Source: Rhodanobacter thiooxydans
Lineage (GTDB): Bacteria > Pseudomonadota > Gammaproteobacteria > Xanthomonadales > Rhodanobacteraceae
Direction of reading: 5' to 3'
Length of the DNA: 64,000 nt
NCBI RefSeq assembly: GCF_030291135.1
Contig: NZ_CP127409.1
Coordinates: forward strand, 2,790,001 to 2,854,000
The translations under genes were made by a program, and so were the position numbers. Positions 1 to 64,000 of the stretch are shown one piece after another. Every line of letters starts with the position of its first letter. Position 1 is the first letter of the stretch. The notes below the pieces were generated by a model. That model did no database searches, was not told the DNA's origin, and saw only the letters and a list, made by a program, of their open reading frames with translations.

Positions 1-947
1 CCGCGCAGCGCATACACCATGGTCGCCACCACGATGACCGCCGGCAGGACGTGGCGGCCGGCGCTGCGCAGCTCGGCCAGCAGCGCCTCGCGGCCGTGCG
101 TCGAGGCCAGCTTGGGCAGGTAGTAGATGTTGATGGCCGCGGTGAAGAACAGCAGATAGGCGTCCGACACCTTGCTGACCGCCTGCCAGTAGCCGACCTG
201 CTCCCAGCCGAATTGCAGCGCGAGATGATCGCGCACGGCGATGTTGACGAGCGGCGGCAGCAGCGCGGAGGTGAGGGTCATCACCGAGAACGTCGCCAGG
301 CGCAAGGTCATCTCGCGGTCGTAGCGCAGCCGCAGCATGCCGCGGCGGAAGTACGAGCTGCGCCACCACGCCGGCAAGGCGATCGCCAGCCACAGCAGCT
401 GGCCCAGCACCAGCGCCAGCAGCGCGCCATACAGATGCAGCCAGCGCGCCAGCCAGATCATCATGACGATGCCAACGAGCGCCCCGCCCGCCTGGATGAA
501 GGCCAGCCGGCGCACGTCCATGAAGCCGTTGACCACCGCGAGGATGTAGTTGAGCAGCGCGATGCCGAGCTGGGCGACGGCGAGCACGCGGATCAGGCCG
601 GCATAGCCCGGGTCGCCCAGCAGCCACGCGGCGAGCTGCCGACTGAGCAGCAACGCCGCGCCGCCCATCAGGCAGGAAGCGCAGAACGCGTACCACAGCG
701 CGGCGGACAGCAGGCGCGACAGCCGGGGCGGATCGTCGCGGTACTCGGCGACGTACTTGACGATGGCCGCGCTGATGCCGCCGCCGGCCAGCACCGCCAG
801 CAGCGACATCAGGCTCATGAACTGGCCGAGCCGGCCAACGCCCTCCGGGCCGGCGAACCACGCCACCAGCTTGATCGCCACCAGCCCGGCGAGCAGCCGC
901 GCGGCGGTCGCGAGGCTGGTGTAGAAACCGGCGCGCACGATGTTCAT
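1..947 (-). CDS. WzxE-like lipid-linked oligosaccharide flippase (3' end outside window)
   Basis: Reading the minus strand from the ATG at 947 gives an uninterrupted hydrophobic protein that runs off the window start after about 315 residues. It begins [18 protein letters not shown] and has repeated membrane segments. The region near the end containing [16 protein letters not shown] closely recalls the E. coli WzxE segment 'EVGIWQGVSSISDAYL'. Wzx proteins flip undecaprenyl-diphosphate-linked repeat units across the inner membrane for O-antigen or enterobacterial-common-antigen-type glycans. The start overlaps the stop of the preceding aminotransferase gene by four bases, so it is translationally coupled as the last visible gene of the operon. 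Family assignment is from memory of WzxE; which glycan it carries is inferred from the neighbouring dTDP-amino-sugar genes. Confidence 0.85.
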
Positions 948-2101
948 GCGCCGCCTCCGAACGCGTTGCAGGCATCGATCACCCGCGCCACGTCGTCATC
1001 GCCCAGGGTCGGCCCCAGCGGCAGGCTCAACACCTCGTCGCACAGTCGCTCGGTCAGCGGCAGGCAGACACGGCGCAATGCGGGATACGCCGGCTGCCGA
1101 TGCGCCGGCACCGGGTAATGCACCTGGGCCTGGATGCCCTGCGCACGCAGGTGCCGCTGCAGCGCATCGCGCTCGGCGCAGCGCACCACGAACAGGTGCC
1201 AGGCGTGCTGTTCCTCGCGCACCGCGCCGGGCAAGCCGATCCGCGGGTGGCGGATGCCGTCGCGATAGCGATGCGCCACCCGGCGGCGCCAGGCCACGTC
1301 CGCATCGAGATACTTCAGCTTCACCCGCAGCAGCGCCGCCTGCATTTCGTCGAGCCGCGAGTTCAGCCCCTGGCAGAGGTGGCGGTATTTCACCTCGGAG
1401 CCGTAATTGCGCAGCGCCGCGATGCGCCGTGCCAGCGCCGCGTCGCCGGTCACCACCGCGCCGCCGTCGCCCAGCGCGCCGAGGTTCTTGGCCGGGAAGA
1501 AACTGAAGGCCGCCGCGTCGCCGAACGCGCCGGCCCTGCGCCCGTCGCACAGCGCGCCGTGCGCCTGCGCCGCGTCTTCGATCAGCAGCAAGCCGCGCCG
1601 CCGGGCCAGCGCCGCCAGCGCCGGCATGTCGGCCAGCTGGCCATACAGATGCACCGCCATGATCGCGCGCGTGCGCGGTCCGATCGCCGCCTCCACGCAG
1701 GCCGGGTCGAGGTTGAACGTCGCCGCATCGGGCTCCACCGGCAGCGGCACCAGCCGGTTCTCGCTGATCGCCAGGAAGCTGGCGATGAAGGTGTTGCCGG
1801 GCACGATGACCTCGTCGCCCTCGCTGAGGACACCGAGTTCCTTGTAGCCGCGCAGGATCAGCGACAACGCATCCAGGCCGTTGCCCACGCCCACGGCATG
1901 GCGCACGCCGCACCAGCCGGCGAACTCCTGCTCGAAGGCGACGAGCTCGTCGCCGAGCACGTACCAGCCCGAATCGATGACGCGTGCCGCAGCGGCCTTC
2001 AGCTCGTCGGCGTAACGCGCATTGACTTCCCGCAGGCTCAGGAACGGGACGTCGGCCGGGGCGGCTTCCGTCGGTGCGTTCTTCATCACGTCGAGGCCCA
2101 T
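944..2101 (-). CDS. fdtB: DegT/DnrJ/EryC1/StrS aminotransferase (FdtB/QdtB-like)
   Basis: PLP-dependent sugar aminotransferase of about 385 residues. It has the family's conserved [10 protein letters not shown] region, the acidic [10 protein letters not shown] segment, and the Schiff-base lysine region [14 protein letters not shown]. With FdtA- and FdtC-like proteins in the same operon, the likely reaction is transfer of an amino group to C3 of dTDP-3-keto-6-deoxyhexose, giving dTDP-3-amino-3,6-dideoxyhexose. The start is taken at the ATG that overlaps the upstream TGA (TGATG); a longer reading from 2122 would overlap the upstream gene without need, and a second Met lies at 2086. Whether the product is the galacto (Fuc3N) or gluco (Qui3N) isomer depends on FdtA and cannot be read from this protein. 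The symbol is a pathway-based guess. Confidence 0.85.
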
Positions 2102-3042
2102 CACAGCGGCCACTCGTAGCAATCGTGCACGATGCCGCGCGCACCGAAGTATTCCTTCTGCGTCACCAGCCCGCTGTTGAGCACCGCCCCGGCCTGCTCG
2201 GTGGAAATGCCGAAGGAGAAGTAGTGCCGGTCCGCATACGTGCCGCCGATCAGTTCGGCGAGCAGGAAGCTGAGCGCGTCGAGCTGCCGCCCCTCCTCCG
2301 ATGCAGCCAGGTACTGGGTGTGCACCACCCGGCCAAGATCGTAGACGAGGGCGCCCGCCAGCAGCACGCCTTCCCGGCGCGCGTCGTGCAGAACGATCTG
2401 CCGCGGGAAGCGCGCCTGCAGCAGGCGCAGCTCCTGCAGGCTGTGGGTCGGCGCGACGTGATGCTTGCGCAGCACCTGCGACAGCAGCGCGTGGAACGAC
2501 GCCGGATCGGCGCCGACGTGCAGGCTGATGCCGGCTCGCCCCGCCCTCCTGACCGCGCGCCGGCGCGGCTCGGTGAACTGGAACGGTTCCTGCAGCGCAA
2601 TCACCGAGGACAGGTCGCGACGCACCACGCGTGCCCCCATGCGCTGCAGCGCGTAAAGATCCTCCTCGGCCGGGTACGCATGGAACACGTGCGGCACCGC
2701 CTTGTAGACGATGCGCTGCGCGCCCAGCGCCCGGTAGAGATCGGCCATCTGCCCGAACACGGCGAGCGTCGCTTCGGCACGCAGGGCATGGCCGCTGATC
2801 AGCCCGGCATAGGTGAGTCCGCCATGACTGGTCACCAGCTTGTCGCGGATATCCGCCGGGAACACCGCCACGATCCGGCCTTGGTGCTCGACGACCAGCG
2901 AACAGTCGACGAAGCGATCGGCGTGGTAGTCCATGTAGCCGCGCCGGTGCAGCAGGTTGCCGTTCCTGGAGCGCTCGACCAGGGCGTCCCAGGCATCGGC
3001 ATCGGCGGGAACGTAGCGCCTAACCGCGAGCATCGGCGCCAC
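2101..3042 (-). CDS. GNAT/FemAB-like acyl- or aminoacyltransferase of the polysaccharide operon
   Basis: A soluble protein of about 313 residues with no signal peptide or membrane segment. The N-terminal half starts with a GNAT-like pattern ([25 protein letters not shown]). The C-terminal half resembles the Acetyltransf_6/FemAB fold: [24 protein letters not shown], then a helix rich in LSFLLAELI. Such proteins occur in O-antigen and exopolysaccharide clusters, where they probably attach acyl or amino-acyl groups to sugars. It overlaps the preceding propeller gene by 23 bases and shares TGATG with fdtB, so it is a coupled operon member. A Met at 3033 is an alternative start. The actual donor and acceptor are unknown; modification of the 3-amino group of the dTDP sugar is only an inference from context. 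Confidence 0.6.
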
Positions 3043-3979
3043 CGTCGAGGTGCGACACGAGGGCTTCGGCCACGCCGAAGCCGTCCACGCCCATGTCGTT
3101 GCCGTTGTAGAACATCAGCAGCTTGTCGCGCTGGCGGATCAGCGCGGGGTAGCAGATGGTCCGCGAGTCCCAGCCGCTGTCGGACAAGCCCAGGCCCAGC
3201 GCATCGTCGCGGCGTTCCCAGCGGATGCCGTCGTCGCTGCAGGCCAGGCCGGGAAAGTATTCGCCGCTGAGGTTGCCCCGCGTGAAGTACATGACGTACC
3301 CGCCGCCGCGCCGGTACACCCGTGGCCGCCCGATCCGGTACTCGCTGCCGTGTGGCAGCAGGCAGACCTGGTCTTCGTGCGGCATGGCGCGCAGATCGTC
3401 GGTCTCCGCGTAACGGATGTGGTAACGCGGAAACGGCTGGCCGCCGATGATTTCCCAGTCGTCGCCCACGGCGTACCACAGCCGCCAGCGGCCGCCTTCA
3501 TGGATGGCCGAATGCACCGCGCCGATCGTGCTGCGGCCGGGCGCGCGATCCAGGATCGGCGTCTCCTGCACGCGCCGGAAGTGCTCGCCGCCATCGGTCG
3601 AAATCGCCAGGCCGGTGAAGGCCAGGAACTTGGCCCTGGCCACGTGCTGGAAGCCGACATAGAACAGGTGCAGGCCGCCCGGCGCGTCGACCACGTCGCC
3701 CAGGATCATGCCGTTGTCATCGAAACACCCGCCCCGGCCGACGTCGAGTACCGGTTCGGCGCTGACGCGCACGATCGTGGCCGGGTCGTCCGCGCGCACG
3801 TCGACATAACCGATGCGGCTGACGCCATCGCCATCGCGAAAGCCCGCGTAGACGCGGATGCGTTCGTCGTCGATGCGATACGGGGTCGGCGTGAGCGCCG
3901 AGTGGCGCATCCAGCCGCCCACGCCATGCCGCGCGGTGTCGAATACCAGCCCTTTCTTCCTCCACGCGGCCATGGCCAT
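3020..3979 (-). CDS. Beta-propeller glycoside-hydrolase-like protein in polysaccharide operon
   Basis: About 319 residues, predicted cytoplasmic (no signal peptide). The repeated pattern of short beta strands with aromatic-Asp turns is typical of five-bladed propeller glycosidases of the GH43/GH32/GH130-like superfamily: RIRVYAGFRDGDGVSRIGYV, LHLFYVGFQH, WRLWYAVGDDW, YVMYFTRGN and LLMFYNGNDMG. Proteins of this type are found in O-antigen clusters of several Gram-negative bacteria without an agreed function. The gene starts one base after the fdtC-like stop, so it is coupled. I cannot identify the catalytic acids with certainty, and it may be a sugar-binding or transferase protein rather than a hydrolase. 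Confidence 0.6.
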   Translation of the reverse strand: MAMAAWRKKGLVFDTARHGVGGWMRHSALTPTPYRIDDERIRVYAGFRDGDGVSRIGYVDVRADDPATIVRVSAEPVLDVGRGGCFDDNGMILGDVVDAPGGLHLFYVGFQHVARAKFLAFTGLAISTDGGEHFRRVQETPILDRAPGRSTIGAVHSAIHEGGRWRLWYAVGDDWEIIGGQPFPRYHIRYAETDDLRAMPHEDQVCLLPHGSEYRIGRPRVYRRGGGYVMYFTRGNLSGEYFPGLACSDDGIRWERRDDALGLGLSDSGWDSRTICYPALIRQRDKLLMFYNGNDMGVDGFGVAEALVSHLDGGADARG

Positions 3980-4645
3980 TCAAAGCTTCACGTCGAAGCT
4001 GGACTTGTCGGGCACGGCGCGCGCCGGCGAACCGACGTAGATCCGGCCCGGCTCGGTATCGCGTGTCACCAGCGCGCCGGAGCCGATCACGTTGTCGGGC
4101 GCCACCTTCACGTGGTCGTTGAAGGTAGTGTTCACGCCGACGAAGCTGCCGGCGCCGATCTCGCAGTAGCCCGACACGACCGCGTGCGAGGCGATGAACA
4201 CGTTGTCGTGCACGACCGTGCGGTGCCCCACGTGGTTGCCGCTCCACAGGATGCAGTTGTTGCCGATGCGCACGAAAGGCTGGATCACGTTGCCTTCGAA
4301 GATGAAGCTGTTCTCGCCCACTTCGGCATTGCGCCACACGAACGCACGCGTGCTGACATAGGTGGCGAACCGGTAGCCCCGGCGTTTCAGCTCCTGGTAA
4401 AGGCGCGTGCGCAGCCGGTTGAGTTGGCTGGCGGGGATCGCGACAAACACGTCCACCTCGCCCGGCGGGTAGTCCGCTTCGAGTGTTTCGAAGGCCACCA
4501 CGGGACGCCCTGCCAGCGTCGGCTGCACCAGGTAGTCGCGCTCGACACTGAAGGCCGCCACGTCGTAGTCGCTGTCGTGCTCGAAGTACTCGCAGGCGAT
4601 CTGCGCAAACTCGCCGGCGCCGATCAGGACTAGCGGCCTTGCCAT
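3980..4645 (-). CDS. fdtC: Sugar O/N-acetyltransferase with left-handed beta-helix (FdtC/QdtC-like)
   Basis: A 221-residue protein. The N-terminal part (1-90) is a nucleotide-sugar-binding type fold (PLVLIGAGEFAQIACEYF). The C-terminal part (100-215) shows hexapeptide repeats such as NAEVGENSFIFEGNVI, IGNNCILWSGNHVGH and VAPDNVIGSGALV. This matches acetyltransferases that add acetyl from acetyl-CoA to amino groups of dTDP-amino-6-deoxysugars. With fdtA and fdtB it would complete dTDP-3-acetamido-3,6-dideoxyhexose. The start is the Met of MARPLVLIG; the longer reading frame upstream only duplicates fdtA sequence in another frame. It overlaps fdtA by 16 bases. The regiochemistry is inferred from the operon. 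Confidence 0.85.
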   Translation of the reverse strand: MARPLVLIGAGEFAQIACEYFEHDSDYDVAAFSVERDYLVQPTLAGRPVVAFETLEADYPPGEVDVFVAIPASQLNRLRTRLYQELKRRGYRFATYVSTRAFVWRNAEVGENSFIFEGNVIQPFVRIGNNCILWSGNHVGHRTVVHDNVFIASHAVVSGYCEIGAGSFVGVNTTFNDHVKVAPDNVIGSGALVTRDTEPGRIYVGSPARAVPDKSSFDVKL

Positions 4646-5067
4646 GCCGTCGCCCCCTCCAGCTGCATGACGCCGCTCACCTCGCGCAGGAACTGGTCGT
4701 AGTCGGTGATGTAGTCGTCTGGATCGAACGGGTGGTCGGCCAGCACCATCAGCACGCAGTCGTCGCTGAAGTCGTAGAGCTCTCGCCACACCATGCTGCC
4801 GAGCAGCAGGCCCTGGGCGGGATCGTCGAGCACGATCTCCGCCACGCCGCTGCCGTCATCCAGCAGGAAAGTGACCGAGCCGCGCACCGCCACCGCCAGC
4901 TGGCTGAGATGGCGGTGCGCGTGCCGGCCGCGATGCACGCCGTTCTTCGTGGCGAAGATGTAGTACACGCGCCGGATCGCGAAGGGCACGTTGCCGTCCT
5001 GTTCCAGCGCGACGAGCATGCCGCGGCTGTCGCCATGTTTGTGCAACTGGATGCGTTGGATTTCCAT
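4630..5067 (-). CDS. fdtA: dTDP-4-keto-6-deoxy-D-glucose 3,4-ketoisomerase (FdtA/QdtA-like cupin)
   Basis: A 145-residue cupin starting MEIQRIQLHKHGDSRG, the size and opening pattern of the WxcM-like/FdtA family. The double-stranded beta-helix region contains the conserved HRGRHAHRHLSQL metal/active-site segment and the RGSVTFLLDDG strand pair. These enzymes convert dTDP-4-keto-6-deoxyglucose to a 3-keto isomer, the first committed step to Fuc3NAc or Qui3NAc. It is the first gene of a run of six overlapping minus-strand genes, so the operon promoter should lie just upstream between 5068 and 5353. The preceding RmlA/RmlB activities are not in this window. Confidence 0.9.
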   Translation of the reverse strand: MEIQRIQLHKHGDSRGMLVALEQDGNVPFAIRRVYYIFATKNGVHRGRHAHRHLSQLAVAVRGSVTFLLDDGSGVAEIVLDDPAQGLLLGSMVWRELYDFSDDCVLMVLADHPFDPDDYITDYDQFLREVSGVMQLEGATAWQGR

Positions 5068-5131
5068 GGGTCGGACCCGGCTGCAAATCATGGGATGGCG
5101 ACTTACAGGCTTGAGTGCCGCCCGACTGGAC

Positions 5132-5233
5132 AAAGGTTGCGCCGGGCAGCAGGCGGCGGATCGCCGGCGCCGCACGGCCTGCCCCCGGGTCAGGCGCAAT
5201 CGCCGGCGCGCCCAGGCGCCGCGCGCAACCTTT
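5132..5233. repeat. Long-range inverted repeat in the divergent intergenic region
   Basis: Between divergent fdtA and the cytochrome-porin gene (5068-5353) there is no gene. It holds a perfect 11-base inverted repeat (AAAGGTTGCGC at 5132-5142, its complement at 5223-5233) enclosing a very GC-rich insert in which a block containing ATCGCCGGCGC occurs twice. It could fold as a large stem-loop or mark an inserted element. No clear sigma-70 promoter was recognised in this stretch, although both flanking transcripts must start here. Confidence 0.5.
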
Positions 5234-5353
5234 GGTGGCCCGGCCGGCACTTACCCGCAGCCTGCAGCGGTCTGCCGGTACGGCCGGGGCAGCATCGCTG
5301 GCCGGCGCGTGGCCCGCGCATCGCCGCATCCGATCAGGACCCAAGGAGAACCC

Positions 5354-6709
5354 ATGTTGCCTTTTCCGACCCGATCCGAAACCGGCCGCCGCGGGAGCCT
5401 CCTGTGGCACGGCCTGGCGATCCTGCTGCTGTTCGCCAGCAACGCCGTCCATGCAGTTCCCTCGTTTGCCCGGCAGACCGGCTACGTCTGCGCGGTCTGC
5501 CACTCCAGCGCCTTTGGCGGCGGCGACAACGGGCCGGGGCTGACGCCGGTCGGCATGCGTTTCAAGCTCAACGGCTACACCGACGCGAACATCAGCGACG
5601 CGCTGCCGGTGGCCGCGCAACTCGTGGCGGCCCGCACCAACCCCGCGCGTGGCGACAGCAAGAGCCGACTGACCGAAGCCGACATCTACCTGGCCGGGCG
5701 ACTGACTGACCACGTGGGCAGCTTCGTCAAGATCGAGACCGACAACATCGGCAACGGCAAATACAACACCAGGCTGAGCAACCTCGATCTGCGCTTCGTG
5801 GCCAAGGCGCTCAAGCTGGGCGGCAAGGATCTGACGCTCGGCGTGAGCGTCAACAACAACCCGGGGTTCAACGACCCCCTCGCCGTGCTGCCAGCCGCTT
5901 CGACCCTGGGTCCACCCGGCGTCACCGGGACCCTGCTGAACCTGTCCAGCCCCGGCGCACCGGCCAACCGCGTCATCGGCGCCACGGTCTACGCCCTGTA
6001 CGACTCGGACTGGTACGGCGAAGTCGGCACCTACAACTCGTTGCAGACGTCCGTGCAGGATCGGCTGGGTTATTCGGTCGGGGGCGATCCGGGCAAGTTC
6101 AGCGACACCGGATACTTCCGCTTCGCCTACATGAAGGAGTTCAAGGCCCAGTTCGTCTCGGCCGGCGTGGTGGGTCTGACCACCCGGCGCCAGCGGCCCC
6201 GTCTGGGGCCCGCCGACGACATCACCGACCTGGGTTACGACCTCACCTACCAGTACCTGGGCAACCGGCAGAACATCCTGCAGCTCAGCTACGTGAACAT
6301 CTTCGAGAAGCGCGATTACGGCAGCACGCCTGCCAGTCCCATTGTTCCGGGCCTGCTCGCGCTGCCGCAGGGCTCAGCCCGCGACCAGATCGCCACCGCC
6401 ATCTACACCTTCAGGCAAAGCTACGGCATCGCGCTGTCCCGCATGGTCAGCACCGGGTCGCGCGACCCCGCCCGCTACATTCCCTACGGCAATCCCGATA
6501 CCACCAGCAACCTGATCAGCGTGTTCTGGGTACCGTTCGGCAAGACATCCTTCAACTCCCTGGCCAATCTGAGGATCTACGCCACCTGGTTCCGTTTCAG
6601 CCGCTTCAACGGCGCGCGCACCAACATCTTCGGCGCGCCGCCCGGGGCGCCGATGACCAACGCCAGGGACCTGAACGCCTTCACGATCTCCGTGAGCGCG
6701 GCATTCTGA
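5354..6709 (+). CDS. Cyc2-like fused monoheme cytochrome c and outer-membrane porin
   Basis: A 451-residue secreted protein: a signal peptide (about 1-34, hydrophobic core LAILLLFASNAVHA), then VPSFARQTGYVCAVCH with a single CxxCH heme site at residues 46-50, then about 390 residues of alternating beta strands ending in an aromatic residue (SVSAAF), as in outer-membrane barrels. The PSFARQTG-x2-CxxCH arrangement and total length match the Cyc2 family, in which a small cytochrome plugs a porin and carries electrons across the outer membrane, best known for Fe(II) oxidation. The start is supported by the AAGGAGA ribosome site at 5343. No partner cytochrome or oxidase is adjacent, so the electron donor is not indicated. 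Distant porin-cytochromes of unknown role share the same motif. Confidence 0.75.
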   Translation: MLPFPTRSETGRRGSLLWHGLAILLLFASNAVHAVPSFARQTGYVCAVCHSSAFGGGDNGPGLTPVGMRFKLNGYTDANISDALPVAAQLVAARTNPARGDSKSRLTEADIYLAGRLTDHVGSFVKIETDNIGNGKYNTRLSNLDLRFVAKALKLGGKDLTLGVSVNNNPGFNDPLAVLPAASTLGPPGVTGTLLNLSSPGAPANRVIGATVYALYDSDWYGEVGTYNSLQTSVQDRLGYSVGGDPGKFSDTGYFRFAYMKEFKAQFVSAGVVGLTTRRQRPRLGPADDITDLGYDLTYQYLGNRQNILQLSYVNIFEKRDYGSTPASPIVPGLLALPQGSARDQIATAIYTFRQSYGIALSRMVSTGSRDPARYIPYGNPDTTSNLISVFWVPFGKTSFNSLANLRIYATWFRFSRFNGARTNIFGAPPGAPMTNARDLNAFTISVSAAF

Positions 6710-7059
6710 AGGCGCGCAAGGGCATTGCCGCGTGGCCCGCCCCGTTCACCGGACACCCGCGGGGCTGGCCGCCTTGTACGCGCGGACGCCGGCGCCGTTC
6801 CCGCAGCCGGCCGACGATGCCCGTGCCACGTCCGGGCATCGTCCCTTGAGAGAGGACACCCCTTTCCGCGCAGATTCGGCTATAACGCGTGCATGCCTTC
6901 CGTGGTGCGGCCATGCCATGGGGCGCAGCCGTACTCGACCGATCGAACAATGACGCGATGTGGCTTACCTGTCCCGCGGTCAAGGCCTCTGGCGCACGTC
7001 GCCGCGACGGCGCGTGCCCACGGCACGGTGCCCGTGCGTTCGAGCCCCAGGTAGATTCG
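6710..7059. other. Non-coding stretch; possible -10 element for the downstream barrel gene
   Basis: No convincing gene is seen here. TATAAC at 6881-6886 is a plausible -10 element for the gene at 7060, but no well-spaced -35 was found. The reading frame of the next gene is open through part of this stretch (from 6889), but that translation lacks any signal-peptide or barrel character. Confidence 0.35.
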
Positions 7060-7887
7060 ATGGCGGCACGTGGCCCACGCTGCGCAGGCATCGTGCCGCA
7101 CCGGGCCCGGCCCTTCCACCTCGACGTCGGCACCCGCGGCCGCTGCCTTGCCCGCATGGGGCTGGGGCTGCTTGCCGTGGCGATGGCCGCCGCGTATCCC
7201 GCCCGGCTGCACGCGCAGTCGACCAGGGTGGCCGGTACGGTCGCACTCGGTTCGCAGCTGGCCGACCGCGGCCTGGCGATCACGCCGGCCACGCCCACCC
7301 TTCAGGTGGCTGCCTCGTGGATCTCGTCGACAGGCTGGTCGGTGAGCCTGTCCGGAAGTGCCGAAGTCCGTACGCCGGGGCGCATCGTCCAGACCCTGCT
7401 CCAGGGGTCGCGCCACTGGTCGCTTTCCGGCGACTGGCAGATGCAGGCCAGCGTGCTCTACTACCGCTATTCCGGCGACGCCCGCTCGACCGCCTACGAC
7501 CGCGGCGAAGCCGGGATCAACTGGCTGTACCGGGACATCCTGACGTTCGGCCTGTCGGCCAGCCGCAGCATCGGCTCCGCGGATCGGCGCACGCGGGCCG
7601 CCGCCGATCTCGATTTCCACTGGCCGTTGACGGAACATGCCTTCGTTTCCGCCGGAGCGGGCGTCGCCCACGTCCCACCCGCGCGGTACAGCCACTACGG
7701 CCAATATGGGCATTACCGGCCCCACGATGGCGAAGGCTTCTACCGCTACGGCCACGTCGGGCTGATGTGGGTCGATGGCGCATGGCGGCTGGAACTCGAT
7801 CGCGTCATGACGGACCTGGGATCGCGATGGTCGACGCGGGACATGGCCGCGCAGCCCTGGGTCGCCACGCTCTCGCGGTCCTTCTGA
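7060..7887 (+). CDS. Putative outer-membrane beta-barrel protein (porin-like)
   Basis: About 275 residues. After a basic N-terminus there is a signal-peptide core (MGLGLLAVAMAAAYPARLHAQS) with probable cleavage after AQ. The remainder is strongly amphipathic and aromatic, for example WSVSLSGSAEVRTPG, WSLSGDWQMQASVLYY and LTFGLSASRSIGS, and ends in SLSRSF with a terminal Phe, the classic barrel-insertion signature. It recalls the TorF-type putative porins, but this is uncertain. The start at 7060 is preferred over the upstream ATG at 6889 because the sequence between looks random; 7156 is another possible start. It lies 73 bases before the ECF sigma gene on the same strand and may belong to the same regulatory module. 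Confidence 0.6.
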   Translation: MAARGPRCAGIVPHRARPFHLDVGTRGRCLARMGLGLLAVAMAAAYPARLHAQSTRVAGTVALGSQLADRGLAITPATPTLQVAASWISSTGWSVSLSGSAEVRTPGRIVQTLLQGSRHWSLSGDWQMQASVLYYRYSGDARSTAYDRGEAGINWLYRDILTFGLSASRSIGSADRRTRAAADLDFHWPLTEHAFVSAGAGVAHVPPARYSHYGQYGHYRPHDGEGFYRYGHVGLMWVDGAWRLELDRVMTDLGSRWSTRDMAAQPWVATLSRSF

Positions 7888-7960
7888 TCCACCGGCAACC
7901 TTTGCCGGCCGAAACGGTACTCACGCATGGACCGACCGCGTTCCGACCACCCACGAAGCC

Positions 7961-8545
7961 ATGAACGACGCTGATACCGACGCTGACGCCACCGATCGCA
8001 TGCTGCTCCAGCGCATGTCGATGGGCGACCGTACCGCGTTGGCGGTGCTCTACCGCGGCTACCACGGCAGGTTGTGCCGCTTCCTGTCCCGACTGACGCG
8101 GCGTCCCGACGTCATCGAGGAGGTCATCAACGACTGTTTCTGGATCGCCTGGCAGAAGGCGGACAATTTCCACGGCGACTCGCGCGTTTCCACCTGGATC
8201 ATGGGCATTGCCTACCGCTGCGGACTCAAGGCACTGCGCCAGCATGGCGACGAACCCGTCGCCGACGACGCGCTGGGGCAGGATCGCATCCCCGCCCACG
8301 ACCCGGGCGAAGACCGCGAACTGCGCGACTGGCTGAGCAAGGGTCTCGGCTGCCTGTCGGTGGACCAGCGGGTCGTGATCGAGCTGGTCTACGGCGTGGG
8401 GCATTCCCTGGATGACGTGGCCGCCATCATGCAATGCCCCGTGGGCACGGTGAAGGCGCGGCTGTTCCACGCGCGCGTGAAACTGCGTAACGTACTTCCC
8501 TCCCTGGCTGGAGACTCGCCGATACGCAAGGAGGGCGCGCCATGA
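7961..8545 (+). CDS. ECF-type RNA polymerase sigma factor
   Basis: A 194-residue sigma-70 family protein with sigma2 (about 25-95; GYHGRLCRFLSRL, EEVINDCFWIAWQKA) and sigma4 (about 140-185; DQRVVIELVYGVGHSLDDVA, CPVGTVKARLFHAR, the helix-turn-helix). It lacks sigma1.1 and sigma3, as expected for extracytoplasmic-function sigma factors. Its stop overlaps the start of the anti-sigma gene (ATGA), which strongly suggests a paired regulator. It would direct transcription of its own cluster and unknown targets when released. The promoter it recognises cannot be deduced from this window with confidence. Confidence 0.92.
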   Translation: MNDADTDADATDRMLLQRMSMGDRTALAVLYRGYHGRLCRFLSRLTRRPDVIEEVINDCFWIAWQKADNFHGDSRVSTWIMGIAYRCGLKALRQHGDEPVADDALGQDRIPAHDPGEDRELRDWLSKGLGCLSVDQRVVIELVYGVGHSLDDVAAIMQCPVGTVKARLFHARVKLRNVLPSLAGDSPIRKEGAP

Positions 8546-9177
8546 TGTTCCAGACGAGTTCCGGTCGCGACTGCGCCCGCGCCTGGGAAGCCATGCCCTG
8601 GGTGCTGCAGGGCAGTGCCCCGCGGGAGCAGGGCGAAGCGCTGATGGGCCACCTGGTGCACTGCGAAGCGTGCCGCGCCGAGTTTGCGCAGCAGAGCCGC
8701 CTGCAACTGGCGCTGTCGCTGCCCTCCGATATCCCTCTCGACGCCAACGTCGGGCTGAAACACTTGCTGGGCCGCCTCGACGCGCCGGCTCCGCTGGAGG
8801 CGCCGTTTCGTTCACGCACGGCAAGCCGGCTGACGCGCGCCCTGGCCGCCGTCGTGCTGATCCAGGCCATCGGCATCGGGGCATTGGGCACGAAGCTGTG
8901 GTCGGAAGGCGGTCGCCCGTACTACCGCACCCTCAGCGAGTCGCCCCGGCCGGCCACCCCGGGTTCGATCCGCGTCGTGCCTGATGCGGCCATGAAGCTG
9001 GCCGACTGGGACGCGCTGCTGCACGCCCTCGGCCTGCAGGTGGTGGATGGCCCCAACGACGTCGGCGCCTATACCGTCGTACCGCGAAGCACCACCACGA
9101 CGGAGCAGCAGGTGCTGCAGCAGTTGCGCGCCACTCACGGCATCCGCCTGGCGGAGCCCGTCGCCACCACGCCATGA
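8542..9177 (+). CDS. Membrane anti-sigma factor: zinc-finger plus protease-prodomain-like ectodomain
   Basis: A 211-residue protein in three parts. Residues 10-48 form an anti-sigma zinc finger (zf-HC2) with Cys11 and the Hx3Cx2C signature at His37, Cys41 and Cys44, facing the cytoplasm. Residues about 100-118 (ALAAVVLIQAIGIGALGTK) form one membrane segment. The remaining about 90 residues would be periplasmic. This ectodomain (IRVVPDAAMKLADWDALL, LGLQVVDGPNDVGAYTVV, LQQLRATHGIRLAEPV) has the beta-alpha-beta rhythm of subtilase prodomains and resembles residues 108-142 of the S8 protein encoded next. The gene overlaps both the sigma gene and the S8 gene by ATGA. It presumably holds the sigma factor inactive until a periplasmic event; involvement of the S8 protein is inference. 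Confidence 0.85.
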   Translation: MMFQTSSGRDCARAWEAMPWVLQGSAPREQGEALMGHLVHCEACRAEFAQQSRLQLALSLPSDIPLDANVGLKHLLGRLDAPAPLEAPFRSRTASRLTRALAAVVLIQAIGIGALGTKLWSEGGRPYYRTLSESPRPATPGSIRVVPDAAMKLADWDALLHALGLQVVDGPNDVGAYTVVPRSTTTTEQQVLQQLRATHGIRLAEPVATTP

Positions 9178-10478
9178 AGCATGGCGCCATCGTATTCGCT
9201 GCGGCGATGGCCCTGAGTGCCTGTGCGCACCTGCGGCCCGCAGCGCCGGCCGATGCCCCCGCCGAACCGCACCGTTCATCCGTGGCCAGCGCATCCGCCA
9301 TGGACAGCCAGCGCGACATCGTGCTGGCCGTCGCCAACCCGCTGGCCCCTCCCGCCACGCATGCCGGTTCCAGCGTGCTGGGCTATGTCCCGTCCGCAAA
9401 CTATGGAGTCGGCCAGCGGGCAGCATCGACGCTGGCGGCGCTGAAGAGAACCTACGGCTGGCAGGAGGTCACCGGCTGGCCGGTCAAGGCGCTCGACCTG
9501 TACTGCATCGTGCTGACGCCGGCCCCCGGCATGCCCCGCGCCGCCCTGCTCAAGGCACTTGCGGCAGACGCCCGGGTGCGGCTTGCCCAGCCACTGCAGG
9601 ATTATTCCGTTTACGCCGATCCACCACGGCAGGGTGCCCACCACTACAACGATCCCTATGCCGACTTGCAGCGCGGCTTCGTCGAAACCGATGCGGCACT
9701 CGCGCACAACTTCAGCCAGGGAGCCGAGGTCGATGTCGCGATCGTCGATACCGGCGCCGACCTGACCCACCCCGACCTGCGCGGACGCATTCGCGACACC
9801 ACCAACCTGGTCGACGCGGATCGCGCGGCGTTCGACCGCGACAATCATGGCACCGAGGTCGCCGGCGTCATCGCCGCCGACGCCAACAACCACCAGGGCA
9901 TCGTGGGGATGGCGCCCAAGGCCCGGCTCAGCATCTACAAGGCATGCTGGTATCCGCCCTCGCCCGGCGCCGGCGCCCGCTGCAACACCTTCACCCTGGC
10001 CAAGGCCCTGGCGGCGATCATCGACACCGATACCCGCATCATCAACCTGAGCCTGGGCGGCCCGGCCGATCCGCTGCTCGACCAGCTGCTTGCGCGGCTG
10101 CTGGAGCAGGGCCGCATCGTGATCACGGCCCTGCCGCCGGACGGCAACGCCGCCGGCTTTCCCGACAGTGCGCCGGGAGTCATCGTCGTGCGCAGCAGCA
10201 ACGCATCGAGAGCGCCGCCGGGGGTGCTGAGCGCACCCGGCAACGACATCCTGACCACCCAGCCGGGCGGCGGCTACGACTTCACCTCCGGGTCGTCCAT
10301 GGCCGCCGCGCACGTGAGCGGCATCGTCGCCCTGCTGCTCTCCATGGCGCCCGGGCTGGATGCGCGTTCGGTGCACGACTTGCTGCTGCAAAGCAGCCGG
10401 CTTTCCGACGGCACGCTGCAGGTGAACGCCGCGTCAGCCGTGGCGCGCCTGCGCAGCAAAGAGAAGGCCGCCCCCTGA
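9174..10478 (+). CDS. S8 (subtilisin-like) lipoprotein peptidase with altered oxyanion site
   Basis: A 434-residue subtilase. The N-terminus has a lipobox, LSAC, with Cys17 as the predicted lipid-modified residue. A prodomain-like region (about 105-145, LYCIVLTPAPGMPRAALLKA) precedes the catalytic domain. The triad is present: Asp192 in AIVDTGADLTHPDL, His225 in DNHGTEVAG, and Ser375 in TSGSSMAAAHVSG. The usual Pro before the last His of GTSMAxPH is Ala here. Where most subtilases read AAGN(D/E)G, this protein reads TALPPDG (318-324), so the oxyanion-hole Asn is missing. It may be a weak, specialised or non-catalytic member. Genes for the sigma and anti-sigma factors overlap immediately upstream, making it the likely third member of one signalling unit in the cell envelope. 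Confidence 0.88.
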   Translation: MKHGAIVFAAAMALSACAHLRPAAPADAPAEPHRSSVASASAMDSQRDIVLAVANPLAPPATHAGSSVLGYVPSANYGVGQRAASTLAALKRTYGWQEVTGWPVKALDLYCIVLTPAPGMPRAALLKALAADARVRLAQPLQDYSVYADPPRQGAHHYNDPYADLQRGFVETDAALAHNFSQGAEVDVAIVDTGADLTHPDLRGRIRDTTNLVDADRAAFDRDNHGTEVAGVIAADANNHQGIVGMAPKARLSIYKACWYPPSPGAGARCNTFTLAKALAAIIDTDTRIINLSLGGPADPLLDQLLARLLEQGRIVITALPPDGNAAGFPDSAPGVIVVRSSNASRAPPGVLSAPGNDILTTQPGGGYDFTSGSSMAAAHVSGIVALLLSMAPGLDARSVHDLLLQSSRLSDGTLQVNAASAVARLRSKEKAAP

Positions 10479-10483
10479 CGGAA

Positions 10484-10506
10484 ACGGCCCGCCAGAGGCG
10501 GGCCGT
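10484..10506. terminator. GC-rich hairpin between convergent S8 and ssb genes
   Basis: A perfect 10-base stem (10484-10493 with 10497-10506) around a three-base loop sits just after the S8 stop and before the end of ssb on the other strand. There is no strong T-run, so it is a plausible but not classic bidirectional terminator. Confidence 0.6.
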
Positions 10507-10539
10507 CAGGGAAAGGCGACAAGCGTCGGAGGGTGTTCC

Positions 10540-11055
10540 TCAGAACGGGATCTCGTCATCCGCGAAACCGTTGTCGGCTGGAGCCGGCGACTGGCGCGAC
10601 TGGTTGCCGTAATCGCCGCCGCGCGACTGGCCACCGCTTGCGCTGCCGCCGCTACCCTGGCGCTGGCCGCCCTGCGGGCGCTCGCGCTGGTAACCGCCGC
10701 CACCCGCGCCACCCTCGCTACCGCCGCCGAGCATCTGCATCTCGCTGGCGATGATGTCGGTGAAGTACTTTTCCACACCATCCTTGCCGGTGAACTTGTC
10801 GGTGCGGATGGACCCCTCGATGTAAACCTGGCGCCCCTTCTTCAGGTACTCGTTGGCGATTTCACCCAGCCGGCCGAAGATCTTGATCCGGTGCCACTCG
10901 GTACGCTCCTGCTTCTCGCCGGACTGCTTGTCGGTCCACGACTCGGAGGTGGCCAGGCTGAAGCTGCAGATGCTCATGCCGCTGCCGGTGCTGCGCAGCT
11001 CCGGGTCTGAGCCAAGGTTGCCGATCAGGATGACTTTGTTGACGCCACGTGCCAT
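10540..11055 (-). CDS. ssb: Single-stranded DNA-binding protein
   Basis: A 171-residue SSB. The OB fold is residues 1-110 (MARGVNKVILIGNLGSDPEL, EWHRIKIFGRLGEIANEYL, GRQVYIEGSIRT). A Gly/Gln/Ser-rich linker follows (about 115-160), then the invariant acidic tail ending DDEIPF that recruits replication and repair proteins. It binds single-stranded DNA as a tetramer in replication, repair and recombination. The start is the Met of MARGVNK, as in the whole family; the longer upstream frame is not conserved in type. Confidence 0.97.
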   Translation of the reverse strand: MARGVNKVILIGNLGSDPELRSTGSGMSICSFSLATSESWTDKQSGEKQERTEWHRIKIFGRLGEIANEYLKKGRQVYIEGSIRTDKFTGKDGVEKYFTDIIASEMQMLGGGSEGGAGGGGYQRERPQGGQRQGSGGSASGGQSRGGDYGNQSRQSPAPADNGFADDEIPF

Positions 11056-11217
11056 GGGTATGTCCTCGTTGAGCCGGGCGCAAGTCTGCGATGGGTTGCG
11101 GCCGGAGTGGTGGATCAGGCGGGCTATCATAACCGCAGCACGGGTCCGGCGCAGCGGCCCGGAACCCCGGCAGACGTGGGTTTCGTCCGGCCCAGGCCGT
11201 CCGGGCCAGGCGGTGCT

Positions 11218-12201
11218 TCAGGCCGGCGTGCCGGCAGCCCGCAGGTCGGCCGCAGCGGACGGTACAGGCAGGCGCTCGACCCCGTAGCCGGCCGCGTCCC
11301 ACGCCTCCAGTCCGCCCAGCAGCGGGCGCACCCGGCGATAACCCTGCGCCATGAGGACCTTGGCCACCCGGGCGGCGGACACTTCGTTCGGGCAGTTGCA
11401 GTAGACCACCAGCTCGCGGTCGAGCGGGATGTCGTGCACGCTGCGGTCGATGCCGTGGTCGTCGAGCAGCAGCGCGCCGGGGAGCACTCGCGTATCGAGC
11501 AGCCGCGAGCCTTCCGCGCGCACGTCCAGCACGACCGGCGCCGACTCCGACTTCATCGCGCGCTCCAGCTCATCGACCGTGATGCGCGCCATCCGCAGCG
11601 TGCGCAGCAGGCGCCGGCGCTGCCACCAGCGTGCCAGGACGTACAGCGCGAGCAGGACCAGCAACACTCCCAGCGCGAACGTGCCGGCATCCGCGATGGC
11701 TGCCAGCAGGTCGTCGATCTGATCGGCAAAGGCATAGCCCAGCCCAACCGCCACCGCGCCCCACAGCAGCGAACCCAGCCCGTCGAACCACACGAACCGC
11801 GACAGCGGCAAGCCCATCGCACCCACCAGCGGCGGCGCCACCGTGGCCAGCCCCGGCACGAACTTCGCGATCAGCAGCACCTGCCCGCGCCAGCGCTGGA
11901 ACTGGATCTCGGAGCGCTGCACGCACGAGTCGGGCGACAGCGAGATACGGCACAGTAGGCGCATCACGCCCCCGCCATAACGGCGGCCGGCCGCGTACCA
12001 CAGGGCATCGCTGAGCAGGCAGGCCGCCACGGTGACCAGCAGCACGCCAACCGGCGACACCTGCCCATGCGCCGCCAGCGCACCGGCCACCACCAGCGTC
12101 GGCACCGCCGGCAGCGGCGCGCCAAGCTGGGTCACCAGCACGTTGAGGAACACCAGCAGCACGCCGTACTGCGCGATCAGTGCGAGGATTTCATGAGCCA
12201 T
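11218..12201 (-). CDS. DedA-family membrane protein fused to a rhodanese domain
   Basis: About 327 residues. The N-terminal part (1-205) is a DedA/SNARE-associated membrane protein with the family's VPGLATVAPPLVGAMGL segment and several hydrophobic helices. DedA proteins act as undecaprenyl-phosphate or phospholipid flippases or transporters. After a basic linker (ARWWQRRRLLRTLRMAR), the C-terminal about 105 residues form a rhodanese domain (VVLDVRAEGSRLLDTRVLPGA, ELVVYCNCPNEVSAARVAKVL, LLGGLEAWDAAGY) with a candidate catalytic Cys in the YCNCPNE loop. The fusion suggests a sulfur- or redox-linked control of the membrane domain, but no function is proven. The start at MAHEILAL is preferred over an upstream Met at 12240. 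Confidence 0.88.
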   Translation of the reverse strand: MAHEILALIAQYGVLLVFLNVLVTQLGAPLPAVPTLVVAGALAAHGQVSPVGVLLVTVAACLLSDALWYAAGRRYGGGVMRLLCRISLSPDSCVQRSEIQFQRWRGQVLLIAKFVPGLATVAPPLVGAMGLPLSRFVWFDGLGSLLWGAVAVGLGYAFADQIDDLLAAIADAGTFALGVLLVLLALYVLARWWQRRRLLRTLRMARITVDELERAMKSESAPVVLDVRAEGSRLLDTRVLPGALLLDDHGIDRSVHDIPLDRELVVYCNCPNEVSAARVAKVLMAQGYRRVRPLLGGLEAWDAAGYGVERLPVPSAAADLRAAGTPA

Positions 12202-12284
12202 CGAAGCGGTACCCGATGCAGCGAAGCGCCGAGCATCCATGATTGGCCCGCCAATCGGCTATTGCAAACCCTGCGCGGGCCGCA

Positions 12285-13487
12285 CTACGCCGGTTGGGCT
12301 TCGCCTGCAGTCTGGCGACCTATCCGGCGCGAGCCGGCAACCACCAGCGGCAGCCACAGCAGGGTCAGCGCCGCGGCGTAGACGAACACGCCGTCGGGCC
12401 CGAGTCGACCCAGCGTGATGCCGCCAAGCGTGCCGCCGACGAACGCGCCGATGAACTGGCTGGTCGAATAGGCACCCATCGCCGCACCGCGCAGGTGTTC
12501 CGGCGCCAGCCGCGAGACCAGGCTGGGCAGTGCCGCCTCCAGCAGGTTGAAGGCGGAGAAGAACACCGCCGCAGCCACGCCGAACGCGGCCAGGTGGTTG
12601 CCGGACAGTGCGAAGCCGAGCAGGGCCAGACCGATCGCCACCACGCACACCATCACGATGCGCAGGCTCTGCGCGATCTCGCGCATGAGGTGCAGGCTCG
12701 CACCCATCACAAACGCAGCCACCGTCATCACCGGCAGGTACAACTCCCAGTGCCGGTTCACCGGCAGGTGCAGCGTGTTCGCCAGCAGCAGCGGCAGGCC
12801 GACGAAACTGGCAGTGAGCAGCGCGTGCAGGAAGAACACCGAGCCGTTAAGCACCAGCATCCGCCCGTCGCGCAGCATCGCCAGCACCGGGCCGAAGCCA
12901 GCCGCTGCCGGCGCACGGGCACGCGCCGGCGTGGGCACGATCAGCCACAGCAGCGCCAGCGAGGCCAGCGCCAGGATCGAGGTGGCGGCGAACAGCCCGG
13001 GCAGCCCGGCGACCGCCTCCAGCGGCGGCCCCAGGATCAGCGCCAGCAGGAACGCCAGCCCGATCGACACGCCGATGATGCCCATCGCCTTGCCGCGGTT
13101 TTCCTCGGCGGTGAGATCCGCCGCCAGCGCGATGCCGGCACCGGCCACCGCGCCCATGCCCTGCACCGCGCGGCCGACCACGATGCCGGCCAGCGTATGC
13201 GACATCGCCGCGATCAATCCGCCGATGGCGAACAGGATCAGCCCCAGGGTGATCGCCGGCTTGCGCCCGATGCGGTCCGACAGCAACCCCAGCGGAATCT
13301 GCAGCAGCACCTGGCCGATGCCGTAGACGCCCAGTGCCAGGCCGATCATGAAGCCGCTGGCGTCGGGCATCGCCTTCGCGTACAGCGAGAATACCGGCAT
13401 GATCAGGAACAGGCCGAACAGGCGCAGGCTGATCACGCAGGCCAGCGTCAACGCGCTGCGCAGTTCAATGCTTGAGAGTTTGCTCAC
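12285..13487 (-). CDS. Major facilitator superfamily transporter
   Basis: About 400 residues with roughly twelve membrane segments. It carries the MFS motif-A-like loop GLLSDRIGRKPAITLG and the motif-C-like GLPGLFAATS region, typical of drug/H+ antiporters (12-helix DHA1, YajR-like in appearance). The substrate is unknown. The start is placed at the GTG beginning the sequence SKLSSIELRS, because the reading upstream to the ATG at 13541 is not membrane-like; the exact start is uncertain. The divergent neighbour is the polyprenyl diphosphate synthase gene, and both promoters must share 13488-13617. Confidence 0.85.
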   Translation of the reverse strand: MSKLSSIELRSALTLACVISLRLFGLFLIMPVFSLYAKAMPDASGFMIGLALGVYGIGQVLLQIPLGLLSDRIGRKPAITLGLILFAIGGLIAAMSHTLAGIVVGRAVQGMGAVAGAGIALAADLTAEENRGKAMGIIGVSIGLAFLLALILGPPLEAVAGLPGLFAATSILALASLALLWLIVPTPARARAPAAAGFGPVLAMLRDGRMLVLNGSVFFLHALLTASFVGLPLLLANTLHLPVNRHWELYLPVMTVAAFVMGASLHLMREIAQSLRIVMVCVVAIGLALLGFALSGNHLAAFGVAAAVFFSAFNLLEAALPSLVSRLAPEHLRGAAMGAYSTSQFIGAFVGGTLGGITLGRLGPDGVFVYAAALTLLWLPLVVAGSRRIGRQTAGEAQPA

Positions 13488-13617
13488 TGGGGGATGTACA
13501 TCGCCAAAGCCATGGCCGGCATTATAGGGGGCACCACGCACAACGACTGTGGTGACATGTCGCGGCGCAAGTTCCTGCAGCCCCTATAATCACGTCCTAC
13601 GCCGCTGCGATGCACCC

Positions 13618-14619
13618 ATGAACTCGATGCCTGCCGACGCCACCCGCCCCGCCGACTTCGCCCAGGTGCGCGATCTTGCCGCCGCCGACATGCAGCGCGT
13701 CGACGCGCTGATACGCCAGCGGCTGTCCTCCGACGTGGTGCTGATCAACCAGATCGCCGACCACATCATCGCCGGCGGCGGCAAGCGGCTGCGCCCGATG
13801 CTGCACGTGCTGGCCGCCGGTGCCGCCGGCTACCACGGCGAGCATCACACCAAGCTCGCCGCGATCATTGAGTTCATCCACACCTCCACCCTGCTGCACG
13901 ACGACGTGGTCGACGAATCCGACCTGCGCCGCGGCCGCAAGACCGCCAACGCGCTATGGGGCAACGCCGCCAGCGTGCTGGTCGGCGACTTCCTGTACTC
14001 GCGCTCGTTCCAGCTGATGGTGGAACTGGACGACATGCGCATCATGCGCATCCTCGCCGACACCACCAACACCATCGCCGAGGGCGAAGTGCTGCAGCTG
14101 CTCAACATCGGCAACGCCGACGTCAGCGAAGCGGCCTACCTGGCCGTGATCGAGCGCAAGACCGCGGTGCTGTTCGCCGCCGCCACCGAACTGGGCGGCA
14201 TCCTCGGCGGCCTGCCGGAAAACCAGATCGCCGCGCTGCGCCACTACGGCATGGAACTGGGCTACGCGTTCCAGATCGCCGACGACCTGCTCGACTACAC
14301 CAGTGACGCCAGCACGCTGGGCAAGAACATCGGCGACGACCTCGCCGAGGGCAAGCCGACCCTGCCGCTGATCTACGCGCTGGAGAAGGCGAACCCGGAA
14401 CAGGCGCAGTCACTGCGCCATGCCATCGAGCACGGCGGGCTCGACTCGCTCGACCGCATCATCGCCTCGATCCGCGATTCCGGTGCGCTGGAACGCACCC
14501 GCGAGCGCGCCCTGCTGCACGCCCGCGCCGCCCGCACGGCCCTCACCGCGCTGCCGGCATCGGCGCATCGCGATGCCCTGGCGACCTTGGCCGAGTATTC
14601 GGTGCAGCGCACGTTCTGA
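13618..14619 (+). CDS. ispB: Octaprenyl (polyprenyl) diphosphate synthase
   Basis: A 333-residue trans-polyprenyl synthase with both Asp-rich motifs: LLHDDVVDESD (first) and IADDLLDY (second), plus GGGKRLRP near the N-terminus. It extends farnesyl diphosphate with isopentenyl diphosphate units to make the side chain of ubiquinone (usually C40 in this group). The start is the Met of MNSMPAD; the upstream in-frame extension is in a probable promoter region. The gene stands alone and is followed by a large repeat region rather than by other isoprenoid genes. Confidence 0.93.
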   Translation: MNSMPADATRPADFAQVRDLAAADMQRVDALIRQRLSSDVVLINQIADHIIAGGGKRLRPMLHVLAAGAAGYHGEHHTKLAAIIEFIHTSTLLHDDVVDESDLRRGRKTANALWGNAASVLVGDFLYSRSFQLMVELDDMRIMRILADTTNTIAEGEVLQLLNIGNADVSEAAYLAVIERKTAVLFAAATELGGILGGLPENQIAALRHYGMELGYAFQIADDLLDYTSDASTLGKNIGDDLAEGKPTLPLIYALEKANPEQAQSLRHAIEHGGLDSLDRIIASIRDSGALERTRERALLHARAARTALTALPASAHRDALATLAEYSVQRTF

Positions 14620-14736
14620 CGGTTGGCGGAATTCAGCCGCGGGGCTCTCCACTTTCGATGCGCTGGCGGGAGCGCATTTTGTCCGCAGGGGGCCTGTGGT
14701 CGTGCGCGATGCTCCTGCTGCATTCACAGCAAAAAA

Positions 14737-15083
14737 GCGTCAGAGGCAAGAGCTTTCGTGCGCCTGCGGCGCCCGAGTTACTTTCTCTTTGCGTGGCCAA
14801 AGAGAAAGTAACCCAAGAGAAAGGCCACCCCGCTTACGCGCCTTGCGGGCATCCTGCCCGCAAGGTTCGCGGTCGGGCTACGGGGTTTGTCGACAGGGCA
14901 TCCTGCCCTGACGACAAACTGGCCGGCATCCATGCCGGCCACCCTGCGGGCTTTTCCTCCGCCCGCCCGCCGCTGCAGAGGGGCCCCGGGTAGAGCAGCG
15001 CGCATCCTGCGCGCACTCTTCAAAAGAGCCAGATCAAAAGCCCAAACGAAGCCACAGCAAAGCGACGCTTTGCTGTGGCTTCT
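14737..15083 (+). repeat. Hairpin-rich dispersed repeat, copy A
   Basis: This about 345-base element contains a chain of inverted repeats. A conserved hairpin has arms GTTACTTTCTCTTT and their complement (about 14777-14811). It is followed by CCTTGCGGGCA/TCC/TGCCCGCAAGG (14841-14865), a 35-base hairpin with two symmetrical A bulges (14885-14919), GGCCGGCA/TCCA/TGCCGGCC (14921-14940), a GCGCGCA/TCC/TGCGCGC hairpin (near 14999-15015), and a central palindrome at 15049-15083. The same order of hairpins is seen in copies B and C with different stem sequences. No gene is supported in 14620-15587; open frames here are by-products of the repeats. Confidence 0.85.
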
Positions 15084-15395
15084 GCTCTTCAGCTCCATCA
15101 CCGAGTGCGGGCCACGATGGCCCGCCGCTCCACCCGGGGTCCCTTGCGCGGCGGTGAGGCGGGGTCGACAGGCCGCGCAGCGGGCGTTGCCAAGGATGGC
15201 AACGCCTTTTCGCGCGGGCACGATGCCCGCTCGAAAAGCCCGGCCCCGACTCACGGACTTGTTGGGCAGGATGCCCAACAAGCGCCAAGCGGGGTGGCCT
15301 TTCTCTTTGGTTACTTTCTCTTTGGCCACGCAAAGAGAAAGTGACTCGGGCGCCGCAGGCGCACGAAAGCTCTTGCCCCTAGAGTTTTTTGCTTT
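15049..15395 (-). repeat. Hairpin-rich dispersed repeat, copy B (inverted relative to A)
   Basis: On the minus strand this matches copy A from the flanking AAGAGCTTTCGTGCGCC segment through the conserved TTACTTTCTCTTT hairpin. Its own hairpins are CTTGTTGGGCA/TCC/TGCCCAACAAG (15258-15282), GGCGTTGCC/AAGGAT/GGCAACGCC (15183-15206) and GCGGGCC/ACGAT/GGCCCGC (about 15108-15124). It meets copy A head to head at the shared palindrome 15049-15083, so A and B together form one inverted structure of about 650 bases between ispB and yceI. Confidence 0.85.
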
Positions 15396-15406
15396 GAAGG
15401 TGGCAA

Positions 15407-15435
15407 GAGCATCGCGCACAGGGTGCGCTCCTACA
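15407..15435 (-). repeat. REP-like palindrome (GTAGGAGC family)
   Basis: On the minus strand it reads TGTAGGAGCGCACCCTGTGC followed by GCGATGCTC. This is the short imperfect palindrome that is very common in Xanthomonadales genomes. Related copies are at 20511-20537 and in the pair at 26450-26558. Such REPs are usually mobilised by RAYT transposases, none of which is encoded in this window. Confidence 0.75.
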
Positions 15436-15587
15436 GATGTACCCGGCGAGCAAAAGCCCTGTGCTCAAAAGAGAGCAGAGGCCACGGAGTGAACCCATCG
15501 ACCGTCCCCCATTGGCTCACCCACGGAAACCCATCGTTCAGCCCCCGTCGCTGGCGGCCTCGCCGCCGATCGGCGAGACTTCACCGC

Positions 15588-16208
15588 ATGTTCCGAATGC
15601 GCCCAACCCGCTGGCTGTGGTGTCTCGCGGCAACCGTGCTGCCGCTGGCGTCGGTGCACGCCGCCGCGGACGGCTGGCGCTACGACACGGTGCATAGCCA
15701 GATCGTCTTCAGCATCAGCCACAACGGCTATTCGCGGCCGTTCGGGCGGCTGCACATCGCACGCGGCTGGCTGCGTTTCGACCCGGACAACTGGAGCACG
15801 GCGGCCACCGAACTGGACATCGACCTGGCCAGCTTGGACATGGGCGACGCCGACTGGAACAAGGCCGTGTGCAAACCGGCCCTGCTCGACTGCGCGGGCC
15901 AGCGCTACGCGCATTTCGTCAGCACCGGCGTGGAGCGCACGGACGACCGGCACGGCGTGCTGCACGGTCAGCTGACCCTGCATGGCGTCACCCGTCCGCT
16001 GGACCTGGCGTTCACCTTCAACCGCGCCGCCAGGACCATCTACGAATCGCACAAGGTGGCCGGCTTCTCGGCCACTGCCAGCCTGGACCGCAACAGCTTC
16101 GGCATCACCGCCAACGCCAACTCGATCGGCGCCAACGTCAGCGTGTGGCTGGAACTGGAAGCGATCAGTGACGAGCACGCCGTTCCATCCACCAAGGAGC
16201 AACCATGA
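15588..16208 (+). CDS. YceI-family periplasmic lipid-binding-like protein (first copy)
   Basis: A 206-residue secreted protein: signal peptide 1-27 (LWCLAATVLPLASVHAA), then a YceI lipocalin-like domain starting WRYDTVHSQIVFSISHNGYS and including TLHGVTRPLDLAF, the family hallmark. YceI proteins bind polyisoprenoids or amphiphiles in the periplasm. The ATG at 15588 starts exactly at the signal peptide. It overlaps the cytochrome b561 gene by ATGA, and another yceI follows, making a yceI-b561-yceI cassette. The role is probably isoprenoid/quinone-linked, but this is not proven. Confidence 0.9.
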   Translation: MFRMRPTRWLWCLAATVLPLASVHAAADGWRYDTVHSQIVFSISHNGYSRPFGRLHIARGWLRFDPDNWSTAATELDIDLASLDMGDADWNKAVCKPALLDCAGQRYAHFVSTGVERTDDRHGVLHGQLTLHGVTRPLDLAFTFNRAARTIYESHKVAGFSATASLDRNSFGITANANSIGANVSVWLELEAISDEHAVPSTKEQP

Positions 16209-16786
16209 GTCTGCGCAGCAACGACCACCAGTGGGGTTCGGTCGCCAGGTTCTTCCACTGGATCATCGCGCTGGGCATCCTCGGCAACGGCCTGTTCGGC
16301 CTGTTGATGGATCTGGCCAGCTCGCCGATGCAGAAGATCAACTGGCTGGCCCTGCACAAGTCGATCGGCCTTACCGTGCTGGCGCTGGCGCTGCTGCGCA
16401 TCGCGTGGCGCTGGACCGACCGCCGCCCGGCCGAGGAACCGGCGCCGCGCTGGCAGCAACTTGCCGCGCGAGCGGCGCATGGCGCGCTGTACGTGTTGAT
16501 CGTGCTGCTGCCGCTCAGCGGCTGGTGGTTCAACTCGGTCACCGGCAAGCCGCTGCAGTGGTTCAAGCTGTTCAACCTGCCGGCGCTGGTGCAGAAGAAC
16601 GACACGCTGCGCGATTTTGCGCACGGCGTGCACGAGTACCTGTTCTGGTTCCTCATCCTGGTGCTGGTGGCGCATGTCGGCGGCGCGCTGAAACACCACC
16701 TGCGCGACCACGACGACACGCTGCGCCGGATGCTGCCGTTTGGCCGTCTGCGTGAGCGCCGCCCTTCCGAAGGAGACCATCGATGA
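16205..16786 (+). CDS. Cytochrome b561-family membrane diheme protein
   Basis: A 193-residue protein with four membrane helices. Candidate heme-ligating His residues lie in RFFHWIIALG, LHKSIGLTVL, ARAAHGALYVLIVLLPLSGWW and FAHGVHEYLFW, matching bacterial CybB-type b561 proteins, which exchange electrons with quinones or superoxide at the inner membrane. It is translationally coupled to YceI genes on both sides by four-base overlaps. The pairing suggests that the YceI proteins deliver or bind a quinone or isoprenoid used with this cytochrome; that is inference. Confidence 0.92.
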   Translation: MSLRSNDHQWGSVARFFHWIIALGILGNGLFGLLMDLASSPMQKINWLALHKSIGLTVLALALLRIAWRWTDRRPAEEPAPRWQQLAARAAHGALYVLIVLLPLSGWWFNSVTGKPLQWFKLFNLPALVQKNDTLRDFAHGVHEYLFWFLILVLVAHVGGALKHHLRDHDDTLRRMLPFGRLRERRPSEGDHR

Positions 16787-17328
16787 AACGTCTTGCCATC
16801 CTGCTGGCGCTCGCCCTGCCCGGCGCCGCCGCGGCCACCGATTACACCGTGCAGCCGGCGACCAGCACGCTCGGCTTCAGCAACACCTTCCAGGGCGAAT
16901 CGTTCGACGGCCGGTTCGGCCAGTGGACCGCCGCGATCAGCTACGACGCGGCGAACCTGGCCGCGTCGAAGTTCGACGTGGAAGTGAACCTGGCCAGCGT
17001 GAAGACCGGCGACAAGGACCGCGACGGCGCGCTGCCCGGTTCGGACTTCTTCGACGTGGCGAAATTCCCCAAGGCGCACTTCGTCACCACCGGCTTCCGC
17101 CAGAGCGGCGGCAAGGTGATCGCCGACGGCCAGCTCACCCTGCGCGGCGTGACCAAACCGGTGAGCCTCGAGGTGACGTTCAAGCCGCAAGCCAGTGGCG
17201 CCACGCTGGACGTGGCCGGCACGCTGAAGCGGCTGGACTTCGGCGTGGGCACCGGCGACTACGCCGACACCTCGGTGATCGGTGGCGAGGTGAAGGTCAC
17301 GGCACATCTGCAGCTGGCGGCGAAGTAA
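16783..17328 (+). CDS. YceI-family periplasmic protein (second copy)
   Basis: A 181-residue secreted protein: signal peptide 1-18 (RLAILLALALPGAAAA), followed by a YceI domain with TDYTVQPATSTLGFSNTF, the PGSDFFDVAKFPKAHF signature and LTLRGVTKPVSLEVTF. It is closer to typical YceI in length than the first copy. It begins within the end of the b561 gene (ATGA) and ends ten bases before the GTPase gene. Confidence 0.92.
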   Translation: MKRLAILLALALPGAAAATDYTVQPATSTLGFSNTFQGESFDGRFGQWTAAISYDAANLAASKFDVEVNLASVKTGDKDRDGALPGSDFFDVAKFPKAHFVTTGFRQSGGKVIADGQLTLRGVTKPVSLEVTFKPQASGATLDVAGTLKRLDFGVGTGDYADTSVIGGEVKVTAHLQLAAK

Positions 17329-17337
17329 ACCTCCACG

Positions 17338-18699
17338 ATGCCGAACGACAGCCTGTGGCAGCGCCTACGTGGACTGGTCAGCGGCGGCGGCGACCGGGCC
17401 ACCACGCCACCACCGCGCGCGGACGCCGGCTCCACCCAGGTGGCCGACAGCCTGCGCGCGCTGCTGGATGACCCGAGCATCTCCGCGTCGGTACGCAGCG
17501 AGCTGGCCGCGGATTTCGGCCGCATCGAGCAGATGCTGGACAAGCTCCAGCGCGGCGAACTGCACGTGGCCGTGTTCGGCCGCGTCTCCGCGGGCAAGTC
17601 GGCGCTGGGCAATGCGCTGCTCGGCCGCGAGGCGTTCACCGTGGGCGTCCTGCACGGCACCACCACCACGGCCGACCACGCCCTGCTGGACGAGGCCCAG
17701 CACGACGGCCTGGTACTGATCGACACGCCCGGCATCAACGAGCTCGACGGCGAGGCCCGCGAAAAGCTGGCGTTCGAGGTGGCCGAGGTCAGCGATCTGG
17801 TGATCTTCGTCTGCGACGGCGACCTCACCCGCGAAGAACTCGACGCGCTGAAAAATCTCGCCGCGACCCAGCGCCCGCTGCTGCTCGCCTTGAACAAGGC
17901 GGATCGCTATGGCCGCGACGAACTGGACGGCCTGCTGGAACACCTGCGCCTGCGCGTGGCTGGGCTGGTGCGCGCCGAAGACGTGCTGGCGGTGGCGGCC
18001 CACCCGGCCCCGCAACGCGTGGTCGAGGTCGACACCCGGGGTCACGAGCACCCGCGCGAGCAGGCGCGCACGCCGGACGTCGCCACGCTGCGCGAACGCC
18101 TGCTGGCGATCGCTGCGCGCGAAGGCAAGACGCTGTCGGCGATCAACGCGGGGCTGTACGCCGGCCGGCTCACCGACCAGGTCAGCGCTCGCATCGCCGA
18201 AACCCGCAAGGCGGTGGCGGCGAAACTGATCCATCACTACTGCATCGCCAAGGGCGTCGCCGTGGCGCTGAACCCGATCCCGGTCGCCGACCTGCTGGCC
18301 GCCGCGGGGCTGGACGCGGCGATGGTGGTGCAACTGTCCCGCGTCTACGGCCTGCCGCTGACCCGCGCCGAATCCGGCCGGCTGGTGGCGGTGATTTCCG
18401 CGCAGTTGGCCGCGCTGATGGGCGCGATCTGGGGCATGCAACTGGTCGCCTCGGCGTTGAAAGGCGTCAGCGCCGGGTTGTCCGTCGTGGTCACCGCCGC
18501 GGCGCAGGGCGCGCTGGGCTGGTACGCCACCGTACTGATCGGCCGCGCCGCGGAGCGCTACCTGATCGCCGGTAAATCCTGGGGCCAAGCCGGCGCCAAA
18601 CGCGCCGTCGCCGACATCGTGGCCAGCCTCGACCGCGACTCGATCCTGCGCGAGGCGCGCGAGGAAATCCTGAAGCGGCTGAAGTCGCGCCGCGCCTAG
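17338..18699 (+). CDS. GTPase with DUF697 membrane-associated C-terminal domain
   Basis: About 453 residues. The G domain (70-235) has a P-loop GRVSAGKSALGNALL, a G2-type Thr-rich GTTTTADH, a G3 motif LIDTPGINEL and a G4 motif LNKAD. The C-terminal 170 residues contain a DUF697-like segment (IAKGVAVALNPIPVADLLAA) and hydrophobic stretches (GLSVVVTAAAQGALGWYATVLIG). Similar Era-like/DUF697 proteins are widespread but poorly characterised; a role in envelope or membrane homeostasis is only a guess. It follows the YceI cassette by ten bases and may be cotranscribed. Confidence 0.85.
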   Translation: MPNDSLWQRLRGLVSGGGDRATTPPPRADAGSTQVADSLRALLDDPSISASVRSELAADFGRIEQMLDKLQRGELHVAVFGRVSAGKSALGNALLGREAFTVGVLHGTTTTADHALLDEAQHDGLVLIDTPGINELDGEAREKLAFEVAEVSDLVIFVCDGDLTREELDALKNLAATQRPLLLALNKADRYGRDELDGLLEHLRLRVAGLVRAEDVLAVAAHPAPQRVVEVDTRGHEHPREQARTPDVATLRERLLAIAAREGKTLSAINAGLYAGRLTDQVSARIAETRKAVAAKLIHHYCIAKGVAVALNPIPVADLLAAAGLDAAMVVQLSRVYGLPLTRAESGRLVAVISAQLAALMGAIWGMQLVASALKGVSAGLSVVVTAAAQGALGWYATVLIGRAAERYLIAGKSWGQAGAKRAVADIVASLDRDSILREAREEILKRLKSRRA

Positions 18700-18709
18700 C
18701 AGCTTTGCT

Positions 18710-18817
18710 CCTCCCCCTGCTTGCAGGGGGAGGCTGGGAGGGGGTTAGGCTTTTGACTTTGCAATCACGATCAAAAGCGAACCCCACCCCAACCCTCCCC
18801 TGCTGCGCAGGGGAGGG
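18710..18817. repeat. Paired palindromic repeat between convergent genes
   Basis: Two strong hairpins flank an inner inverted repeat: CCTCCCCCTGC with its complement (18710-18720/18723-18733, 2-base loop), GCTTTTGA/TCAAAAGC (near 18749-18778), and CCCTCCCCTGC with its complement (18793-18803/18807-18817). The right half, with CCCCACCCCAACCC just before it, is the same family as the element inserted in the methyltransferase gene at 23089-23128. It lies after the GTPase stop and before the glutaredoxin stop, so it could also terminate transcription both ways. Confidence 0.75.
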
Positions 18818-18820
18818 AGC

Positions 18821-19051
18821 TCAGGCTCCGAGGAACGTGCGCACCGCCGCCGCATCGAATGGCCAGTCCAGTTCGCGCCCATCGCGCGTATCGCGCAGCA
18901 CCGGCACGCGGGTGCCGTAGCGCTGTTCCAGTTCGACCGAATCGTCCACCCATGCGCTGTCGAAATCCGGCGCACGCGCCTCGGCCATCACCGCCAGGGC
19001 GAGATCGCACAAGTGACAGTAATCACGCTGGTACAGGATCAGGTCGGACAT
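18821..19051 (-). CDS. Glutaredoxin-like (DUF836) small thiol protein
   Basis: A 76-residue thioredoxin-fold protein starting MSDLILYQRDYCHLCDLAL with a CHLC (CxxC) redox motif at residues 12-15. The cis-Pro strand is TRVPVLRDTRDG, and the protein ends with a DWPFDAAAVRTFL helix. This is the size and shape of the DUF836/glutaredoxin-like family. The shorter start at MSDL is chosen because an upstream in-frame extension to 19102 overlaps the promoter region of sdaA. The physiological partner is unknown. Confidence 0.88.
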   Translation of the reverse strand: MSDLILYQRDYCHLCDLALAVMAEARAPDFDSAWVDDSVELEQRYGTRVPVLRDTRDGRELDWPFDAAAVRTFLGA

Positions 19052-19117
19052 GCGGCTGCGAATGGCTGGGAACGCCGCGTAGAATAACCGGCCAACCCAC
19101 ACCCAAGCAGCGCACCC

Positions 19118-20500
19118 ATGGCCGTCAGCGTATTCGACCTGTTCAAGATCGGCATCGGACCTTCGTCGTCACACACGGTAGGGCCGATGCGCGCCGCCGC
19201 GCGCTTCGCCGAGCACTGGCTGGAAGAGAAGGGCGTGCTCGACCGCGTCGCCCGCGTGCGCGCCGAGCTGTACGGCTCGCTGGCGATGACCGGCCGCGGC
19301 CATGGCACCGACAAGGCCGTGCTGCTGGGCTTCGAGGGGCAGCACCCGGACACGGTCGATCCGGACCAGATCCCCGCCACGCTGGAGCGTATCCGCGGCA
19401 CGGGCCGCATCCATCTGCTGGGCAAGCGCGAGATCGCCTTCGACGAGAAGGCTGACCTGGTCTTCAACAAGCGCCAGAAGCTGCCGTTCCACACCAACGG
19501 CATGCGCTTTTCCGCCTACGACGCCGACGGCAACGAACTGGCCACGCGCGACTACTACTCGGTCGGCGGCGGCTTCGTGGTCAACACCGACGAGGCGGCG
19601 GAAGACCGCATCGTCGCCGACACCACCGCGCAGCCCTACCCGTTCAACACCGGCGACGAAATGCTGGCACTGTGCAAGCAGCACGGGCTGACCATCGCGC
19701 AGCTGATGATGGCGAACGAGAGCGTGTGGCGCTCCGAAGCGGAAACCCGCGCCGGCCTGCTGACCATCTGGCAGGCGATGAAGGACTGCGTCACCCGCGG
19801 TCTGCGCTCGCCCGGCACCCTGCCCGGCGGCCTGCACGTCACGCGCCGCGCGCCGGCGATGGCCGACGAGCTGCGCAACCAGCCCGAGGCCGCGCTGAAG
19901 GACCCGCTGACCATCCTCGACTGGGTCAACCTCTACGCGCTCGCCGTCAACGAGGAAAACGCCGCCGGCGGCCGCGTGGTCACCGCGCCCACCAACGGCG
20001 CCGCCGGCATCGTGCCCGCGGTCGGCCACTACTACCTGCGCTTCTGCCCGAAGGCGGACGACGAAGGCATCATCAACTACCTCCTCACCGCCGCCGCCAT
20101 CGGCATCCTGTACAAGGAAAACGCCTCGATCTCCGGTGCCGAAGTCGGCTGCCAGGGCGAAGTCGGCGTGGCCTGCTCGATGGCCGCCGGCGGCCTCACC
20201 GCCGCGCTCGGCGGCAACGTGATGCAGGTGGAGAACGCCGCCGAGATCGGCATGGAACACAACCTCGGCCTCACCTGCGACCCGATCGGCGGCCTGGTGC
20301 AGATCCCCTGCATCGAGCGCAACGCAATGGGTTCGGTCAAGGCCATCAACGCCAGCCGCATGGCACTGAAAAGCGACGGCAAACACCGCGTCTCGCTCGA
20401 CAAGGTCATCAAGACCATGCGCGACACCGGCCGCGACATGAAGGACAAGTACAAGGAAACCAGTCGCGGTGGCCTCGCGGTCAACGTCATCGAGTGCTGA
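19118..20500 (+). CDS. sdaA: L-serine ammonia-lyase (iron-sulfur dependent)
   Basis: A 460-residue single-chain L-serine dehydratase that converts L-serine to pyruvate and ammonia. It starts [20 protein letters not shown] with the family's [11 protein letters not shown] substrate loop. It has the [14 protein letters not shown] segment and the conserved cysteines of the [4Fe-4S] cluster in [20 protein letters not shown] and near ITTCDPIGG-like [15 protein letters not shown]. Length and domain order (beta then alpha) match SdaA/SdaB. Its promoter lies in the short gap to the divergent glutaredoxin gene. Confidence 0.96.
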
Positions 20501-20510
20501 AGCCTCACCC

Positions 20511-20537
20511 GTAGGAGCCCGCCCGCGGGCGATGCTC
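20511..20537 (+). repeat. REP-like palindrome after sdaA
   Basis: GTAGGAGCCCGCCCGCGGGC plus GATGCTC, ten bases after the sdaA stop. It has the same core as the inverted pair at 26450-26558 and is a variant of the copy at 15407-15435. It may act as a weak terminator or mRNA stabiliser. Confidence 0.75.
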
Positions 20538-20563
20538 CACAACCGCGACGGACCGAAACAAGC

Positions 20564-20770
20564 ATGCCTCACGAACGCTACAACCCAATTCCACTGAACA
20601 TCCCGGCCACGAAGAATCGCTGGTCGAAGAATCCCGCGTTTGCCGAGACCTATAACGCGCTTGCCGACGAATTCCCTGCGCTGGGCCACTGCGCCAATGC
20701 CGTCGGTTGTGAATTGCACAGCGCACAGGCACCGAAACCCAAGGCGTCCCGCCGCAACCTCCCCCGCTGA
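20564..20770 (+). CDS. Small hypothetical protein (doubtful)
   Basis: A 68-codon frame starting MPHERYNPIPLNIPATKNRW. The first about 45 residues look protein-like, with mixed composition unlike random GC-rich frames; the tail (KPKASRRNLPR) does not. No strong ribosome site precedes it. It could be a genuine small protein at the edge of the restriction-modification island or a decayed gene fragment. I do not recognise a family. Confidence 0.3.
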   Translation: MPHERYNPIPLNIPATKNRWSKNPAFAETYNALADEFPALGHCANAVGCELHSAQAPKPKASRRNLPR

Positions 20771-20838
20771 GAAGGGCCGCCGGCCTGTTCACTGTATGGG
20801 GGTGGCCGTACGTCGCAACGCCGCCCCGCCGCGCGCAA

Positions 20839-21282
20839 CTACCGATGACTGTTCGCTTTCGTGCCGCTGCGTGGCTTGGCTGACACCAGCCGTCTTGAAG
20901 GCGACGCCAAGGCAAGGATCACGTCGCATACGACCTTCTGCTGCGCCGCCGGCAGCTGCCGGTAGATGTCGAAGACCTTCTGGTCATCGTAGGTCGGAGC
21001 GTCTTCCTTGACCTGCCTCGCACTACGCTTCCCGCGCGCCGCGCGATCACCGAACCGCAGGAAATCCGGGCTTTCCTTCAGCCAGTCCGCCAACACGACC
21101 AACTTGTCCTGCTCGGGGATCCCCTTGCCGCTCAACCAGCGCGAAGCCGTCTGGAACACCACCGAGGTACCCGGAAAACGCAGGTTGAACTGCGTGACCA
21201 GCACCCCCGGGCGCGGCTCGTAGCCCTGCGCAATCATTGCGGCAGACAGGCGTTTCGAGAATTCGGCGCGTTCATTGCTCAT
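20839..21282 (-). CDS. Helix-turn-helix regulator divergent from the R-M genes
   Basis: A 147-residue DNA-binding protein. The N-terminal about 75 residues resemble an XRE/phage-repressor-like fold: FSKRLSAAMIAQGY, then FQTASRWLSGKGIPEQDKLV as the probable recognition region, followed by LADWLKESPDFLRFG. The C-terminal part (90-125) has an amphipathic helix (DDQKVFDIYRQLPAAQQKVV). The start is placed at MSNERAEF; an upstream frame to 21321 would enter the divergent promoter. Its position next to mod suggests it controls the R-M genes, in the manner of controller proteins, although it is not a typical small C-protein. Confidence 0.7.
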   Translation of the reverse strand: MSNERAEFSKRLSAAMIAQGYEPRPGVLVTQFNLRFPGTSVVFQTASRWLSGKGIPEQDKLVVLADWLKESPDFLRFGDRAARGKRSARQVKEDAPTYDDQKVFDIYRQLPAAQQKVVCDVILALASPSRRLVSAKPRSGTKANSHR

Positions 21283-21334
21283 CCCTTGGCAAGTTACCGA
21301 CCGTCCTGCCTTCCAGTTCACGTATTGAGTTCAC

Positions 21335-21356
21335 TATGATTAACGTATGTAGTTAA
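21335..21356 (+). promoter_or_regulatory. mod promoter -10 and overlapping inverted-repeat operator candidate
   Basis: TATGAT at 21335-21340 matches the sigma-70 -10 consensus at five of six positions. TTAAC-N7-GTTAA (21340-21356) is an inverted repeat covering the expected transcription start. The intergenic stretch is AT-rich compared with the surroundings and also has two ACGTAT words. It is a good candidate operator for the divergent regulator. The short leader implied favours the GTG start at 21375. Confidence 0.5.
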
Positions 21357-21374
21357 TTCATGGGGAACGGCCGC

Positions 21375-23477
21375 GTGACCAATTCACTGCTGGAACAGCT
21401 GCCGGAGATCGTCAGGGAAGGCCGCAAGCACGCCGAGAAGATCCTGGAGAGCCTGGAAGGGCGCCACCGGGTCAGCCTGCAGACGCGCGAATGGGTGCTG
21501 CCTTCGAAGGACACCCGCGACAGCGACTGGATTGCCGCGGCGAACCGGCAGGCGCATCTGGGCGAGGAAGGCACGGCCGACTGGACCAACCGGCTGATCT
21601 ACGGCGACAACCTGCTGGCTATGGCCGCGCTGCTGGCCGGCGACGAACACACGCCCAGCCTGCGCGGCAAGGTCGACCTGATCTACATCGATCCGCCGTT
21701 CGACTCCAAGGCCGACTACCGCACCAAGGTTTCGCTGCCGGGTGTCGAACTGGAGCAGCGGCCCACGGTGATCGAGCAGTTCGCGTATTCCGATACGTGG
21801 TCGGACGGTACGGCGTCGTATCTGGCGATGATCACACCGCGGTTGATTCTGATGCGGGAGTTATTGAGCGATAGCGGGTCGATCTACGTGCATCTTGATT
21901 GGCATGTGAGTCACTACGTCAAGTTGATGATGGACGAAGTATTCGGGAAGGACCGCTTTCAAAACGAAATCATCTGGGAGCGGACCAACGCCCATAACAT
22001 GCCCACGAAGACCTACATCCGGGCGCAGGATGTGATTTTCTTTTACAGCAAGATGGAGTCGTTCCACTTCGCCAAGCAATTTACTGAATACGGCGAAGCA
22101 CAGTTGTCCCGATACAAGAAAGACGAAAGTGGACGGCTATTCACCGGGCGCGACCTGACGTTTTCCACCGCTAATAGAAATCGTCAATTCGAATGGCGGG
22201 GCACGCAACCACCCGCACACCGTTCATGGGGATATTCCCGGGATGATCTGGAGCGGCTCTACCAAGAAGGTCGGATTCTGCTGAAACAGGATGGAACACC
22301 TCGCCTTGATGGACTGAAGGTCTACTTGGACGAAACCAAAGGCAAGCCGCTTACAACCATCTGGAACGATCTCGGACGGATCGGCAACACATCTGCTGAA
22401 CGCATCGATTACGCAACGCAAAAGCCCGAAAAACTTCTCGAACGGATCATCCAAGCGTCTTGCCCAGACAACGGCCTCGTCGCCGATTTCAACGGTGGCT
22501 CCGGCACCACCGCCGCCGTCGCCGAAAAACTTGGCCGTCGCTGGATCACCACCGACCTCGGCAAGCCGGCCTGCATGATCATGCGCAAGCGGCTGATCGA
22601 CCAGGGCGCCAAGCCGTTCCTGTACCAGGCGATCGGCGACTACCAGGTCGAGGCGGCGAAGAGCGCGATGGGACGCAGCTTCCGCGTCGGCGACCTGTCC
22701 GGCATCGTGCTGTCGCTGTACGGCGCGCTGCCGCTGCAACCGGAAGACAATCCGCTGCGCAATCTCGGCGCGGTGGTGTATGGCGGCAAGAAGACCCTGG
22801 TGCTGGTCGATTCGCCAAACAAGCTCACTGGCGCCGCCACCCTGCGCAAGGCGATCGCCCAACGCGAGCAATTGCTTGGCGGCTGGGATTCAGTAGTGGT
22901 TCTGGGCTGGAACTTCGAGCCTTCGATCGGCGAGAGCATTACCGCGCTCAACGACGACCGCCTGAAGGTGCTGGTGATCCCGCCCGACCTGCTCGACCGC
23001 CTGCGCAAGAAGGGCGGCATAGAGAAGCTGCGCGGCCAGGTGCGCTTCTCCAGCCTGCAGTACCTCACGATCAAGCCGGTGCGACGCGTACCCTCACCCC
23101 CAACCCCTCTCCCGGAGGGAGAGGGGAGACAAGAACAGCTGCAGGTCACCCTGGACAACTACGTGCTGCTCTCGCCCGAAGCGATCAATCTCGACGACGA
23201 CAACCGCAAGAAGCTGCTCAAGGTGGCGAACGCCGAACCGCTGGCGCTGATCGAGTATTGGGCGGTAGACCCGGACTACGACGGATCGGTGTTCCGGTCG
23301 GTGTGGCAGGACTACCGCGGCAACACCGCCAACGACGACGACCCGCTGCGCGTGATCACTGCCGCCGAGTTCAGCGTGCCGCGCAAGGCCGGTGAACGTC
23401 GGGTGTGCGTGCGCGTGGTCGACGTGTTCGGCTTCGAGGCTGAAGTGGTGCAGGTGGTGGCGGAGCCGAAGGCATGA
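21375..23477 (+). CDS. Type III-like site-specific adenine DNA methyltransferase (Mod)
   Basis: A methyltransferase of about 700 residues. Counting from the upstream ATG at 21360, the catalytic motif IV is IDPPFDSK (DPPF at 111-114) and motif I is [12 protein letters not shown] (about 377-384), an order typical of beta-class N6-adenine methyltransferases such as type III Mod subunits. The target-recognition region should lie between them, and this part (about 21900-22450) has visibly lower GC than the rest. The GTG at 21375 is preferred as start because GGGGAA stands eight bases before it and the protein then begins with TNSLLEQLP; the ATG at 21360 lacks a ribosome site. A palindromic repeat is inserted in frame near residue 580. 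It overlaps the restriction gene by ATGA. Confidence 0.9.
23089..23128 (+). repeat. Palindromic repeat inserted in frame in the methyltransferase gene
   Basis: ACCCTCACCCCCAACCCCTC followed by TCCCGGAGGGAGAGGGGAG forms a hairpin (CCTCTCCC/GGGAGAGG arms). In the protein it encodes [14 protein letters not shown], a low-complexity insert between the strands LTIKPVRR and [11 protein letters not shown]. It belongs to the same family as the right half of the intergenic repeat at 18793-18817. The frame is kept, so the enzyme may still be made. Confidence 0.8.
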
Positions 23478-26416
23478 GTGTCGCCGACAACCCGCTGGCG
23501 CTGGCTTCCGCGCTCACCCACCGCACCGAACAACTCTGCATCGGCCTGGAACAGGGCATCGCCGACATCTACGAGCTGGTGACGCCGGTGACCACCGAGC
23601 TGTTGCGCTGGTGGTTCGGCGAGGATGCCTGCCAGTCGCGCACGTTCAATTTCCACCCCGGCCAGAAGCAGGCGATCCTCAACGTGATCGTGGCGCACGA
23701 GGTGCTGGACAGTCCGAACCTGAAGAACCTGTACGAGCAGGTCTGCGCCGAGGCGCTGCTGGAAGGCACGCGGCTGGCCGACGTGGCGCAGGACAAGCAC
23801 GGCCACCCGAAGTACTGCCTGAAGATGGCCACCGGCACCGGCAAGACCTGGGTGCTGCAGGCGCTGCTGGTGTGGCAGCTCTTGAACAAGACCGCGGCAC
23901 TGGACGAGGGGCGCGACGACCCGCGTTTCACCCGCCGCTTCCTGATCGTGGCGCCGGGGCTGATCGTGTACGAACGGCTGCTGGACGCATTCCTCGGCAA
24001 GGAGAACGAGGACAAGAGCCGCGACTTCGCCAGCTCCGACATCGCCAGCTACGCCGAGCTGTTCGCGCCGCCGGCACGGCGCGAGCGCATCGCGCAGTTC
24101 GTGCGCGGCAACGTCTGCACCAAGACCGAGATCGGATTGAAGGCTACCGGCAACGGCATGATCGCGATCACCAACTGGCACCTGCTCAGCGAGGCCGAAG
24201 AGGAGATCGAACAGGACGAGGCCGAGCGGGTCGACGCGCCCGGCATGGTCGCCGACGCTTCCCGCGTCGCCTACGACGTATTGCCACTGGTGCCCGGCCG
24301 CGCTGCCGGCAACAGTCTCGACGTGCTGGACCGGCGCTGGGCGCGCGGCAATGTGCTGAGTTACCTCGCCGACCTGCCCGAGCTGATGGTGTTCAACGAC
24401 GAGGCGCACCACATCCACGAGTTGAAGAAGGAAGGCGAGACCACCGAGGTCGAGTGGCAGAAGAGCCTGTCGATCATCGCCGCAGGCAAGGGCCGCCGCT
24501 TCGTGCAGATGGACTTCTCGGCCACGCCATACAACGACGTCGGCAGCGGCAAGAAGAAGAGCAAGAAGTACTTCCCGCACATCGTGGTCGATTTCGACCT
24601 GAAGGACGCCATGCGGCTGGGCCTGGTGAAGTCGCTGGTGCTGGACAAGCGCAAGGAACTCGGCGCTCTGCCGCTGGAGTTCACCGCCGAGCGCGATGCC
24701 GATGGCAACGTGGCGCTTTCCGAAGGCCAGCGCGTGATGCTGCGCGCCGGGCTGCAGAAGCTGCGCAAGCTGGAGGCGGATTTCGTCCGGCTCGACGCCA
24801 CGCGTCACCCGAAGATGCTGGTGGTGTGCGAAGACACCAAAGTATCGCCGCTGGTGGCGCAGTTCCTGCTTGACGAAGGCCTGCATGACGACGACGTGCT
24901 CACCGTCGACTCCGGCAGGAAGGCCGAACTGGGCGAGAAGGACTGGGCACCGTTGCGCCAGCGTCTGTTCAACGTGGACAGGCACGCACAGCCGCGGGTG
25001 ATCGTCAGCGTGCTGATGCTGCGCGAGGGTTTCGACGTCAACAACATCTGCGTGATCGTGCCGCTGCGTTCCAGCCAGGCGCAGATCCTGCTGGAGCAGA
25101 CCATCGGCCGCGGCCTGCGGCTGATGTGGCGCGATCCGGAATATGCCGACATCAAGCGCGAGAACCGCGAGCGGATCAACCACGGCGAGGAACCGGGTTC
25201 GCTGATCGACATCCTGTCGATCGTCGAGCACCCGGCGTTCCAGAGTTTCTACGACGAGCTGATGCGCGAAGGCCTGGTCGGCGAGACCAGTGACGACGAG
25301 GGCAGCAGCACCGGCGACCTGATTCCTTCCGAGCTGCGCGAAGGCTACGAGCAGTACGACTTCGCCATCCCGTTCATCCTGCGCGAGGTAGATGAGAGCG
25401 TCGAACACCTGCCGATCGAGGTCGCCAGCCTGCCGAGCTTCAGTGCGATGACCCGCGCGAAGCTGGCGGAGCTGCTCGGCAAGGGCGACACCTTCACCTC
25501 GCAGGACCTGCAGAGCAGTACCTTGTTCGGCGACTACCGCGTCGATGGCGCGGCGATGAACGTCAGCGGCTACAACGAGCTGTTGTCCCGACTGACCCGG
25601 CGGGTGAGTCAGGCGCTGAACCATCCACTGCCGAAGGGCAACAGGATTTCTCCGCACCTGGATCGCCCCTACCTGCAGATGAATACTGCCGCGCTCGCCA
25701 CCGCGCTGGACGACTACATCCGCGAGCAGCTGTTCGGCGAAGCGTTCGAGCCGTTCGAGGACGAGGGCTGGCGACTGTTGCTGCTGCAGCCGGTGATCGA
25801 ACACATCGTGCGCATCTTCGGGCTGGCGCTGGTGCGCGCCGAGGAGCACACCGTCACCGGCAGCACCGAGGTGCGACATCGCCGTCTCTCCGAGGTGACC
25901 CGGCTGATGGTGCGCGAAAGCGCTTCACTGGAAGTGACCAAGTGCATCTACGAGCGCCTGCCCTACCCCACCCGCAGCGGCGGTCTGGAACGGGCGTTCA
26001 TCGAGTGGGCTCAGGCCGATGCCGGCGTGGAGGCGTTCTGCAAGATCAGCGAGAACCGGCACGACTTCGTGCGCCTGCGTTACGTCAAGGAAGACGGCAT
26101 GGCGGCGCTGTACATCCCGGATTTCCTGGTGCGTACCGCCGACGCGATCTACCTGGTCGAGACCAAGGGGCAGGAGCAGGTCAGCCATCCGAACGTGCAG
26201 CGCAAGCTGAAGGCCGCGACGACCTGGTGCGAGCGGATCAATGCGCTGGAGCCGGAGCAGCGCGGTGGTCGCGTGTGGCATTACGCACTGGTCGGCGAAT
26301 CGCTGTTCCATGACTGGCGAGAGAAAGGTGCCCGACTGGGCGAATTGCTGGCGTTCTCGCGGGCTCGCGCGGCACCGACGGCGCAGTCGCAGGGCGGGCT
26401 GGCACTGGACGACTGA
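23474..26416 (+). CDS. Type III-like restriction enzyme: DEAH helicase plus PD-(D/E)xK nuclease
   Basis: A 980-residue Res-type protein, recalling the BPTD_3080 family. The superfamily-2 helicase core has Walker [13 protein letters not shown] (about 117-125), Walker B DEAHH (309-313) and motif VI-like [15 protein letters not shown] (about 540-552). Near the C-terminus, [20 protein letters not shown] (about 880-898) fits a PD-(D/E)xK nuclease (Asp of PDF, Glu and Lys of ETK). It would translocate on DNA and cut unmethylated foreign DNA together with Mod. It starts within the last codons of mod (ATGA). The protein looks intact, with no frameshift. Confidence 0.9.
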
Positions 26417-26449
26417 GTTCACCCCCTTGTACACAGCGCGCCCCGTCAC

Positions 26450-26558
26450 GCAGGAGCCCGCCCGCGGGCGATGCTTTTCGAATCCCGAATCCCGGCTTTC
26501 AACAGACGAACGTCTGCTCATTCCGGCCAGCAACATCGCCCGCGAGCGGGCTCCTGCC
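26450..26558. repeat. Inverted pair of REP palindromes (BIME-like) after the R-M operon
   Basis: A plus-oriented copy (GCAGGAGCCCGCCCGCGGGC plus GATGCT, 26450-26475) faces a minus-oriented copy (26531-26558). A small hairpin, CAGACG/AA/CGTCTG (26503-26516), lies between them. This is the arrangement of a bacterial interspersed mosaic element. The remaining gap (26417-26665) holds no gene; transcription of the permease must begin within its last about 100 bases. Confidence 0.75.
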
Positions 26559-26665
26559 AATGGGGTCGTGCCGGGCCGTGACCTTGGCGGGGTGACAGGG
26601 GGCGGTCAATTCTGCAACCATCGGCCCCTTTCCGGCGCGCTGCGCGTCGACACGGGAACCCTCAC

Positions 26666-28330
26666 ATGACCCAAGAACGCGCGATCCGCCGCGATGTCGG
26701 CCCGTTCGCCCTGATGCTCACCGGCCTGGGCTCGATCATCGGCTCCGGCTGGCTGTTCGGCGCCTGGCGCGCGGCGCAGATCGCCGGGCCCGGGGCGATC
26801 TGGGCGTGGGTGATCGGCGCGGCGGTGATCATGGCGATCGCGCTGACCTATGCCGAACTCGGCTCGATGTTCCCCGAATCCGGCGGCATGGTGCGCTACG
26901 GCCACTACTCGCACGGCTCGCTGGTGGGCTTCATCGCGGCGTGGGCGAACTGGATCGCGATCGTCTCGGTGATCTCGGTCGAGGCGGAAGCCTCGGCGCA
27001 ATACATGTCGTCGTGGAAGTGGCAGTGGGCGAAGGACCTGTACCACCAGGCGCCCGGCGGCCACGGCGAGCTGAGCACCGCGGGGCTGATGATCGCCGCC
27101 GCGCTGGTCATCGTGTACTTCTTGTTCAATTTCTGGAGCGTGAAGCTGTTCGCGCGCTCGAACACCGCGATCACCCTGTTCAAGCTGGTGATCCCCGCGC
27201 TCACCGCGGTGCTGCTGATGATGAGCGGCTTCCACCCGGAGAATTTCAGCGTCGGCATCCACGGCGAACTGCACAAGACCGACTTCGCCTCGGTGCTCAC
27301 CGCGGTGGCGATCGCCGGCATCGTGTTCAGCTTCAACGGTTTCCAGAGCCCGGTGAATCTGGCCGGCGAAGCACGCAACCCCGGCCGCAGCATCCCGTTC
27401 GCGATCGTCTGCTCGATCGCGCTGGCCACGGTGATCTACGTGCTGCTGCAGGTGTCGTTCATCGGCGCGGTGCCGCGCGAGATGCTGGCCAACGTGGGCT
27501 GGCACGGCATCAACTTCAGCTCGCCGTTCGCCGACCTGGCGATCATCCTCGGCCTGCAGTGGCTGGCCACGCTGCTGTTCATCGACGCGGTGATCAGCCC
27601 CAGCGGCACCGGCATGACTTATACCGCCACCACCGCGCGCATGCTGTACGGCATGGAGCGCAACGGCACGCTGCCGAAGATCCTCGGCCGCATCCACCCG
27701 AAGTGGGGCGTGCCGCGCCCGGCGATGTGGGTGAACCTGGTGGTGTCGTTCCTGTTCCTGTTCTTCTTCCGCGGCTGGGGCACGCTGGCGGCGGTGATCT
27801 CGGTGGCCACGATCATCTCCTACCTGACCGGCCCGGTCAGCGTGATGACCCTGCGCCGCACCGCGCCGGGGCTGCACCGCCCGCTGCGCCTGGCCGGCCT
27901 GCCGCTGCTGGCCGGCGTCGCCTTCGTCATGTCCACCGAGCTGCTGTACTGGGCCCGCTGGCCGCTGACCGGCGAGATCATCCTGCTGATGGTCGTGGCC
28001 CTGCCGATCTACTTCTACTACCAGGCGAAGAGCGGCTGGCACGACTTCGGCCGCCAGATGAAGGGCGCCTGGTGGCTGGTCGCCTACCTGCCGACGATCG
28101 CCTTTGTCTCCTGGGCCGGCAGCACCACCTTCGGCGGCAAGGGCTACCTGCCCTACGGCTGGGATCTGGTCGTGGTAGCGGCGATCGGCTTGGTGTTCTA
28201 CCTGTGGGGTGTGCGCTCGGGCTGGCGCACGCCGTCGGTGGAGGCGGCCGAGCTGGAGGCGCACGCCCATCCGGACGCGCCGCTGGTACCGCCGGACGAA
28301 TGGGCCGCCGAGCGCATCACCGGGCATTGA
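26666..28330 (+). CDS. APC-family amino acid permease
   Basis: A 554-residue membrane protein with about 12 helices and the amino acid-polyamine-organocation signature near the N-terminus (LTGLGSIIGSGWLFGAW), including the unwound TM1 GSIIGSG. It continues with YAELGSMFPESGGMVRYGHY. The overall pattern recalls YveA-type aspartate/H+ symporters, but the substrate is not certain. A hydrophilic C-terminal tail of about 40 residues ends the protein. A clear terminator follows the gene. Confidence 0.85.
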   Translation: MTQERAIRRDVGPFALMLTGLGSIIGSGWLFGAWRAAQIAGPGAIWAWVIGAAVIMAIALTYAELGSMFPESGGMVRYGHYSHGSLVGFIAAWANWIAIVSVISVEAEASAQYMSSWKWQWAKDLYHQAPGGHGELSTAGLMIAAALVIVYFLFNFWSVKLFARSNTAITLFKLVIPALTAVLLMMSGFHPENFSVGIHGELHKTDFASVLTAVAIAGIVFSFNGFQSPVNLAGEARNPGRSIPFAIVCSIALATVIYVLLQVSFIGAVPREMLANVGWHGINFSSPFADLAIILGLQWLATLLFIDAVISPSGTGMTYTATTARMLYGMERNGTLPKILGRIHPKWGVPRPAMWVNLVVSFLFLFFFRGWGTLAAVISVATIISYLTGPVSVMTLRRTAPGLHRPLRLAGLPLLAGVAFVMSTELLYWARWPLTGEIILLMVVALPIYFYYQAKSGWHDFGRQMKGAWWLVAYLPTIAFVSWAGSTTFGGKGYLPYGWDLVVVAAIGLVFYLWGVRSGWRTPSVEAAELEAHAHPDAPLVPPDEWAAERITGH

Positions 28331-28352
28331 GCAGCCTGTGCCGATGCCACGG

Positions 28353-28385
28353 AACGCGCGGCGACGAGCCGCGCGTTTTTGTTTT
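28353..28385 (+). terminator. Rho-independent terminator after the permease gene
   Basis: The perfect stem AACGCGCGGC (28353-28362) and GCCGCGCGTT (28368-28377) around GACGA is followed by a T-rich tail (TTTTTGTTTT). It ends transcription of the plus-strand permease and abuts the stop codon of the convergent gene. Confidence 0.9.
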
Positions 28386-29974
28386 CAGCGAACGGCAGCC
28401 GTGCGCCGCGCATCGCCCAGCGACAGCAGCACCAGCACGATCGCCAGCACCAGATAGGCACCGGCGAACTGCCACACCAGCCCACGCGATGCGGCATCGA
28501 GCAGCCACGGCAGGTAGATGCCGCCGGACAGCTCGACCGAATGGATCACCCCGAACAGGCTGAGCGCCCCGCCCAGCAGCAGGATCAGCGCAGCGCGCCG
28601 CGGGCGGTGGTCGATCAGGGCCACCACGAAGCTGGCCCAGACCATCGCGGTGATGATGAAGCCGTTGCCCAGCACGGTGATCACCGCCAGCTCGGAGATG
28701 CCGTGCGCGCCGTCGTTGAACAGCCGTGCGAATTGCTCCGGCGAGACGTACGTTGGGTCGCTCAGCTTGATCGTGAGCATCCGCGCGATCGCCGGGAAGA
28801 AACTGAACACCACCGCGGCCGCGTAGCGCATCGGCGTCGCCTCGAACGCCTGCACGGTGATGCCGATCGCCACGAACACCAGGATCGGCGCCAGCACCGG
28901 CAGCGGCAGCAGCTCGACCAGGTTCGACAGATAGCCGAACACGCCGCCCAGCCCGACCACGATGCCGGTGAGCAGGGTGTAGCCGCTGCGCGCGCCCATC
29001 GCCTTGTACGACGGCTGGCCGATGTACGGCGTGGTCTGCGCCACGCCGCCACAGAAGCCGGCCGCCAGCGTGGCCAGCGCCTCGACCAGCAGGATGTCGC
29101 GGGTGGCATAGTCGTCGCCGGCGGCGCGTGCGCTCTCGGTAACGTTGATGCCGCCGACCACCATCAGCAAGCCGAACGGCAGGATCAGCGGCAGGTACGG
29201 CACGATGTACGCCAGCCCGTCCACCCATTGCAGCGTCGGCCACGGCAGCGCGAAACGCCACTGCCACGCCGCCGGCGGGTGATAGCCCGTGCCCAGCCAG
29301 CCCGGCGCGCCGAGCCCGTAGTACAGCAGCGCACCCACCACGAACGCCACCAGCACCCCGGGCAGGCCGAACGGCATCCGCGCGTGCGCGACCAGCGCGT
29401 ACAGCACCACACCGAGCCCGGCGAATCCCACCACCGGCAACTTCAGGATTTCCACCAGCGGCAGGAAGCCCATCAGCACCAGCGCGATGCCGGCGATCGA
29501 ACCGAGCAGGCCCGCGCGCGGCACGTGCCGCTGCACCAGCGCGCCGAAGAACGACAGCACGAACTTCAGCACGCCCATCACCACCAGCGAGGCCATGCCC
29601 AGCTGCCAGGTGGCGATCGCTGCGGCATGTTCGTCCATGCCGCCCTGCCTGAAGCCGAGGAAGGCCGGGCCGAGCACCAGCAGCGCGATGCCGATGCTGG
29701 TCGGCGCATCCAGCCCCAGCGGCATCGCGGTGACGTCGTCGCGGCCACTGCGCCGGGCCAGCCGGCGCGCCATCGCGGTATAGGCGAGGTTGCCCAGCAG
29801 CACGCCCAGCGCGGTGCCGGGAAACATGCGCAGGAACACGATGTCCGCGGGAAAGCCGAACAGGCCGATCAGCGCCGCGGCGAGGAAGCCCATGATGGAC
29901 AGGTTGTCCACCAGCAGGCCGAGAAAGCCGTTGAGGTCGCCCGGCGCGAACCAGCGGTTGACGGGAGTGCTCAT
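28385..29974 (-). CDS. NCS2-like (xanthine/uracil-type) permease
   Basis: About 529 residues, 12-14 membrane helices, starting [20 protein letters not shown]. The segments [32 protein letters not shown] and [17 protein letters not shown], and the substrate-region [23 protein letters not shown], fit the nucleobase/ascorbate (NCS2/AzgA-like) transporters. The real substrate cannot be told. The start at 29974 is preferred; an upstream frame to 30019 is basic and non-membrane. Confidence 0.75.
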
Positions 29975-30209
29975 GCGCAGGACCCGCCAGTGCCGATCGC
30001 GCCGCCGCCGTGCGGGCATGCCGGCGACGCCGGCGAACGGGAATTCATCGAGTCATCTCTCCAGCATGGGGATATCCGGACATTGGCGGCAACCGCGCGG
30101 CGACGCAATACGGGATGGTGGCGAATACCCGCGCATGGCATTGTCGAAATCGCGGCGCCCGATTCGTCGTTCCCGCAGACACCTCTCCTGCCACGCAAGG
30201 AAACCGTCC

Positions 30210-30800
30210 ATGATCCGCACCGCCCTTCACGCCCTCGGCCTGCTCGCCCTGCTGTCGCTGGCCACCGCCAACGCCACCGAGGTGAAGTACCAGCTGGACC
30301 CCGACCACACCTACCCCAGCTTCGAGGCCGACCACCTCGGCGGCCTGTCGGTGTGGCGCGGCAAGTTCAACCACAGCAGCGGCACGGTGACGCTGGACAA
30401 GGCGACCGGCAGCGGCACAGTGAACGTCGTGGTGGACATGAAGAGCGCCGACTTCGGCCAGGACCAGCTCAACCAGAAGGCGCAGGGCGAGGAGCTGTTC
30501 GACACGGCGAAGTATCCGCAAGCCATCTACCAGGGCCACCTCGCCGGCTTCGTCGACGGCAAGCCGACCCGCGTGGACGGCACGCTCACCCTGCACGGCA
30601 CGACCCGCCCGCTGACGCTGAAGATCGACAGCTTCAAGTGCATGCCGCACCCGCTGCTGAAGCGCGAACTGTGCGGCGCCGACGCGCTGGCCACCTTCCA
30701 GCGCGACGCCTTCGGCATGGATGCCGGCAAGGCCTACGGCTTCAACATGGCGGTAACGCTGCGCATCCAGGTCGAGGCGATCGCCGTGCCCACCACCTGA
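30210..30800 (+). CDS. YceI-family periplasmic protein (third copy)
   Basis: A 196-residue secreted protein: signal peptide 1-22 ([19 protein letters not shown]), then a YceI domain ([50 protein letters not shown]). It carries two Cys (CMPHP and LCGAD) that could form a disulfide, unlike the second copy. It stands alone. The start at 30210 begins exactly with the signal peptide; the upstream open frame covers the permease promoter region. Confidence 0.9.
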
Positions 30801-30924
30801 GTCGCCTCGGGCCAGCGCCACGTACCGCGCGCTCTGTCATTTCGAATGACCGCCCATCACGGCACAAGTTGTACAGTGGATTCCTGGATCGTGGCCTTCA
30901 CGTTGTTCAACCGAGGGGCGTCAG

Positions 30925-31623
30925 ATGAATCCGCAGAAGCCGGTGGGTGCCCGAGTCAAGATTTCGAAGAACGGCCCCTATCTCGTCTCCGGGGCGCTGC
31001 CTCTGCACAAGCAGACCATCGGCACCAACGAAGATGGCGAGTCGACCAGCTGGGACAAGGGCCGGCAGTACCCCGCGCAGGAGCAATATGCGTTGTGCCG
31101 CTGCGGCCACAGCGCGAGCAAACCATTCTGCGATGGTACGCACGCCAGGATCGGATTCGACGGCAGCGAAACAGCGAGCCGCGAGCCCTATCTCGATCAG
31201 GCCGAAGTCATCCGCGGCCCGACCATGTCGCTCACCGACGTCGAGGGCCTGTGCGCGTTCGCGCGCTTCTGCGACCCGCATGGCAAGGTATGGAACCTCG
31301 TCGGCGAATCCGATGAGCCCGTGGCCGGCAAGCACTTCGTCAGCCAGACCTGCGCCTGCCCGTCCGGGCGGCTGGTGGCCTGGGACAATGAAACCGGCAA
31401 GCCGATCGAGCCCGCGTTCGAGCCATCGATTGCCCTGATCGAGGATCCTGCCCAGCACTGCTCCGGCCCGATCTGGTTGCGTGGCGGCGTGCAACTGATC
31501 GGCGCTGACGGCTTCGCCTACGAAATACGCAACCGGATGACCTTGTGCCGCTGCGGTGCGTCGCGGAACAAGCCATTCTGCGACGGCTCGCATGCGTCGA
31601 TCGGGTTCAGCGACAGCGAATGA
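30925..31623 (+). CDS. Double CDGSH iron-sulfur protein
   Basis: A 232-residue soluble protein with two CDGSH signatures: CRCGHSASKPFCDGTH (about 58-73) and CRCGASRNKPFCDGSH (about 208-223). Each supplies the three Cys and one His that hold a labile [2Fe-2S] cluster (mitoNEET type). The middle region includes CAFARFCDPHGKVWN and a further SQTCACPSGRLVAW, suggesting additional metal-binding Cys. The N-terminal GPYLVSGALPLHKQTI resembles the strand region preceding CDGSH motifs. The start is supported by GAGGGG about eight bases upstream. The role is probably redox or cluster transfer; partner unknown. Confidence 0.9.
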   Translation: MNPQKPVGARVKISKNGPYLVSGALPLHKQTIGTNEDGESTSWDKGRQYPAQEQYALCRCGHSASKPFCDGTHARIGFDGSETASREPYLDQAEVIRGPTMSLTDVEGLCAFARFCDPHGKVWNLVGESDEPVAGKHFVSQTCACPSGRLVAWDNETGKPIEPAFEPSIALIEDPAQHCSGPIWLRGGVQLIGADGFAYEIRNRMTLCRCGASRNKPFCDGSHASIGFSDSE

Positions 31624-31642
31624 GCCGTCGGCCCGGGCGGGT

Positions 31643-32725
31643 TCAGCCCAGCGCCAGCACATCCCCCAGCAACGCCTGCGCAGTCACCTCCGGTCCCGCA
31701 CCCGGCCCCTGGATCACCAGCGGCTGGGCGTGGTAGCGGGTGGTGGTGAGCGCGAACTGGTTGTCGGTGCCATACAACCGCGCGGCCGGGTGGGTGAGCG
31801 GCACCTCGGCCAGGCCGACGCGGGCATGCCCGCGCTGGTTGAGCCGGGCCAGGAAGCGCAGCACGCAGCCGCGCGATTTCGCCTCGGCATGGCGCGCCGC
31901 CAGCGGTACGTCGAGTTCGTCCAGCCGCGCCAGGAACGCCTCGGTATCCAGTTCGCGCAGCGACTCGGGCACCAGGCCTTCCACCTGCACCTCGTCGGTG
32001 CCCAGCGCGAAGCCGGCGTTGCGGGCGATGATCAGCAGCTTGCGTGCCACGTCCTCGCCGGACAGATCCGAGCGCGGATCGGGTTCGGTGTAGCCGAGCT
32101 GGCGCGCTTCGCGCAGCAGCTCGGAGAACGGCCGGCTGCCGTCGTACTGGTTGAACAGCCACGACAGCGAACCGGAGAACACGCCTTCCAGGGTGAGCAG
32201 GCCGTCGCCGCAAGTGCGCAGCCGGCGCAGCGTGGACAGCACCGGCAGACCGGCGCCCACCGTGGCCGAATCGCCGTAACGGCCGCCATTCGCCAGCGCC
32301 GCCTGCAACGCACGCCAGCCGGACAGTTCGCCGCCGGCCAGCGCCTTGTTCGCGGTGACCACGTGGTAGCCGTGCGCCAGCCACTCGGCGTGGCGCGCGG
32401 CCAGCGCCGTGCTGGCGGTGGCGTCGATGATCACCTTCACCGCCGCGTCGCTGGCGTCCAGCGCGGCGAGCAGGCTGGCGTTGTCGCGCGGGGTACCGTG
32501 CTGGTTCAACTGCTCGCGCAGGTTGCGCCGGGCCAGGCTTGCCGGATCGGTCTGCTGGCGCCGCGAGTTCGCCGCGCCGACCAATCGCAGCGAGCCCGCA
32601 GCGGTGGTGTTGAGCAGCTTCAGCAAGGCGCCGCCAACCACGCCGGTGCCGAGCAGCACGACCGCGATGGTGGAGGATGCCTCGTTCGCGACGCCTGCCG
32701 CGCGCTCGGCGAGCACCGCGCTCAT
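31643..32725 (-). CDS. hom: Homoserine dehydrogenase
   Basis: A 360-residue NAD(P)-binding homoserine dehydrogenase. Rossmann motif VLLGTGVVGGALLKLL, substrate region VTANKALAGG, and the hallmark SGSLSWLFNQ/GYTEPDPRSDLSGEDVARKLLI. It makes L-homoserine from aspartate semialdehyde, feeding the acylation step catalysed by MetX, encoded upstream in the same operon. It lacks the ACT domain and the aspartokinase domain of bifunctional ThrA/MetL. The start overlaps the metB stop (ATGA). A longer minus-strand open frame reaching 35143 reads metB and metX in the wrong frame and is disregarded. Confidence 0.94.
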   Translation of the reverse strand: MSAVLAERAAGVANEASSTIAVVLLGTGVVGGALLKLLNTTAAGSLRLVGAANSRRQQTDPASLARRNLREQLNQHGTPRDNASLLAALDASDAAVKVIIDATASTALAARHAEWLAHGYHVVTANKALAGGELSGWRALQAALANGGRYGDSATVGAGLPVLSTLRRLRTCGDGLLTLEGVFSGSLSWLFNQYDGSRPFSELLREARQLGYTEPDPRSDLSGEDVARKLLIIARNAGFALGTDEVQVEGLVPESLRELDTEAFLARLDELDVPLAARHAEAKSRGCVLRFLARLNQRGHARVGLAEVPLTHPAARLYGTDNQFALTTTRYHAQPLVIQGPGAGPEVTAQALLGDVLALG

Positions 32726-33909
32726 GCAAGCACCCGGCGTTTGGACGTCCCTGCCGCCGCGGCACGGAGCAGCGCCGCGTCGAGATCGCGCAGCAGGTCG
32801 TCGCCGTCCTCGATGCCCACCGACAGCCGCAGCAGGCTGTCGGCGATGCCGGCGGTGCGGCGCGCCTCCGGCGCCATCGATGCATGGGTCATGCTGGCCG
32901 GGTGCGCGATCAGGCTTTCCACGCCGCCCAGCGACTCGGCTAGCGAGAAATACTGCAAGCCGTCGACGAAGGCCTCGATCTGCGCCACGTCGCCGTCCAG
33001 TTCGAAGCTCAACATCGCGCCGAAACCCTGCTGCTGGCGCGCCGCCAGCGCATGGCCGGGGTGGCTGGCCAGGCCGGGGTAATACACCTTGCGCACGGCG
33101 GCGTGCGCGTCCAGCCGCTCGGCGATGCGCGCAGCGCTTTCCTGGTGCTGGCGCAGCCGCACGCCGAGCGTGCGCAGGCCACGCAGGGTCAGGTAGCTGT
33201 CGAACGGCGCGCCGGTGAGGCCGTTGCAGTTGGCCCACCACTTCAGCTGCTCGGCCAGCGCCGCGTCGCGCGCCACCGCCGCGCCGCCGACCACGTCGCT
33301 GTGGCCGTTGATGTACTTGGTGGTGGAGTGCACCACCAAGTCGGCGCCGAGCAGCAGCGGCTGCTGCAGCGCCGGCGACAGGAAGGTGTTGTCGACCACC
33401 AGCAGGGCGCCCACCGCGTGCGCCGCCTGCGCCACGTGGCGGATGTCGGTGATGCGCAGCAGCGGGTTCGACGGCGTCTCCACCCACACCAGCGCGGGCT
33501 TCTTCGCCAGCCCCGCGACCAGCGCTGCCGGATCGGTGAGGTCGGCGAACTCGACCTGGAAGCGGCCCTTCTTCGCCCATGCGTCGAGCAGCCGCCAGGT
33601 GCCGCCGTAGCAGTCGTGCGCCGCCAGCACCCGCGCGCCGGCCGGCACCAGTTCCAGCGCCAGCGCCACCGCCGACATGCCGCTGGAAGTCACCACCGCG
33701 CCGGCGCCCTGCTCCAAGTCCGCCAACGCCTCGCCGAGCAGGTCGCGGGTGGGGTTGCCGCTGCGCGAGTAGTCGTAGGCGCGCTTGCGGCCGAAGCCGG
33801 CGAAACTGTAGTTGGTCGACAGATGCAGCGCGGGCACCACCGCGCCGTGCTGGGTGTCGCTCTCGATGCCGGCGCGCACGGCGCGGGTACAGGGGGCGGG
33901 CTCGGTCAT
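32722..33909 (-). CDS. metB: Cystathionine gamma-synthase / O-succinylhomoserine lyase
   Basis: A 395-residue PLP enzyme of the Cys/Met metabolism family: HLSTNYSF, YDYSRSGNPTRDLL, VVTSSGMSAVALALEL, and the PLP-lysine signature VVHSTTKYINGHSDVVGG. It condenses the acylhomoserine made by MetX with cysteine (cystathionine) or with sulfide; sequence alone does not separate MetB from MetZ. Second gene of metX-metB-hom, 39 bases after metX. Confidence 0.92.
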   Translation of the reverse strand: MTEPAPCTRAVRAGIESDTQHGAVVPALHLSTNYSFAGFGRKRAYDYSRSGNPTRDLLGEALADLEQGAGAVVTSSGMSAVALALELVPAGARVLAAHDCYGGTWRLLDAWAKKGRFQVEFADLTDPAALVAGLAKKPALVWVETPSNPLLRITDIRHVAQAAHAVGALLVVDNTFLSPALQQPLLLGADLVVHSTTKYINGHSDVVGGAAVARDAALAEQLKWWANCNGLTGAPFDSYLTLRGLRTLGVRLRQHQESAARIAERLDAHAAVRKVYYPGLASHPGHALAARQQQGFGAMLSFELDGDVAQIEAFVDGLQYFSLAESLGGVESLIAHPASMTHASMAPEARRTAGIADSLLRLSVGIEDGDDLLRDLDAALLRAAAAGTSKRRVLA

Positions 33910-33948
33910 CGGGGCAATCTCCGGTTCTGGTTGTGCGGGGACGGGGAA

Positions 33949-34971
33949 TCAGGCCAGCGCTTCGCGCAGCAGCGGCGCGAGCTGTTCGGGTTCTTTCAGG
34001 AAAGCGTCGTGGCCGTACGGCGACTCGACCACTTCCAGCGTGGCCGGCCCATGCAGGCGGCGCTGCAGTTCGCACAGGTCGGCCAGCGGCACCAGCCGGT
34101 CGGAGGGGAAGCCGATCAGCGTGGCCGGCACGGGAATCTGCTCGGGCTGCACGTCGTGCAGGTCGATCGACTCGGACAGCGCGAGGAAGCGGTCCGCATC
34201 GAAGCGCTCGACGAAACGGCGGCCCTGGTGCGCCAGGTAGTCCTCGACCGGGAAGTGGAAGCGCTCCTCGCGCCACTCCGGCCCACCGGCGAAACGTCGG
34301 CCGAACTCGGCGCTGCCGCGGTAGGTGGTGATCGCCAGCTGGCGCGCCAGCGCCAGCGCCTCGTCGGCCTGGCCGCTGGCCTGGCCCAGCCGCACGATGC
34401 CGCGCTGCACGCTGCGCTGCGCAGTGCTGAGCGGATGCGGCCGGTGTGCGCCAGCCAGCAGCAGCAGGCGGTCCACGCTGCGCGGGTGCCGCGCGGCAAA
34501 CGCCAGCGCCACCATCGCGCCATAGGAGGAACCGACGAAGGCATGCGCCTGCGCGATGCCCAGCTCGCCGAGCAGCGCGGCCAGCGCGTCGGCCTGATCC
34601 TCGCTGGAGACCGAACCGGCGCCGAGCCGGTCCGGGCTGAGCCAGTCGATGGACAGCACGCGCCAGCGCTCCAGGTCGATCGCCGCGCCGCGGCCGACCA
34701 GCGCCTGCCACCAGCCCGGCGCCGCATCGCCGTCCAGCGCGGTGACGTCGCGGTCGGCCGAGATGCCGCCCTGCACGATCACGGTGGGCGCACCCGGCGC
34801 ACCGCACCACAGGTAGTCCACCTCCACCTCGCGCGGACCGCTGCCGTACTTCGGGCTGAGCCGCAGCCGGCGCGTGCTGCGCTGGGCGGCCAGCCGTGCA
34901 CGCGGTTCGGCAGGAACGGCGCAGGCGGCCTGGCTGGCTTCGGTACGGCGGGCTTCGCTCTGGAACGTCAT
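33949..34971 (-). CDS. metX: Homoserine O-acyltransferase (MetX; probably succinyl)
   Basis: A 340-residue alpha/beta hydrolase. The nucleophile elbow is GSSYGAM with Ser149; the acid and base are in IGFPSDRLVP and SPYGHDAF. It acylates homoserine to start methionine synthesis. Many Xanthomonadales MetX proteins use succinyl-CoA, but this is family knowledge, not visible here. The start at 34971 is supported by GGAGAGAG just upstream and leaves room for a SAM-I riboswitch in the leader. It is the first gene of the metX-metB-hom operon. Confidence 0.92.
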   Translation of the reverse strand: MTFQSEARRTEASQAACAVPAEPRARLAAQRSTRRLRLSPKYGSGPREVEVDYLWCGAPGAPTVIVQGGISADRDVTALDGDAAPGWWQALVGRGAAIDLERWRVLSIDWLSPDRLGAGSVSSEDQADALAALLGELGIAQAHAFVGSSYGAMVALAFAARHPRSVDRLLLLAGAHRPHPLSTAQRSVQRGIVRLGQASGQADEALALARQLAITTYRGSAEFGRRFAGGPEWREERFHFPVEDYLAHQGRRFVERFDADRFLALSESIDLHDVQPEQIPVPATLIGFPSDRLVPLADLCELQRRLHGPATLEVVESPYGHDAFLKEPEQLAPLLREALA

Positions 34972-35059
34972 GGAACTCTCTCCGGTCGGCATCGCCCTGC
35001 GAAGTGCCGGAAAGGTCGCCAGCCCCGGTTTCGGCGGCAGACCGCCGCGAGCCGGATGG

Positions 35060-35176
35060 CGCCCATCTTCCGGTGGGTGCCAAGGCACCTCCGCAGGAGT
35101 TGGCACCGTGGCGGAAACGCTCCGCAGGTTGCCCCGGCTTCAAAGGGCCTGTCCCTCAGCCGGTCTCGATGAGTGG
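35060..35176 (-). promoter_or_regulatory. SAM-I riboswitch in the metX leader
   Basis: The minus-strand RNA shows the S-box pattern in order: CACTCATCGAGACCGG, CTGAGGGACAGGCCC, TTTGAAGCCGGGGCAACC, a P3 hairpin (GCGGA/GCGTT/TCCGC), GGTGCCAACTCCTGC, a P4 hairpin GGTGCC/TT/GGCACC, and GGAAGATGGGCG. The last pairs with the first block to close P1. This matches the SAM-I consensus, which turns expression off when S-adenosylmethionine is plentiful. It should control metX-metB-hom, by attenuation or by masking the metX ribosome site. Confidence 0.93.
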
Positions 35177-35181
35177 AACGG

Positions 35182-35210
35182 ATAGTGATGGCTTCATGTA
35201 TCCGTGTCAA
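35182..35210 (-). promoter_or_regulatory. metX promoter
   Basis: On the minus strand a perfect -35 TTGACA (35205-35210) is followed after 17 bases by CACTAT (35182-35187) as a weak -10. The implied start near 35175 coincides with the 5' end of the riboswitch aptamer, which supports the assignment. Confidence 0.7.
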
Positions 35211-35211
35211 T

Positions 35212-35243
35212 AGACGTCTAAACGTCTAGGCGTATATATGTTC
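35212..35243. promoter_or_regulatory. Tandem MetJ-box-like octamers
   Basis: AGACGTCT, AAACGTCT, AGGCGTAT and ATATGTTC stand head to tail. The E. coli MetJ box consensus is AGACGTCT, and these match it at 8, 7, 6 and 4 of 8 positions. They directly abut the -35 of the metX promoter and lie about 105 bases before the divergent cysteine synthase-like gene. They are a likely operator for a methionine or SAM-responsive repressor. Which protein binds is unknown; no metJ is in this window. Confidence 0.65.
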
Positions 35244-35348
35244 ATTCGATCGTGTCATCCGTCGCGTCGCCCCCGATGCCCAGGAAAATCCCTTTGGGAT
35301 GCGGAAGGAAAGGCGCAAAATCGACACTCCCAAGCCAAACCTTCATCG

Positions 35349-36365
35349 ATGAGCATCCAGCCCGACCTCTCCGCCGCCATCGGCCACACGCCGCTGCTGC
35401 GCCTGCGCCACGCTTCCGCCCTGACTGGCTGCGAGATCCTGGGCAAGGCCGAGTTCCTCAACCCCGGCGGCTCGATCAAGGACCGCACCGCGCTGGGCCT
35501 GCTGCTGGACGCCGAGCGGCGCGGGCAGATCCGCCCCGGCGGCCGCATCGTCGAGGGCACTGCCGGCAACACCGGGATCGGCCTGGCCCTGCTTGGCGCC
35601 AGCCGCGGCTACCGCACCACCATCTTCATGCCGGACACGCAGAGCCGCGAGAAGATCGACGCGCTGCGCATCGCCGGCGCCGAGGTGCGGCTGGTGCCCG
35701 CGGTGCCGTACAAGGACCCGCACCACTACGCGCACCAGGCGCGCGCCCATGCCGCGGCCGCGAACGCGGTCGAGCCGGGCAACGCATGGTTCGCCGACCA
35801 GTTCGACAACACCGCCAACCGCGACTGGCACGAGGCCAGCACCGGGCCGGAGATATGGGGCGATGCCGGCGGCCGCGTCGACGGCTTCGTCTGCGCCGCC
35901 GGCACCGGCGGCACCCTGGCCGGGGTGGGGCGCGCGCTGAAGGCACGCAACCCTGGCGTGCGCATCGCGCTGGCCGACCCGGCCGGCTCGGCGCTGGCCA
36001 GCTACGTCAACACCGGCGAGCTGGTCGCCAGCGGCAACTCGATCAGCGAGGGCATCGGCTCCAGCCGGGTCACCACGAACTTCGACGGCGCGCCGATCGA
36101 CCTGGCCTGGTCAATCCCCGACGACGAATCGGTACCGCTGTTGCACCGCCTGCTGGCCGAGGAAGGCTGGTGCACCGGCGGCTCCAGCGGCGTCAACCTG
36201 GCCGGCGCGATCCGCCTCGCCCGCGAGCTCGGCCCCGGCCACACCATCGTCACCGTGCTCGCCGACGCCGGCACGCGCTACCAGGCCAAGCTGTTCAACC
36301 CGGCGTTCCTGCGCGAGAAAGGCATCCCCGTACCGGACTGGCTGGCACGGGCGTTTCCGGGCTGA
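35349..36365 (+). CDS. cysK: Cysteine synthase-like PLP enzyme
   Basis: A 338-residue fold-type II PLP enzyme: IGHTPLLRLRHAS, the PLP lysine in LNPGGSIKDRTALGL, the substrate loop EGTAGNTGIGLAL, the phosphate loop CAAGTGGTLAGVG and the TGGSSGVNLAGA segment. It most likely makes cysteine from O-acetylserine and sulfide, though cystathionine beta-synthase-type members have the same motifs. It is divergent from metX, with the Met-box-like octamers between, which suits joint sulfur-amino-acid control. The start is the Met of MSIQPDLS. Confidence 0.87.
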   Translation: MSIQPDLSAAIGHTPLLRLRHASALTGCEILGKAEFLNPGGSIKDRTALGLLLDAERRGQIRPGGRIVEGTAGNTGIGLALLGASRGYRTTIFMPDTQSREKIDALRIAGAEVRLVPAVPYKDPHHYAHQARAHAAAANAVEPGNAWFADQFDNTANRDWHEASTGPEIWGDAGGRVDGFVCAAGTGGTLAGVGRALKARNPGVRIALADPAGSALASYVNTGELVASGNSISEGIGSSRVTTNFDGAPIDLAWSIPDDESVPLLHRLLAEEGWCTGGSSGVNLAGAIRLARELGPGHTIVTVLADAGTRYQAKLFNPAFLREKGIPVPDWLARAFPG

Positions 36366-36416
36366 GCATCCCGCACAGCCATCGCCGCTTCATGCCGGCC
36401 CTGCTAACGTAAACAA

Positions 36417-37151
36417 ATGACTCCCCTCCCCGACACGTCCGCGCTGCACGACCGGCTGCAGCGCGACGGCTTTGCCTTCGTCACCCCCGACATCATGCGC
36501 ACGCTGCTGGAAGCTTCCACGCTGGACGACTGGCCCGCCTTCGTCGCCAGCTGGAACGACCTGGCGCCGGACACCTACCTCGCCGCCAGCGGCCGACACC
36601 GGCGGCGCCGGCATGCCACGTTCGCCGCCGATGCCGATGGTGGCATCCGCCGCGAGGCGCACCAGCCGCACTACCAGAGCCTCAAGTACAACCCGCTGCA
36701 GGGCGACATCCAGCGCTGGTTCGAACCGGTGCTGCCGGCCATAGGCGACGGCGCCAGCCTGCACCGCATCCTCGGCTTCTGCCGCGACTGCTTCGGCGCG
36801 CTGGCCCCGGCTGTCAGCCGCTGGCACGTCGAGGTGCACCAGTTCCGCATCGAGGCGCGCGCGGACGAGGCTGGTGAACCCACGCCCGAAGGCGTGCACC
36901 GCGATGGCGTCGACTATGTGCTGGTGCTGTTGATCGACCGCGAGAACATCGAAAGCGGCACCACCACCATCCACGCCCGTGACGGCGCCGTGCTGGGCAG
37001 TTTCACGCTCACGCATGCGCTGGATGCGGCGCTGGTCGACGACGCCCGCGTGCTGCACGGCGTCACCGCGGTGACGCCGCTCGATCCGGCCCGACCCGCG
37101 CATCGCGACGTGCTGGTGGTGACGTTCAAGGCCGTGACCAGCGCGACTTGA
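36417..37151 (+). CDS. 2-oxoglutarate/Fe(II)-dependent dioxygenase (2OG-Fe_Oxy_2 type)
   Basis: A 244-residue soluble protein with an HxD...H metal triad: EGVHRDGVDY (His and Asp) and ARVLHGVTAV (distal His), followed by RPAHRDVLVVTF with an Arg candidate for 2-oxoglutarate binding. The layout and length fit the family containing L-isoleucine 4-hydroxylase (IDO) and other free-amino-acid hydroxylases. The substrate here is unknown. It follows the cysteine synthase gene by 51 bases and may be cotranscribed. Confidence 0.8.
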   Translation: MTPLPDTSALHDRLQRDGFAFVTPDIMRTLLEASTLDDWPAFVASWNDLAPDTYLAASGRHRRRRHATFAADADGGIRREAHQPHYQSLKYNPLQGDIQRWFEPVLPAIGDGASLHRILGFCRDCFGALAPAVSRWHVEVHQFRIEARADEAGEPTPEGVHRDGVDYVLVLLIDRENIESGTTTIHARDGAVLGSFTLTHALDAALVDDARVLHGVTAVTPLDPARPAHRDVLVVTFKAVTSAT

Positions 37152-37190
37152 GACGCGCTCGCGCAAGGCAGTTCCCGCCTGGCACGAATC

Positions 37191-37559
37191 TCAGCCGGGC
37201 AGCGCCAGCCACGCGTCGAGCCGCGCGTCGTCCTCTTCGCTGATCGCGATGATGCGATAGCCCGCCCAGACCAGGTCCGCCGCACCCGGCGACTCGTGCC
37301 ACTGCTCCTGGATGCCTGCCTCGATGTATTGCGGCACGGCACTGTCACCGGACAGCGGCAGGCGCACCTGGTGGATCGCCTCACTTTGCGGCGCCGCCGG
37401 GCAGATCAACAGCATGCCGGTACCGGACAGGTTGCCGATCTGCCCCATCGGCTCGCCGGTGATGACATCCATCACCGTCGCCGCGAAGGCGACCGGTTTG
37501 CGCCGGGTTCGGCGCTGGTCGCGATCGTGTTGATGCGGATGGTGGCCAGCCTGGCTCAT
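37191..37559 (-). CDS. PilZ-domain c-di-GMP-binding protein
   Basis: A 122-residue protein with the PilZ signature: an Arg-rich box QRRTRRKPVAFAATV (RxxxR) and, about 25 residues later, NLSGTGMLLIC (the (D/N)xSxxG motif). It binds cyclic di-GMP and relays the signal. It overlaps the upstream DUF1631 gene by ATGA, so both are coupled, and a GGDEF-EAL gene is further upstream on the same strand. Confidence 0.87.
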   Translation of the reverse strand: MSQAGHHPHQHDRDQRRTRRKPVAFAATVMDVITGEPMGQIGNLSGTGMLLICPAAPQSEAIHQVRLPLSGDSAVPQYIEAGIQEQWHESPGAADLVWAGYRIIAISEEDDARLDAWLALPG

Positions 37560-39754
37560 GCGTCACCTCCCTGGCGGGGCGAATGGGATTGCCGGCCCAG
37601 CTCCCGGGTAACCGCGCGCCAGGCGTGATCGAGTACGTCCTCGTGCTCCGAGGCGATCTCGCGCACACGGGCGCTGGCGATCTCGCGCGCCAGCTGCAGC
37701 TCGCCCAGCTCCTCCGCCCGCTGGCCACTGCGCGTGACAAACAGGCTGTGCCCGGTCAACGACGAATACCAGACCAGCCGCCGCCGGGTCGCGCGTCCGC
37801 CGGCCGGATCGGCGAACTCGAACCATGCCCCGGGCGGCAGTGCGCGTAGATGTCGATGCACGCGCAACACATCGGGGCCAGGCGCACTCGCGGCCAGGTC
37901 GGGCGCATGCACGGCGGGCGCGACGCCCGCGTCTCGCGGAGGATCGTCCGGCCGCTTACGGCTTCCGAATCGCGTGGCGAGCTGGTCGGCGCCGGCGGGC
38001 TTGTCCGATGCCCCCTCCCGGCTCGCTTCCGTCATCTGCCGGGCCAGTGTCGCGAGCTCCTCGTCCGGCATGCCGATCTGCCGCAGACCAGCTTCCACTT
38101 CGAGCTGCAACTTGTGGCGATCGCCCACCGGCAAGGCGCCGAGCAACTGGTCGGTGACCGCCAGTCGCGTTCCGAAGACCTGGCTCTGTTCGCCATGACG
38201 CAGCAGGGTCAGCGCCAGCACATCCGACCACGCCTGATCGAGCTGACCGCGCACCCGCGATGCCCTGGCGAGGCGAGGGGACAGCAACTCGCCCACCCGG
38301 TGGCGCGCCTGCTCCAGGCGCTCGAGCCCCTGCATCGCATCCACCTGGCGGCGCTCCGCCAGTTGGGTCTTGTGCTGCAGGTAGGCGAGGTATTGCTCGA
38401 TGTCGTCCAGCAGCGAGACGTAAAGCGCCACGCTGGGCGCTTCATGACCGGCACGTTCGATCAGCTGGCCCAGCTGCATGCGCAAGCCGCGATCGGACAA
38501 GCCGCCGGCGTCATCGAGCCAGTCGCGGGCGATTTCGGCGATCCGGCCAAGCACCTTGCGCGCGGGATGGTCATGCTGCTCGGAGAACCCGCGATCGATC
38601 AGCGCCATGCGCAACATGGGCAGCTGCAGGTCACGGATCAGGGTCTGCGCGTCGCTGGCGGGCGGCAACTGCCGGGCGATCTGGCCGAACAGGCGCACGA
38701 TGAGTTCCACCGTGTCGTCCTGCTCGCTGGACAGGCTGGCGCGCGTGGCGTGGCCCGGGCGCCCGACGCTGAGCTGGATGAGCAGCTCTTCGCGCAGGCG
38801 CGAAGGACGGTTCAGATCGATGCGAGTCTCCTCGTCCGCATCCCGCAGGTGCGCCTGCAAGGCGGCGAGCGCGGCTTGCAGCTCCTCGTCAGTGACCGCG
38901 TTGTTGTCCCGCCCGCCGAAGGCACCACCCATGCGCGGCGGCACGGGCGCTGCACGCGGCGACGGCGGCGCGACGGCCTGCGTGGCGACCGCCGGCACGG
39001 CCGGCCTGGCTGGCGCCTCCTGCCTGGCCGGATCGCGGCGTGGCGCGGTGCGCGGCAACGCAAACGGGCGCAGCTGCGGCAGGATGCCATCGGCGCAGAA
39101 GTGGGCATTGACCAGCTCGTACAGCGGCGCCAGCCCCTGGATCAGGCTGCCCTCCAGGCTCTGCAGCAGCAGCAACTCATGCACGCTGGGCAGACCCAGC
39201 GTGCGACTGGCCTCGCGAAAGGCGCCGGCCATGGCCTGCGGCCCGATCGGCAGCGCTTCGCTCTCCAGTGGCGACGCCCCGATCAGCACGGCAAACCGAT
39301 AACCCAGCTCGATGAGTTGCGGACCGCCGCGTGCCTCGCTGCGTGCGACCAGCTGATCGAGCGCGGCAGCCAGTTCGTGCTCAAGCGGGTCGAGCAGGCT
39401 CAGCGTTTGCGGGGCGGCCGCCGCGGTCCTGGCGATGGGCATGCCGAGGCGGTCGAATGCCCGATCGACACTGGCGATGAAGCGCTGATCGAACACCTTG
39501 CGCTCGTCGCGCAACCGCAGCCGGGTAGCCAGATACCGCTCCTGTTCGAGATGGCTGGCCGTGAGCTGGGACTGCCGGTGCAGGCTCATGTCGAAATGGT
39601 CGAGGCTGCGCCCCAGCGGCTCATGCAGCCAGTTGGCGCAGAGCGTACGCAGCTCGCCAAGCAGGCGGCGCGTGCGTGCCGGCCAGCGTGCGTCCGGATG
39701 GCGCACCGGATCGGCATCGCCTCCCGTGCGCGGACCTGTCTGTTCATCAGTCAT
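37556..39754 (-). CDS. DUF1631 family protein
   Basis: About 732 residues, mostly helical, cytoplasmic, with the DUF1631 look: an N-terminal domain (RRLLGELRTLCANWLHEPL), a Pro/Ala-rich hinge (about 225-290), a central helical core (QTLIRDLQLPMLRMALIDRG, WLDDAGGLSDRGLRMQLGQL) and a C-terminal region with PGAWFEFADPAGGRATRRRL and YSSLTGHSLFVTRSGQRAEE that resembles a degenerate PilZ-type barrel. Such proteins accompany PilZ and c-di-GMP genes; the mechanism is unknown. GGAGGTT before the ATG at 39754 supports this start rather than the one at 39817. Confidence 0.8.
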   Translation of the reverse strand: MTDEQTGPRTGGDADPVRHPDARWPARTRRLLGELRTLCANWLHEPLGRSLDHFDMSLHRQSQLTASHLEQERYLATRLRLRDERKVFDQRFIASVDRAFDRLGMPIARTAAAAPQTLSLLDPLEHELAAALDQLVARSEARGGPQLIELGYRFAVLIGASPLESEALPIGPQAMAGAFREASRTLGLPSVHELLLLQSLEGSLIQGLAPLYELVNAHFCADGILPQLRPFALPRTAPRRDPARQEAPARPAVPAVATQAVAPPSPRAAPVPPRMGGAFGGRDNNAVTDEELQAALAALQAHLRDADEETRIDLNRPSRLREELLIQLSVGRPGHATRASLSSEQDDTVELIVRLFGQIARQLPPASDAQTLIRDLQLPMLRMALIDRGFSEQHDHPARKVLGRIAEIARDWLDDAGGLSDRGLRMQLGQLIERAGHEAPSVALYVSLLDDIEQYLAYLQHKTQLAERRQVDAMQGLERLEQARHRVGELLSPRLARASRVRGQLDQAWSDVLALTLLRHGEQSQVFGTRLAVTDQLLGALPVGDRHKLQLEVEAGLRQIGMPDEELATLARQMTEASREGASDKPAGADQLATRFGSRKRPDDPPRDAGVAPAVHAPDLAASAPGPDVLRVHRHLRALPPGAWFEFADPAGGRATRRRLVWYSSLTGHSLFVTRSGQRAEELGELQLAREIASARVREIASEHEDVLDHAWRAVTRELGRQSHSPRQGGDA

Positions 39755-39880
39755 GACAACCTCCAGACCCGGACGGCATTCCATCGCCACCGGGCCGATC
39801 AAGCCGGTATCGGTCAAAAGCGGCAGACATTCAGCCCACGCCCGCCGTCAAGATTCTGGAAATCCGCCCGCACCGTCATG

Positions 39881-42862
39881 TCATGTCCCAAACGCATCCG
39901 GCGGCACCGGAAGGGCGCCTGGCCGACCCAGCAGATAGCCCTGGCCGAGCTCGCAGCCCATGTCCAGCAGCATCCGGCGCTGGGTCTGGGTCTCGATGCC
40001 TTCGGCGACCACCTGGATGTTCAGCGCGCGCGCCAGCGCCAGGATCGCCTCCACCATGACACCGCTGGTGTTGCTCGTGTGGCCGACTTCGTCCAGTTTC
40101 TGCACAAAGACCTGATCGATCTTCAACATGCGCAACGGCAGCGAGTGCAGGTAGCTGAGCGACGAATAACCCGTACCGAAATCATCGAGCGCGGCGCCTA
40201 CGCCGGCCACGCGCAATCGTTCGAGCGTGGCGTGCACGCGTTCGGCATCGTCCAGCAGCGCGCCTTCGGTGACTTCGATGATCAGGCGCGAATTCGGCAG
40301 GCCGGTGGACTGGAGCAACTGGAGCAGGCGCGTGTCGAAATCGACATAGCGCAGGTGCCTCGCCGAGACGTTGAGCGTCATGAACGTGTCGTCGCGGCCA
40401 TGAAGCATGAGCTGGCGGCAGCTGAGTTCGAACATGCGCCAGTCGATCGCTTCGATCAGCCCGCTGTCCTCGGCGATCCTGATGAAATCCCCGGGCCCGA
40501 GCAGGCCGCGCGCCGGATGGTTCCAGCGCAGCAGTGCCTCATGGCCAACCACCCGACCGTCCCCGAGTCTGCAGATCGGCTGGAAATACGGTTCGAACTC
40601 GTCGTTCTGCAACGCATGGCGCAGTTCGGCCTCCAGCGTCAGCACGTCGACCATGTTCTTTGCCAGCGCCTCGTCGAACATCTCGAAACGCTTGCGGCCA
40701 CTCTGCTTTGCCCGATACAGCGCGATGTCGGCATCGCGCAGCAGGTCATCGGCGCTGTCGTAGCGACAGTGCTTGTCGGCAACGGCGATGCCGATGCTGG
40801 CCGAGGGCTCCAGCTCCTTGCCTACCAGCTGCAGCGGCTCGCTCAGGCATTTCAATATGCGTTGCGCCACCATCACGGCCATGGCGGGGGTTTCCACGCC
40901 CTCCAGCAGGATCGCAAATTCGTCGCCCGAGAGCCGCGCCACCACGTCGGGCTCACGCACGCAATGCATCAGCCGCCCGGCGATTTCCTTGAGGAACGCG
41001 TCCCCGGCCAGATGGCCGAGGCTGTCGTTGATCACCTTGAAGCGATCGACGTCCAGATACAGCAGCGCACAACGCCGTGCCGGTTCGCGTCGCAGCAGCG
41101 CCAGCACCCGATCGAGTCGATCACGCAGGTAGCCGCGGTTCGGCAGCCCGGTCAATGAATCGTGCATCACCTGATGCTTCAGCTGCAGCTGGATCTGCTC
41201 GCGCTGGCGAATCTGCTGCAGCAACTCGTGCGTGCGCTCTTCCACCCGCTGTTCGAGCTGCGCATTGGCCTGGTGCAGCGAAGCGGTGGAACGGCGGCGG
41301 TAGATGCTGTTGGCGATCTGCAGCGCGGCGAAGCTGAGCAATTCCTGATCCGCGGCGTCGTAGGCGTTCTCCTCCGCGTAGTTCTGCACGGCCACGAGTC
41401 CGATCACCTCGTCGGCGACCACCAGCGGCACGCCCAGCCAGCATTCTGCGGGGGCACCGATGTTGTGCCGCATGACTTCGCCTTCCTGCAGCAGCATCTC
41501 GACATCGGCCAGTCGCCCCAGGAACGGACGGGCACGCCGGAGAACGTATTCGCTCAGACCGTGCCCGAGCGGCCGAACCAGCGTGCGGCGCACTCCCTCG
41601 TCCACGTAGTAGGGAAATTCGAGCATCTCGTGATCGTCGGAAATCAGCGCGATGAAGAAATTCTCCGCATTGAGCAGGGCACCGACCACCGCATGGGTTC
41701 GTGCGTAGAACTCGTTCTCGTCGATGTCCGCGGTCGCCAGCTGCGCCAGCTGGAACAGGGCACCCTGCAGTTGCTCGGCACGCTGGCGCTCCAGCACCTC
41801 CAGCTGCAGGCCATGATTGGCCTCGGCCAGCTCGAGTGTTCTGGTCTGTACGCGCAGCTCCAGGTCGTTCTTGCTCTGCTTGCGTTCGAGCGCGGTAAGG
41901 ATGTGGCTGCCGACGAACTCCAGCAGCGCCCGGTCTTCAAGCGTGTATATGGTGCCCTCGCGATAGCTCTGCACCACCAGTGCACCATGCACCTGGCCAT
42001 TGCGCAGCATGGGCACGCCGAGCCAGTCGGCACTTTCGGGGCCAGCCTTGATGACCGGCCCGTTCACCTGTTCGTCAAGCTGCTCCTGACTGCCCATCAA
42101 CGGCTTTCCGCCGGTCAGCAGATGCCAGGTCAGGGTATGGCGCCGGCCTTCCAGCGGCACGTCGCGGGTGGTGTCGAGCCCTTCCTTGTCCTCGACGTCG
42201 GCGTAGTAGAGGAAGCGCATCGTGCCGCGCTCCTCGTCGTAACGGACGATCAGGAAGTTCTCGCCATACATCAACGTGCTGACGATTTCGTGGATGCCGC
42301 GCAGGAGTTCGGGCATGTCCAGGTCCGAACCGGCCAGATCGGAAATCGCGAACAGCGCCCGCTGCAGCTTTTCCGAACGCTCCAGCTGCTTGTGCGAACC
42401 TTGCACGCCGGTCAGCTTCAACGTCTGTTGCAACCGCTGGCTGGCCATGTCGAAATGCCGATCGAGCGCGATGGGCAGGCTGGTCGCCAACTGTCCGCGA
42501 GCGAAATGAAGCAGCAACACCGCGCGGTCGTCCGGCACCAGCCGCCATGCCAGACGACGGCCATCGGCATCGAGGGCAAAGCCATTGCCGACAAGCGCCG
42601 CCTGTGACCAGGCAGCCTCATCAGGGGTCACGCTGGCTCCGCAGGGATGCGCGTCGATCTCGCCACCCCACAACACGCTCGCTCTCTCGCAGTCGGGGAA
42701 GGCGCACGCCAGCTCAACGATCACCTCTGCGACCTCGACGGGCGTCGTCGCGACGATCAAGCGACGCAGCCATGCCCGCTCCTCCGCCGCCGTAAGCGGC
42801 ATCGGGCAGGAGATACGCGATTGCACGTTGATGTTTGTTGTGGACATGCCCGCAGCATGCAA
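39881..42862 (-). CDS. GAF-GAF-GGDEF-EAL c-di-GMP turnover protein
   Basis: A 993-residue cytoplasmic protein. Two GAF-like sensor domains (about 180-345 and 370-535) are joined by coiled coils (LELRVQTRTLELAEANHGL; LEQRVEERTHELLQQIRQRE). The GGDEF domain (about 580-735) reads LSGDEFAILL, a one-residue departure from GGDEF that often keeps activity. The EAL domain (about 745-985) has EALLRW, EVTEGALL, LDDFGTGYSSLSYL and KIDQVF, so the phosphodiesterase site looks complete. It probably degrades c-di-GMP, with the GGDEF domain active or GTP-sensing. A Met at 42847 is an alternative start. It lies upstream of the DUF1631 and PilZ genes on the same strand. Confidence 0.92.
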   Translation of the reverse strand: MHAAGMSTTNINVQSRISCPMPLTAAEERAWLRRLIVATTPVEVAEVIVELACAFPDCERASVLWGGEIDAHPCGASVTPDEAAWSQAALVGNGFALDADGRRLAWRLVPDDRAVLLLHFARGQLATSLPIALDRHFDMASQRLQQTLKLTGVQGSHKQLERSEKLQRALFAISDLAGSDLDMPELLRGIHEIVSTLMYGENFLIVRYDEERGTMRFLYYADVEDKEGLDTTRDVPLEGRRHTLTWHLLTGGKPLMGSQEQLDEQVNGPVIKAGPESADWLGVPMLRNGQVHGALVVQSYREGTIYTLEDRALLEFVGSHILTALERKQSKNDLELRVQTRTLELAEANHGLQLEVLERQRAEQLQGALFQLAQLATADIDENEFYARTHAVVGALLNAENFFIALISDDHEMLEFPYYVDEGVRRTLVRPLGHGLSEYVLRRARPFLGRLADVEMLLQEGEVMRHNIGAPAECWLGVPLVVADEVIGLVAVQNYAEENAYDAADQELLSFAALQIANSIYRRRSTASLHQANAQLEQRVEERTHELLQQIRQREQIQLQLKHQVMHDSLTGLPNRGYLRDRLDRVLALLRREPARRCALLYLDVDRFKVINDSLGHLAGDAFLKEIAGRLMHCVREPDVVARLSGDEFAILLEGVETPAMAVMVAQRILKCLSEPLQLVGKELEPSASIGIAVADKHCRYDSADDLLRDADIALYRAKQSGRKRFEMFDEALAKNMVDVLTLEAELRHALQNDEFEPYFQPICRLGDGRVVGHEALLRWNHPARGLLGPGDFIRIAEDSGLIEAIDWRMFELSCRQLMLHGRDDTFMTLNVSARHLRYVDFDTRLLQLLQSTGLPNSRLIIEVTEGALLDDAERVHATLERLRVAGVGAALDDFGTGYSSLSYLHSLPLRMLKIDQVFVQKLDEVGHTSNTSGVMVEAILALARALNIQVVAEGIETQTQRRMLLDMGCELGQGYLLGRPGALPVPPDAFGT

Positions 42863-43279
42863 TGCCTGTTCCAGACAAGCTGAACGACGACGGCCGCGGC
42901 GGCTACTGTGATGTCCATCACATATATCGGCGGCTTGCGTTCATACAAAGCCCGTCGCCGGGCAGAACGAGGGCCGGTGATGCGCAGGGGCCGTTGCCGC
43001 GAGAGTGATCCAGCCGTCCGGGTTCGTGAACCGTTCAGCGCACCGGTCAACGCGGGAAAGTCCGGCGCGCGGCCGTGGTCACAAACTGCCTGAAACCGGC
43101 ATGGTCGAGACAGCCATTCCGTGCGGCCACGGCGTGCACCATCCGGCGCGGATCGCTCGCCCGGCACTACTTGATGGAACGATACATACCGGCGTTTGCG
43201 ATGGACCGGAACGGCTGCGACACTTCACGGCACGACGCCGGCGCAAGAGGCGCCTCCCGCCGCCACCGGAACCCGTGCC
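42863..43279. other. Intergenic region without a recognised gene
   Basis: About 417 bases between the divergent GGDEF-EAL and DUF1304 genes. Open frames occur on both strands but show no domain or signal. Promoters for both neighbours must be here; no consensus element stands out. Confidence 0.5.
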
Positions 43280-43636
43280 ATGTCCATCGCCGGAAATGTC
43301 GTGATCGCCCTGGTCGCCCTGCTGCATCTGTGGTTCCTGATCCTTGAAATGTTCCTGTGGACGAGGCCTTCTGGCCGCCGCGCGTTCGGCACCACCGCCG
43401 AGTTCGCCGAACAATCGAAGGCACTCGCTGCCAATCAGGGGCTTTACAACGGTTTTCTGGCGGCCGGCCTTGCGTGGGGCCTCTGGCTCGGCGCCGACGG
43501 TTTGGGCGTCAAGGTGTTCTTCCTCGCTTGCGTGCTTATCGCCGGCATTTTCGGCGGATTGACCGCGAGCCGGAAAATCCTGTGGATACAGGCGTTGCCG
43601 GCCGTGATCGGGCTGGTACTCGTTCACCTGGCTTGA
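43280..43636 (+). CDS. DUF1304 family membrane protein
   Basis: A 118-residue protein with four membrane helices (VVIALVALLHLWFLILEMFL, YNGFLAAGLAWGLWLGADGL, VFFLACVLIAGIFGGLTA, ALPAVIGLVLVHLA) and the conserved loop QGLYNGFLAAGL. Length and pattern match DUF1304, an uncharacterised integral membrane family. The start is the Met of MSIAGNVV. The next gene begins 11 bases later. Confidence 0.87.
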   Translation: MSIAGNVVIALVALLHLWFLILEMFLWTRPSGRRAFGTTAEFAEQSKALAANQGLYNGFLAAGLAWGLWLGADGLGVKVFFLACVLIAGIFGGLTASRKILWIQALPAVIGLVLVHLA

Positions 43637-43647
43637 GACCGGCATCC

Positions 43648-44310
43648 ATGGCGCCTCCTTCTCGCGAAGCGGTCGGGCCACGCTTCGATCCCACGCTCAT
43701 GCAGCGGGCCCGCGAGAAAACCTGGGCGGCGCTGCACGGTATCCGCGCGCGCATGCGGCCGGGGATCAGCGAGGACGAAGCGAAAATGGAGGCCGCCGAA
43801 GTCTTCCGCGAGCTGGGTTTCGAGCGGCTGTGGCATCCGGCGCTGATCCGCATCGGCGCCAACACAGTAAAAACCTATCGGCAGCGCTCCGACCCCGGTG
43901 TGCGGCTGGGCGAGAACGACAGTTACTTCATCGACCTCGGGCTCGTGTTCGACGGCCATGAGGGTGACGTGGGCGATACCTTCGTGGTCGGCCACGCGCC
44001 GCAGCGGCAGGCCTGCGCGGAGGCGGCGCGCGCGCTGTTCGGCGAAGTGGCCGACGCGTGGCGGGCACAGGGGCTGAGCGGCCAGGCGCTGTATGCGTTT
44101 GCCGGCGAGCGTGCCGCGGCGATGGGCTGGCGGTTCAATCACGCGATCAGGGGGCACCGGGTCAGCGACTTCCCGCACGCGATCCACAAGGGCGGCGACC
44201 TCGGCGATCTGGAAGCGTCGCCTTCGAGCGGATTGTGGATACTGGAAATCCAGATCGCGCATCCGACGGAACCGTTCGGTGCGTTCCATGAGGATATGCT
44301 CGTCGCATGA
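43648..44310 (+). CDS. M24-family (creatinase/aminopeptidase-like) metallopeptidase
   Basis: A 220-residue single-domain pita-bread protein. Metal ligands appear in order: Asp in FIDLGLVF, Asp in EGDVGDTF, His in DFPHAIHKGG and Glu in WILEIQI. This is shorter than methionine aminopeptidase and lacks its N-terminal extension. The substrate is unknown. It overlaps the following ATPase gene by ATGA. Confidence 0.8.
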   Translation: MAPPSREAVGPRFDPTLMQRAREKTWAALHGIRARMRPGISEDEAKMEAAEVFRELGFERLWHPALIRIGANTVKTYRQRSDPGVRLGENDSYFIDLGLVFDGHEGDVGDTFVVGHAPQRQACAEAARALFGEVADAWRAQGLSGQALYAFAGERAAAMGWRFNHAIRGHRVSDFPHAIHKGGDLGDLEASPSSGLWILEIQIAHPTEPFGAFHEDMLVA

Positions 44311-44813
44311 AGGTCCTCGTCTACGGCAACTCCGGCTCCGGCAAGAGCACACTCGCCATGCGGCTGGCCAAACGACACGCGCTGGCCCACCTGGATCTCG
44401 ACACCATCGTGTGGGAGCCGGTGCAGATCGCCGTGCTCCGTGCAGCCGATGCCATCGCTGCGTCGCTGCACGAATTCCTCGGCAGTCACGCTGCCTGGGT
44501 GATCGAAGGCTGCTATGGCGAGCTGGTGGAAGCCGCCGCGCCGCATTGCAGCGAGCTGGTATTCCTCAATCCCGGACGCGACGCCTGTCTCGCCAACAAC
44601 ACGCGTCGCCCGTGGGAACCGCACAAGTACGCGTCGCCGGAAGCACAAGACGCCATGCTGATGAATCTGCAGGCATGGGTCAGCGGCTATTACGAGCGCG
44701 ACGACGACTGGTCGTATCGCAGCCATCGGCAGATCTTCGATGCCTTCGACGGCAACAAAGCGGAACACATCCAGCCGGTTCCGCTGCATACTGATTCAGC
44801 CGATCGCCGCTGA
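44307..44813 (+). CDS. P-loop ATPase/kinase of the AAA_18/shikimate-kinase-like type
   Basis: A 168-residue protein starting MKVLVYGNSGSGKSTLAMRL with a clear Walker A motif (GNSGSGKST), an early DLDTIVWEP segment typical of adenylate-kinase-like small kinases and an AAWVIEGCYG strand as a Walker-B-like position. Probably phosphorylates a small molecule; the substrate is unknown. It is coupled to the M24 peptidase gene. Confidence 0.8.
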   Translation: MKVLVYGNSGSGKSTLAMRLAKRHALAHLDLDTIVWEPVQIAVLRAADAIAASLHEFLGSHAAWVIEGCYGELVEAAAPHCSELVFLNPGRDACLANNTRRPWEPHKYASPEAQDAMLMNLQAWVSGYYERDDDWSYRSHRQIFDAFDGNKAEHIQPVPLHTDSADRR

Positions 44814-44909
44814 TCGCCTGCACTTGTCGCCCATTGAAATGCCGTCGACAGGCAGCACCTGAGCAGTCCCCACCCTGCGCTTGTCGCAGCGCTTTCCGGA
44901 GTCCCGCCC

Positions 44910-47039
44910 GTGGCCCGCAAGAAACCCCTGACCCTCTACCGCAACATCGGCATCATCGCGCACATCGACGCGGGCAAGACCACGACCACCGAGCGCATCC
45001 TCTACTACACCGGGCGCAAGCACCAGATCGTCGACGTGCACGACACCAAGGACGGCAAGGGCTCCACCACCACCGACTACATGGAGCAGGAGCGCAAGCG
45101 CGGCATCACCATCCAGTCGGCGGCGGTGACCGCGGAGTGGAAGGGACACCAGATCAACGTGATCGACACGCCAGGACACGTCGACTTCACCATCGAGGTG
45201 AACCGCTCGCTGCGCGTGCTCGACGGCGCGGTGGTGGTGTTCGACGGCGTCGCCGGCGTGGAGCCGCAGACCGAGACCAACTGGCGCCTGGCCGACCAGT
45301 ACAAGGTGCCGCGCCTCTGCTACGTCAACAAGATGGACCGCATCGGCGCGAATTTCGCGCACTGCGTGAAAGGCATCCGCGAGCGCCTCGGCGCCAATGC
45401 GCTGCTGTGCCAGGTGCCGCTGGGCAGCAGCGACGAATTCGTCGGCATGGCTGACCTGGTCGCCGGCGTGAGCTACCTGTGGGCCTCCGACGACAAGGAC
45501 AGCGTGTGGGAAACCGTGCCGCTGGAACAGCTGAAGGATCGCCTGACGTTCGGCGCCAGCGCCGACAGCGCATGGGTCGCCGACCTGCCGAAGCTGCGCC
45601 AGGACCTGCTGGAAACCGCGCTGGCGCTGGATGACGACGCCTTCGAGCGCCTGCTGAACACCGGCGAGTTCGACCCGGCGGTGCTCAAGCAGTGCATCCG
45701 CAAGGGCACTGTCACCGGCGCACTGGTGCCGGTGCTGTGCGGCTCGTCGTACAAGAACAAGGGCGTGCAGCAGCTGCTGGACGCGGTGGTCGATTATCTT
45801 CCCTACCCGGGCGAGAACGGCGGCATCGCGCTGGTCGACGAGGACGGCCACGTCATCGGCGAGCAGGCCGTGACCGACGATGCGCCAGCGCGCGCGCTGG
45901 CGTTCAAGGTGATCAACGACCAGTTCGGCACGCTCACCTTCTGCCGCATCTATTCCGGCGTGATCAGGAAGGGCGACACCCTGCTCAACGTCACCCGCGG
46001 CAGGAAGGAACGCGTGGGCCGCATCGTCGAGGTGCAGGCCGACGACACCCGGGAAATCGACGAGGTGCGCGCCGGCGACATCTGTGCCTTCGTCTCGATG
46101 AAAGACACCGAGACCGGCGATTCGCTGGCCGACCCGGCGCATCCGGCGCTGCTGGAGCGCATGCGCTTCCCCGACCCGGTGATCAGCGTGTCGGTGGAAC
46201 CGAAGAACCGCAACGACGTCGACAAGCTGTCCAGCGCGCTCTACAAGATGGTCAAGGCCGACCCGTCGCTGAAGCTCGAGGTGGATCAGGAAACCGGCCA
46301 GACCGTGCTCAAGGGCATGGGCGAGCTGCACCTGGAGGTGACCATTGACCGCATGCGCACCGAGCTGGGCGTGGAGGCGAACATGGGCAAACCCAAGGTC
46401 AGCTTCCGCGAGGCGTTCGGCAAGACCGTCGAGCACACCTACACGCACAAGAAGCAGACCGGCGGCAGCGGCCAGTTCGCCGAGGTGACGATGATCTTCG
46501 AGCCGGGCGAAGCGGGCTCGGGTGTGGTGTTCTCCGACGAGGTGGTTGGCGGCCGCGTGCCGCGCGAGTACATCCCGGCAGTCGAGCACTCGATCAAGGC
46601 CGAAGCGCAGGAAGGCCAGGTCGCCGGCTACGAGGTGGTCGACTTCACCGCGCGCCTGATCGACGGCAAGTACCACGACGTCGACTCCTCCGCGCTGGCG
46701 TTCGAGATCGCCGCCCGGCAGTGTTTCCGCGAGGCGCAGAAGCTCAGCAAGCCCAAGCTGCTGGAACCGATCATGCGGCTCGAAGTGGTGATGGAAGCGG
46801 ACTACCTCGGCGACGTCATCGGCGACATCAACCGCCGCCGCGGCAACGTCAGCGACCAGGGCCAGAAAGGCAGTTCGGCCTTCGTGCAGGGCTTCGTGCC
46901 GCTGGCCGAGATGTTCGGTTACATCAACTTCCTGCGCTCGGCCACCCGCGGCCGCGGCACCTTCAGCATGGAGTTCGACCACTACCAGGAGGTGCCGGCC
47001 GGCATGGTGGACAAGCTGATGGAGAAGGAAGCGAAGTAG
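44910..47039 (+). CDS. fusA: Translation elongation factor G (likely a second copy)
   Basis: A 709-residue EF-G: GTPase motifs [27 protein letters not shown] and [10 protein letters not shown], domain IV with [15 protein letters not shown], and the C-terminal [17 protein letters not shown]. It drives translocation on the ribosome. It starts with GTG after TCCGGAG. The usual str-operon neighbours (rpsL, rpsG, tuf) are absent, so it is probably a paralog outside the str operon; only the full genome can tell. Confidence 0.95.
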
Positions 47040-47119
47040 GCTTCCCGCCCGCCCGGTGCGCATGCCGCGCAGCGGACGCGGCGCGCTGCGATGCTGCATT
47101 GCAGCGCCAGCGACATACG

Positions 47120-47139
47120 CCTCCGTACATGTACGGAGG
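47120..47139. terminator. Perfect 20-base palindrome with A/T tail after fusA
   Basis: CCTCCGTACATGTACGGAGG followed by AAAAA on the plus strand. As RNA it can fold into a hairpin without a separate loop; on the minus strand it is preceded by T-rich sequence. It could be a terminator or a dyad operator for the downstream TonB receptor gene. A second small hairpin, CCGGCAC/CCGA/GTGCCGG, is at 47207-47224. Confidence 0.45.
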
Positions 47140-47256
47140 AAAAACGGGGGCGGGCGCGCCGACCCCGACGCGCAGTAGCATAAGCCGGCCTGCGGAGCTG
47201 GCTCTGCCGGCACCCGAGTGCCGGGTGGGGCACTCACATCTCAATCGAGGGATTCC

Positions 47257-50181
47257 ATGAATTCTTGCCGCATGCCGCAGGCGCGCTTCGCGCGGCCTGT
47301 CCATTTCCTTCAGCGACCGCTGGCCATCGCCTGCGCCGCTGCCCTGTTTGGCCTGGTGCTGGCCGGCACGGCCTCGGCCCAGGATGCGCAACAGGCGCCT
47401 CCGTCGACCGACCAGCAGACCGCACCGGCCAACCCGAACGCGAAGCCCGCCAAGAAGACCAGCAAGAAGTCCGAGGACAGGGTCAGCACCCTGGACGCGA
47501 TCGTCGTCACCGGCATCCGCGGCAGCATCGAGAACTCGCTGAGGGCCAAGCAGAACTCCGACAACATCATCGAGGCGATCTCGGCCGAGGACATCGGCAA
47601 GCTGCCCGACGCGAGCATCGCCGAAAGCCTGTCGCGCGTGCCGGGCCTGGCCACCCAGCGCCTGAACGGCCGCGCCAACGTGATCTCGATCCGCGGCCTG
47701 GACCCCGGTTTCGCCGGCACTACGCTGAACGGGCGCGAGCAGGCCACGATCGGCGAGAACCGCGGCGTCGAATACGACCAGTACCCGTCCGAGCTGATCA
47801 GCGGCGTGGCGATCTACAAGACGCCCGACGCCAGCCTGATCGGCCAGGGCCTGTCCGGCACCGTCGACCTGCACACCATCAAGCCGCTGGACCTGCCCGG
47901 CCCTGCCTTCGCGGTCAATGTGCGCGGCGAGCACACCACCAACGGCAAGCTCAACCCGGGCAGCGGCGTGGGCGACATGGGCCACCGCGCCAGCATCTCC
48001 TACATCAACCAGTTCTTCGACCACACCCTGGGCCTGGCCGTGGGCTTCGCCCACCTCGACTCGCCGATCCAGGAAAAGCAGTACCAGGCCTGGTGGTGGA
48101 GCATGAACAACGGCCCGGGCAGCGCCGAGGACAACTGGGGCGCACCGCACACGCCCGGCATGCCCGACGGCGTGATCTCACAGGAAGGCATGCAACTGCG
48201 TGCGCAATCGCTGCGCCAGAAACGCAGCGGCCTGATGGCCGTGCTGGAGTGGGCGCCGGGCGACCACTACCACTCCACCCTGGACGTGTACCACTCCATC
48301 TTCGGCGAGAAGAAGTTCACCAACGGCGCGCAGTGGTCGAGCAACCCGTGGGACAACGTCAGCTACTCCAACGTCGGCGTCACCCCGGCGCAGCCCTACC
48401 CGATCGTCACTTCCGGCACCATCAGCGGCATCGCGCCGATCCTGCAGAACCAGTACACCAAGGAACACGACAAGCTGTTCTCCGCCGGCTGGAACAACCA
48501 GTACGACTTCGACAACGGCTGGACGGCGACCGCGGACCTGTCGTACTCCAGCGCGAAGAAGAAGCTGCACGACGCCTACCTGTTCACCGGCCTGGCCGGC
48601 GGCGCCTTCACCAGCGTCGACTTCCGCACCCCGGCCGGCAACGGCTATCCGTACTTCTCGCCGGCGGTGAACCTGGCCGACCCGTCGCTGGTGGTGTTCA
48701 CCGACCCGGACGGCTACGGCTACAACGGCCGCCAGGAGTTCGACACCCAGAAGGACACCATCAAGGCCGTGCGGCTGGAGGTAAGCCACCCGCTGGGCTG
48801 GATCTTCAGCAGCATGAACCTGGGCGTGAACTACTCCGACCGCACCAAGACCAAGCAGGCCGACGTGCAGTTCGCCTGGTTGAACGGCAACGGCTCCACC
48901 CGGGACACCTACGACAACCACTTCAGCGCGCCGGTGAACCCGGGCTTCCTGTGGGCGCCAACCTCGCTCGGCTACGGCGGCATCCCGGGCATACTCAGCT
49001 ACGACGTGCTGGGCGCGCTGGCGAACCAGTTTTACTTGACCGAGCGCAACGGCCAGGGTGACTGGAGCCGCAACTACACGGTGGAAGAAAAAGTCCCGGT
49101 GGCCTACGCCAAGTTCAACATCGAGACCACGCTGGGCAACGTACCGCTGACCGGCAACGTGGGCGTGCAGTTCGTGCGCACCGACCAGTCTTCCACCGCG
49201 CTGCAGACCAACGGCGACACCCTGGTCGGCAGCATCAACGACGGCGCCAAGTACAACAACGTGCTGCCCAGCCTGAACCTGGTGGCGCATCTCACCGACC
49301 GCCAGTACCTGCGCTTCGGCTTCGCCAAGACCATGGCGCGCGGGCGCATCGACGACGAGAAGGTCGCCACCTCGGCCGGCTTGTCGAAGGTGCAGGACGG
49401 CCCCGCCGCCGGCCAGGTGCTGTGGTCCGGCAGCGGCGGCAACCCGAAGCTGAAGCCGTACGTGGCGGTGGGCACCGACCTGTCGTACGAGTTCTATTTC
49501 GGCAAGTCCAGCTACTTCGCCGCGGCGGTGTTCAACAAGAACCTGCTGAACTACATCTACAACCAGACCACGCTGGACTACGACTTCTCGCACTACACCA
49601 ACAACGATCCCACGCTCACCCCGACCAGCAACATCGGCTCGTTCACCCGGCCCGCGAACGGCACCGGCGGCAAGATGCAGGGCCTGGAGCTGTCCGGTGC
49701 GCTGGAAGGCGGGCTGCTGGCGCAGGCGCTGGACGGCTTCGGCGTGCAGGCCAACTTCTCGCTGACCAACAGCAACATCCCGAAGAACTCGATCTCGTCG
49801 ATCCCCGGCGGCCCGGCGACCCTGCCCGGGCTGTCGCGCAAGGTCGCCAACCTGGCGCTGTACTACGAGAAGTACGGCTGGTCGGTGCGCGTGGCCGAAC
49901 GCTACCGCTCGTCCTTCACCGGCGAGGCGGTGGCGCTGTTCGACCAGCTCGGCTACACCAAGATCCTGGCCAACCGGCAGACCGACTTCCAGCTCGGCTA
50001 CGCGTTCTCCGAGGGCAGCCTGAACGGCTTGTCGCTGCTGCTGCAGGTCAGCAACCTCAGCAACACGGCGGACAAGAGCGTGCAGATCTCCGGCCTGCCC
50101 AACAACGTGCAGGTGACGCGCCCGCTGGAGTACGACACCTGGGGCCGCACGGTGATGTTCGGGGTGAACTACAAGCTGTAG
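47257..50181 (+). CDS. TonB-dependent outer-membrane receptor
   Basis: A 974-residue receptor with signal peptide (about 1-42, LAIACAAALFGLVLAGTASA), a Lys/Pro-rich spacer, a plug domain opening LDAIVVTGIRGSIENSLRAK and containing ISAEDIGKLPDASIAESLSR, then a large barrel ending NYKL after WGRTVMFG. This sub-type (with the GIRGSIE motif) is greatly expanded in Xanthomonads and Caulobacters, where many members import plant-derived glycans. The ligand here is unknown; no hydrolase genes are adjacent. The start is supported by CGAGGGA upstream. Confidence 0.93.
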   Translation: MNSCRMPQARFARPVHFLQRPLAIACAAALFGLVLAGTASAQDAQQAPPSTDQQTAPANPNAKPAKKTSKKSEDRVSTLDAIVVTGIRGSIENSLRAKQNSDNIIEAISAEDIGKLPDASIAESLSRVPGLATQRLNGRANVISIRGLDPGFAGTTLNGREQATIGENRGVEYDQYPSELISGVAIYKTPDASLIGQGLSGTVDLHTIKPLDLPGPAFAVNVRGEHTTNGKLNPGSGVGDMGHRASISYINQFFDHTLGLAVGFAHLDSPIQEKQYQAWWWSMNNGPGSAEDNWGAPHTPGMPDGVISQEGMQLRAQSLRQKRSGLMAVLEWAPGDHYHSTLDVYHSIFGEKKFTNGAQWSSNPWDNVSYSNVGVTPAQPYPIVTSGTISGIAPILQNQYTKEHDKLFSAGWNNQYDFDNGWTATADLSYSSAKKKLHDAYLFTGLAGGAFTSVDFRTPAGNGYPYFSPAVNLADPSLVVFTDPDGYGYNGRQEFDTQKDTIKAVRLEVSHPLGWIFSSMNLGVNYSDRTKTKQADVQFAWLNGNGSTRDTYDNHFSAPVNPGFLWAPTSLGYGGIPGILSYDVLGALANQFYLTERNGQGDWSRNYTVEEKVPVAYAKFNIETTLGNVPLTGNVGVQFVRTDQSSTALQTNGDTLVGSINDGAKYNNVLPSLNLVAHLTDRQYLRFGFAKTMARGRIDDEKVATSAGLSKVQDGPAAGQVLWSGSGGNPKLKPYVAVGTDLSYEFYFGKSSYFAAAVFNKNLLNYIYNQTTLDYDFSHYTNNDPTLTPTSNIGSFTRPANGTGGKMQGLELSGALEGGLLAQALDGFGVQANFSLTNSNIPKNSISSIPGGPATLPGLSRKVANLALYYEKYGWSVRVAERYRSSFTGEAVALFDQLGYTKILANRQTDFQLGYAFSEGSLNGLSLLLQVSNLSNTADKSVQISGLPNNVQVTRPLEYDTWGRTVMFGVNYKL

Positions 50182-50209
50182 GCGACCCGGCAAGCGCGGG
50201 AAACCATGG

Positions 50210-50236
50210 AACCCGGGGAGCGATCCCCGGGTTTTT
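50210..50236 (+). terminator. Rho-independent terminator after the TonB receptor gene
   Basis: AACCCGGGGA (50210-50219), loop GCGA, TCCCCGGGTT (50224-50233) and then TTTC: a perfect 10-base stem with a T tail between the receptor stop and the convergent mntP stop. Confidence 0.9.
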
Positions 50237-50248
50237 CATGGGTGCCCG

Positions 50249-50815
50249 TCAGGCGGAAAGATGCTCGTACAGGATCACCGCGCCCACCCCGATCAGGATG
50301 ACGCCGCCGATGATCTCCGCGCGCCGGCCGACCATCGCGCTCAGCACATGGCCGAGCATGATGCCCAGCGTGACCATGCTGAACGTGCACAGGCCGATCA
50401 CCAGCGCCACCACCGCGATCGGCGTATCGACGAAGGCCAGCCCCACGCCCACCGCCAGCGCGTCGATGCTGGTGGACAGACCGGTGATGGCGAGGCCGAC
50501 GATGCCGTGCTTCTTCGCCTCGTCGACCGGCTCGCCCGAGTCTGGCTGCACGCCAGCCCAGATCATGTGCAGGCCCAGCACCAGCAGCAGGCCGAAGGCG
50601 ATCCAGTGGTCCCAGGCCTCGATGTAGCGCGAAGCGCCCTTGCCCAGCAGCCAGCCGAGCACCGGCGTGATCGCCTCGATCACGCCGAAGATCAGGCCGG
50701 CGCGCATGGCCTGGGACAGCCGTGGACGCGTCATGGCCGCGCCCTTGCCGATCGCCGCGGCGAACGCGTCGGTGGACATGGCGAAACCGAGCAGCAGGAT
50801 GGAAACGGGATTCAT
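50249..50815 (-). CDS. mntP: Manganese efflux pump MntP
   Basis: A 188-residue inner-membrane protein with six helices: [17 protein letters not shown] near the N-terminus and the repeated [17 protein letters not shown], the two Asp-containing signatures of MntP. It exports Mn(II). A yybP-ykoY Mn riboswitch in its leader fits this function and its expected induction by manganese. Confidence 0.95.
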
Positions 50816-50879
50816 GGGTTGCCATTAGGTCGGGCCAGGCGCAACGGCACGACGGCGCGCCCGACCGTCGTGGCGCCAT

Positions 50880-50990
50880 CAGCCGTTGGTCTCGCCAACC
50901 AGGATCGGTGTCTTCGCCACGGCAGATTCAAGCCGAGCATGTTGACGAAGACGCCTCGTCGGGACGAGGCAGGCTACTCCCCAAGGGGTG
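50880..50990 (-). promoter_or_regulatory. yybP-ykoY (manganese) riboswitch in the mntP leader
   Basis: On the minus strand: CCTTGGGGAGTAGCC, a GCCTCGTC/CC/GACGAGGC hairpin, GTCTTCGTCAACATGCTCGG, TGCCGTGGCGAAGACACCG and GGTTGGCGAGACCAACGGC. The GGGGAGTAG opening, TCGTCAACAT and GGCGAGACC blocks are those of the yybP-ykoY class, which senses Mn(II) and commonly precedes mntP. Confidence 0.9.
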
Positions 50991-51120
50991 TCGCGCTGGC
51001 GGCAGCACCGCCAGCGCGGCGGCAAGGTTAGCACGACCACGCGGCCAATCCGCCATGTGCAGGCAGCGGGGCCGCCGCGCATACTCGGACTTCGTCCAGG
51101 ACAGACACAGGGAACCTCGC

Positions 51121-52518
51121 ATGAGAGCACCACGAGCACTCGGATCCGCCGCCGCGACCACACTGGCCTTCTGCGCCGGCATCGGCATGGTCCACGCCGG
51201 CACCACCGCCGAGGCGCTGCCCGAAACCATGGCCATGCTGAGGCACGCCATCAGCATCCCCACCGTCGAGGGACAGCACCAGGTGCCGGTGCTGGCCACC
51301 TATCTGGCCGACAAGCTCAAGGCCGCCGGCATCCCCGCCGGCGACATCGAGATCATCCCGGTGGGCGAAACCGCCGCGCTGGTGGCGCGCTACCGCGGCA
51401 CCGGCGAAGGCAAGCCGATCCTGCTGTCCGGGCACATGGACGTGGTGGCGGCCAAGCGCCAGGACTGGAGCCGCGACCCGTTCACCCTGATCGAGGAGAA
51501 CGGCTACCTCTACGGCCGCGGCACCGCCGACATGAAAACCGCGGTGGTGGTGCTGGTCGAGACGCTGATCCGGCTCAAGCGCGAAGGCTTCAAGCCGCGC
51601 CACGACCTGATCCTGCTGCTGTCTGGCGACGAGGAGACCGCGATGGCCTCGACCCGCGAACTGGCCAGGCGCTACCACGATGCCGAATTCCTGCTCAACG
51701 CCGACGCCGGCGGCGGCACCCTGAATCCCGATACCGGCAAGCCCGCGCTGTACCAGATCCAGGCCGCCGAGAAGACCTATGCGGACTTCCGGATCGCCCT
51801 CACCTCGCCCGGCGGGCACTCCAGCGAACCCACCGCGGACAACGCGATCTACCGGCTGGCGCGCATCATCGACCGCGTCGCCGGCTACCAGTTTCCGCCG
51901 CAGAGCAACGAGATCACGCGCGCCTCGCTGCGCGCGCTCGGCGCCCACACGCCCGGCCCGCTGGGCGCGGCGATGACGCAGTTCGCCGCCCACCCCGACG
52001 ATGCCGCCGCCGCGGCCACCCTCTCCACCAACCCCGCCTACGTCGGCCAGATCCGCACCACCTGCGTGGCGACCATGCTCAACGGCGGCCATGCGCTCAA
52101 CGCGCTGCCGCAAAGCGCCAGCGTCAACATCAACTGCCGCATCTTCCCCGGCACGCCGGTCGACAGCGTGCGCGACACGCTGGTCAAGGTGATCAAGGAC
52201 AAGTCCGCCAGCGTCACCGTGCTGTCGCCCCCGCCGGTGGAAAGCCCCGCCTCGCCGCTGCGCCAGGACGTGATCGCCGCCGTCACCGACGCCGTGCACC
52301 AGCGCTACCCCGGCGTGGAAGTGGTGCCCGGCATGTCCGCCGGCGCCTCCGACAGCATGTACTTCCGCAACGCCGGCGTGCCCAGCTACGGCATCGACGC
52401 CTCCTTCACCAAACCCGACGACACCTTCGCCCACGGCCTCAACGAAAAGCTGCCCGCATCGGAAGTCGAGGCGGGGCTGGAGTTCTGGCATCGGGCGCTG
52501 GTGCAGTTGGCGAAGTAA
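51121..52518 (+). CDS. Secreted M20/M28-type zinc metallopeptidase
   Basis: A 465-residue protein with a signal peptide (about 1-26, ATTLAFCAGIGMVHAG). M20 metal ligands: ILLSGHMDVV (His, Asp), the bridging GRGTADMKT (Asp) and the base/ligand SGDEETAM (Glu pair), then LNADAGGG and, near the end, DTFAHGLNE (His). A dimerisation domain lies at about 215-345 with SPGGHSSEP. It would cleave small peptides or acyl-amino acids in the periplasm. The substrate is not known. Confidence 0.9.
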   Translation: MRAPRALGSAAATTLAFCAGIGMVHAGTTAEALPETMAMLRHAISIPTVEGQHQVPVLATYLADKLKAAGIPAGDIEIIPVGETAALVARYRGTGEGKPILLSGHMDVVAAKRQDWSRDPFTLIEENGYLYGRGTADMKTAVVVLVETLIRLKREGFKPRHDLILLLSGDEETAMASTRELARRYHDAEFLLNADAGGGTLNPDTGKPALYQIQAAEKTYADFRIALTSPGGHSSEPTADNAIYRLARIIDRVAGYQFPPQSNEITRASLRALGAHTPGPLGAAMTQFAAHPDDAAAAATLSTNPAYVGQIRTTCVATMLNGGHALNALPQSASVNINCRIFPGTPVDSVRDTLVKVIKDKSASVTVLSPPPVESPASPLRQDVIAAVTDAVHQRYPGVEVVPGMSAGASDSMYFRNAGVPSYGIDASFTKPDDTFAHGLNEKLPASEVEAGLEFWHRALVQLAK

Positions 52519-52570
52519 AGCGGATAGCGCGGCGGTTTCAAGATCCAAGTCGCACACATGGAGAATGTGC

Positions 52571-53068
52571 ATGCACATATTGCAGAGATTTTGTTATGTG
52601 ATTTTCGGAACGATCCCCTGGCTATTTGCAGCCTTAGGCAATGGCTTGGCCGTCATCGTCATATTGTCAGGCATGTCAGGCGCCAGCGACGGTACAAACG
52701 GGTCGAGTGCATCCATTGGGACCATGGCATTATCGCTATGTTTGTTACTCATGGAGGCTTCAGTCCTCTTGGCGGGAGTTACCTCCTGCTATGTGTCACT
52801 TTCGCCGACGATTCGGAAGCGCGAACGTTGGGTGGCGGTGATTTTGTTTGCGGGGGGAGTTGGATACCTTCCGCTAGCCATAACTGCTCTGTGGCCACCT
52901 CCTTACCAGATGGATTTGCAGATCTTTACCACCCACCCGCTTCAAGCCCTGTGGAGCCTACGAGAGCAAATCCTGGGGTGGGGCCCACCTTTCGTCGCAC
53001 TTCATTACTTCCTCCGGAGTAGGTCTGCAGAGGACGAACATGGAGATCCAGCTGATGAAAACGCATGA
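52571..53068 (+). CDS. Hypothetical membrane protein of low GC
   Basis: About 165 residues, about four membrane helices (FGTIPWLFAALGNGLAVIVI, GTMALSLCLLLMEASVLLAG, WVAVILFAGGVGYLPLAITA, WGPPFVALHYFL) and an acidic tail (SAEDEHGDPADENA). I recognise no family. The ATG at 52571 has GGAG eight bases upstream; an in-frame ATG at 52565 is too close to it. GC is clearly lower than around it (25 of 60 bases in 52561-52620), which suggests an acquired gene. It stands next to repeat copy C. Confidence 0.55.
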   Translation: MHILQRFCYVIFGTIPWLFAALGNGLAVIVILSGMSGASDGTNGSSASIGTMALSLCLLLMEASVLLAGVTSCYVSLSPTIRKRERWVAVILFAGGVGYLPLAITALWPPPYQMDLQIFTTHPLQALWSLREQILGWGPPFVALHYFLRSRSAEDEHGDPADENA

Positions 53069-53221
53069 TTCGTCTCTTGATAATTGAACGGCCTGATAAG
53101 TCCTGGTGACTGCGCGGAGGAAATCCTCTGGTCAGAGTGCACTTTCGAGTGACCGCCTCTGGCCGAACCGAGGCATTCCCGCATTTAGGAATTCGCATTC
53201 AAAGCGGCGGCTCTGGCGATC

Positions 53222-53523
53222 AGCTCTTCCGCCACCGCGCAGCGGTGGCACACCGAGTGCGGGCCACGATGGCGCGCTGCTCTACCCGGGGCCCCTGTGC
53301 GGCGGTGAGACGGGGACGACAGGCCGCGCAGCGGGAGTCGACAGGAGGTCGACTCCTTTTCGCACGGGCAGGAGTCCGTTCAAAAAGCCCGGCCCCCGCT
53401 TGGCGCTTGCCGGGCAGGATGCCCGGCAAGCGCCAAGCGGGGTGGCCTTTCTCTTTGGTTACTTTCTCTTTGGCCACACAAAGAGAAAGTAACTCGGGCG
53501 CCGAAGGCGCACGAAAGCTCTGG
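53222..53523 (-). repeat. Hairpin-rich dispersed repeat, copy C
   Basis: Matches copies A and B on the minus strand: CACGAAAGCT edge, the conserved TTACTTTCTCTTT hairpin (about 53459-53493), CTTGCCGGGCA/TCC/TGCCCGGCAAG (53406-53430), a weaker ACGGAC/GCCCGT stem, GGAGTCGAC/AGGAG/GTCGACTCC (53334-53356) and GCCACCG/CGCAG/CGGTGGC at the inner end. It fills most of the 540-base gap between the orphan membrane protein and prfC. No gene is supported in 53069-53607. Confidence 0.85.
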
Positions 53524-53607
53524 CCCTCGGCCCGACGCCCGCCAACCAGGCCCAAACCCCGATCCACGCTACAATTGCCGGTTCGCGCTCCCGCCGACCC
53601 GCACCTC

Positions 53608-55209
<1,602 letters not shown>

Positions 55210-55260
55210 CGGCAGCGCGATACCACTGCTAACGTGCGGGTCTTTGCCGGGCGGCCACGC

Positions 55261-56157
55261 ATGCACGACCAGACCATCGCCTTCACCACGCCGCCCGATG
55301 CGCCACGCTGGATGCGCTGGATGCTGTTCTCGCCGCTGGCGCGGATCGTGATCTTCGTGCTGCTGTTCATGGCGCTGAGCTTCGCGACCGGAGCGCTGAT
55401 GCACGCGCTGGGCTGGCTCGGCAAGGGTGCCCCGGCGACCATCCACGGCCTGGCACAGTTCCTGATGCGCGCGCTGCCGGCGCTGTTTGCCTACCTGCTG
55501 CTGGTGCGTTTCGTGGAACGCCGCCCGATCAGCGAGCTGGCGCCGAGCCGGCTGCTGCCGGATGGCGCTATCGGAACCGCCGCGGGCCTGCTGCTGTTCA
55601 GCGCGGTGGTCGGCGTGCTGTACCTGCTCGGCAGCTACCACGTCACCGGCACCAACCCGAATGCGGACTGGGTACCGGCCCTGCTGATGGTGGGACTGGG
55701 CGCCGGCATCGGCGAGGAGATCATCTGCCGCGGCGTGCTGTTCCGCATCGTCGAGGAAGGCATGGGCAGCTGGTGGGCGCTGCTGGTCTCGGCACTGTTC
55801 TTCGGCGCCGTGCATATCGGCAATCCCGGCGCCACGCTGTGGAGCTCGGCCGCCATCGCGATCGAGGCCGGCCTGCTGTTCGGCATGGTCTACCAGGTGA
55901 CCCGTTCGCTGCCGGTCTGCATGGGCCTGCACGCGGCCTGGAACTTCGCCCAGGGCACGATCTACGGCATCCCGGTCTCCGGCACCGCCGCGGACGGCTG
56001 GCTGGTGTCCACCCGCAGCGGCCCGGACTGGCTCAGCGGCGGCGTGTTCGGCGCCGAAGCGTCGGTGGTCGCGCTGGGCCTGTGTTCGCTGTGCACGCTG
56101 ACCTTGCTCGTCGTTGCGCTGCGGCGCGGCTCGATGGTGCCATTCGGCCGACGCTGA
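55261..56157 (+). CDS. CPBP-family intramembrane metalloprotease
   Basis: A 298-residue membrane protein with about eight helices and the CPBP (CAAX/Abi) motifs: GIGEEIICRGVLFR (EExxxR), FFGAVHIGNPGA (FxxxH-like) and GLHAAWNFAQG (HxxxN/B). The family includes type II CAAX prenyl proteases and bacteriocin-immunity-like proteins; the bacterial substrates are mostly unknown. ATG at 55261 is preferred over a GTG at 55234. It follows prfC by 51 bases. Confidence 0.88.
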   Translation: MHDQTIAFTTPPDAPRWMRWMLFSPLARIVIFVLLFMALSFATGALMHALGWLGKGAPATIHGLAQFLMRALPALFAYLLLVRFVERRPISELAPSRLLPDGAIGTAAGLLLFSAVVGVLYLLGSYHVTGTNPNADWVPALLMVGLGAGIGEEIICRGVLFRIVEEGMGSWWALLVSALFFGAVHIGNPGATLWSSAAIAIEAGLLFGMVYQVTRSLPVCMGLHAAWNFAQGTIYGIPVSGTAADGWLVSTRSGPDWLSGGVFGAEASVVALGLCSLCTLTLLVVALRRGSMVPFGRR

Positions 56158-56271
56158 ACCACGGCGTGCGGGCGGCTATGGTGCGGCGACGGCACCGGCT
56201 ACCCTGTTGATGGCGCGGTCGCCGATCCGGCGCCCGCAGGACAGACCACCTACCGAGCCGTGGTGACCCGC

Positions 56272-59200
56272 ATGCAGCAACCTGTGCGCCTGAAAAAGAA
56301 CTCCTGGCTGGCCGATCAGCCGATACAGCGCAAGATGATGCTGGCGATCGGCCTGCTGCTGGGCCTGCTCCTGCTCACCAGCCTGGTCACCCTGCACTCG
56401 CTGCGCCAGCAGGAAAGCACCCGTAACTGGGCCATGCACACCTATCAGGTGCGGTTCGAACTCGATCATGCACAGCGCGCCCTGCAGACCAGCCAGATCG
56501 GTGCACGCGGCTACGTGCTGACGCAACGCGCCGACCAGCGGGCGATGTTCGACAGCGGCATCGACGACCTGCACGAACGCCTCGCCCATCTGCGCCAGAT
56601 GACGACCGACAACCCGCTGCAACAATCCCGTGTCGATTCGCTGGAAAAAATGGCCACCCAGTGGCAACGCGAGATAACCACCGACGCGATCGATGTGGTC
56701 GCCCGGCTGAAGGGCACTGATACGGCACTGGCGGCGCTGGAACTGCAGCATGTCCAGTCGGGTTATCTGGCGAATCGCACGGTTCGCAGCGAGGACCTGC
56801 ACGCCGCCATCGAGCAGATGGTTGCCGAGGAAAGTCAGCTGCTGGAGGTGCGCAACCGGCAGCTCGACAATGCCCTGGTCACCACCAAGTGGGTCAATAT
56901 CATCGCGATCCTGCTCGGGGGCCTGCTCGGCATCACCGTGATCCGGCTGACTTCGCAGCTGGTGATCCGACCGCTGCGTCGCCTTACCGGCCTGATGACG
57001 CGACTGGCGAATCACGATCACGATTTCGAGATCCGCCGGCTCGACCGCCGCGACGAGGTCGGTGAAATTGCCCGCGCGCTGCAGGTGTTCAAGCAGATGT
57101 CGCTGGATACCAACACGCAGACCTGGATCCGGTCCCGCGTGTCGGACATCTCGCATGTGCTGCTGCAGGCCACCACGCACAAGGATTTCGCGCAGTGGCT
57201 GGCCAGTGAATTGGTGCCGCTGTGCAAGGCCGGCGTGGGCCTGTTCTATTCCTTCGACGACACGCGCCACCGCCTCGATCTGCTGGGCAGCTACGGCCTG
57301 CGCCTGAACAACCGTACGGCGGACCACTACCTGCCCGGCGAGGGACTGGTGGGCCAGTGCGCGATCGAACGCAAGGCCATCGTGCTCGACGAGGTGCCGG
57401 AAAACTACCTGCACATCGACTCGGGCAGTGGCGAGGCGCTGCCACGCCACCTCGCGATCCTGCCCGTGCTCTACCGCGACACCCTGATCGGCGTGCTGGA
57501 ACTGGCCAGCTTCGAGCCGCTCGCCGCACAGCAGAAGCAGTTGCTGGACGAACTGCTGCCGATCGTGGCCTTGACCCTGGAGAACCTCAACCGCGCAATC
57601 AGCACGCACGACCTGCTGCTGCAGACACAGGAGCAAGCCGACGACCTGCGCGTGTCCGAGCTGGTGATGCGCCAGCAGAAGGAAGTGCTGCGCGACAGCA
57701 ACGAGGCACTGCAGGCGAAGACGATCGAGCTGCAGGAACAGTCCGAACGGCTGATCGCCTCCGAGGAAGAACTGCGCACGCAGGCCGAGGAGCTGCAGGC
57801 GTCCAACGAGGAGCTGCGCGAAAAGACCGAAAGCCTGAACCGGCAGAAATACGTGCTGGAGGACCTGCAGCAGGAAACCGCCGAGAAAGCCGCCGAGCTG
57901 GCGCGGGCCAGCCAGTACAAGTCCGAGTTCCTGGCCAACATGTCGCATGAACTGCGCACGCCGCTGAACAGCCTGCTGATCCTGTCACGCAGCCTGGCCG
58001 AGAACGACACCGGCAACCTCGACGAGGAACAGATCGAGTCGGCGCGGATCATCCACGACGCCGGCAACAGCCTGCTGCACCTGATCAACGACATCCTCGA
58101 CCTGTCCAAGGTTGAGGCCGGCAAGATGGAACTGGTGATCGACAACCTGGCGCTGGCCGAGCTGGGGCAGCGGCTTCGGCGCACGTTTGCGCACGTGGCC
58201 GGGGAAAAACGGCTCGGCTTCACCCTGGACATCGACCCCGGCCTGCCCGCGGTCCTGCGCACCGACGGCAGCAAGCTGGAGCAGATCGCCAACAACCTGC
58301 TCAGCAACGCGTTCAAGTTCACTGCCGATGGCGCGGTGAGCCTGCGCATCGGCCGCCCCGGCAGCGACGTCGACATACCGGAAACACTCCGCGGCCAATC
58401 GCTGATCGCGTTGACGGTAAGCGATACCGGCATCGGCATTCCGCAGGACAAGTTCCAGCGCGTCTTCAACGCATTCGAGCAGGTGGATGCCGGCACCAGC
58501 CGCCAGTTCGGCGGCACCGGGCTGGGCCTGGCGATCTCGCGGCGAATGGCGCAACTGCTGGGCGGCGACATCGTGCTGCGCAGCGAGAGCGGCCACGGCA
58601 GCCACTTCACCGTGCTGCTGCCGGAGACGCCGCCCGCGGCATCCGGGCCCGCCGAAGAGGTGCCCCGCGCCAGCACGACCAGGCTCAGCCGGACCCTCTC
58701 GCCGTATCCGCCGTCGAAGCCGATCGACGACGACCGCGACACGCTGCTGCCGGATCAGACCACGATCCTGGTGATCGAGGACGACCCTGCCTTCGTGCGC
58801 ATCCTGATCGACATGATCCACCGCAAGGGCTATCGCGCCCTGGCCGCCGGCGATGGCGCAACGGGCCTGCAACTGGCGCGCAAACATCGTCCCACCGGCA
58901 TCCTGCTGGATGTCTCGCTGCCGGTGATGGACGGCTGGAGCGTGCTCGACCAGCTCAAGGCCGATGACGCCACGCGGGCCATCCCGGTGCACTTCATCTC
59001 GGTCGCCGACGAAGGTACGCATGGGCTGGAGCGCGGCGCCGTGGGCTTCCTGACCAAGCCGGTCAGCCGCGAATCGATCGGCCTGGCACTCGAGCGCCTG
59101 CTGCATTTCGCCGCCGACCAGCAACGACACCTGCTGATCGTCGACGACGACGCCGACTCACGCACCGCCGTGCGCATCATGCTGCGCGGCGACAGCGTGC

Positions 59201-59910
59201 AGATCGACGAAGCGGGCTCGGCCGAGGACGCACTGGCGAAGATCGCCCATACGGATTACGACTGCATCGTGCTCGACCTGGGCCTGCCCGGCATGTCCGG
59301 GCTTGAACTGCTGACGCAACTGGCACAGACCAGCAAAGGCGTACCGCCGGTGGTGGTGTACTCCGGCCGCGAACTGAGCCGCGAGGAGAGCGCGAAACTG
59401 CACCAGTACACCGAGGCCATCGTGGTCAAGGGCGCGCGCTCCACCGAGCGACTGCTCGACGAGGTCAGCCTGTTCCTGCACAGCGTCCAGCATGCGCCAC
59501 CCCGCAGCGCCGCCGAACCGGTGGCGGGCAGCGAGCTGGCGGGCCGTCGCGTGCTGCTGGTGGACGACGACATGCGCAACCTGTTTGCGCTGTCCAAGGT
59601 GCTGCGCGACTGGGGGCTGCAGGTGAGCATGGCGCAGGACGGGCCCAAGGCACTGAAGATGCTGGCCGACGACGAAGCACCGGAACTGGTGCTGATGGAC
59701 ATCATGATGCCGGGCATGGACGGCTACGAAACCATCCGGACGATCCGCGCGCAGCCGCATTTCGCGACCCTGCCGATCATCGCGCTGACCGCCAAGGCGA
59801 TGCGTGGCGATCGCGAGAAGTGCCTGGAGATGGGCGCCAGCGATTACCTGTCCAAACCGATCGACACCGACAAGCTGGCCGCGCTGATGCGCGTGTGGCT
59901 GCAGCGCTGA
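56272..59910 (+). CDS. Hybrid sensor histidine kinase with three receiver domains
   Basis: About 1212 residues (residue numbers here from the GTG at 56260). TM1 (about 27-47), a CHASE3-like periplasmic helical sensor (48-215, with ARGYVLTQ), TM2 (216-238), HAMP (238-290), GAF (300-455), a long coiled coil (455-555), HisKA with H563 in NMSHELRTPLNSLL, HATPase (about 675-795; NNLLSNAFKFT, DTGIGIP, GGTGLGLAIS), then REC1 (LVIEDDPAFVR, LLDVSLPVMDG), REC2 (LIVDDDADSRT, LDLGLPGMSG) and REC3 (LLVDDDMRNL, LMDIMMPGMDG, LTAKAM). A phosphorelay hub. A cheR remnant and a REC-GGDEF gene follow, so output to c-di-GMP is likely. The ATG at 56272 is preferred over tandem GTG codons at 56260. Confidence 0.93.
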   Translation: MQQPVRLKKNSWLADQPIQRKMMLAIGLLLGLLLLTSLVTLHSLRQQESTRNWAMHTYQVRFELDHAQRALQTSQIGARGYVLTQRADQRAMFDSGIDDLHERLAHLRQMTTDNPLQQSRVDSLEKMATQWQREITTDAIDVVARLKGTDTALAALELQHVQSGYLANRTVRSEDLHAAIEQMVAEESQLLEVRNRQLDNALVTTKWVNIIAILLGGLLGITVIRLTSQLVIRPLRRLTGLMTRLANHDHDFEIRRLDRRDEVGEIARALQVFKQMSLDTNTQTWIRSRVSDISHVLLQATTHKDFAQWLASELVPLCKAGVGLFYSFDDTRHRLDLLGSYGLRLNNRTADHYLPGEGLVGQCAIERKAIVLDEVPENYLHIDSGSGEALPRHLAILPVLYRDTLIGVLELASFEPLAAQQKQLLDELLPIVALTLENLNRAISTHDLLLQTQEQADDLRVSELVMRQQKEVLRDSNEALQAKTIELQEQSERLIASEEELRTQAEELQASNEELREKTESLNRQKYVLEDLQQETAEKAAELARASQYKSEFLANMSHELRTPLNSLLILSRSLAENDTGNLDEEQIESARIIHDAGNSLLHLINDILDLSKVEAGKMELVIDNLALAELGQRLRRTFAHVAGEKRLGFTLDIDPGLPAVLRTDGSKLEQIANNLLSNAFKFTADGAVSLRIGRPGSDVDIPETLRGQSLIALTVSDTGIGIPQDKFQRVFNAFEQVDAGTSRQFGGTGLGLAISRRMAQLLGGDIVLRSESGHGSHFTVLLPETPPAASGPAEEVPRASTTRLSRTLSPYPPSKPIDDDRDTLLPDQTTILVIEDDPAFVRILIDMIHRKGYRALAAGDGATGLQLARKHRPTGILLDVSLPVMDGWSVLDQLKADDATRAIPVHFISVADEGTHGLERGAVGFLTKPVSRESIGLALERLLHFAADQQRHLLIVDDDADSRTAVRIMLRGDSVQIDEAGSAEDALAKIAHTDYDCIVLDLGLPGMSGLELLTQLAQTSKGVPPVVVYSGRELSREESAKLHQYTEAIVVKGARSTERLLDEVSLFLHSVQHAPPRSAAEPVAGSELAGRRVLLVDDDMRNLFALSKVLRDWGLQVSMAQDGPKALKMLADDEAPELVLMDIMMPGMDGYETIRTIRAQPHFATLPIIALTAKAMRGDREKCLEMGASDYLSKPIDTDKLAALMRVWLQR

Positions 59911-59915
59911 GCAGC

Positions 59916-60098
59916 ATGCCGGCATCGATCACCGCCAGCGAAATCGAACTATTCGTGCAGGCGTTGCAGCACCGCCACGGTCGCGACTTCAGCCAGTACG
60001 CACCGGCCTCGCTGCTCCGGCGCGGCCGCTGGCCCGCCCCGCCCGGACCTCCCGGAATGATGCCGCCGTTCACGCCGGCCATGGCCGCCAACGGTTAA
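59916..60098 (+). pseudogene. cheR remnant (N-terminal fragment of a CheR-type methyltransferase)
   Basis: A 60-codon frame, five bases after the kinase stop, starts MPASITASEIELFVQALQHR and goes on HGRDFSQYAPASLLRR, which is the N-terminal helix pattern of CheR methyltransferases. It then breaks into a Pro/Gly-rich tail (WPAPPGPPGMMPPFT) and stops. The catalytic SAM-binding domain is absent. Related clusters often read kinase-cheR-cheB-response regulator, so a deletion of most of cheR and all of a cheB-like gene is the simplest explanation. Confidence 0.7.
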
Positions 60099-60130
60099 GG
60101 TTGGTCGAGGAGAACCGCTCCGCCACCGAC

Positions 60131-61132
60131 ATGAATGCGATGCCACCGAAAATCCTGGTCGTCGACGATACCGCCGCCAACCTGGTCGCCATGCGGCGGC
60201 TGCTCGCCAACAGCGGCGCGCAGCTGTTCGAGGCGCGCAGCGGCAACGAAGCGCTGGCGCTGTGCCTGGACCACGAGTTCGCGCTGATCCTGCTCGACGT
60301 CAACATGCCCGACATGGACGGTTTCGAGGTGGCCGCCCTGCTGGGCGAGGCCAAGCACCTGCACGACACGCCGATCATCTTCGTCACTGCCGCCTACGCC
60401 GATGACATGAACCGGCTCAAGGGCTACCGCTCCGGCGCGGTGGATTACATCGCCAAGCCGATCAACGACGTGATCCTGCAGTCGAAGGTGCGCGTGTTCC
60501 TGGAGCTGTACGCGGCGCGCGCCAAGCTGCAAAACGCGCTGGACCAGCTGGCGGAGCGCAACCAGCAGCTGACCCAGGAGATCGCCGAGCGCGAGCTGAT
60601 GGAGGCGATGGTTCGCCACCAGGCCCACCATGACGCCCTGACCGGCCTGCCGAACCGCATCCTGTTCCACGACCGCCTGTATGGCGCGATCCAGCGCGCC
60701 AACCGCCACCACAGCCGCTTCGCGCTGGCCTGCATCGACATCGACGGATTCAAGGGCGTCAACGACAGCCATGGCCACGCCGCTGGCGACGCCTTGCTGC
60801 AGGAAATTGCCGCGCGGCTGTCGGCCCACCTGCGCAGCAACGACACGGTGGCCCGGCTCGGCGGCGACGAGTTCGCGCTGGTGCTGGAGGACATCGAGGA
60901 GCCACAACTGGCACTGCAGCTGTGCGGAAAGTTGTGCGCGGCGCTGGGTGAGCCCTATGCGCTGAGCGTCAGCGGCCAGCCGATCGAGGTGCGCGTGGGC
61001 GCCAGCATCGGCATCGCACCCTACCGCCCGAACGGGCAGCCCGACGCCGACGAGCAGCTGATGCAGGCGGCCGACCACGCCATGTACGCGGCCAAGCGCA
61101 GTGGCAAGAACCGCTGCGTGCTGGCGGACTGA
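60131..61132 (+). CDS. Response regulator with GGDEF output (diguanylate cyclase)
   Basis: About 333 residues: REC (5-125; ILVVDDTAANLVAM with the acidic pair, phospho-acceptor Asp in LILLDVNMPDMDG, Lys in YIAKPIND), a coiled coil (LQNALDQLAERNQQLTQEIA), then GGDEF (about 170-333; DALTGLPNRILFHDR, ARLGGDEFALVLED intact). It should make c-di-GMP when phosphorylated, probably by the hybrid kinase encoded upstream. The ATG at 60131 is chosen; GAGGAG lies about 18 bases before it, and a TTG at 60101 is a less likely start. Confidence 0.92.
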   Translation: MNAMPPKILVVDDTAANLVAMRRLLANSGAQLFEARSGNEALALCLDHEFALILLDVNMPDMDGFEVAALLGEAKHLHDTPIIFVTAAYADDMNRLKGYRSGAVDYIAKPINDVILQSKVRVFLELYAARAKLQNALDQLAERNQQLTQEIAERELMEAMVRHQAHHDALTGLPNRILFHDRLYGAIQRANRHHSRFALACIDIDGFKGVNDSHGHAAGDALLQEIAARLSAHLRSNDTVARLGGDEFALVLEDIEEPQLALQLCGKLCAALGEPYALSVSGQPIEVRVGASIGIAPYRPNGQPDADEQLMQAADHAMYAAKRSGKNRCVLAD

Positions 61133-61151
61133 CCGGGCGCACGCGACGCGT

Positions 61152-61625
61152 TCAGGCGCGCTTGCGCGGCGATACCCACATCAGCACGCGCGCCCGGAAC
61201 ACCACCTCGCCCGCATCGTCCATCACCTCCACCTTCATCGGCCACTCGTGGCCGTCGCCGGACACCGGCGCGGCCAGCTCCGGCGTGGCGACGCCGTGCA
61301 TCGTGCCGACGGCTTTTCTCAGGTAGTCGACCGACATGCCCTTGGGAATCCAGCGCAGGTCAGCCGGGATGGTCGCATCGGTCATTACCCCGGCGGCCAG
61401 CTCGGCCAGGTTGCACAGCGCGATCGCATGCACGGTGCCGATGTGGTTGTGCACGCGACGCCGGTCGCGGATGCGTACTTCGCAGCGACCCGGCTCCAGC
61501 ACCACGAAGCGCGGCGCGATGGTGGCGAAATACGGTGCCTTCAGGCAAACAAGTCGCGAGAAGATCCAGTGGCCTGCCGGCCAGCGCGTGATGCGGCGGT
61601 ACAGCGACAACACCGAAGCACTCAT
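61152..61625 (-). CDS. DUF4442 hot-dog-fold thioesterase-like protein
   Basis: A 157-residue soluble protein with the hot-dog helix and strand pattern: RDRRRVHNHIGTVHAIALCN, LAELAAGVMTDATIPADLRW, KGMSVDYLRKAVGTMHG and VEVMDDAGEVVFRARVLMWV. This matches DUF4442, proteins related to acyl-CoA thioesterases of the PaaI type. It is downstream of fadE on the same strand, with a terminator between them, which hints at a link to fatty-acid breakdown. Confidence 0.8.
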   Translation of the reverse strand: MSASVLSLYRRITRWPAGHWIFSRLVCLKAPYFATIAPRFVVLEPGRCEVRIRDRRRVHNHIGTVHAIALCNLAELAAGVMTDATIPADLRWIPKGMSVDYLRKAVGTMHGVATPELAAPVSGDGHEWPMKVEVMDDAGEVVFRARVLMWVSPRKRA

Positions 61626-61645
61626 CGATGACCCCCGGGAAAAGA

Positions 61646-61670
61646 ACCGGCCCGCAAGGCGGGCCGGTCG
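61646..61670 (-). terminator. Rho-independent terminator after fadE
   Basis: On the minus strand, ACCGGCCCGC/CTT/GCGGGCCGGT (61646-61668) is followed by TCTTTT. It ends fadE transcription just before the thioesterase-like gene, which must then have its own promoter or rely on read-through. Confidence 0.85.
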
Positions 61671-61676
61671 GTCGAT

Positions 61677-64000
61677 TTACGCGGCATCCGCCCGCGTCTT
61701 GAACGCGCGCAGCTCGTCGGTATCGAAGTCGTCCACCGAGATGAACTCGAACACGCCCTCGCGCACGCGCTTGAGCAGGTCCGCCTCGGCTTCGGAAATC
61801 ACCCCGGCCTGCTGCGCCTCGGCGAGCTGGCCCAGGTAGTCGTGCGAGGCGAACTGGCCGGCCTTCAGCGCCTTGCCGAACTTGCGGTCGACCGGCTCGG
61901 CGGCGATCACGTCGGGCAGCAGCGCCTTCATGCGGCCGATCGTGTTGTTCGCCGTGGGCGTGGTGTAGACCCAGTCGGTGAGGCGGTCGAGCGCTTCGTT
62001 CGGCGCGGTGAGCAGCGCGGCCACGCGGCGGCCCAGGCGGTCGGACGGCGGCACCTCGCGCCGGCCCAGCGGGAACACCAGCGCGCGCAGCAGCCACGCC
62101 ACCGGACGCACCGGGAAGTTGCGGATCGCGCCATCCAGCGCGTTCTGGATCAGCCACATGCACTCATGGAAACCCCAGGCCAGGAACGGGCGATCCGCCT
62201 CCGGCCGGCCGTTGTCCTCGTACTGCTTGAGCATGCTGCCGGCGATGTACAGGTAGCTCAGCACGTCGCCCAGGCGTGCGGAAAGTTTTTCCTTGAACTT
62301 CAGCTTGCCGCCGAGCACACCCATGAACACGTCGGCGCACAACGCCAGCGCCGCGGAGTAGCGGTTCAACTTGCGGTAGTAACGACGCGTATAGGCATCG
62401 CCGGCAGTCTCGCCAATGCGCGACCCGGCCAGTCCCATCGCGAAGCTGCGCACCGCGTTGGAGATGCCGAAGCCGATGTGGCCGAACAGCAGCCGGTCGA
62501 ACGTCTTCAGCTGCTCGCCGCGGTCGGCGATCGACAACGCCTGCATTTCCTTCAGCACGTAGGGATGGCAGCGGATCGCGCCCTGGCCGAAGATCATCAG
62601 GCTGCGCGTCATGATGTTGGCGCCCTCCACCGTGATCGCGATCGGCACCGCCGACCAGCCACGCCCGGCGTAGTTCTTCGGACCCAGCTGCACCGCCTTG
62701 CCGCCGTGTACGTCCATGGTGTCGCTGGCGATCTGCCGCGCCCACTCGGTGGCGTGGTACTTGGCGATCGCCGACGGCACCGCCGGCTTCTCGCCGCGAT
62801 CGACCGCCGCCGCCGTGGCGCGCGACAGCGCGGCGGTGGCGTAGGTGAGGCCGCCGATGCGCGCCAGTGCTTCCTCGACGCCCTCGAAGCGGGCCACCGC
62901 CAGGCCAAACTGCTTGCGCATGCGCGCGTACGCGCCGGTGGCCAGCGCCGAGGCGCGCATGCCACCGGTGGCGTTGGACGGCAGCGAGATCGCGCGGCCC
63001 ACCGACAGGCATTCGACCAGCATGCGCCAACCGTGGCCGGCCATGTGCGGCCCGCCGATCAGCACCGACAGCGGCGCGAACACGTCCTTGCCGCGCACCG
63101 GCCCGTTCTGGAACGGGATGTTCAGCGGGAAGTGGCGGCGGCCGATCTCCAGCCCCGGCGTCGAGCGCGGCAGTAGCGCCAGCGTGATGCCGAGGTCTTC
63201 CTTGTCGCCTAGCAGGTGCTCCGGGTCGAACATGCGGAAGGCCAGGCCGACCACGGTGGCGACCGGCGCCAGCGTGATATAGCGCTTGTCGAAGCTGAGC
63301 CTGATACCGAGCGTCTCGACACCGTCGACGATCTGCTTGCAAACGATGCCGACGTCGGGGATCGAGGTGGCGTCGGAACCGGCGTATGGGCCGGTCAGCG
63401 CGAAACAGGGAATCTCCTCGCCCACCGCCAGGCGCGGCAGGTAGTGGTTCTTCTGTTCTTCCGAGCCGTAGTGCAAGAGCAGTTCGGCTGGACCCAGCGA
63501 GTTTGGCACGGCCACGGTGGAGGACACCGTCGCCGACATGGTGGACAGTTTCTGCAGCACCGCCGAATGCGCCAGCGCGGAGAACTGCAGGCCGCCGTAC
63601 TGCTTCGGGATGATCATGCCGAAGAAGCGGTTCTTCTTGATGAACGCCCACACGTTCGGCGGCAGGTCAGCCAGCTCGTGGGTGATCTGCCAGTCGTCGA
63701 TCATCGCGCACAGCTGTTCCACCGGGCCGTCCATGAAGGCCTGCTCCTCCACCGAAAGTTCGGGCTTGGGCTGCTTCAGCAGCTCGTGCCAGTCCGGCTT
63801 GCCGGAGAACAGCTCGCCCTCGAAACCGACGGTGCCGGCCTCCAGCGCGGTCTGCTCGGTCTCGGACAGCTTCGGCGTGACCTTGGCGAACAGCTTCAAC
63901 AGCGGCAGGCTGATCTGCTTGCGGCGGAAGTCCACCAGCAGCAGCGGCAGCGCGATTACCAGTTCGACGATCAGCAAAATCACCATTGTCCACGGCGCGT
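61677..64000 (-). CDS. fadE: Acyl-CoA dehydrogenase FadE (N-terminus probably outside window)
   Basis: At least 769 residues from the Met at 63986; the frame stays open to the window edge (codons for A-P-W-T before that Met), so a longer N-terminal membrane region, as in E. coli FadE (814 residues), is likely. It begins with a hydrophobic segment (VILLIVELVIALPLLL). The dehydrogenase core has IPKQYGGLQFSALAHS, CFALTGPYAGSDATS and the catalytic-loop region ITVEGANIMTRSLMIFGQGA. It catalyses the first oxidation in fatty-acid beta-oxidation, passing electrons to ETF. Residues in the C-terminal 250 belong to the FadE-specific extension (DUF1974). Confidence 0.92.
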   Translation of the reverse strand, partial: APWTMVILLIVELVIALPLLLVDFRRKQISLPLLKLFAKVTPKLSETEQTALEAGTVGFEGELFSGKPDWHELLKQPKPELSVEEQAFMDGPVEQLCAMIDDWQITHELADLPPNVWAFIKKNRFFGMIIPKQYGGLQFSALAHSAVLQKLSTMSATVSSTVAVPNSLGPAELLLHYGSEEQKNHYLPRLAVGEEIPCFALTGPYAGSDATSIPDVGIVCKQIVDGVETLGIRLSFDKRYITLAPVATVVGLAFRMFDPEHLLGDKEDLGITLALLPRSTPGLEIGRRHFPLNIPFQNGPVRGKDVFAPLSVLIGGPHMAGHGWRMLVECLSVGRAISLPSNATGGMRASALATGAYARMRKQFGLAVARFEGVEEALARIGGLTYATAALSRATAAAVDRGEKPAVPSAIAKYHATEWARQIASDTMDVHGGKAVQLGPKNYAGRGWSAVPIAITVEGANIMTRSLMIFGQGAIRCHPYVLKEMQALSIADRGEQLKTFDRLLFGHIGFGISNAVRSFAMGLAGSRIGETAGDAYTRRYYRKLNRYSAALALCADVFMGVLGGKLKFKEKLSARLGDVLSYLYIAGSMLKQYEDNGRPEADRPFLAWGFHECMWLIQNALDGAIRNFPVRPVAWLLRALVFPLGRREVPPSDRLGRRVAALLTAPNEALDRLTDWVYTTPTANNTIGRMKALLPDVIAAEPVDRKFGKALKAGQFASHDYLGQLAEAQQAGVISEAEADLLKRVREGVFEFISVDDFDTDELRAFKTRADAA

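Follow-up and report, generated by a model that had tools for sequence, protein, structure and literature searches.

The ectodomain of an anti-sigma factor from Rhodanobacter thiooxydans is, by profile comparison, a member of the subtilase-prodomain superfamily over its whole length and not only at its end, and its gene adjoins that of an S8 protease. The two genes lie at positions 7961-10478 of the window (the whole 64,000-nucleotide stretch of DNA that was analysed), where the + strand encodes an ECF sigma factor, a single-span anti-sigma factor and an S8 protease predicted to be a lipoprotein. A prodomain relative on an anti-sigma factor beside an S8 gene suggests that the cell may read the state of a protease to switch genes on. 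We see about an even chance that the ectodomain serves as a propeptide tethered to the membrane, docking on the protease of the same operon and coupling protease state to sigma release. Signal sensing is unsettled for many groups of ECF sigma and anti-sigma factors. Here the sensor and its probable partner are adjacent and the kinship of the sensor indicates a specific binding site; the proposal is therefore testable with two purified proteins.

Operon and membrane topology

The sigma factor (194 aa; 7961..8545, + strand) matches Pfam Sigma70_r2 (1.6e-09) and Sigma70_r4_2 (1.5e-10), and the S8 protease (434 aa; 9174..10478, + strand) matches Peptidase_S8 (1.3e-34). The anti-sigma factor (211 aa; 8542..9177, + strand) was assigned from its ORF, Pfam, gene order across cassettes and alignment. 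A first-pass annotation had described four-base overlaps between these genes, and both joints do share the bases ATGA. With the start codon taken as the one nearest the upstream stop, the overlap is four bases at the sigma/anti-sigma joint in 33/35 cassettes and at the anti-sigma/S8 joint in 31/35, the window's cassette being counted in. The operon was seen in records named Rhodanobacter, Dyella, Luteibacter, Xanthomonas, Lysobacter, Paracidovorax, Rhizobacter and others, and a plasmid search gave no match. A putative ECF-type promoter, GCAACCTTT-N12-GGTACTCAC (7895..7924, + strand), ends 36 bases 5' of the sigma start codon. The motif was recognised by eye and is conserved, also by eye, in an alignment of 28 close cassettes, some of which carry variants; through it the sigma factor may autoregulate its own operon.

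The cytoplasmic part of the anti-sigma factor (residues 1-85; 8542..8796, + strand) is a zinc-finger domain with the motif H37-x3-C41-x2-C44. HxxxCxxC is invariant in 30 aligned proteins, zf-HC2, with E allowed up to 1, is listed for 30/30 relatives in the alignment (the window protein itself scores under the cut-off, 16.7 versus 22.2 bits), and the domain profile matches RsiW and ChrR chains. Residues 97-115 (8830..8886, + strand; hydropathy 1.93) are the most hydrophobic stretch of the protein and follow RSRTASR, so the C-terminus is expected to be periplasmic. The zinc finger, single membrane segment and periplasmic domain of the first-pass annotation are thus borne out, as is its prediction of an S8 lipoprotein: the lipobox ends at C17, and the lipobox-column Cys is present in 79/104 S8 relatives. 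Taken together, topology and signal sequence place both the ectodomain and the S8 protein in the periplasm, as we infer. With its HxxxCxxC domain, membrane anchor and adjoining ECF sigma gene, the protein resembles RsiW, ChrR and other class I (ASDI) anti-sigma factors as characterised in the available part of a class survey that was scanned with Pfam 31.0 (PMC7406223). It differs from RsiW and ChrR in the type of ectodomain.

Ectodomain and subtilase prodomains

The prodomain-like ectodomain covers residues 140-211 (8959..9174, + strand). A profile of 62 ectodomains matched prodomains taken from 23 non-cassette S8 proteins with 96.5-96.7% hhalign probability over 75 columns, and 0/300 shuffles were as good. 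The comparison prodomains came from 27 stretches in S8 frames, four of which were removed by a distance filter. Pfam Fervidolysin_NPro-like was matched by 18/62 ectodomains at E up to 0.1, and no other Pfam family was matched by more than one of the 62. When ten ectodomains were scanned singly, three (L035, L036, L038) passed the curated cut-off for this family, the window's ectodomain alone staying under it (15.9 versus 21 bits); among ten anti-sigma factors without the domain there was no match. The model is, we believe, younger than Pfam 31.0. A Pfam NPro scan of the window's own genome gave nothing over the cut-off. Sequence searches of the PDB returned no propeptide, either for the ectodomain (best E 0.37, ribosomal chains) or for the protease's own prodomain (gp41 constructs, E 0.0014-0.0042, with no single stretch passing alone). 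Three PF22148 matches fell outside recognised S8 frames. Chance likeness was rejected as the origin of the similarity because the profile matches exceed the shuffles, the single window pair alone being weak.

In the branch to which the window belongs, Glu205 (102/104 ectodomains) sits at the helix-capping Glu position of propeptides. The capping pattern of stand-alone I9 inhibitors is Glu-x-Asp/Asn, but the branch has V, I, L, A or M as the second residue. Six residues follow Glu205 in the window protein and five or six follow the capping-position Glu in 89/104 ectodomains of the branch, where the tail ends in Pro in 84/104. By residue numbers, the tail after the Glu measures 7 in SUB1-ProM and 8 in the PfSUB1 propeptide (PMC6993865). 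SUB1-ProM, the Pleurotus inhibitor and TgMIC5 are stand-alone subtilisin propeptide mimics, I9-like in MEROPS, and the ectodomain shares with them a propeptide-like domain that is not part of a protease precursor and a C-terminal tail of few residues; in the window branch it also has a Glu at the putative capping position. However, the mimics named in the available text are small eukaryotic proteins (PMC6993865), whereas the domain described here forms the periplasmic portion of a membrane-bound anti-sigma factor whose operon also encodes a protease.

The first-pass annotation had proposed that the ectodomain mimics the prodomain of its partner, and the strings that it aligned, GAYTVV... in the anti-sigma factor and DLYCIV... 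in the S8 protein, are both found in the translations. The prodomain-like region of the protease itself (residues 46-148; 9309..9617, + strand) matches other S8 prodomains at 92.8% in hhalign and includes Cys111, which is present in 104/104 proteins. For the single window pair, the likeness is modest (alignment score 36, where shuffles average 17; p 0.01). As profiles, 104 ectodomains and their 104 own prodomains matched at 87.4% with a score of 34.1, compared with 22.3 for the best of 300 column shuffles and 7.5 for the reversed profile; control comparisons with the anti-sigma N-terminal part and the S8 catalytic part gave 0.4% and 0.3%. The match to other S8 prodomains (96.5-96.7%) is thus the higher one, although their more varied profile may explain part of this. 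Own pairs barely beat mixed pairs (mean rank 17.5 of 44 versus 21.5 expected, permutation P-value 0.025 with relatedness ignored). In nine cassettes whose protease retains the oxyanion Asn, no similarity between ectodomain and own prodomain was detectable (0.2%), and the capping-column Glu is missing from all nine; both observations count against a tethered propeptide. Cross-branch comparison of ectodomain (E) and prodomain (P) profiles gave 0.2% for EB-PB, 2.4% for EA-PB and 2.9% for EB-PA. The mimicry claim therefore holds in that the ectodomain is prodomain-like by profile, but its special likeness to its own partner is weak. An ectodomain copied from the prodomain of its own partner was rejected as stated, given the weak own-pair preference and the 0.2-2.9% across two branches.

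S8 active site and possible signalling

The S8 catalytic domain (9666..10445, + strand) keeps D192, H225 and S375, and the oxyanion Asn position is taken by Pro322. Across 113 distinct cassettes, D and H are present in 113/113 and S in 112/113 with one gap; a phylum-wide set has all three in 27/27 and the oxyanion Asn in 24/27. We divided the S8 proteins into two branches by Cys258 and Cys270, and the split is identical to that by the oxyanion-Asn column: 104 cassettes with both cysteines have no Asn (Pro in 84), and the nine without them all have it. A triad kept in the absence of the Asn would suit a slow enzyme or a receptor; the Asn-carrying branch, judged by its residues, looks fully active. 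PADLOC matched one subtilase model and three IetS models, on the S8 protein only.

These residues bear on how the protease would act. Under the docking model, the ectodomain, as a stand-alone subtilase propeptide, would bind in the periplasm to the S8 face where the protease's own prodomain sits, and its short C-terminal tail would reach into the groove of the active site. Whether the protease occupies the ectodomain would decide between a stable anti-sigma factor and one that is cut, with release of the sigma factor. Freed sigma factor would then transcribe the operon that encodes it, by which the level of free protease might be both read and reset. We consider it unlikely that the S8 protein is instead a dedicated site-1 protease that cuts the anti-sigma factor in the linker joining its membrane segment to the ectodomain, with the ectodomain as docking handle and a site-2 protease completing the release. 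The strictly kept triad and the Asn in 24/27 of the phylum set favour such cutting, as does the replacement of S8 by a cysteine-protease gene in five loci, which suits cutting over propeptide docking. Against it stand the 104 window-branch proteins without the Asn, and the short tail, mostly Pro-ended, is itself an improbable substrate. Replacement of the Asn would also fit a receptor-like, nearly inactive window-branch protein that protects the anti-sigma factor by binding its ectodomain until envelope stress breaks the contact and other proteases cut; TonB-dependent transducers, in the available description, shield an anti-sigma factor from proteolysis without signal (PMC11637429). We judge this improbable, because such strict retention of the Asp-His-Ser triad favours catalysis and the Asn-carrying branch appears fully active.

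Regulated proteolysis of the RseA/DegS type couples a periplasmic protease to an inner-membrane anti-sigma factor, as the docking model proposes, but has no propeptide-like ectodomain and uses a protease of the HtrA type. In ECF54, subtilase genes also lie near the ECF sigma gene, but the group is proposed, in the text available, to work without an anti-sigma factor (PMC8999054). A propeptide-like anti-sigma factor linked to S8 did not turn up in open-licence literature, so that earlier notice elsewhere is possible, and the available portion of a Xanthomonas sigma-factor survey makes no mention of one (PMC6085468). If true, the docking model would give stand-alone propeptides a use in bacterial signalling, the precedents named in the accessible part of the source being eukaryotic inhibitors (PMC6993865). 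It would also assign a likely function to an operon spread over Rhodanobacter, Xanthomonas, Rhizobacter and other genera.

Neighbouring protease genes across the phylum

Among 100 relatives, 35 cassettes were examined, and every one shows the same order of the three genes. Among the best 80 loci retrieved by the protease query alone, 79 have an upstream ectodomain match of at least 70 residues, 78 have a sigma gene and 76/80 joints overlap by four bases; this collection shares members with the 35 cassettes (128 sets, 113 distinct). A search with only the ectodomain matched 36/398 genomes, of which 32 have an S8 gene close by and the other four a caspase-family (C14) gene, in rows that are not independent (nine loci from one genus, six from another). 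In a survey of the zinc-finger anti-sigma class, S8 adjoins 16/21 loci with the domain versus 0/10 without (Fisher P-value 6.8e-5), S8 being judged by our own models. This survey found 37 places in 31 genomes and took in 34, leaving out G000, G058 and the contig-edge fragment G133:C113. By the first model 22 of the 34 have the domain and 12 do not; a broader model adds L174 (E 3e-5), which stops 120 bases downstream. L169, L174 and L189 were excluded as contig ends, and L332 is also at a contig edge. An intact anti-sigma factor without the domain beside an unchanged protease, the case named in the first-pass annotation as refuting its model, was not seen among the examined loci; the nearest, L093, has a truncated anti-sigma factor and no sigma gene.

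The three genes occur together far beyond the genus, except at loci with a C14 gene in place of S8 or with no recognised protease. Five domain-bearing loci (L175, L279, L281, L286, L295) carry a gene of the caspase family (C14). To our knowledge, the C14 fold does not use such prodomains, which argues against a tethered propeptide. At four more (L162, L165, L166, L177), neither an S8 nor a C14 gene was recognised within about 5 kb and the capping Glu is kept, also against that model, and three domain-bearing genomes (G189, G410, G669) have zero PF00082 matches genome-wide. Exclusive pairing of the domain with S8 is accordingly not supported. The loci without a recognised protease nearby and the genomes without PF00082 would agree with a generic small fold for dimerisation or stability whose protease neighbourhood reflects shared regulation only, as would a tree-distance comparison that gave no specific coevolution signal (ectodomain and catalytic domain given sigma distances, 0.38, no higher than the cytoplasmic part's 0.45) and that likewise counts against a tethered propeptide. 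We regard this as highly improbable, given a superfamily match that points to subtilase prodomains and the presence of S8 or C14 close to the domain in 36/36 phylum-survey genomes.

Caspase systems with ECF sigma genes have been described and, like some C14 loci here, combine a caspase domain with an ECF sigma factor; they differ in being built on EACC2 and TRADD-N, and the available text mentions neither an anti-sigma factor nor a prodomain-like domain (PMC8195603). The operons might form a phylum-wide family of protease-sensing ECF switches with a captured subtilase prodomain as ectodomain and an exchangeable protease, mostly S8 and in some lineages C14. If so, one tethered domain would report the state of proteases from two unrelated folds. 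We hold this possible but doubtful, and rate it lower because a sigma gene could be recognised at L175, L279 and L286 but not at the remaining two C14 loci, L281 and L295.

The prodomain-like ectodomain of the anti-sigma factor

Judged from sequence, an anti-sigma ectodomain that resembles subtilase prodomains and is associated with proteases is real and conserved; our literature search of the searchable papers found no description of one. In the window, the cassette lies on the forward strand and comprises an ECF sigma gene (7961-8545; Pfam sigma regions 2 and 4), an anti-sigma gene (8542-9177) and an S8 protease gene (9174-10478; Pfam Peptidase_S8). The four-base overlaps claimed in the first-pass annotation are seen at both joints (8542-8545 and 9174-9177). 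The genome is a single 3.5-Mb contig, and its close relatives include Rhodanobacter-named records. The anti-sigma protein carries H37, C41 and C44 and a hydrophobic segment at residues 97-115; zf-HC2 stays under the Pfam cut-off here and, with E values as high as 1 allowed, is reported in 30/30 aligned relatives. The annotation's prediction of an S8 lipoprotein holds for the window, where a lipobox with Cys17 is found, but is not general: 79 of the 104 distinct S8 proteins in the window's branch (those with Cys258 and Cys270 and without the oxyanion Asn) have Cys at this column, and several of the others, including Xanthomonas proteins, resemble ordinary signal peptides by eye. A predicted lipid anchor is common, yet no requirement. 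An open frame without a Pfam match adjoins the cassette upstream (7156-7884); its end (...RSF) resembles that of an outer-membrane barrel, and its 3' end is kept beside the cassette in most of 28 aligned close relatives (by eye).

The window's ectodomain (anti-sigma residues 140-211), compared alone with the prodomain-like part of its partner S8 protein (residues 46-148), gave a modest result (score 36, shuffled mean 17, p 0.01). Family profiles of the two gave an hhalign probability of 87.4%, with 0/300 shuffles as good, and controls of 0.4% (anti-sigma N-terminal part) and 0.3% (catalytic part). We also compared the ectodomain profile with the prodomains of 23 S8 proteins from outside these cassettes, collected with Fervidolysin_NPro-like (PF22148), a Pfam subtilase prodomain family. 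The first-pass annotation, which had placed the likeness at the ectodomain's end, was right in kind; the likeness spans the entire domain (96.7% across 75 columns; score 53.3 versus 13.4 for the best of 300 shuffles; controls 0.2% and 0.6%). Independently of our own profiles, Pfam itself points to Fervidolysin_NPro-like: 18/62 ectodomains match it at E up to 0.1, and every other family is matched by at most one. Among ten ectodomains scanned singly, those of loci L035, L036 and L038 exceed the curated cut-off, L168, L165 and L162 fall under it, and the other four have no such match; the window's own reaches 15.9 bits against a cut-off of 21. The likeness is modest for the single window pair and clear at family level. 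A PDB sequence search returned no solved structure matching the ectodomain or its partner prodomain, and tree-distance coevolution detected nothing specific.

Association of the ectodomain with proteases

Among 100 genomes, including the window's own, the anti-sigma and S8 searches matched 37 each, and a full cassette was read in all 35 genomes common to both. The S8 search alone matched G063, with a diverged full cassette, and G024, with an S8 remnant interrupted by a stop; the matches found only by the anti-sigma search (G074, G090) cover the N-terminal part, with no S8 or ectodomain match nearby. G038 carries a second S8 copy, accompanied by a truncated anti-sigma gene and by no sigma gene. 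When the genome collection was scanned with the S8 alignment, at least 493 relatives were confirmed. In the best 80, a set skewed toward close relatives, the region upstream of the protease matches the ectodomain over 70 or more residues at 79 loci (just 22 residues at L093), and a sigma gene is present at 78.

The co-occurrence raised in the first-pass annotation was recovered in two wider surveys. In 369 gammaproteobacterial genomes searched with the full-length anti-sigma profile, S8 adjoins 16/21 evaluable loci with the domain versus 0/10 without it (Fisher test, p 6.8e-5). A less biased search of Pseudomonadota, with the ectodomain alone as query, matched 36/398 genomes at 39 places; five of these genomes were already known to hold full cassettes, and S8 is nearby in 27 of the 31 newly read regions, giving 32/36 genomes. 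The order is sigma, anti-sigma, S8 in 24 of the 27, S8 first in two and divergent in one.

The other four regions carry a caspase-family C14 gene in place of S8, immediately downstream in L279 and L281 and, in L286 and L295, past a sulfate-permease gene; L175, from the class set, is a fifth such locus. The L281 assignment rests on Pfam only (34.6 bits, cut-off 21.4), as our three-sequence C14 model missed it. A sigma gene was recognised in L175, L279 and L286 and not in L281 and L295, so there the anti-sigma label is inferred from the domain alone. L286 and L295 each encode two ectodomain proteins, separated from the C14 gene by the permease gene. At 14 loci without the domain (11 from the class, plus L040-L042), models of limited sensitivity found no S8 or C14 match.

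At four loci that combine the domain with a sigma gene (L162, L165, L166, L177), no S8 or C14 gene was recognised within roughly 5 kb, and PF00082 has no match anywhere in genomes G189, G410 and G669. These are real exceptions. By eye, the neighbours of L162, L165 and L166 are dnaK-like and carA/carB-like, with dnaJ- and dapB-like genes also at L162.

Active site, putative capping residue and possible function

Across 113 distinct cassettes the catalytic Asp and His are invariant (113/113) and Ser is present in 112, with one gap. The oxyanion Asn column holds another residue in 104 (Pro in 84) and Asn in nine; in the phylum set, 24/27 S8 proteins have the Asn. Cys258 (codon 9945-9947, +) and Cys270 (9981-9983, +) occur in all 104 non-Asn proteins and 0/9 Asn-carrying ones, and the prodomain residue Cys111 (9504-9506, +) tracks them exactly (104/104 and 0/9). 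Loss of the oxyanion Asn would be expected to slow an S8 enzyme strongly, as known for subtilisin mutants. A retained triad with a lost oxyanion Asn is unusual and would fit either slow, regulatory cleavage or a function in binding. Dedicated cleavage is the main rival to docking of the ectodomain on the protease, and we consider it rather unlikely.

PMC6993865 describes a capping Glu in propeptides, whose tail reaches into the groove of the active site. Glu205, the corresponding residue, is found in 102/104 ectodomains of the window's branch; 5-6 residues follow it in 89/104, with a terminal Pro in 84/104, compared with 8 residues in the PfSUB1 propeptide and 7 in the inhibitor SUB1-ProM (residue numbers from PMC6993865). 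At the equivalent position the partner prodomains of this branch have Gln in 94 and Glu in nine. The second capping residue is unconserved in these ectodomains. The Glu is also found in L162, L165, L166 and L177, which lack a recognised S8, and is absent at its column in 9/9 Asn-type cassettes. A propeptide-like capping Glu and tail are suggestive only. Docking on the partner protease is the likeliest use of the ectodomain, and we give it an even chance; the predicted fold and complex are based on sequence profiles.

A promoter-like motif upstream of the cassette

The motif GCAACCTTT-N12-GGTACT(T/C)AC (7895-7924) can be picked out by eye in 28 close cassettes, some with variants. The window has two further copies, at 5225-5254 (+) and 5111-5140 (-, one mismatch), and the pattern was widened only after both had been seen. 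Allowing up to one mismatch, we found 27 sites in 20 of 45 genomes of the genus, versus one for the backward control; by position, 18 read as cassette promoters and nine lie elsewhere. We infer self-regulation and a small regulon.

The two extra copies are divergent, each upstream of a gene: one precedes 5354-6709, with a CxxCH motif, a signal sequence by eye and no Pfam match, and the other an FdtA gene (4630-5067; PF05523, 9e-47). Five further genomes of the genus (L218, L237, L238, L239, L233) have a second copy upstream of an HPr kinase-like gene. Its distance to the cassette is 25-28 kb in four of them; in G034 it lies on a separate contig. The L218 gene, the one scanned, gave PF07475 at 28.0 bits (cut-off 33.3); the others look similar by eye.
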